Shown piece after piece: positions 1-21,860 of a stretch of DNA of 21,860 bases. Source of the DNA: a virus; the IMG/VR virus record IMGVR_UViG_3300008459_000474, positions 1 through 21,860 of that record; one strand, written 5' to 3'. A program made the position numbers and the translations under genes. The stretch's first letter is position 1. Each line of letters begins with the position of its first letter. The notes under the pieces were generated by a model, which saw nothing but the letters and a program-made list of their open reading frames with translations, did not search any database and was not told the DNA's origin.

Positions 1-96
1 GGCGATTATACTAAGATTCAAGCAGAAGTAAAAGACACAAGCTCTACAAGCTCGTGGCTTGGTGAAGTATTAAGCGAGATTGATAATAACAAATAA
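1..96 (+). CDS. C-terminal end of an upstream phage gene, possibly small terminase subunit (partial)
   Basis: An open frame runs in from the left edge and stops at TAA 94-96, leaving 31 visible residues that end in ...GEVLSEIDNNK. The stop overlaps the ATG of the large terminase by one base (TAATG), so the two genes are translationally adjacent. In many tailed phages the gene directly before terL encodes the small terminase subunit, which recognises packaging sites on DNA. That position is the only reason to suggest it here. The visible residues carry no diagnostic motif, and the DNA-binding domain would lie outside the window. Confidence 0.6.
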   Translation, partial: GDYTKIQAEVKDTSSTSSWLGEVLSEIDNNK

Positions 97-1637
97 TGTT
101 GAATAATTCTATTGACGAAAAAAAAAGAAAGTTAGCTGAGCTATTGAGCAGTAAGTCTTGGCGAATGTCTAACTTGTATTTTTGTAAAGATGAGAATGGC
201 AAAGAGTTTAAGTTTATATGCAATGAAGCACAAAGCGAGTTAATCAACGAAACGCACCCGCTCAACATTATCTTAAAAGCTCGACAGCTTGGTATCACAA
301 CATTCTACTGTATCAATTATCTTGATGATTGCCTTTTTAACTCAAATATAACCGCCGTATTGATTGGCGATGATTTAGAAGATGCTAAGAAGCTACTACG
401 CGATAAAGTAAGATATGCTTACGATAGATTGCCACCTGAGATAAAAGAGCATAGAAAGCTACTAACTGATAGCACTGAGATAATGCGGTTTAGCAACGGG
501 TCAAGCTATTCAGTCACCACCTCGGCAAGGTCTGGCACAGTTCAACGCTTACACATTACCGAATTCGGCAAGATATGCAGGAAGTCGCCTGAGAAAGCAG
601 AAGAGATAATGAGCGGAAGTTTAAACACAGTGCATCAAGGTCAACAAATTGTAATCGAGTCAACGGCACAAGGAGCAAGCGGGCATTTCTTTAATCTATG
701 TGATGTAGCTGAAAGAAAGATGCGTATGAAAGATGAATTGACGGCACTTGACTGGAAGTTTCATTTTTTCGGATGGTGGAAGGATAAGAAGTATTACATG
801 GATGCGGATTACCATTTTAGTCTAAAACAAGATGATTATTTCTTAGAGCTGGAGGCTGAAGGAATTAAGCTAACAAGACAGCAACAAACTTGGTATTGTA
901 AGAAGGAGGAAACTCAGGGCGAGTTGATGAAACAAGAGTTTCCAAGCAACTCAAAAGAAGCATTTCAAAAGGCTATTGTTGGGGCTTACTGGTCAAAGGA
1001 ATTAATCAAAGCAGAGCAGGACGGAAGGATTGGGAAAGTAAGTATTGACCAATATTTGCCAGTTCATACGGCTTGGGATTTAGGCATTAATGACACAACT
1101 TGTATTTGGTTTTTTCAAAAGAAAGGCTTTGACTTCATGCTTGTTGACTACTATGAGATGAGCGAGGAACCATTACCGCATTACTTTAAGATTCTTAAAG
1201 ATAGAGGCTATAACTACGGATACCATTTTGCACCGCATGACATTGCAAAGCGTAGTTATTATGATGGAAAGGACGGGCTAGAAATTGCAAGACAATTTGG
1301 TTTTAGATTTGAGAAAATAACAAGACCACAAAAAAAAATAGATTCAATCAACGAAGCACGAACAATTTTAAATCGATGCTGGTTCAGTCAAACAAAATGT
1401 GAATTAGGGATAAGTAGGTTGCGGGAGTATCGAAAGAAATTTAATGACAAATTGGGTTGTTTTATGGATCAACCATTACATGACATTAATTCAAATGGTG
1501 CGGATGCTTTCCAAACATTTTCGGCTTCATGTCATCAATTAGAAACATTTAGACAAGAGAATGATAATTACCAAGATGAATATGTTTTGGAAGAGTTTAT
1601 GAACGCTTCAAATAGAAACGCAATCACAGGTTATTAA
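96..1637 (+). CDS. terL: Terminase large subunit (DNA-packaging ATPase/nuclease)
   Basis: This 513-aa protein should be the motor that pumps phage DNA into the prohead through the portal and cuts it. The N-terminal ATPase shows a Walker A-type loop KARQLGITT (61-69), with the lysine early in the motif as in lambda gpA rather than at the usual GKT position. A Walker B-like strand LHITEFG (152-158) supplies acidic E156, and the coupling motif ESTAQG is at 188-193. The C-terminal RNase H-like nuclease is suggested by WDLGIND (D328), by HD at 381-382 and by the late acidic cluster HDINSNGADAF (462-472). The length is close to P22 gp2 (499 aa). The start is ATG 96, overlapping the previous stop; no Shine-Dalgarno is seen. 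Base composition is visibly less AT-rich than in the genes that follow. Confidence 0.95.
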   Translation: MLNNSIDEKKRKLAELLSSKSWRMSNLYFCKDENGKEFKFICNEAQSELINETHPLNIILKARQLGITTFYCINYLDDCLFNSNITAVLIGDDLEDAKKLLRDKVRYAYDRLPPEIKEHRKLLTDSTEIMRFSNGSSYSVTTSARSGTVQRLHITEFGKICRKSPEKAEEIMSGSLNTVHQGQQIVIESTAQGASGHFFNLCDVAERKMRMKDELTALDWKFHFFGWWKDKKYYMDADYHFSLKQDDYFLELEAEGIKLTRQQQTWYCKKEETQGELMKQEFPSNSKEAFQKAIVGAYWSKELIKAEQDGRIGKVSIDQYLPVHTAWDLGINDTTCIWFFQKKGFDFMLVDYYEMSEEPLPHYFKILKDRGYNYGYHFAPHDIAKRSYYDGKDGLEIARQFGFRFEKITRPQKKIDSINEARTILNRCWFSQTKCELGISRLREYRKKFNDKLGCFMDQPLHDINSNGADAFQTFSASCHQLETFRQENDNYQDEYVLEEFMNASNRNAITGY

Positions 1638-1644
1638 AAAGTGC

Positions 1645-1673
1645 TTGACAAATATTTTGATATAGTTAATTAT
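1645..1673 (+). promoter_or_regulatory. Candidate sigma70-type promoter before the portal gene
   Basis: A perfect -35 hexamer TTGACA (1645-1650) is followed after 17 bases by AATTAT (1668-1673), a 4/6 match to TATAAT. It lies in the 79-base gap between terL and the portal gene, the first real gap in the window, and would give a leader of about 35-40 bases. The same CTTGACA core occurs at two other candidate promoters, at 8784 and 10103. The weak -10 in AT-rich DNA keeps confidence moderate. Confidence 0.5.
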
Positions 1674-1716
1674 ATGCAATTATTAGATAATTATTAACAT
1701 TAAACAAATTTTAAAA

Positions 1717-3891
1717 TTGTTAATTCAAAAAGATTCTTACAATTCAAAGCTTGATTTTCAAACTATTTTGTCAACTGACAATCTAGCAAGCATATTATCC
1801 GAAGAAACTAAAACGCTTATAGCTAGTGAAGTCATGACTAGATATAACACTGACTTACAATCTCGTAGCGAAAAACAAAAAGTATTACAAGATTTAGTTA
1901 AATGCACTCTAGCTATTGGCGATAAGCGTTCATTTCCATTCGAAGGTTCATCTAATATAATGTTTCCTTTAATTTCTACAGCATGCGTTGATTTTTCCGC
2001 AAAATGTTATACCGAAATTTTTAAAGATGGTAATATTGTAAAAGCCAAAGTTATAGGCAATGATGATGGCGAAGTAATGAAAGACTTAGAAGGCAATGAG
2101 ATGAGAAATGAAGATGGATCTGTTGCTATGCTAGATGAAACAGGTTTGCCAGCAATTCAAAATGTTGGTGCAAAACTTAAACGCGGTCAAAGAGTCGCAA
2201 CAGTAATGAATTATCAGCTAAACGAAGAAATAGAGAATTACGAAAAAGACATGGACGCATTGTTTATGGGCTTAGCGACGCTTGGAATAATGTTTAAAAA
2301 GAATTATTATGACAATAATGACCAATGTATAAAATCAGATTTAATTTATCCTGATAAGCTTATAATTAATGATTTTGCCACATCTTTTGAAGCACCAATT
2401 ACACAAATTATTGAAAAATACCCACAAGATGTTGTTTCGTCAATTCGTAGTGGTGATTACATTGATTTTGATTTTGACCCAAAAGCACAAGATAGTGCAT
2501 CTTTTGATAATTCTTTAGATGCTAACGACGAAAAACAAACAAGTGATGAAGCATCAGCGGGTTTGGTTATTTTCTTAGAACAACACAATTATTTTGATTT
2601 AGATAATGATGGATACCCAGAGCCATATATTGCAGTAGTTCACAAAGCTACAAACAAATTAATAAAGTTAGTAAAAAGATTTAATGAAGAGGATGTTAAG
2701 TATAATAAAAAGCAAGAAATAATTAAAATTAAACCCATAAAATTTTTTACTGCATATAATTTTATTCCTTCACCCGATGGATCTTTTTATTCTATTGGTT
2801 TAGGACACTTATTATACAACATAAATTCTGCGATTAATTCAAATATTAATCAACTCAATGACGCTGGAACATTACAAAATACAGGTGGCGGGTTTATTGC
2901 TAAAACATTAAATATTTCTGGTGGCATGAAGCCCTTTAAATTATCAGAATGGAAAATGGTTGATTCTTATGGTGGAAGTATTCGTGATGCTATTGTTCCA
3001 TTGCCACACGCTGAACCATCACAAACTTTATTTGTTTTAATGCAATTTTTAGTAAATGCAGGTAAAGAATTAGCTTCTTTAAGAGATGTATTGACTGGTG
3101 AAAATGCTGGAAATATTGCCGCTACGACCTATATGGGAATGGCAGAACAGGGACAAAAACAATTTAAGAGCGTATTCAAAAGAATCTATAATTCTTTAAA
3201 ACAAGAAGTTAAGATATTTTACGAAATAAATTCAACTTATTTATCTCAAAAAAAATATTCTGAAATTTTAGATATTAAGTTAAATGAATCACCAAATGTT
3301 AAAGAAGATTTTGATTTAAAAGGTTATGATATTGTTCCAGTCGTAAATCCTGAGAATGTCATTTCAATGCAAAAATTTGCAAAAGCACAATTTTTAATGA
3401 GCTTTATTAATTCGCCTTATGTTGATCAAATGTTGTTGCATAAAACAGTTTTTGAAATAGCTGGAGTTGAAAATTTTGATAAGTTTGTTATTCAACCACA
3501 ACCTCAACCAAATCCTGCCGTTGAATTAACAATGGCACAAGAAGAAACTAAACGCATGCAAATGCAAGCTAATGTTCAAATTAAATCTGCCGAATTAGAG
3601 CTAGAGCAAATGAGACTACAAAAAGAATCGGCAAAAACTGATTCAGAAGTATTAGTTAATTATGCACAAGCGGGCAAATTAGTTAAAGACACTGAAATGG
3701 CAGAAACCAAAGAAAAATTAGACGTTTTGGATAACATGATTGATGCAGAATCAAGACAAAACGAAATGCAAGACCGCAAAGAAGATAGAAAATTTAAAGC
3801 GGCAGTAGAGCTAGCAAAGCTAGAGAATCAACAAGTTAAGGGAATTAAACCTGAAGCTATTGATAATAATATTAATCAAAATAATGAGTAA
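1717..3891 (+). CDS. Portal protein, P22 gp1-like
   Basis: The 724-aa product matches the length of P22 gp1 (725 aa). It would form the dodecameric ring at one capsid vertex through which DNA enters and leaves. Family-like features in order are YNTDLQSR near 43-50, the segment SFPFEGSSNIMFPL (72-85), an acidic DLDNDGYPEPY motif in the central region, and a GENAGNIAATTYMGMAEQ stretch around 460-480 followed by KRIYNSLKQE. A long charged helical, probably coiled-coil C-terminus spans about 590-695, like the P22 barrel. The start is TTG 1717: no ATG lies upstream in frame, and the next one (residue 40) would remove a region that looks conserved. No Shine-Dalgarno is visible. The gene is followed after 3 bases by the 90-aa ORF. 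Confidence 0.9.
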   Translation: MLIQKDSYNSKLDFQTILSTDNLASILSEETKTLIASEVMTRYNTDLQSRSEKQKVLQDLVKCTLAIGDKRSFPFEGSSNIMFPLISTACVDFSAKCYTEIFKDGNIVKAKVIGNDDGEVMKDLEGNEMRNEDGSVAMLDETGLPAIQNVGAKLKRGQRVATVMNYQLNEEIENYEKDMDALFMGLATLGIMFKKNYYDNNDQCIKSDLIYPDKLIINDFATSFEAPITQIIEKYPQDVVSSIRSGDYIDFDFDPKAQDSASFDNSLDANDEKQTSDEASAGLVIFLEQHNYFDLDNDGYPEPYIAVVHKATNKLIKLVKRFNEEDVKYNKKQEIIKIKPIKFFTAYNFIPSPDGSFYSIGLGHLLYNINSAINSNINQLNDAGTLQNTGGGFIAKTLNISGGMKPFKLSEWKMVDSYGGSIRDAIVPLPHAEPSQTLFVLMQFLVNAGKELASLRDVLTGENAGNIAATTYMGMAEQGQKQFKSVFKRIYNSLKQEVKIFYEINSTYLSQKKYSEILDIKLNESPNVKEDFDLKGYDIVPVVNPENVISMQKFAKAQFLMSFINSPYVDQMLLHKTVFEIAGVENFDKFVIQPQPQPNPAVELTMAQEETKRMQMQANVQIKSAELELEQMRLQKESAKTDSEVLVNYAQAGKLVKDTEMAETKEKLDVLDNMIDAESRQNEMQDRKEDRKFKAAVELAKLENQQVKGIKPEAIDNNINQNNE

Positions 3892-3894
3892 ATT

Positions 3895-4167
3895 ATGAGT
3901 CAAATAGAAATGAAAGAGTTAAAAGATTGGTTAAACGATCCAACAGCGTTAAAATTTAAGAAAATTTTATTAAATTCTCGTATTAAATTGTTAAACAGTA
4001 TATCTCATGGATATATTGGACAAAATAATGCATTTAATAAAGACTTGATTCTTAGTTCACTTGGTGGTTGCGAAGCCTTAGAGCAAGTTTCTAATTATAT
4101 TGGATTAAATGCTGAAGAAGATTTAGCAATTTTAATAAACCTTTTTCATGGAGATTCAAATGATTAA
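3895..4167 (+). CDS. Small hypothetical protein between portal and co-chaperonin (90 aa)
   Basis: I do not recognise a named family. The protein is a soluble, mostly helical 90-aa product with no signal peptide or membrane segment. It has an N-terminal stretch MKELKDWLNDPTALKFKKIL, a central LGGCEALEQV and an acidic end. It starts 3 bases after the portal stop and overlaps the co-chaperonin start by 8 bases, so it is co-translated with head genes. Small helical proteins directly after the portal are common in podovirus head operons. A role in prohead assembly or portal accessory function is inference from position only. Confidence 0.75.
   Translation: MSQIEMKELKDWLNDPTALKFKKILLNSRIKLLNSISHGYIGQNNAFNKDLILSSLGGCEALEQVSNYIGLNAEEDLAILINLFHGDSND
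4150..4153 (+). promoter_or_regulatory. Ribosome binding site that fixes the GroES-like start
   Basis: GGAG at 4150-4153 is followed after 6 bases by ATG 4160. An in-frame ATG at 4148 also exists but overlaps this site and has no Shine-Dalgarno of its own, so 4160 is the better start. Many other genes in this window lack such a site, which makes this one informative. Confidence 0.65.
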
Positions 4168-4504
4168 TACTTCTGGTTACAGTGTTCCTGAATATAGAAT
4201 TTTAATTTTGCCTGATGTAGTCGAAGAAAAAACTGCTGGTGGAATAATTATACCTGATTCATCAATAGATACTTTACAAGGAGCTAAAACTTTGGCAACT
4301 ATTATTGATATTGGTGAAAAAGCTTTTGATCAAGGAACTGATAGAGAATGGAAAAATAAACCAAAAGTTGGTGATAAAATTTTAATTCCATCTTATGAAG
4401 GTTATAGATTAAGCAAAGATCAAACTAAAGATGGTAAAGAATATAGAATTATTCTTGACCGTAATATTTTAGCAATTCAAATTAATGAGGAAATATGCCA
4501 ATAA
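4160..4504 (+). CDS. Phage-encoded GroES-like co-chaperonin
   Basis: This 114-aa protein has the Cpn10/GroES plan: a first beta strand EYRILILPD (11-19), then the mobile loop with EEKTAGGIIIPD (22-33). The hydrophobic III triplet there corresponds to the tripeptide that docks on GroEL. A variable roof-like segment follows at about 52-68, then KVGDKILIPSYEGY (69-82) and the closing strands EYRIILDRNILAIQ (94-107). GroES is about 97 aa, so this version is slightly longer. It would cap the host GroEL cage, as T4 gp31 does for its capsid protein, presumably to help fold this phage's capsid or another virion protein. It overlaps the previous gene by 8 bases and the scaffold gene by 10. The fold assignment is strong; the client is inferred from position. 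Confidence 0.9.
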   Translation: MINTSGYSVPEYRILILPDVVEEKTAGGIIIPDSSIDTLQGAKTLATIIDIGEKAFDQGTDREWKNKPKVGDKILIPSYEGYRLSKDQTKDGKEYRIILDRNILAIQINEEICQ

Positions 4505-5499
4505 TTGATCGTTCTGAAGAAATAGATATTGATATTGGTTTAAATTCACAAGAAATTGAGCCAAAAGTTGAGCAAGATAAAAATTTATCTTCTAATCCAA
4601 TTCTAAAAGAAATGGAAGAAGAGGAAATTGAAAAAGAAAATATTATATTCGAAAAATCAACAAAAAGTGAAGAAAAAACTTTTTATGAAACTTTAACTGA
4701 TACAGAAAAAGAAGCTTGGGATCGTGGCTGGAGAACTGGCAAATTTTTTAAAGGAAGATATAAAGATGGAACGGTAAAACCTCATAAAACAGCACAAGAA
4801 TTTCTAGAAATACAGGAAAAAGAAACTCCCGTATTAAATGAAAGAAATCGAAAACTAGCTTCTGAAAAAACAGCTCTTGAAAAAGAAATGAGCGAACTTC
4901 GTAAGCAAATGAATGTTATTTTAAATGTCCAAAAATTTGCATATGAAGATAATAATCAAAAACGATTTCAATCTTTAGATGAAGCTGAAGAAAATGCAAT
5001 TTTAGAAGGTGATGTTGCTAAAGTTAGAGCAATTCAAAAACAAAGAAATGAATTAGAAAAAAATAAAATTTCTTTTACCGAAAATAAAATTGATGAAGAA
5101 ATTCAAGAAGAGCCAAAACAACAAATACAGCCCGAAGATAAAAAAATATTTGATAATTGGGCTCCAGATAACACTTGGTTTTATGAAAATGCTCCAATGA
5201 GAGGATATGCAGAAACTTATTTTGCTACTTTATCAGAGCGGATTCCTCTTCGTGATAGACTAGAAATGGTTAGCGAAGAAATCGAATCAAGATTTAGTGA
5301 TAAATTAAATAAAACTAAAGCTCCAAGTGTAGAAAGTGGTCAAAGAGGTATTAATGTAGGTAAAAAACAATATACTTATAATGATTTGCCTGAAGATGTG
5401 CGTAAAACATGTCAATATTTTGCAAAGAAACACAATTTTACTTCTGCGCAAATTAAAGATATGCAACAAACCGCCATTAATGACTATTTTAATAATTAA
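4495..5499 (+). CDS. Probable capsid scaffolding protein
   Basis: The 334-aa protein lies between portal and capsid genes, where P22-like phages encode the scaffold (P22 gp8 is 303 aa). The first 65 residues are highly acidic and probably disordered. A segment EAWDRGWRTGKFFKGR (73-88) followed by AQEFLEIQEKETPVLNERN (100-118) resembles a pattern I associate with phage scaffold-like proteins. A charged, helical, probably coiled-coil region runs from about 115 to 195 and includes an AILEGDVAKVRAIQKQ motif. The C-terminal end has basic patches, which in scaffolds can contact the coat. ATG 4495 has a good Shine-Dalgarno (GAGG, 4487-4490) and overlaps the GroES-like gene by 10 bases. The function rests on position and overall character more than on a decisive motif. 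Confidence 0.7.
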   Translation: MPIIDRSEEIDIDIGLNSQEIEPKVEQDKNLSSNPILKEMEEEEIEKENIIFEKSTKSEEKTFYETLTDTEKEAWDRGWRTGKFFKGRYKDGTVKPHKTAQEFLEIQEKETPVLNERNRKLASEKTALEKEMSELRKQMNVILNVQKFAYEDNNQKRFQSLDEAEENAILEGDVAKVRAIQKQRNELEKNKISFTENKIDEEIQEEPKQQIQPEDKKIFDNWAPDNTWFYENAPMRGYAETYFATLSERIPLRDRLEMVSEEIESRFSDKLNKTKAPSVESGQRGINVGKKQYTYNDLPEDVRKTCQYFAKKHNFTSAQIKDMQQTAINDYFNN

Positions 5500-5514
5500 T
5501 AATTGAGAAAATTT

Positions 5515-6033
5515 ATGACAAACAAAAATATTGATTCAAACAGAGAAAATTCAAAAGAACATACTCAAGAAAGAGTATCTAAGTATAATGATAGAGAAGA
5601 TAGACCTACTAATCGGGATACAGAAATTATTAAATTACCCGATGGAAGAGAATTTGTTAGAAATCCACGCACATATCTAAAAAGACATGGTGCTTTATCA
5701 GATTTGCCAAAAAAGGCAGGTTTTATAAGACGTTGGGTTTCTAGTAACATCCCTAATCGATTACAAGATTTAATTGATTTAGGATATAAACCTGCTACTA
5801 ATGAAAATGGCGCAGAAATTGCTCCAATCAGAGGTGGTCAAAATAAAATGGGCGAAACATTTATGCGTTATGCCATGGAAATCACTGAGGAAATGAATGA
5901 AAAAATACAAAGAGATAATCAAATTAAAATAAATAATAGGCAACAAGAAAGCATTGATAAACTTGCAGGAAAAGATCTTGGTTTGGGTTCAATGACTTAT
6001 GTTGCACAGGATCAAAAAAAATTAATTAAATAA
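5515..6033 (+). CDS. Probable phage head-associated protein (172 aa)
   Basis: The frame is open from a TTG at 5503, but ATG 5515 is the more likely start, preceded by a weak purine run (GAGAAA). The protein is strongly charged with a low-complexity N-terminus. It then has KLPDGREFVRNPRTYLKRHG, and a core KAGFIRRWVSSNIPNRLQDL that resembles the 'G-[YF]-x-R-R-W-V ... N-R-L' pattern of small phage proteins often encoded near scaffold and capsid genes. The C-terminal third is helical with EITEEMNEKIQRDNQIK. No transmembrane or catalytic motif is seen. It may be a minor head or scaffold-related component; the exact role is unknown. Confidence 0.75.
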   Translation: MTNKNIDSNRENSKEHTQERVSKYNDREDRPTNRDTEIIKLPDGREFVRNPRTYLKRHGALSDLPKKAGFIRRWVSSNIPNRLQDLIDLGYKPATNENGAEIAPIRGGQNKMGETFMRYAMEITEEMNEKIQRDNQIKINNRQQESIDKLAGKDLGLGSMTYVAQDQKKLIK

Positions 6034-6043
6034 TTAAATAATT

Positions 6044-6655
6044 ATGACAAATTCAAATACTCCATACGGATTAACACCCGTTAAGAACTCTCCTTTTGTA
6101 GAGATTCCTAAAAATTATTACTACATTCCAGCTAGTTATGGAACTGCATTGTTTATTGGTGACCCAGTAATCAAAACAGGAACTTCTAATACTGTAAATG
6201 TAACATCTGCGGGTCGTTTTTTTAATGCTGGTTCTTTACCAGAAATCAATAAAGCAACTGCTGGTGATGCTAATAAAATCACTGGTGTTATTATTGGTTT
6301 TTTAGCTAACCCAACTAATTTAAATGTTGCTTACAATCCAGCTTCGACCGAAGCAGTAGCTATTGTTGCTGACAGCCCACTTCAAGAATTTGAAATTCAA
6401 GAAGAAACTGCAGGAACTGCATTAGCTGCAACTTCTGTTGGCTTAAACGCTAACGTAGTATTCGCTGAATCTGGCTCAACTGTCACTGGCTTGTCTGGTG
6501 CTGAATTAGACACTTCAACCCCTGCTACTGATGCAACTTTCCAACTTAAAATTTTAAGATTAGTTGACGCTCCTGATAATGCTATTGGTCAACATGCTAA
6601 ATGGCGTGTTAAAATCAATAACCACACAGAAGCAAACGTAACTACTGGTATCTAA
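6044..6655 (+). CDS. Putative capsid-associated structural protein (203 aa)
   Basis: A beta-rich, Ala/Thr/Asn-rich 203-aa protein with few charges, beginning TNSNTPYGLTPVKNS. This N-terminal 'PYGL.PV' style is one I associate with phage structural proteins encoded just upstream of the major capsid gene. The central region has repeated hydrophobic beta strands (VIIGFLANP, AIVADSPLQEFEIQEE). The region ends with a lysine/asparagine-containing strand. Low charge and abundant Ala/Thr are typical of virion surface proteins. It starts 10 bases after the previous stop and ends 23 bases before the capsid gene. A decoration or minor capsid role is inferred from composition and position. Confidence 0.7.
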   Translation: MTNSNTPYGLTPVKNSPFVEIPKNYYYIPASYGTALFIGDPVIKTGTSNTVNVTSAGRFFNAGSLPEINKATAGDANKITGVIIGFLANPTNLNVAYNPASTEAVAIVADSPLQEFEIQEETAGTALAATSVGLNANVVFAESGSTVTGLSGAELDTSTPATDATFQLKILRLVDAPDNAIGQHAKWRVKINNHTEANVTTGI

Positions 6656-6678
6656 TATTAATTAAAAAAATATAAATT

Positions 6679-7584
6679 ATGTCTATTATAGTAACAGGAA
6701 CAATTCCAAAAGCTCTTAAACCCGGAGTTAAAACTTATTGGGGAGCATACACCGAGGATGATCTTTTAGCATCAAAACTTGTCAAAATGGAGTCAACAGA
6801 CGAACAATTTGATGAAGATGTGTTAATTTCGCCTTTTGGTCTTTTAAAAACTAAAAACGAAGGTGCTGGTGTTGATTATGATTCAATGTCGCAAGGCTAT
6901 GTATCAAGATATCAACAAAGAACTCGTGCATTAGGTTATCAAGTTTCTTGGGAAGCTCGTAAATTTAATAAATATCTTAATGTTGTATCTAAAGGTAATG
7001 AATATTTAGCATCTTCACTTCGCGAAACTAAAGAAGTGGATGTTGCTGATTTATTCAACAACGGTTTTGATGCAAACTACACTTTTGGTGATGGTAAAAA
7101 GTTTTTTGCAACTGACCATCCAAGTCGTGCAGGCAACTTTTCTAACACTTTAGCTACTCCTTCTGATTTATCAGAGGAAGCTTTGGAAGAATTGTGCATT
7201 CAAATTAGAGAAACTAATAACGATAGAGGAATCAAAGCTAAAATTAAACCAACTTTACTACAAGTTCCATCAGCTTTAATGTTTGAAGCTACTCGTATTT
7301 TAGAATCTCAACTTCGTGTTGGATCTGCTAATAACGATGTTAATGCTTTAAAATATATGGGTTTGTTTTCAGGTGGTATTTTAGTTAATCCGCATTTGAT
7401 TTCTGACGACGCTTATTTTATTAAAACAGATGCTCCAGAAGGTGCTAAAATGATCACTGCAATTCAGGGTGAATTTAGCAACGATGGTGCTTTTGAATCA
7501 GGAGATCATAAATATAAAATTATGACTTCTTATGCAGTAGGCGTTACTGATCCTCGTGGCTATTTTGCTTCACAAGGCGTTTAA
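6679..7584 (+). CDS. Major capsid protein, Mu gpT-like family
   Basis: The 301-aa product has the marks of the Mu gpT-like major head subunit group, which has the HK97 fold. Residues 82-93 (TRALGYQVSWEA) precede a long helical arm. A segment KFFATDHPSRAGNFSN (141-156) resembles the 'F..dHp...g..sN' motif. The stretch KIKPTLLQVPSALMFEATRIL (about 188-208) matches the typical 'P..LlVp..l...A..il' strand-helix. A late VNPHLISDDAYFIKTDAP (236-253) matches the usual 'v.p.L.d..a.fl'. P22 gp5 is of a different, larger type (430 aa), so this head is not P22-like in its coat. GC content and codon choice look richer than in flanking genes, as expected for a highly made protein. A hairpin follows the stop. 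Confidence 0.9.
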   Translation: MSIIVTGTIPKALKPGVKTYWGAYTEDDLLASKLVKMESTDEQFDEDVLISPFGLLKTKNEGAGVDYDSMSQGYVSRYQQRTRALGYQVSWEARKFNKYLNVVSKGNEYLASSLRETKEVDVADLFNNGFDANYTFGDGKKFFATDHPSRAGNFSNTLATPSDLSEEALEELCIQIRETNNDRGIKAKIKPTLLQVPSALMFEATRILESQLRVGSANNDVNALKYMGLFSGGILVNPHLISDDAYFIKTDAPEGAKMITAIQGEFSNDGAFESGDHKYKIMTSYAVGVTDPRGYFASQGV

Positions 7585-7613
7585 TTCTTTTAACTGTTGT
7601 CCTATTGGGTAAA

Positions 7614-7632
7614 AGGGGGTGAAATTCCCCCT
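7614..7632 (+). terminator. GC-rich hairpin after the capsid gene, possible partial terminator
   Basis: AGGGGG (7614-7619) and CCCCCT (7627-7632) form a perfect 6-bp stem with a 7-base loop. It lies 30 bases after the capsid stop and 22 bases before the next start. Such a run of G and C is striking in this AT-rich DNA. The sequence after it is AT-rich but is not a clean T-tract, so leaky termination or protection of the capsid mRNA 3' end is as likely as full termination. Confidence 0.55.
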
Positions 7633-7653
7633 ACAATTAAATTTTATATATTT

Positions 7654-8352
7654 ATGCCATCTACAAATTTTACTAAAGGCGTTAATAACATTACCGCTCA
7701 AAACATTTTGGGACAAATGATCCAATTGGATCCAACCCAAATGCATACTTATTTTGACGATTTTGACACTTACACAGCTGGTGACTTTACAGTTACTGAA
7801 ACACAAGCTGGAGCAACACAAGCTTTAGCTAATGTTGATGGTGGCGTTCTTTTGCTTACTAACAGTGCCGCAGATAATGATTTAAATGCTTTGCAAAAAG
7901 TTGGTGAATCATTTAAATTTGAAGCTGGCAAAAAATTGTTTTTTAAAGCAAGATTTGCTGTTTCTGACGCAACTCAATCTGATTTTGTTATTGGTCTTCA
8001 AATTACTGATACAACTCCATTAGCCGTAACTGATGGTGTTTATTTCAGAAAACATGATGGCGATGCTAACTTAGATTTTGTTGTAATTAAAGATTCGACT
8101 GCTTCAACCGCTACTGCAATTACAACCGTTGCTAATAATACTTATTTAACAGTAGGTTTTTATTACAATGGCGTTGATGAGGTGGTTTATGCTGCTTCTA
8201 TAAATAATAATAATCCAACTATTCTTGGTAAATTAGCAACAACCAACCTTTGTGATGACGAAGAATTAACTATATCTTTTGGCATTCAAAATGGCGAAGC
8301 TGTAGCTAAAACTATGTCTATTGATTATATTTTTGTATCAAAAGAAAGATAG
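7654..8352 (+). CDS. Putative beta-jelly-roll (lectin-like) capsid-surface protein (233 aa)
   Basis: The frame is open further upstream, but ATG 7654 is the likely start, because any earlier start would place the GC-rich hairpin inside the gene. After a 30-residue lead the pattern is that of a concanavalin A-like beta sandwich: FDDFDTYTAGDFTV, alternating strands with GGVLLLTN, LFFKARFAVSD and FVIGLQITD, the GVYFRKHDGDANLDFVV strand pair, and a closing strand MSIDYIFVSK. Proteins of this kind directly after the capsid gene are frequent in podoviruses and are thought to sit on the head. No metal-site or enzyme motif was identified. The fold call is by eye; capsid decoration is inferred from position. 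Confidence 0.75.
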   Translation: MPSTNFTKGVNNITAQNILGQMIQLDPTQMHTYFDDFDTYTAGDFTVTETQAGATQALANVDGGVLLLTNSAADNDLNALQKVGESFKFEAGKKLFFKARFAVSDATQSDFVIGLQITDTTPLAVTDGVYFRKHDGDANLDFVVIKDSTASTATAITTVANNTYLTVGFYYNGVDEVVYAASINNNNPTILGKLATTNLCDDEELTISFGIQNGEAVAKTMSIDYIFVSKER

Positions 8353-8360
8353 GAGCAAAC

Positions 8361-9008
8361 ATGCGAAGAATCGAAATCAAAATGGACTTAGCTGATGTTG
8401 ATCCTAATAGTATTTTTGAAAATCAAACATTAGGATCTGCGGGTAATTTTAATTTAAATGGAATTGGAGTTGTAAATAGTGAGTGGGTAAGTCCTGATGG
8501 TTTTGCTAAAAAAATTGGTTTTACTTCTAGTGGCAACATATCTAGTGTTAATTTTGTTATATCTGGTTATGAAGACAAAAATAAAACTATTGCAATTAGT
8601 GAAACTATAGCTGGACCTAACAATAACACTGTAGAAACTACTAACTATTTTTATTCTATCCAAACAATTTCAGCAAGTGGGGCAGTTGCATCAAATGTTG
8701 AAGCTGGTCCAGTTGATGAAGCTATTTCTCGAATAATTCCTATAAAAAGGACATTTTCTGATAGAAATGAACGAATTACTGGCTTGACATTTATAAAAAC
8801 GGGGACTATAAATTATACAGTTCAACAAACAAATGATAATGTTCAATCAAAAGATGATAGAACATTTAATTGGTTAAACTCAGATGATAGTAATGTTGTA
8901 AATGCAACAACTTCTAAAAATAGTAATTATACAACTATGCCAATGGCTATGCGTGTTAAAATTAATTCCTATTCATCTGGTGCCGAATTATTAATACAAG
9001 TTAATTAA
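8361..9008 (+). CDS. Putative phage virion structural protein, beta-rich (215 aa)
   Basis: A strong Shine-Dalgarno, AGGAG at 8351-8355, sits 5 bases before ATG 8361. The 215-aa protein is beta-rich and rich in Asn, Ser and Thr. It has DPNSIFENQTLGSAGNFNLNG near the start, then KIGFTSSGNISSVNFVISG, followed by a segment ETIAGPNNNTVETTNYF. This resembles small phage proteins in which an 'itSagn-s---ftitG' strand pair precedes 'G-N-x-T-V'; such proteins are commonly encoded next to the capsid gene. The C-terminal half has further strands ending in AELLIQVN. A head or head-neck decoration role is inference. A candidate promoter lies inside its 3' part. Confidence 0.75.
   Translation: MRRIEIKMDLADVDPNSIFENQTLGSAGNFNLNGIGVVNSEWVSPDGFAKKIGFTSSGNISSVNFVISGYEDKNKTIAISETIAGPNNNTVETTNYFYSIQTISASGAVASNVEAGPVDEAISRIIPIKRTFSDRNERITGLTFIKTGTINYTVQQTNDNVQSKDDRTFNWLNSDDSNVVNATTSKNSNYTTMPMAMRVKINSYSSGAELLIQVN
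8784..8812 (+). promoter_or_regulatory. Strong sigma70-like promoter inside the 8361-9008 gene
   Basis: TTGACA (8784-8789), a 17-base spacer and TATAAA (8807-8812) together match the consensus at 11 of 12 positions. It is the best promoter-like sequence I found in the window. It lies within coding sequence, about 200 bases before the cluster of small basic genes that begins at 9010. The CTTGACA core is shared with the candidates at 1645 and 10103. Its placement suggests extra transcription of the small genes. Confidence 0.5.
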
Positions 9009-9009
9009 T

Positions 9010-9225
9010 ATGGATTACTTAGTAATATGCGACAGAACTGGCTTTAAAAAATGGCGTTCACAATGTCAATATGAATGGGACGGCAAATTAGTTTGGAAAA
9101 AAGTTTGGAGGAGAAGACAACCTCAGGATACTGCAATTGTTTATCCTCCAGCTCAAAAAATTGCTGACTCTAGACCAGAAACAAAAGATAATTTTATTAA
9201 TGTTCCACCACCTAATTATAATTAA
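9010..9225 (+). CDS. Small conserved phage protein with CDRTGFK motif (71 aa)
   Basis: The protein begins MDYLVICDRTGFKKWRSQC, then has YEWDGKLVWKKVWRRRQPQD (21-40), and later SRPETKDNFINVPPP. The order 'CDR.GFK ... EWDG..V ... R.PQD ... RPE..d.fi' is a pattern I recognise from a widespread small protein encoded close to the capsid genes of many phages. Its role is not known to me. Two cysteines (7 and 19) could bind metal or form a disulphide, but no full zinc motif is present. It starts 1 base after the previous stop and is rich in Trp and Arg. Confidence 0.8.
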   Translation: MDYLVICDRTGFKKWRSQCQYEWDGKLVWKKVWRRRQPQDTAIVYPPAQKIADSRPETKDNFINVPPPNYN

Positions 9226-9233
9226 AAATAAAT

Positions 9234-9377
9234 ATGTCCAAAGGTTTATATGCAAATATTCACGCAAAAAAAGCAAGAATAAAAGCTGGTTCTGGCGAAA
9301 AAATGCGTAAGGTAGGAAGCAAAGGTGCACCTACTGCTAAGAATTTTAAACAATCTAAAAAGACTGCAAAAAAATGA
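9234..9377 (+). CDS. Tiny lysine-rich phage protein (47 aa)
   Basis: ATG 9234 opens a 47-codon frame ending in TGA 9375-9377, which overlaps the next ATG as ATGA. The sequence starts MSKGLYANIHAKKARIKAGS and continues with GEKMRKVGSKGAPTAKNFKQ and a Lys-rich tail, so about a third of residues are Lys or Arg. The 'KGLYANIHAK..RI.AGSGEKMRK.G.KGAPTA' pattern is familiar as a conserved small protein in many phage structural clusters. Its function is unknown. The high charge suggests nucleic-acid binding or packing with virion DNA, which is inference. Confidence 0.8.
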   Translation: MSKGLYANIHAKKARIKAGSGEKMRKVGSKGAPTAKNFKQSKKTAKK

Positions 9378-9640
9378 AAAAAAAATCAGTTAATTTAAGC
9401 GTTGGACGGGGTGAAAAGTCCAAAAGCGGAGGACTTACTGCAAAAGGTAGAGCAAAATATAATAACGCAACTGGAAGCAATTTAAAAGCTCCCGTTAGTA
9501 AAGAGCAAGCACAAAAAAGCCCAAAAGCAGCGGCTCGTAGAAAATCTTTTTGTGCGAGAATGTCAGGAGTTAAAGGTGCTACTTCTAAAAATGGAAAACC
9601 AACTCGAAAAGGACTTGCATTAAAAAAATGGGATTGTTAA
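9374..9640 (+). CDS. Small basic phage protein with CARMSG motif, DUF6321-like (88 aa)
   Basis: An 88-aa, very basic protein. Visible blocks are GGLTAKGRAKYNNATGSNLK (19-38), KAAARRKSFCARMSGVKG (51-68) and KPTRKGLALKKWDC at the end. This 'GGL-x-x-x-GR ... TGSNL ... RR-x-SFCARM-x-G ... W-x-C' order belongs to a conserved small phage family that I recall as DUF6321; the family number should be checked. Cysteines at 60 and 88 are part of the conserved blocks. It overlaps the preceding 47-aa gene by 4 bases (ATGA) and ends 1 base before the ParB-like gene. Role unknown; its charge fits nucleic-acid contact. Confidence 0.8.
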   Translation: MKKKSVNLSVGRGEKSKSGGLTAKGRAKYNNATGSNLKAPVSKEQAQKSPKAAARRKSFCARMSGVKGATSKNGKPTRKGLALKKWDC

Positions 9641-9641
9641 A

Positions 9642-9986
9642 ATGAAACCAGTTAGAATTGACGATTTTAATTATTTAGATTCTAATTATGTAAGCAATGG
9701 CAATCATTATGATGTGCAAGATTTAATTAAAGCTGCAGAAAATTTAGAGGTATTTGATTTACCTCTTGTTGCGGTAAACATGAATCATAATATTTGTCAA
9801 GCAACTTTAACTAGCTTTATTTATCATTGGAAGCGAGTTGAAAAAGCAGATTTACAATATCCAGTAATCATTGATTCAACTGGCTATATTTGCGATGGTT
9901 GGCACAGGGTAGCAAAAGCAATCTTGGAAGGCAAAACAACAATTAAGGCAAAACGATTAGAAGTGATGCCAGAACCTTTTAAATAA
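9642..9986 (+). CDS. ParB/sulfiredoxin-like domain protein (114 aa)
   Basis: A compact 114-aa protein. The core YPVIIDSTGYICDGWHRVAK (73-92) followed by AILEGKTTIKAKRL matches the ParB N-terminal-like fold signature 'P-h-h-h-D-x-x-G-x-I-x-D-G-x-H-R'. In ParB this region binds CTP, and in other family members it acts in nucleases or as a kinase-like fold. There is no helix-turn-helix or other DNA-binding domain, so a partition role is unlikely. Small single-domain versions of this family occur in phage structural clusters without known function. It follows the 88-aa basic gene after 1 base and is co-directional with the tiny genes around it. Confidence 0.75.
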   Translation: MKPVRIDDFNYLDSNYVSNGNHYDVQDLIKAAENLEVFDLPLVAVNMNHNICQATLTSFIYHWKRVEKADLQYPVIIDSTGYICDGWHRVAKAILEGKTTIKAKRLEVMPEPFK

Positions 9987-10000
9987 AAAAATAATAAAAT

Positions 10001-10099
10001 ATGAAAAAGAAACCAGTAAAATTAGAAAAAAAATCAATGAAACAATCAATGAAACATATGAAAAAATGTGGAACAAAAAAAGGTGGAAAGAAAAAATAA
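10001..10099 (+). CDS. Tiny poly-lysine protein (32 aa)
   Basis: ATG 10001 opens a 32-codon frame ending TAA 10097-10099. More than half of the residues are Lys, with MKQSMKHMKKCGTKKGGKKK at the C-terminus and a single Cys. It sits 14 bases after the ParB-like gene and directly before the 10100-10180 gap. Very short Lys-rich ORFs of this style are found in AT-rich phage genomes beside the 47- and 88-aa proteins, which supports a real gene. In such A-rich DNA a chance ORF of Lys codons is also possible. No Shine-Dalgarno is visible. Confidence 0.55.
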   Translation: MKKKPVKLEKKSMKQSMKHMKKCGTKKGGKKK

Positions 10100-10102
10100 T
10101 TC

Positions 10103-10130
10103 TTGACACTAAAAATAATTAATCAATAAT
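10103..10130 (+). promoter_or_regulatory. Candidate sigma70-type promoter before the ejection module
   Basis: TTGACA (10103-10108), a 16-base spacer and AATAAT (10125-10130) give 11 of 12 consensus matches. It lies in the 81-base gap before the cupin-like and ejection genes, and starts directly after the 32-aa gene. Transcription would begin around 10137, giving a leader of about 45 bases. It shares the CTTGACA core with the candidates at 1645 and 8784. Confidence 0.55.
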
Positions 10131-10139
10131 TAAGCAATA

Positions 10140-10176
10140 TTTGAGTAAATAGTGCATAAAAAATTAAAAACTCAAA
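10140..10176 (+). promoter_or_regulatory. Leader hairpin before the 10181 gene
   Basis: TTTGAGT (10140-10146) and ACTCAAA (10170-10176) can pair in a 7-bp stem with a 23-base loop. The stem ends only 4 bases before ATG 10181, so it would cover the place where a ribosome site would be; no Shine-Dalgarno is visible. The 5' arm lies within the TTGAGTAAAT decamer that recurs at 20036. An AT-rich stem with a long loop may be weak, so a regulatory role is only a possibility. Confidence 0.3.
10141..10150 (+). repeat. TTGAGTAAAT decamer, copy 1
   Basis: TTGAGTAAAT occurs here, 16 bases downstream of the start of an AATAAT hexamer. It occurs again at 20036-20045, 18 bases downstream of the start of another AATAAT. 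Both copies sit in short non-coding gaps just before a gene. See the separate finding. Confidence 0.4.
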
Positions 10177-10180
10177 AATA

Positions 10181-10657
10181 ATGGATTGTTTTAATCTGCC
10201 TGTTATAGCTGAAAAATACAATAAAGACTTATCTATTCTTTCTAATATGGAAAAAATAGAGTTAGCAGAATATTTTTTAAAAAATTATTTTGAAGGTTCG
10301 GAGCAAACTGCAAAAGAACTTCCTTTAGAGCATTTTATTTGCAACAAAACATACACTAGACAAATTACTCTTCCCAAAGATATGCTCTTAACGGGAAAAG
10401 TTCATAATTTTGATCATGTTAGCATTTTATCTAAAGGCGATGTATCGGTTATGACTCCAGACGGAGTTAACCGTATTAAAGCTCCAGCAACTTGGATTTC
10501 AAAAGCAGGAACTAAAAGACTAATTTATGTCCACGAAGAAACAATTTGGTCAACTATTCATCATAGCGAACATACTATAGTAGAAGATTTACAAAATGAA
10601 TTAGTTCACGAAAGTGATTTATCATGGATTCAATCAAATTTATTGGAGGGTAAATGA
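10181..10657 (+). CDS. Cupin-like phage protein (158 aa)
   Basis: The 158-aa protein has a helical N-terminus (1-50). A beta-rich core follows with YTRQITLPKDMLLTGKVHNF (58-77), HVSILSKGDVSVMTPDG (79-95), APATWISKAGTKRLIYVHEE (101-120) and TIWSTIHHSE (121-130). This order of strands with 'G-x-x-H-x-x-x-H ... G-D-h-x-V ... G-x-x-R-x-h-Y' follows a cupin barrel. H75, H79 and H127/H128 are possible metal ligands. Related small cupin-like proteins of unknown role are common among podovirus structural genes. It is the first gene after the promoter-bearing gap and its stop overlaps the next ATG (ATGA). Enzyme activity cannot be claimed. Confidence 0.75.
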   Translation: MDCFNLPVIAEKYNKDLSILSNMEKIELAEYFLKNYFEGSEQTAKELPLEHFICNKTYTRQITLPKDMLLTGKVHNFDHVSILSKGDVSVMTPDGVNRIKAPATWISKAGTKRLIYVHEETIWSTIHHSEHTIVEDLQNELVHESDLSWIQSNLLEGK

Positions 10658-11391
10658 CTTATGCAGCAGTAGCAATAACTGGAGCTGGATTAATGGCTGG
10701 AGGCATGGGTGTCCAAGGATACTTTGCCAATAAATCATCTAAAAAAGCAGCAAAAGCTCAAGCTAATGCAATGGATGCTTACCTTGCACAAATGAGAATG
10801 GGTAGAGATAAAGCTATATCATATCAACAACCATACGAACAAGCAGGAAGAAGTGGATTAAACTTACTTCAACAATATCTTACGGGCGATCCTATGGCAA
10901 CGCAAAATCGCCTAGAGCAATCCCCTGGTTACCAATTTAGATTACAACAAGGTCAAAACTCAATTCAAAATCTATTAGCTTCAAGAGGTGGTTTAAAATC
11001 AGGCGGAGCAATGAAAGCTTTAGAAGAGTTTGCTCAAGGAACAGCTTCTCAAGAATTTGGAAATCAAGTTGGATACTTACAAGGACTTGCTGGAATGGGA
11101 CAAAATGCTGCAACAGCAATGGGCAATGCTGAAATGATGGCTGGCACTAATATGGCTAATGCTTCTCAACAAGGCATTTTAGGTCAAGGAATGGCTATGG
11201 CTAACCGTGATGCTCAAATGGGCAATATTATTGGCGGTGGAATGGGTCAAATTGGGGGAAGCATACTTGGAATGGGAATGCAAGGCATGGGTTCTGTTCC
11301 AAAATCACCTTCTGGCTTTACTTCAACTGGTGGCGGTCAATATAACTCTAGGGCATTTATGAATGCTGGACAATCTTCAATGGGATTTTAA
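10654..11391 (+). CDS. Probable DNA-ejection (DNA transfer) protein, P22 gp7-like position
   Basis: This 245-aa protein has a good ribosome site (GGAGG 10645-10649) and ATG 10654. It opens with a short hydrophobic Ala/Gly segment (AITGAGLMAGGMGVQGYF, 7-24), then a helical Gln/Ala-rich region. The core RLEQSPGYQFRLQQGQNSIQ with LLASRGGLKSGGAMKAL is the hallmark 'D/S-P-G-Y-x-F-R-L-x-x-G ... S-A-x-G' pattern of podovirus DNA transfer proteins. The C-terminal half is Gly/Met-rich with many repeated GMG/MGQ steps. The length is near P22 gp7 (229 aa). Such proteins are carried in the virion and delivered into the cell envelope during DNA entry. It overlaps the next gene by 1 base. Confidence 0.8.
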   Translation: MTYAAVAITGAGLMAGGMGVQGYFANKSSKKAAKAQANAMDAYLAQMRMGRDKAISYQQPYEQAGRSGLNLLQQYLTGDPMATQNRLEQSPGYQFRLQQGQNSIQNLLASRGGLKSGGAMKALEEFAQGTASQEFGNQVGYLQGLAGMGQNAATAMGNAEMMAGTNMANASQQGILGQGMAMANRDAQMGNIIGGGMGQIGGSILGMGMQGMGSVPKSPSGFTSTGGGQYNSRAFMNAGQSSMGF

Positions 11392-12548
11392 TGGGCGATT
11401 TAATTCAACAACAAACTCCAGATTATGTAGGTAGCATTTTAAAAGGATACCAATTTGGTCAGCAAGCAAAAGCTAATCAATTACAAATGCTTGCTGCTCA
11501 ACAAGAAATGGATATTAATAAATATAAATTAGCTCAAGCCGAAACAGAAAATATTTTATCTAAAACTGCTTCAATGGGCGATACTAATGCTTTACGCCAA
11601 CTTGCAGCTTATAACCCAACTCGTGCTGATGGCATAAGAAAACAACAAGAATATTCTGATGTTCAAGGAGCAAGAGTTTTAGATTCTTATGCTTCAATGC
11701 CTCAATATGCTTTTTCTCAAAAAAAATGGGAACAAATGCATAATGAATATAAAGATGCAACAGGAAGAGAATTACCATTACCCTCTGAAAAATCACCAGA
11801 AGCAATCCTTGAATTTAAACGCCTATCTTCTAGATTAAAAGGAAGAGAGCAAGATTTAAAAGAACAATATCAATCCGCACAAATCAAAACTGAAGGATTG
11901 CAACAAGGTAAAATTGGCATTGATATTCAAAAAGGCAAACAAGATTTACAAAAAGGTGCTTTGGATATTATGAAATCTCGTGGCGAGTTATTATCTATTG
12001 AAGAAGAAAAAGCCGTTGCAAGAGAACAAGGATTGACACTTGGAGCATTTAAAAAACAACAAGAAAAATTAGGCGAGTTTAAAGGAGAACAAATTTCTAA
12101 ATTACCACAAATTGAACAAAACATTCAAACAACTACTAAATTAGTTGACGATATATTAAAACATGAAGGTTTTAAAGATGTTGTTGGTTCAACTTATAAA
12201 CCTTTTGCTCGAAGAATTGCTGGAACTGATGCGTCTGGATTTATGGCTAAATACAATCAATTAAAAGGTAAACAATTCTTAGAATCAATTTCTCAATTAC
12301 AAGGTTATGGTGCTTTATCTAACTTAGAAGGCACAACAGCAACTAATGCCGCTTCTGCAATGGATATTTCAACAAGCGAAGCTGAATTTAAACGCAATGC
12401 CAGAGAATATCAAAAAGTAATGAAACTTGGTTTAGAAAGAATAAAGCGTGGTGTTGGATATGATAATAGATCAATAGAGGCAAGAGGAACAGAAACTCCG
12501 CAATCTTTGTCTAGTAATTCTAGTGTAATTAATTGGGAGGATTTATAA
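11391..12548 (+). CDS. Probable internal virion/DNA-ejection protein (385 aa), P22 gp20-like position
   Basis: The 385-aa protein is rich in Gln, Ala and Lys and predicted mostly helical, with long charged stretches around 35-65 and 140-250 that look like coiled coil. It starts DLIQQQTPDYVGSILKGYQF, a form seen in phage proteins encoded between gp7-like and large ejection proteins. The C-terminal third has ISQLQGYGALSNLEGTTATN and AREYQKVMKLGLERIKRG, resembling conserved ends of such proteins. No enzyme motif was seen. P22 gp20 is 471 aa. Its start overlaps the previous stop (TAATG), and its last codons hold the ribosome site of the next gene. Role inferred from position and character. Confidence 0.7.
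   Translation: MGDLIQQQTPDYVGSILKGYQFGQQAKANQLQMLAAQQEMDINKYKLAQAETENILSKTASMGDTNALRQLAAYNPTRADGIRKQQEYSDVQGARVLDSYASMPQYAFSQKKWEQMHNEYKDATGRELPLPSEKSPEAILEFKRLSSRLKGREQDLKEQYQSAQIKTEGLQQGKIGIDIQKGKQDLQKGALDIMKSRGELLSIEEEKAVAREQGLTLGAFKKQQEKLGEFKGEQISKLPQIEQNIQTTTKLVDDILKHEGFKDVVGSTYKPFARRIAGTDASGFMAKYNQLKGKQFLESISQLQGYGALSNLEGTTATNAASAMDISTSEAEFKRNAREYQKVMKLGLERIKRGVGYDNRSIEARGTETPQSLSSNSSVINWEDL
12536..12540 (+). promoter_or_regulatory. Ribosome binding site for the 1046-aa ejection protein
   Basis: GGAGG at 12536-12540, 7 bases before ATG 12548, fixes the start. A longer frame from TTG 12533 is open but would begin inside this site. The ATG overlaps the previous stop as TAATG. Confidence 0.75.
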
Positions 12549-15500
12549 TGCCAGATTTAAAACTTCCCGATGGTAGAATTGTTAAAAATATTCCCGAAGG
12601 TATTTCTAAACAGCAAATAGAACAAAAGTTATTAAACTCAGGTTATCTTACTGGTGATGAAAAATGGCTTACACCAAAAATGTCAATGGGAGAAGCTGCT
12701 TTTACAACCGCAACTAACCCTTTTGGTTTTGGTGATGAAATTAAAGCAGGAATTTCCGCTGGTGTTGCAAAATTATTTGGTGGTCAAGCTACTCAAAACA
12801 TAGATATTGGCGACCTTTACAGAGAAGCAAGAACTTCTGAAAGAGCTAAATTAGAAAAAGCTAGACAAGATTATCCTTCAATGACTGGCATAATTGAGAC
12901 TCCTTCTAATCTAAAAAGAGGTGCAATAAAAGGTTTAGAAGAGGTTGGGTTAGGTATTTATCAAACTGCTGCTGATTTTGGAGCTGATTTTTCAGGAGCA
13001 AAAGCAATATTAAGCAAAATTCGCCCTGATCTAAAAAATGAAATTGAAAACCTTACTTCCCAAGATATTTCTGGTATTTTAGGAGAAAAGGCAGCTCAAG
13101 ATTCAAAAGCAACAGAACAAGAAGGCTTGGCATATAAAACAGGAAGATTTGCTGGTAAAGTTGCCCCTTTTCTTGGAGTTGGTGGAGCAAGTAAAGTTGG
13201 TATGGCTGTTGGTGGTGGATTAGCTGGCGGTTCTGAATTAATGGAAGATTCAAGTGTTGGCAAAAGATTAGGTTATGCGGCAGTTGGTGCAGTTGTTTCT
13301 CCTGTTGTAGGAACAGCAGTCCAAAAAGTTGCTCCTTATGTTGTTTCAGGAGCTCAAAATATTTCTTCAAAAGCTAAACAAAGCACTTCTTATGTTAAAA
13401 ATTTATTTACAAAAGATACTGCCGAAGAAGTTGGTGCAAAAGCAATAGACCCAGAATCTGCAAAATTAGCTTTAAAAGAATTGTTAGACAAGCCTAGCGA
13501 TAAACCTTTGACGGCAGTTGATATTCAAAATCCCGAATTTAAAACTTTTGCAAGAAGTGTTGTTTCGAAATATCCGCAAGCAAGAGAAATAGTTAAAGAT
13601 TTTACAGAAGGAAGAAATAAAGAAGCTTTTACTAGGATAAATAATGACTTAAAAATTATTTCTAAAATAGACAATGCTGATGATTACACCAAACAAATTA
13701 GTGACACGCAAAAATCTTTAGCTTCTCCTTTATACGCAGAAGCGGAAGCTGATAGAACAATGGTGCCTAAATTTGAATTTAAAGAAGTTAAAACAACTAC
13801 TTCTCCACAAACTACGACAGTTTCCGAAGGTGTAAAAAGTTTTAAAACCGATTCTTCAACAAAAACTAAAACTGATTTTATTAATAAATATAATCTTCAA
13901 AGTAAGTTTAGGGATATTGAAAAACCTTTAGTTTCTAAAGAAGAAAAAGAATTATTTAAACAAGCTCAAGGTAGTTTTGAAGGCTCTAGCAAAGAAGAAT
14001 TATTTAATATTGCTGATAGATATAAAACTGCTATACAAGATTTAAAAAAATACGCTCCAAAAAACCCTTTGCAATTCATAAAAGATTTAGGAGGCATTGC
14101 CGATTATCAAGGAGAATTAGCTTCTTTAGGAATTACAAATAAAACTTTACCAGGTTTATTGAGAAAAGAAGGAACTAAAGGAGCTGATATTGATAAAATT
14201 GGAGAAAAACTTTGGGAAGCTGGCTATTTTAAAGAAAAACCTAGAGTAAATGAAATTTTAGATTTTATTAAAAAAGAATTAAAAAACAAAACAACAGGTA
14301 ATAGAGCAACAACTTTTTCTGAAGATAGCAAAAAATACAATGAAGCTAAAGAATTTTTAAATGAAACAGATTCTTTAGGAATAAATATAGACGCTATTAA
14401 TAAACTAAAAAAAATAACTCCACAAACTGTTAAAACTGGCGTAGCTGGAATAAAAGCTGGATCATCCTATGATAAACGAGATTTGTCTAAAAAAGGAATT
14501 GAAGAATTTCAAAACACTTTAAGAAAACAAACGACTAAAATTGAAGAAGGTGGCAAAATAGTTAATGTTAGAAAAGAAATTACTAATCTTAATCAAATGT
14601 TGCCAAAATCAATAGAATTAGCTAAACAATTTGACGAGTTAGAAAATAATAAAATTTATACTAAATTTAAAATTGAAGCTAGAAAAACATTAGATGATGA
14701 TATTCCTGAAGATTCCATTGCAATGCTTCATAAAATTAGAAAAAGAATTGATGCTGACATTTCTAAACAATATGACTCATTTGGTAAAGCAATAGATAAA
14801 GATACAATAGCTGATAATACTAAATTAAGAGAAAAAATTAATAATTTAATATATAAAGTATCGCCAGTATATAAAGAAGCCGATAATGTTTTTAGACCTT
14901 TGGCAATAAAAAAAGATGCCGTTGAATTTGGAAAAGAATTTTCAAAATATGAGCCTTCTGAAATAATAAAAAAAATAAATGAATTTACTTTTAAATCTGG
15001 TTTAAAAAGACAAGATATTTTAGACGATGTAAAAGTTGGGGCAAAAGATACAATTGTTAAAAATGTAGAGCAATTAATAAAATTTGATAGCTCTAATATA
15101 CCAACCGAAATTCAAGTAAAAAAGATAATTGAAAATAAATTTAAAAGAGATCAGTTAAAAACTTTTTTAGGAGAAAAAGATTATAGAGAATTTATTGACA
15201 ATATTAATAAAGAAGCTTTGTTTAATAAGGCTATTAAATCTTTAAGGTTAGATAAACCAAGCACTCAAGAAGAAAGCACAAATTTTATTTTAAGAGCTTT
15301 TAATGGCTTAATTTCTTATGCTACAAGTAACTATGGTAAATATGCAGCCATAACAAACGCAACAAAAGCTGGTGAACAATTTTTAGTAAAAAATTATAGA
15401 GGTTTAAATCCTGAAAATGCTAAAGAAATTGCTAAGATTATTACCAATAAAAATGCTTCAATTAAATATCTTATAAATATTATATATAAAGCGTCTAAGG

Positions 15501-15688
15501 AGCAAAAACCTTTTGTTTCTCAAGCAGTTACGGATTTAAAACAATTAGATAAATTTTCTGGGATAGTGGCTGCAAATACTTTAGATTTTGGTATTGATGA
15601 TTCTAACGCAGAAGAACCAGTATCGATGCAAGGTATCAATACTGAACAAGAAGTTCAAAAAATTAAACAACAATTTTACAGACAATAA
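12548..15688 (+). CDS. Large DNA-ejection/internal virion protein, P22 gp16-like position (1046 aa)
   Basis: The 1046-aa protein begins PDLKLPDGRIVKNIPEGISK, a familiar N-terminus of large podovirus ejection proteins. Residues about 198-265 are Gly/Ala-rich and weakly hydrophobic (FLGVGGASKVGMAVGGGLAG and AAVGAVVSPVVGTAVQKVAP), a possible membrane-active segment. A block at about 504-583 (NPLQFIKDLGGIADYQGELA, then LWEAGYFKEKPRVNEILDFI) matches a domain seen in large phage polyvalent proteins. The block DSIAMLHKIRKRIDADISKQ and the later SPVYKEADNVFRPLA resemble repeated helical units of ejection proteins. P22 gp16 is 609 aa, so this is much longer. No lysozyme or transglycosylase motif was seen. 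It would be packed in the head and ejected with the DNA. Confidence 0.75.
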   Translation: MPDLKLPDGRIVKNIPEGISKQQIEQKLLNSGYLTGDEKWLTPKMSMGEAAFTTATNPFGFGDEIKAGISAGVAKLFGGQATQNIDIGDLYREARTSERAKLEKARQDYPSMTGIIETPSNLKRGAIKGLEEVGLGIYQTAADFGADFSGAKAILSKIRPDLKNEIENLTSQDISGILGEKAAQDSKATEQEGLAYKTGRFAGKVAPFLGVGGASKVGMAVGGGLAGGSELMEDSSVGKRLGYAAVGAVVSPVVGTAVQKVAPYVVSGAQNISSKAKQSTSYVKNLFTKDTAEEVGAKAIDPESAKLALKELLDKPSDKPLTAVDIQNPEFKTFARSVVSKYPQAREIVKDFTEGRNKEAFTRINNDLKIISKIDNADDYTKQISDTQKSLASPLYAEAEADRTMVPKFEFKEVKTTTSPQTTTVSEGVKSFKTDSSTKTKTDFINKYNLQSKFRDIEKPLVSKEEKELFKQAQGSFEGSSKEELFNIADRYKTAIQDLKKYAPKNPLQFIKDLGGIADYQGELASLGITNKTLPGLLRKEGTKGADIDKIGEKLWEAGYFKEKPRVNEILDFIKKELKNKTTGNRATTFSEDSKKYNEAKEFLNETDSLGINIDAINKLKKITPQTVKTGVAGIKAGSSYDKRDLSKKGIEEFQNTLRKQTTKIEEGGKIVNVRKEITNLNQMLPKSIELAKQFDELENNKIYTKFKIEARKTLDDDIPEDSIAMLHKIRKRIDADISKQYDSFGKAIDKDTIADNTKLREKINNLIYKVSPVYKEADNVFRPLAIKKDAVEFGKEFSKYEPSEIIKKINEFTFKSGLKRQDILDDVKVGAKDTIVKNVEQLIKFDSSNIPTEIQVKKIIENKFKRDQLKTFLGEKDYREFIDNINKEALFNKAIKSLRLDKPSTQEESTNFILRAFNGLISYATSNYGKYAAITNATKAGEQFLVKNYRGLNPENAKEIAKIITNKNASIKYLINIIYKASKEQKPFVSQAVTDLKQLDKFSGIVAANTLDFGIDDSNAEEPVSMQGINTEQEVQKIKQQFYRQ

Positions 15689-15690
15689 TT

Positions 15691-16911
15691 ATGGCACAAA
15701 GATTTATTGAACCAATTGCAAGAATATTTACCAACGCAGGAGCTGTTGGAGTAGGATATAAATATTATTTTTATCAAACTGGAACGACAACGCCCGTTAC
15801 AACTTATCAAAATGCTGGTTTAACTGTTGCAAATACCAATCCAGTTTTATCAGATGCTAATGGTCGTTTTCCTGAAATTTGGTATTCTGATTTATCTCAA
15901 TTAAAATTGATTGTTAAAGATTCTTTGGATAATACCATTGAAACAGTTGACCCAGTTGGAGCAACCGCTTCCGCAATCTCTCTTAATGATTTTGATGTGC
16001 GCCCTACTTCTTATTGGGGATTAACCGCTGGAACGTCAACAGCCTATACTTTAATTGCAAACCCAACAATCAGTTCTTATGACAACACTCAGACTTTTGT
16101 TGTGCAAGTTCATGTTGATTGTGGTGCATCTCCAACTTTAGCAATTGACGGACTTTCTGCTTTTAATTGGAAGAAATACACTCAGCAAGGCACTAAAACG
16201 GCATTAAAAGCAAATGATTTAAGAGCAAGTCAAAGATATTTCTGCATAAATGATGGCGTTGATATTGTTTGTTTGAATCCGAACTCATTACCGATGCTAT
16301 CTGGCTCAGATACTGCATTAACAATCGCAACTGGCGTTGTTACTTTAACCAACAATTCAAGCTCTTATGTAATTGATACCGAAGGTAGCACCTCAACTGA
16401 TGATTTAGATACTATTAATGGTGGGCAAGATGGGCAGATTATTTTTATTAAAAGCACCGCTGATGCTAGAAATATTGTTTTAAAGCACGCTACTGGCAAT
16501 ATTTTTAATCCTCAAAATAATAACGATGCCAATAGAAATATTACCTTAGATATTACAACTGATTTTGTGATGTTGCGCTACAACTCAACTGTTGCTTATT
16601 GGATAGTTGTCTCCAGTTCATTTAATAATTTCGTTAATTCTAAAGCTACTAATGGCTATACTTATTTACCAAATGGTTTAATTATTCAGTGGGGCACAAG
16701 CAGTGGGAGTTCAACAAGGACAGGAACATTTCCTATAACTTTCCCGACAGCTTGTTTAAATTTTCAAACTACAGTCAAAGCTACTGCGGTAGGCACTTTT
16801 CAAACTTCTAATGGTGATTTTATATCGACATCTCAATTTACAATTCAAACAGGCGATATTAATGGCACTGGACAATCTAGTAATATTGCTTGGGTTGCAA
16901 TAGGATATTAA
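15691..16911 (+). CDS. Tail fibre/tailspike-like protein (406 aa), first fibre cassette
   Basis: The N-terminal domain (1-90) has RIFTNAGAVGVGYKYYFYQT and DANGRFPEIWYSDLSQLKL, the pattern of a P22 tailspike-type virion-attachment domain, which binds the tail. The middle (about 105-305) is beta-rich with two familiar modules, one including QGTKTALKANDLRAS, the other GGQDGQIIFIKSTADARNIV. The C-terminus (318-406), with NGYTYLPNGLIIQWGTSSGS, TFPITFPTACLNFQTTVKAT and the final WVAIGY, matches the gp53-like fibre tip domain. No enzyme pocket was recognised. The gene follows the ejection gene by 2 bases and precedes a probable fibre chaperone. It would bind a receptor on the host surface. Confidence 0.85.
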   Translation: MAQRFIEPIARIFTNAGAVGVGYKYYFYQTGTTTPVTTYQNAGLTVANTNPVLSDANGRFPEIWYSDLSQLKLIVKDSLDNTIETVDPVGATASAISLNDFDVRPTSYWGLTAGTSTAYTLIANPTISSYDNTQTFVVQVHVDCGASPTLAIDGLSAFNWKKYTQQGTKTALKANDLRASQRYFCINDGVDIVCLNPNSLPMLSGSDTALTIATGVVTLTNNSSSYVIDTEGSTSTDDLDTINGGQDGQIIFIKSTADARNIVLKHATGNIFNPQNNNDANRNITLDITTDFVMLRYNSTVAYWIVVSSSFNNFVNSKATNGYTYLPNGLIIQWGTSSGSSTRTGTFPITFPTACLNFQTTVKATAVGTFQTSNGDFISTSQFTIQTGDINGTGQSSNIAWVAIGY

Positions 16912-16930
16912 CAATTAAAAATTAAAAATT

Positions 16931-17332
16931 ATGGTTAAGGTAAATTACGACACAGAAACAACTTTAGTAAAAGGATATTATCCTGACGTTATTAATTACG
17001 CATCAATTCCTGAGCCTTACATAGAAATTTCTGACGAAAAACATCAAGAAGCTTTAAAAAAGCAAATGTGTGTGGTTAATGGAGTTTATCAAGAATATGT
17101 AAAGCCTCTTGATGTTCAATTGCAAGAAGCCAAAGCCTCAAAAATAGCTCAATGCAAAGCCTATCTTATAAGCACCGATTGGCAAGTTATCAGATTATCC
17201 GACCCAACATCTAATGATCCTTTAAAAGAAGGTGTTGCAGAAAAAAGAGTTTTAGCAAGAAGTTTACAAGTTAATATTGAAGCTTGCACGACTTTAGAAG
17301 AATTAAACAACATTAACATTGATTTTTCATAA
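16931..17332 (+). CDS. Probable tail fibre assembly chaperone (133 aa)
   Basis: The N-terminal half has charged strands (NYDTETTLVKGYYPDVINYA), then a helix from about 70. The C-terminal half has KIAQCKAYLISTDWQVIRLS and KRVLARSLQVNIEACTTLEE, resembling the 'C-x-x-Y-L-x-x-T-D-W-x-x-x-R ... R-x-x-x-R-x-x-x-x-x-I-E' pattern of phage tail assembly chaperone-like proteins. It directly follows the fibre gene, 19 bases downstream, which is the usual place for its folding helper. It may not be part of the virion. No Shine-Dalgarno is visible before ATG 16931; the leader is a short AAATTAAAA repeat. Confidence 0.7.
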   Translation: MVKVNYDTETTLVKGYYPDVINYASIPEPYIEISDEKHQEALKKQMCVVNGVYQEYVKPLDVQLQEAKASKIAQCKAYLISTDWQVIRLSDPTSNDPLKEGVAEKRVLARSLQVNIEACTTLEELNNINIDFS

Positions 17333-17334
17333 AT

Positions 17335-18270
17335 ATGGCAGTAAGCGGAACCAATACATTTTCACAAACAAGAAATGACATAATCAATAGAGCCTTGTCA
17401 ATTCTTGGCGTTAAAACACGCGGAAGAGCTTTAACTGCTGAAGAAGTGAACGAAGCTTCTGATGCATTAAACTTGTTTGTAAAAGGCTTAAAAAGTGAAG
17501 GTGTTTATCTTTGGAAATATGCAGAAGGAACTTTGTTTTTAACTGTTGGACAAGAAAGTTATGTCTTAGACGGTTCAACTGCCAATGCGACCGAATCATT
17601 TACCCAAACAACAACAAGTGCATCAGCTTCAAGTGGAGCAACAGCAATAGTCGTGACTAGTGCAACTGGTTTTACTGCTGGCTATTATGTTGGCGTAATG
17701 AAAGATGACGGCAATATTTTTTGGACAACTGTTGCAAGTGTAGCAGGAACAACAATTAATTTAACTGACGCTTTAACTGATAATGTATCAAATAAAGCAA
17801 CTGTTTATGTTTACCAAACTAAAATTACACGCCCCGAAGCAATACCATCAGCAAGAAGGAGAGATTCTTCAAATTATGACACTCCTTTAAATGAACTTGC
17901 TAGAAATGATTATTTTAATCTTGCTCAAAAAACAGTTTCAGGTCAACCAACTCAATTTTATTATGATAAGCAATTAAGTTCTGGTATTTTTTATTTATAC
18001 CAAGCCCCTGATGACGCAACCAACACAATTAAATTTACATTTCAGAAGATGTTTTTTGATTTTACAAGCGGGAATGATAATCCAGATTTTCCAATTGAAT
18101 GGGCTGAAACTTTAGCTTTTGGCTTAGCTTCTCGCTTAAGTTATGATTACGGAATTGATAAAACAAAGGCAGAATTAATTAAAAGAACTGCCGATGAAAT
18201 GCTTCGTAATTTAAAAGGCTATGATAGAGAAGATTCAATTTATTTTGTGCCAACCTATAATTTGTATTAA
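17335..18270 (+). CDS. P22 gp4-like tail accessory (head completion) protein with a beta insertion
   Basis: The N-terminal region (1-82) has RNDIINRALSILGVKTRGRA, then EASDALNLFVKGLKSEGVYL and LTVGQESYVLDG, the pattern of P22 gp4-type adaptor proteins that bind the portal after packaging. From about 88 to 162 lies a Ser/Thr/Ala-rich beta module (ATAIVVTSATGFTAGYYVGV) missing from the 166-aa P22 protein. The adaptor core then resumes with RPEAIPSARRRDSSNYDTPL, SGIFYLYQAPDD and a helical end that includes LAFGLASRLSYDYGID. The total of 311 aa is almost twice the P22 length. It starts 2 bases after the chaperone stop. Confidence 0.85.
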   Translation: MAVSGTNTFSQTRNDIINRALSILGVKTRGRALTAEEVNEASDALNLFVKGLKSEGVYLWKYAEGTLFLTVGQESYVLDGSTANATESFTQTTTSASASSGATAIVVTSATGFTAGYYVGVMKDDGNIFWTTVASVAGTTINLTDALTDNVSNKATVYVYQTKITRPEAIPSARRRDSSNYDTPLNELARNDYFNLAQKTVSGQPTQFYYDKQLSSGIFYLYQAPDDATNTIKFTFQKMFFDFTSGNDNPDFPIEWAETLAFGLASRLSYDYGIDKTKAELIKRTADEMLRNLKGYDREDSIYFVPTYNLY

Positions 18271-18272
18271 TA

Positions 18273-19694
18273 ATGTTGCAACCAATCCATTTTGGAATAA
18301 ATTCATATAAGGCAAAAAGCGGCTTAATTTCGGCAGAAAGAATGTTAAATTGTTATGCTGAAATAACCCCTCAAACGAGCCCTTTTCCAAATATAATTTT
18401 AGGAACTGCTGGACTTAATGTTTGGGAAGATACAGGGGTTTCTTTGCCTGTTTATGGAATGCGCGTGATGGGCGAAAATCTTTATGTGGTGATTGGTAAT
18501 AAAGTTTACAAAATAGACTCAACTAAGACAAAGACTCTTTTAGGAGAAATTACTTCTGAAATTGGTCGTGTAATAATGACTGACAACGGCGATCAAGTTA
18601 CAATTCAACTTCTAAACGGAATTACTTATTATTGCACAGCAACAGCAAACTCATTAACTCAGATTACAGATAGTGATTTTAACAACTCTGGCTCAATAAC
18701 AACACTTGACGGCTTTACTGTATCTGCCTTAATAGATTCAAATGAATTTCAATGGTCTAATGTGAATGCTACTCAAAATTGGAACGCTTTAAACGCCGCA
18801 ACTGTAGAGGCTAATTCTTCCAAGATTGTCAGAGTTTATCAAAACAATTTAGAACTTTGGTTTTTTAAAGAAGATATAATTCAAGTATATTATAATACTG
18901 GATCAGGAAATCCTTTATTTCAAAGAAAAGAAGGTGTTTATATTGAAAAAGGCTCCGCTTCAAAATATTCAATTGCCACAATGGACAATTCATTTTTCTT
19001 TTTAGGAAATGATAGAATTGTTTATCAAACTATTGGTTATCAATTAAAGCCAATCTCAACTTTTCCAATTTCGCAAGAAATAGAAAATTACACAATAATT
19101 GATGATGCAATTGGTTTTAGTTATGTTCAGGATGGACATAAATTTTATTGCCTAACCTTTCCGAGTGCAAACAAAACTTGGGAATACGACATTACAACTG
19201 AACTCTGGCACGAAAGAGAAAGTGTTAATAATTCAGGTATTGACGGAAGGTGGCGAGCCAATTGCCACGCTTATTTTGCGGGTAAAAACTTGGTTGGCGA
19301 TTTTCAAACTGGAATTATTTATGAATTAGACCCCGATGTTTACACTGAAAACGAAACAGTAATCAAAAGAGAAATTATTGGAACAACAATGTTTAAAAAC
19401 TTTGCAAGAATGTCTTTAAATAAATTTGTTGTAATGATGGACACGGGAGTTGGTATTGCAACTGGACAAGGTATTAATCCACAATTAGTGGGAAGGTTTT
19501 CCGACAATGGCGGGAAGACTTACACTGACGAATTATGGCAACCAATTGGTGCAGAAGGCTCTTTCTTAACAGAAGTCTTTTGGACAAAGATTGGCGGAAA
19601 AGCCCGCTCTTTTATTGCTAAATTAAATTATAGCGAGCCAACTAAATTTCATATTGTAGGAGCATTTGTAGAAGTGGAAACAGAAAATGATTAA
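18273..19694 (+). CDS. P22 gp10-like tail hub / packaged-DNA stabilisation protein
   Basis: At 473 aa it has nearly the length of P22 gp10 (472 aa). Marks include SYKAKSGLISAERMLNCYAE near the N-terminus, then GLNVWEDTG and VYGMRVMGENLYVVIGNKVY, typical of the gp10 beta-propeller-like start. Later come FQWSNVNATQNWNAL, the strand ELWFFKEDIIQVYYNTG, SFFFLGNDRIVYQTIGYQ, and GKNLVGDFQTGIIYELDPD. The C-terminal WTKIGGKARSFIAKLNYSEP is a further family-like element. The protein would plug the gp4-like ring and keep DNA in the head. It starts 2 bases after the gp4-like stop, and its last codons overlap the next gene by 8 bases. Confidence 0.9.
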   Translation: MLQPIHFGINSYKAKSGLISAERMLNCYAEITPQTSPFPNIILGTAGLNVWEDTGVSLPVYGMRVMGENLYVVIGNKVYKIDSTKTKTLLGEITSEIGRVIMTDNGDQVTIQLLNGITYYCTATANSLTQITDSDFNNSGSITTLDGFTVSALIDSNEFQWSNVNATQNWNALNAATVEANSSKIVRVYQNNLELWFFKEDIIQVYYNTGSGNPLFQRKEGVYIEKGSASKYSIATMDNSFFFLGNDRIVYQTIGYQLKPISTFPISQEIENYTIIDDAIGFSYVQDGHKFYCLTFPSANKTWEYDITTELWHERESVNNSGIDGRWRANCHAYFAGKNLVGDFQTGIIYELDPDVYTENETVIKREIIGTTMFKNFARMSLNKFVVMMDTGVGIATGQGINPQLVGRFSDNGGKTYTDELWQPIGAEGSFLTEVFWTKIGGKARSFIAKLNYSEPTKFHIVGAFVEVETEND

Positions 19695-19992
19695 TTTACC
19701 AAACAATACTCAACCAGTTGTAGAAGAAAACAATATTGTAAAACCTGAATGGAATACTTTTTTTCAACAAATAAAAACAACAATTAAAACTGATTTATTG
19801 GTTGATATTGGAATGCCAAATGCGGGACAACCTTTGGTTAAAGAAAATGGCGAAATTGATTCAGTTTGGTTCTCTTTTTTTGAAAAAAGTTACAAAGCAA
19901 CTGGTGCATTTTTTGGTATTCCATCTTCTCAAGAAAAATTGAGCAGTAAGTGGCATACATTTTTTGAAAATATGTTTCAAGAGTTAAAATAA
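19687..19992 (+). CDS. Small repeat protein after gp10-like gene, three W-x-[T/S]-F-F units (101 aa)
   Basis: The 101-aa protein is built of three related units, each ending in W-x-[T/S]-F-F. Unit 1 is LPNNTQPVVEENNIV (4-18) ending at W22-F26, unit 2 is MPNAGQPLVKENGEI (43-57) ending at W61-F65, and unit 3 is a shortened IPSSQEKLSSK (78-88) ending at W89-F93. Proline and tryptophan are 17 residues apart in the first two units and 10 in the third. In P22 the gene after gp10 encodes the tail needle gp26 (233 aa), but I see no needle-like coiled coil here. The start overlaps the gp10-like gene by 8 bases, so a tail or fibre-attachment role is plausible but unproven. Confidence 0.75.
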   Translation: MINLPNNTQPVVEENNIVKPEWNTFFQQIKTTIKTDLLVDIGMPNAGQPLVKENGEIDSVWFSFFEKSYKATGAFFGIPSSQEKLSSKWHTFFENMFQELK

Positions 19993-19995
19993 TTG

Positions 19996-20023
19996 TTGAA
20001 TATTTATTTAAAACATTAATAAT
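19996..20023 (+). promoter_or_regulatory. Weak candidate promoter before the second fibre cassette
   Basis: TTGAAT (19996-20001), a 16-base spacer and AATAAT (20018-20023) have the same spacing and -10 as the candidate at 10103, but the -35 box is poorer. The -10 overlaps the hairpin at 20011-20034. In such AT-rich DNA a chance match is quite possible. Confidence 0.3.
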
Positions 20024-20034
20024 GACTAATGTTT
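20011..20034 (+). terminator. AT-rich hairpin after the 101-aa gene
   Basis: AAACATTA (20011-20018) and TAATGTTT (20027-20034) form a perfect 8-bp stem with an 8-base loop, starting 19 bases after the gene stop. The stem has only two G-C pairs and no T-tract follows, so termination is doubtful. It could also be an operator-like dyad, as it overlaps a candidate -10. Confidence 0.35.
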
Positions 20035-20035
20035 C

Positions 20036-20045
20036 TTGAGTAAAT
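20036..20045 (+). repeat. TTGAGTAAAT decamer, copy 2
   Basis: This is the second copy of TTGAGTAAAT (first at 10141), again in a short gap before a gene and downstream of an AATAAT hexamer. It directly adjoins another inverted repeat. Confidence 0.4.
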
Positions 20046-20066
20046 GTAAATAAGATTAAACATTTA
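20041..20066 (+). repeat. Inverted repeat in the leader of the second fibre gene
   Basis: TAAATGT (20041-20047) and ACATTTA (20060-20066) pair in a 7-bp stem with a 12-base loop, ending 7 bases before ATG 20074. As at 10140-10176, the hairpin lies where a ribosome site would be expected and none is visible. The AT-only character makes a structural role uncertain. Confidence 0.3.
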
Positions 20067-20073
20067 TATATTT

Positions 20074-21090
20074 ATGAGAGGATTATCAAGCCTTTACAAA
20101 GGTTTATCAGGTGTCGAGCCGACAGCTGATGACATAGGAGCGGTAAAAAAAGCAGGCGACACAATGACTGGTGCGTTAATATTAAGTGGTAGCCCAACAG
20201 AGTCTAATCAAGCCACAACTAAATCTTATGTTGATAGCAAAGTAAATCCAGCCACCACCACAACTCAAGGCGTAGCATTTTTATCGAATCCAATCACCAT
20301 TGCTTTTAATGGCACTACTCAAATGGACATTGGAGCTGGTGTTGTTAATTATGACAACGGAATTGGTCAATTATTGTGTCAAACAATTACTAAAACATTG
20401 CAATCAAGTGGATCTTGGACAGCTGGCACAAGTCAAAATGGTTTAGATACTGGAGCAAGAGCAAATTCAACTTGGTATAATATTTTTGAAATTGTTAAAA
20501 ATAGCGATAACACAAGCGATATTCTTTATTCGCTTTCTCGTACTTCACCAACAGTTCCATCTGGTTATACTTTAGTAGCGTGGATTGGGGCAATTCGCAC
20601 AGATGGAAGCGGAAATATAAACTCTTCATATTTGGCACAAAGAACTATTTTTGGTCAAATTGTTAGATTTCAAACTGGATTACTTGCAAGCGGAACTGGA
20701 TTAATTCCTGAAGATAACACAATACCACAAAATACCGAAGGCGATGAATATATGTCTCTTCAGATTGCTCCATTAAAAACAACTTCTAAGTTAGAAATTA
20801 ATACAATTGCATATATATCAAATAGCGTGGCTAACCCTAGAATCGGAGCATTATTTCAAGACTCAACTGTAAATGCTTTGGTATCTGGTTCGCATTATGA
20901 TAATACCAATTCTGCTATGACTCCAATTACATTAAACCATTTTATGAACTCAGGAACAACTAGTGCAACAACTTTTAAATTTAGGGCTGGTGGCGGGGTT
21001 GCTAGCACTACTTATTTTAATGGCTTATCTGGTGGTCAATTATTTGGTGGAACTTTTGGATCTTCTATAACAATTAAAGAATATTTATAA
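20074..21090 (+). CDS. Tail fibre protein (338 aa), second fibre cassette
   Basis: The N-terminus is short (1-22), with LSSLYKGLSGVEPTADD. It is followed by one clear unit of the phage tail fibre repeat, IGAVKKAGDTMTGALILSGS (21-40), then ESNQATTKSYVDSKV (43-57). The rest is beta-rich and Ser/Thr/Gly/Asn-rich, with TWYNIFEIVKNSDNTSDILY and YTLVAWIGAIRTDGSGN typical of fibre shaft or tip modules. The C-terminus is an all-beta region ending TIKEYL. It carries no P22-type tail-binding domain, so it probably attaches through another virion protein. It begins after the 81-base gap, and its stop overlaps the next ATG by one base (TAATG). Confidence 0.8.
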   Translation: MRGLSSLYKGLSGVEPTADDIGAVKKAGDTMTGALILSGSPTESNQATTKSYVDSKVNPATTTTQGVAFLSNPITIAFNGTTQMDIGAGVVNYDNGIGQLLCQTITKTLQSSGSWTAGTSQNGLDTGARANSTWYNIFEIVKNSDNTSDILYSLSRTSPTVPSGYTLVAWIGAIRTDGSGNINSSYLAQRTIFGQIVRFQTGLLASGTGLIPEDNTIPQNTEGDEYMSLQIAPLKTTSKLEINTIAYISNSVANPRIGALFQDSTVNALVSGSHYDNTNSAMTPITLNHFMNSGTTSATTFKFRAGGGVASTTYFNGLSGGQLFGGTFGSSITIKEYL

Positions 21091-21797
21091 TGAACGGAAA
21101 TACAATTTTTAAAGCAATAAAATTAATTTACCCTCAAATTGAAGGTGGTTATACTTACTGGGAAAATCAAACAAATTTAGCCGATGGTTTAGTTTGGGAA
21201 AATAAAATATTTCCAAAACCAAAATGGGAGGATATTCAAAAACTAATTCCACAAATTGAATTGGAAGATGCCAAAGCACAAAAAATAAATGAATTAAACA
21301 CCTTTATTTTTGCTGAAAAAACTAAACCTTATACAACTTTTACAGCTCCCGAGTTAGCCCCTTCAATTGTTGGCGGAAAGACTCAGTTTAAGCAAGGTGA
21401 GGCTGTTAGTTTCATTTGGTATGTTGATGCTATTCCAAATTCAAAACTAACTCCTGAGAGCATTTTAAACAAATGTAATCTTGATATGACTAGTTGCATT
21501 AAAACCTCTATTCTTGATGCTAAGTCAATTGATTTAGCCAGTTTAAGAGCAAATTTAAAAACTTGTTTAGATTCAAAAATAATTCCTTATACAACTACCA
21601 TCACTAAAGAAATTGAAAACAAAAAAGTTCAATCAACTGGAATGGTTAATGTGTTTCCAATTGCGGAATCATTGGCAAATCATATTCAACAAAGAGAAGT
21701 TAATAGCAATGTTTTGAATAGTGTTTATTTAACACAAATTAATAATTGTAAAACTGTTCCAGAAGTTGAAGCAATTAAATTTACAACAGGAGCTTAA
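21090..21797 (+). CDS. Probable fibre-associated assembly protein (235 aa)
   Basis: The N-terminus, FKAIKLIYPQIEGGYTYWEN followed by LADGLVWENKIFPKPKWEDI, resembles the start of proteins encoded next to phage tail fibres. These often have a 'Y-P-x-I-x-G-G-Y-x-Y-W' opening and an 'L-V-W-x-N' turn before a helical assembly domain. Residues about 70-95 are helical. The middle has PELAPSIVGGKTQFKQGEAV. The final third is helical with SNVLNSVYLTQINNCKTVPE. It overlaps the fibre stop by one base and its own stop overlaps the next ATG. A chaperone or attachment role for the second fibre is inferred from position. Confidence 0.65.
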   Translation: MNGNTIFKAIKLIYPQIEGGYTYWENQTNLADGLVWENKIFPKPKWEDIQKLIPQIELEDAKAQKINELNTFIFAEKTKPYTTFTAPELAPSIVGGKTQFKQGEAVSFIWYVDAIPNSKLTPESILNKCNLDMTSCIKTSILDAKSIDLASLRANLKTCLDSKIIPYTTTITKEIENKKVQSTGMVNVFPIAESLANHIQQREVNSNVLNSVYLTQINNCKTVPEVEAIKFTTGA

Positions 21798-21860
21798 TGA
21801 AATCAGGGTTTGAATTTATAGACGAAGCCGTTTATACGCCAAAAAAAGATAAAAAAGATA
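21797..21860 (+). CDS. Start of the next phage gene (partial, unidentified)
   Basis: ATG 21797 has a good ribosome site, AGGAG at 21788-21792, and overlaps the previous stop as TAATG. Only 21 residues are visible, starting MKSGFEFIDEAVYTP and then Lys/Asp-rich. The frame runs off the window. No family can be named from so little. Confidence 0.6.
   Translation, partial: MKSGFEFIDEAVYTPKKDKKD

Follow-up and report, generated by a model that had tools for sequence, protein, structure and literature searches.

Why should a virus carry a co-chaperonin gene among the genes for its head, and which protein would such a co-chaperonin serve? The best-studied phage GroES lid is gp31 of T4, and the need for it is usually explained by a larger client. 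The question is raised here by one whole IMG/VR virus record of 21,860 bases and 32.7% G+C (hereafter the window), which holds a gene for a Cpn10/GroES-like co-chaperonin (4160–4504, plus strand, 114 codons plus stop) inside its head operon. The sequence-only reading of this locus had proposed a dedicated folding partner for a gpT-like capsid protein or for the portal, possibly with a changed cage volume.

A Cpn10 gene between the portal and scaffold-like genes

The assignment of the 114-residue protein to the GroES-like family is borne out by profile searches, predicted fold and mobile loop. The protein matches the Pfam Cpn10 family (PF00166) with 44.8 bits against a curated cut-off of 21.1 (E 1.3e-11) and the PHROG family of co-chaperonin GroES (phrog_3188, E 6.2e-14), and it retrieves solved Cpn10 structures by sequence at an E-value of about 3e-6; T4 gp31 is absent from its sequence-profile matches up to E 10. 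A GGAG ribosome-binding site (4150–4153, plus strand), read from the sequence, precedes the start at 4160; an alternative in-frame ATG at 4148 would give a product of 118 residues but overlaps this site. The median dN/dS value of 0.19, calculated over 29 close homologues in pairs that share the window sequence and are not independent, indicates that the gene is under purifying selection.

The major genes of the window all lie on the plus strand, in the order terminase large subunit (96–1637; phrog_2, E 6.4e-21), portal protein (1717–3891; phrog_1216 portal, E 4.7e-26), a 90-residue open reading frame (3895–4167), Cpn10, a scaffold-like gene (4495–5499), two small genes and a gpT-like capsid gene. 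Cpn10 is wedged between its neighbours by overlaps, as had been noticed from the sequence, with 8 bp shared with the 90-residue frame upstream and 10 bp with the scaffold-like gene downstream. The 90-residue frame has a homologue in 50 loci and no family match in profile searches. The product of the scaffold-like gene (39 kDa, pI 5.0) is a putative scaffold because its gene precedes that for the capsid in 118 loci; it has no family match, and a tblastn search with this gene was also empty. The two small genes encode a basic head-module protein of 176 residues (5503–6033), placed by synteny in 117 loci, and a head-module protein of 203 residues (6044–6655), placed by synteny and a match to phrog_37556 (E 1.9e-11). 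The major capsid protein (6679–7584; 33.2 kDa) is of the Mu gpT-like type (Pfam PF10124, E 8e-9), and its structural model (pLDDT 85.7) matches HK97-fold capsids at Z 14–17; sequence searches of the PDB with the capsid and portal proteins of the window gave no matches.

Tail, ejection and head-closure genes follow 3′ of the head genes, and matches to an ejection protein and to head-closure protein Hc3 suggest that the window derives from a podovirus with a P22-like tail. No DNA-level relative of the window was found among 50,697 phage records. Further downstream of the head genes, positions 9374–9640 encode an 88-residue protein with a DUF6321 domain (E 6.5e-25) and positions 9642–9986 a 114-residue protein of phrog_17560 with a ParB-like ‘DGWHRVAKA’ motif.

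Predicted fold, mobile loop and distinguishing features

An AlphaFold model of Cpn10, built from 44 aligned relatives, has a pLDDT of 80.6 and falls to low values only at about residues 21–38, which comprise the mobile loop, and at the C terminus; low values in the former region are expected of a free mobile loop. Foldseek matches the model to Cpn10 structures with E-values down to 2e-7 (Hsp10). In VIA-align comparisons the Cpn10 of Thermus thermophilus (Z 9.8, r.m.s.d. 3.3 over 81 residues) and T4 gp31 (Z 9.7, r.m.s.d. 3.2 over 97 residues, 7% identity) are effectively tied as nearest structures, residues 2–108 of the model lying on 5–111 of gp31 with equal span, and quinone reductases and their kin follow at Z 5.6 and below. 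The structure prediction thus agrees with the GroES β-barrel fold proposed from the sequence.

The core of the mobile loop, EEKTAGGIIIP (residues 22–32; 4223–4255, plus strand), aligns with the mobile loop of host GroES, and the GGIIIP segment singled out by the sequence-only reading is indeed retained, GGIII occupying residues 27–31 in canonical form. The invariance of EEKTAGGI among many of the loci selected by GroES was discarded as a measure of conservation, being a bias of the search pattern, and conservation was judged instead on members selected by their capsid protein. Among these the core remains GroEL-like, with Thr at residue 25 and Gly at residue 28 in 93% each, and Ile, Leu or Val at residue 29.

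Three features set the Cpn10 proteins of this head module apart from host GroES. Immediately after the mobile loop they share an insert (residues 41–44; 4280–4291, plus strand) of exactly four residues in 54 of 54 module sequences, which is lacking in all 48 host GroES sequences; the alignment with human Hsp10 shows a four-residue gap at the same place. The roof segment (residues 52–70; 4313–4369, plus strand) carries an Ala55-Phe56 motif, and the combination of Ala, Cys or Ser at position 55 with an aromatic residue at position 56 is found in 49/54 module and 0/48 host sequences. Likewise, Asp100 is present in 50/54 module sequences and in none of the 48 host sequences, which mostly have Glu or Gln there. 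The window Cpn10 conforms to the head-module type in its slot between portal and scaffold, its insert at residues 41–44 and its Ala55-Phe56.

The model shows no strand in the roof at residues 52–72. The roof is of ordinary length: its flanking glycines enclose 18 residues, where most hosts have 17, which rules out an enlarged roof loop. Residues 52–68, singled out as a loop in the sequence-only reading, are the ordinary roof segment and not an addition. The extra length of the protein resides instead in its termini, in the insert and in about 3–4 residues near positions 85–88, the last largely limited to the clade that holds the window. Long extensions at the N or the C terminus occur in some relatives.

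Association with one capsid lineage

Gene order was read with a profile built for each head-module gene across 80 loci fetched by Cpn10, 39 loci fetched by the capsid protein alone, and annotated phages. The order portal–Cpn10–scaffold–176-residue protein–203-residue protein–capsid is found in nearly all of 118 loci, up to the contig ends. The capsid-selected set provides a fair test of position, and in all 29 of its 39 loci that reach far enough upstream Cpn10 lies directly before the scaffold gene; contig ends account for the seeming loss of Cpn10 in others. The synteny comparison called for by the first reading therefore reveals a fixed slot, and the position of Cpn10 is not peculiar to the window.

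A phage collection gives a similar picture when a capsid relative is defined by a coverage of at least 80%. All 21 records that qualify contain a Cpn10 gene (17 detected by HMM and four by tblastn), which lies inside the head operon in 18 of them. MW202601/604 and vir526 depart from this, with Cpn10 located outside the head operon; two of these off-operon copies were aligned and both are without the module signature, and they look like separate acquisitions. No Cpn10 was found in Mushu and two Helicobacter prophages, whose gpT capsids are only distantly related, nor in three Schitoviridae that combine a related portal with an N4-type capsid. Its absence from these six phages indicates that the link follows the capsid lineage better than the portal family, and the Schitoviridae speak against a link through the portal family only. 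The phages compared are few and related to one another, so that the counts do not represent independent events.

Two of the off-operon genes have settings of their own. In vir526 (BK063670.1), a tailed virus assigned to methanogens (Methanomicrobiales) that has a distant gpT-like capsid, the Cpn10 gene (L127:1004–1360) lies just upstream of the terminase gene and is without the head-module signature. In MW202601.1, which encodes a distant capsid relative, a different Cpn10 (L224:2200–2664) is found near a gene for a single-stranded DNA-binding protein.

The fixed association bears on a more general role, in which the phage lid would add to, or outcompete, host GroES for many phage proteins without having a client of its own, and would sit in the head operon only because this ensures late and high expression. 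The canonical mobile loop, the ordinary roof length and a capsid protein of only 33 kDa are all in keeping with such a supplement, as is the observation that T4 gp31 can replace GroES for Escherichia coli proteins (PMC3012670, PMC6318259). However, a general supplement would be expected alongside many capsid types and at varied positions, whereas one slot and one capsid lineage are seen, and the module Cpn10 bears a sequence signature of its own. We consider this role rather unlikely.

A lineage separate from host GroES

In a phylogenetic tree, 54 module Cpn10 proteins and 42 GroEL-adjacent host GroES proteins are split by one branch with support of 100/99, in an alignment of 95 columns with unsettled bootstrap, long phage branches and hosts chosen by similarity. 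Rapid evolution of the phage proteins could have aided this separation. Fewer than 60% of rows have residues in the insert columns, which were presumably excluded from the tree by the fill rule. When the tree was repeated with the GroES proteins of module-carrying genomes the split was kept (one change; SH-aLRT 95). Seven genomes that carry the module each encode a canonical GroES (97–125 bits) in addition to weaker phage-type Cpn10 proteins, so that a host lid is at hand in any case. A recent origin of the phage gene by capture from a host is disfavoured by the 100/99 branch, also when GroES from the same genome is included. The comparison suggests that the head-module Cpn10 has probably been passed on together with the head module for a long time, instead of being acquired from hosts again and again.

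Two metagenome-assembled genomes (MAGs) touch on the possible hosts. A 10.8-kb contig of a close relative (L128, RFYG01000045.1), with a Cpn10 92% identical to that of the window, was assigned to a proteobacterial MAG of 1.4 Mb. This MAG encodes a GroES–GroEL pair of its own, and a 16S gene was located in it; the assignment could reflect a host link or a binning artefact. The actinomycetotal MAG of locus L185 (G024) gave three weak Cpn10 matches on separate contigs (L214, L216 and L217), and several such viruses may have been binned with it.

Comparison with T4 gp31 and other phage co-chaperonins

In T4, the capsid protein gp23 requires both GroEL and gp31 for folding, and GroES is no substitute for gp31 in this task (PMC3012670). 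The mobile loop of gp31 has 22 residues against 16 in GroES and its roof loops are missing; its chamber is 8% larger, and gp23 is about 56 kDa (PMC6318259). Like gp31, which works with host GroEL on the T4 capsid protein, the window protein is a phage-encoded Cpn10 fold (Z 9.7), and its insert is reminiscent of the longer mobile loop of gp31; unlike gp31, it has a roof segment of ordinary length, and the two are only 7% identical.

These comparisons allow a modified cage to be weighed, in which, as with gp31, the insert and an altered roof would give a head protein a larger or differently shaped chamber; this overlaps with a host-GroEL lid for the capsid protein and adds the change of cage. 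The four residues inserted next to the mobile loop in 54/54 module sequences, the longer loop of gp31 (PMC6318259), the alignment of the model with gp31 at equal span over 97 residues and the lack of a predicted strand in the roof at residues 52–72 would all suit it. Yet the roof is as long as in hosts whereas gp31 is without roof loops, identity to gp31 is very low, a 33-kDa capsid protein needs no larger chamber, and a monomer model is silent on chamber volume. A modified cage is thus unlikely, and the change of cage volume entertained in the sequence-only reading is not favoured, given the ordinary roof and the small capsid protein; for the same reasons the explanation by client size used for T4 cannot be transferred to this protein. 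A smaller gp31-like change, judged from the insert after the mobile loop, is possible.

Closer parallels are found in cultured phages. HTVC023P-type pelagiphages share a core of 13 genes that includes GroES (PMC9599517), and for Roseobacter phages CRP-901/902 GroES is labelled in a figure legend (PMC10149686). Their head operons resemble that of the window: Cpn10 has the portal side before it and a scaffold-like gene after it, and beyond the latter come two small genes and one for a homologous gpT-like capsid. Their GroES proteins are only about 30–36% identical to the window Cpn10, and several of these phages show longer N termini and additional small genes between portal and Cpn10. Gene order and a homologous capsid are also shared with Planktothrix phages Pag-Yong1/Pra-JY27, Alcaligenes phage vB_Af_QDWS535 and Caulobacter phages RW/GB2A, which differ in their hosts (cyanobacteria, Alcaligenes and Caulobacter), in their divergent sequences and, for QDWS535, in an altered mobile loop. 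GroES is annotated in the deposited records of Pag-Yong1, QDWS535 and RW. A phage GroES in a gpT-like head operon is therefore already annotated, and the window Cpn10 adds a further case. GroEL-adjacent bacterial GroES proteins share the Cpn10 family, mobile loop and barrel, but are without the four-residue insert and the Ala-aromatic roof motif and form a separate branch.

A strict link between Cpn10 and capsid, or a common insert, is stated in no paper that we found, the survey of virioplankton chaperonins by Marine et al. (2017), known here through its citation in PMC7185714, lying outside this comparison. A Southern Ocean survey reads viral GroEL/GroES as cold adaptation (PMC8407431); for the Cpn10 lineage linked to gpT-like capsids, a head-assembly role is favoured over this interpretation.

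A probable lid for host GroEL

GroEL (PF00118) was found in none of the 31 records searched, 14 of which are phage records searched over their full length, most deposited as complete genomes. For these records a phage-encoded GroEL is rejected as the partner, and host GroEL is presumed in its place. Taken with the fold, the mobile loop and the analogy to gp31, the comparative evidence makes it fairly likely that the window Cpn10 acts as a phage-encoded lid on host GroEL, one that has been passed down with this capsid type and probably serves the capsid protein. Cpn10 subunits would assemble into a heptameric ring, and their mobile loops would attach it to host GroEL so that the folding chamber is closed. 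The protein would be expressed with the head genes, late in infection, and its main client would be the gpT-like HK97-fold capsid protein, whose gene lies 2 kb downstream. That Cpn10 has instead abandoned GroEL and become a ring that acts in head structure or assembly, for example with the portal or scaffold, is very improbable, because the GroEL-contact motif, needless for such a role, is kept in capsid-selected members, although the fixed slot between portal and scaffold genes and the long terminal extensions of some relatives would suit it.

Under the reading as a lid for host GroEL, the earlier proposal of a dedicated head partner is plausible for the capsid, with indirect support from the 29/29 synteny and the separate lineage; the portal is less likely to be the sole client, since Schitoviridae with a related portal and phages with only a distant capsid are without Cpn10. 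The capsid, portal, scaffold and small head proteins all travel together, so that synteny alone cannot tell which of them is the client. A 33-kDa capsid protein fits the normal GroEL–GroES chamber, and its size does not explain a special lid. Specificity, if present, is more likely a matter of surface chemistry or loop dynamics than of chamber volume. No experiments on the window Cpn10 or its relatives were found in the literature. It can be proposed more tentatively, from sequence comparison, that one lineage of gpT-like HK97-fold heads requires a co-chaperonin of its own, marked by the insert and inherited with the head genes across the phages of many bacterial groups, even though its capsid protein is small.

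The interest of the system lies in this strict link of one capsid lineage with a lid of its own, in combination with a small capsid protein. It argues that GroES is here a head-assembly gene and not an auxiliary gene borrowed from the host for stress or cold. The cultured phages of Caulobacter, Alcaligenes, Pelagibacter, Roseobacter and Planktothrix make the specificity of lid and client directly testable. If the proposed dependence is true, lid–client specificity in these phages would not be about size and would have evolved separately from that of T4 gp31.
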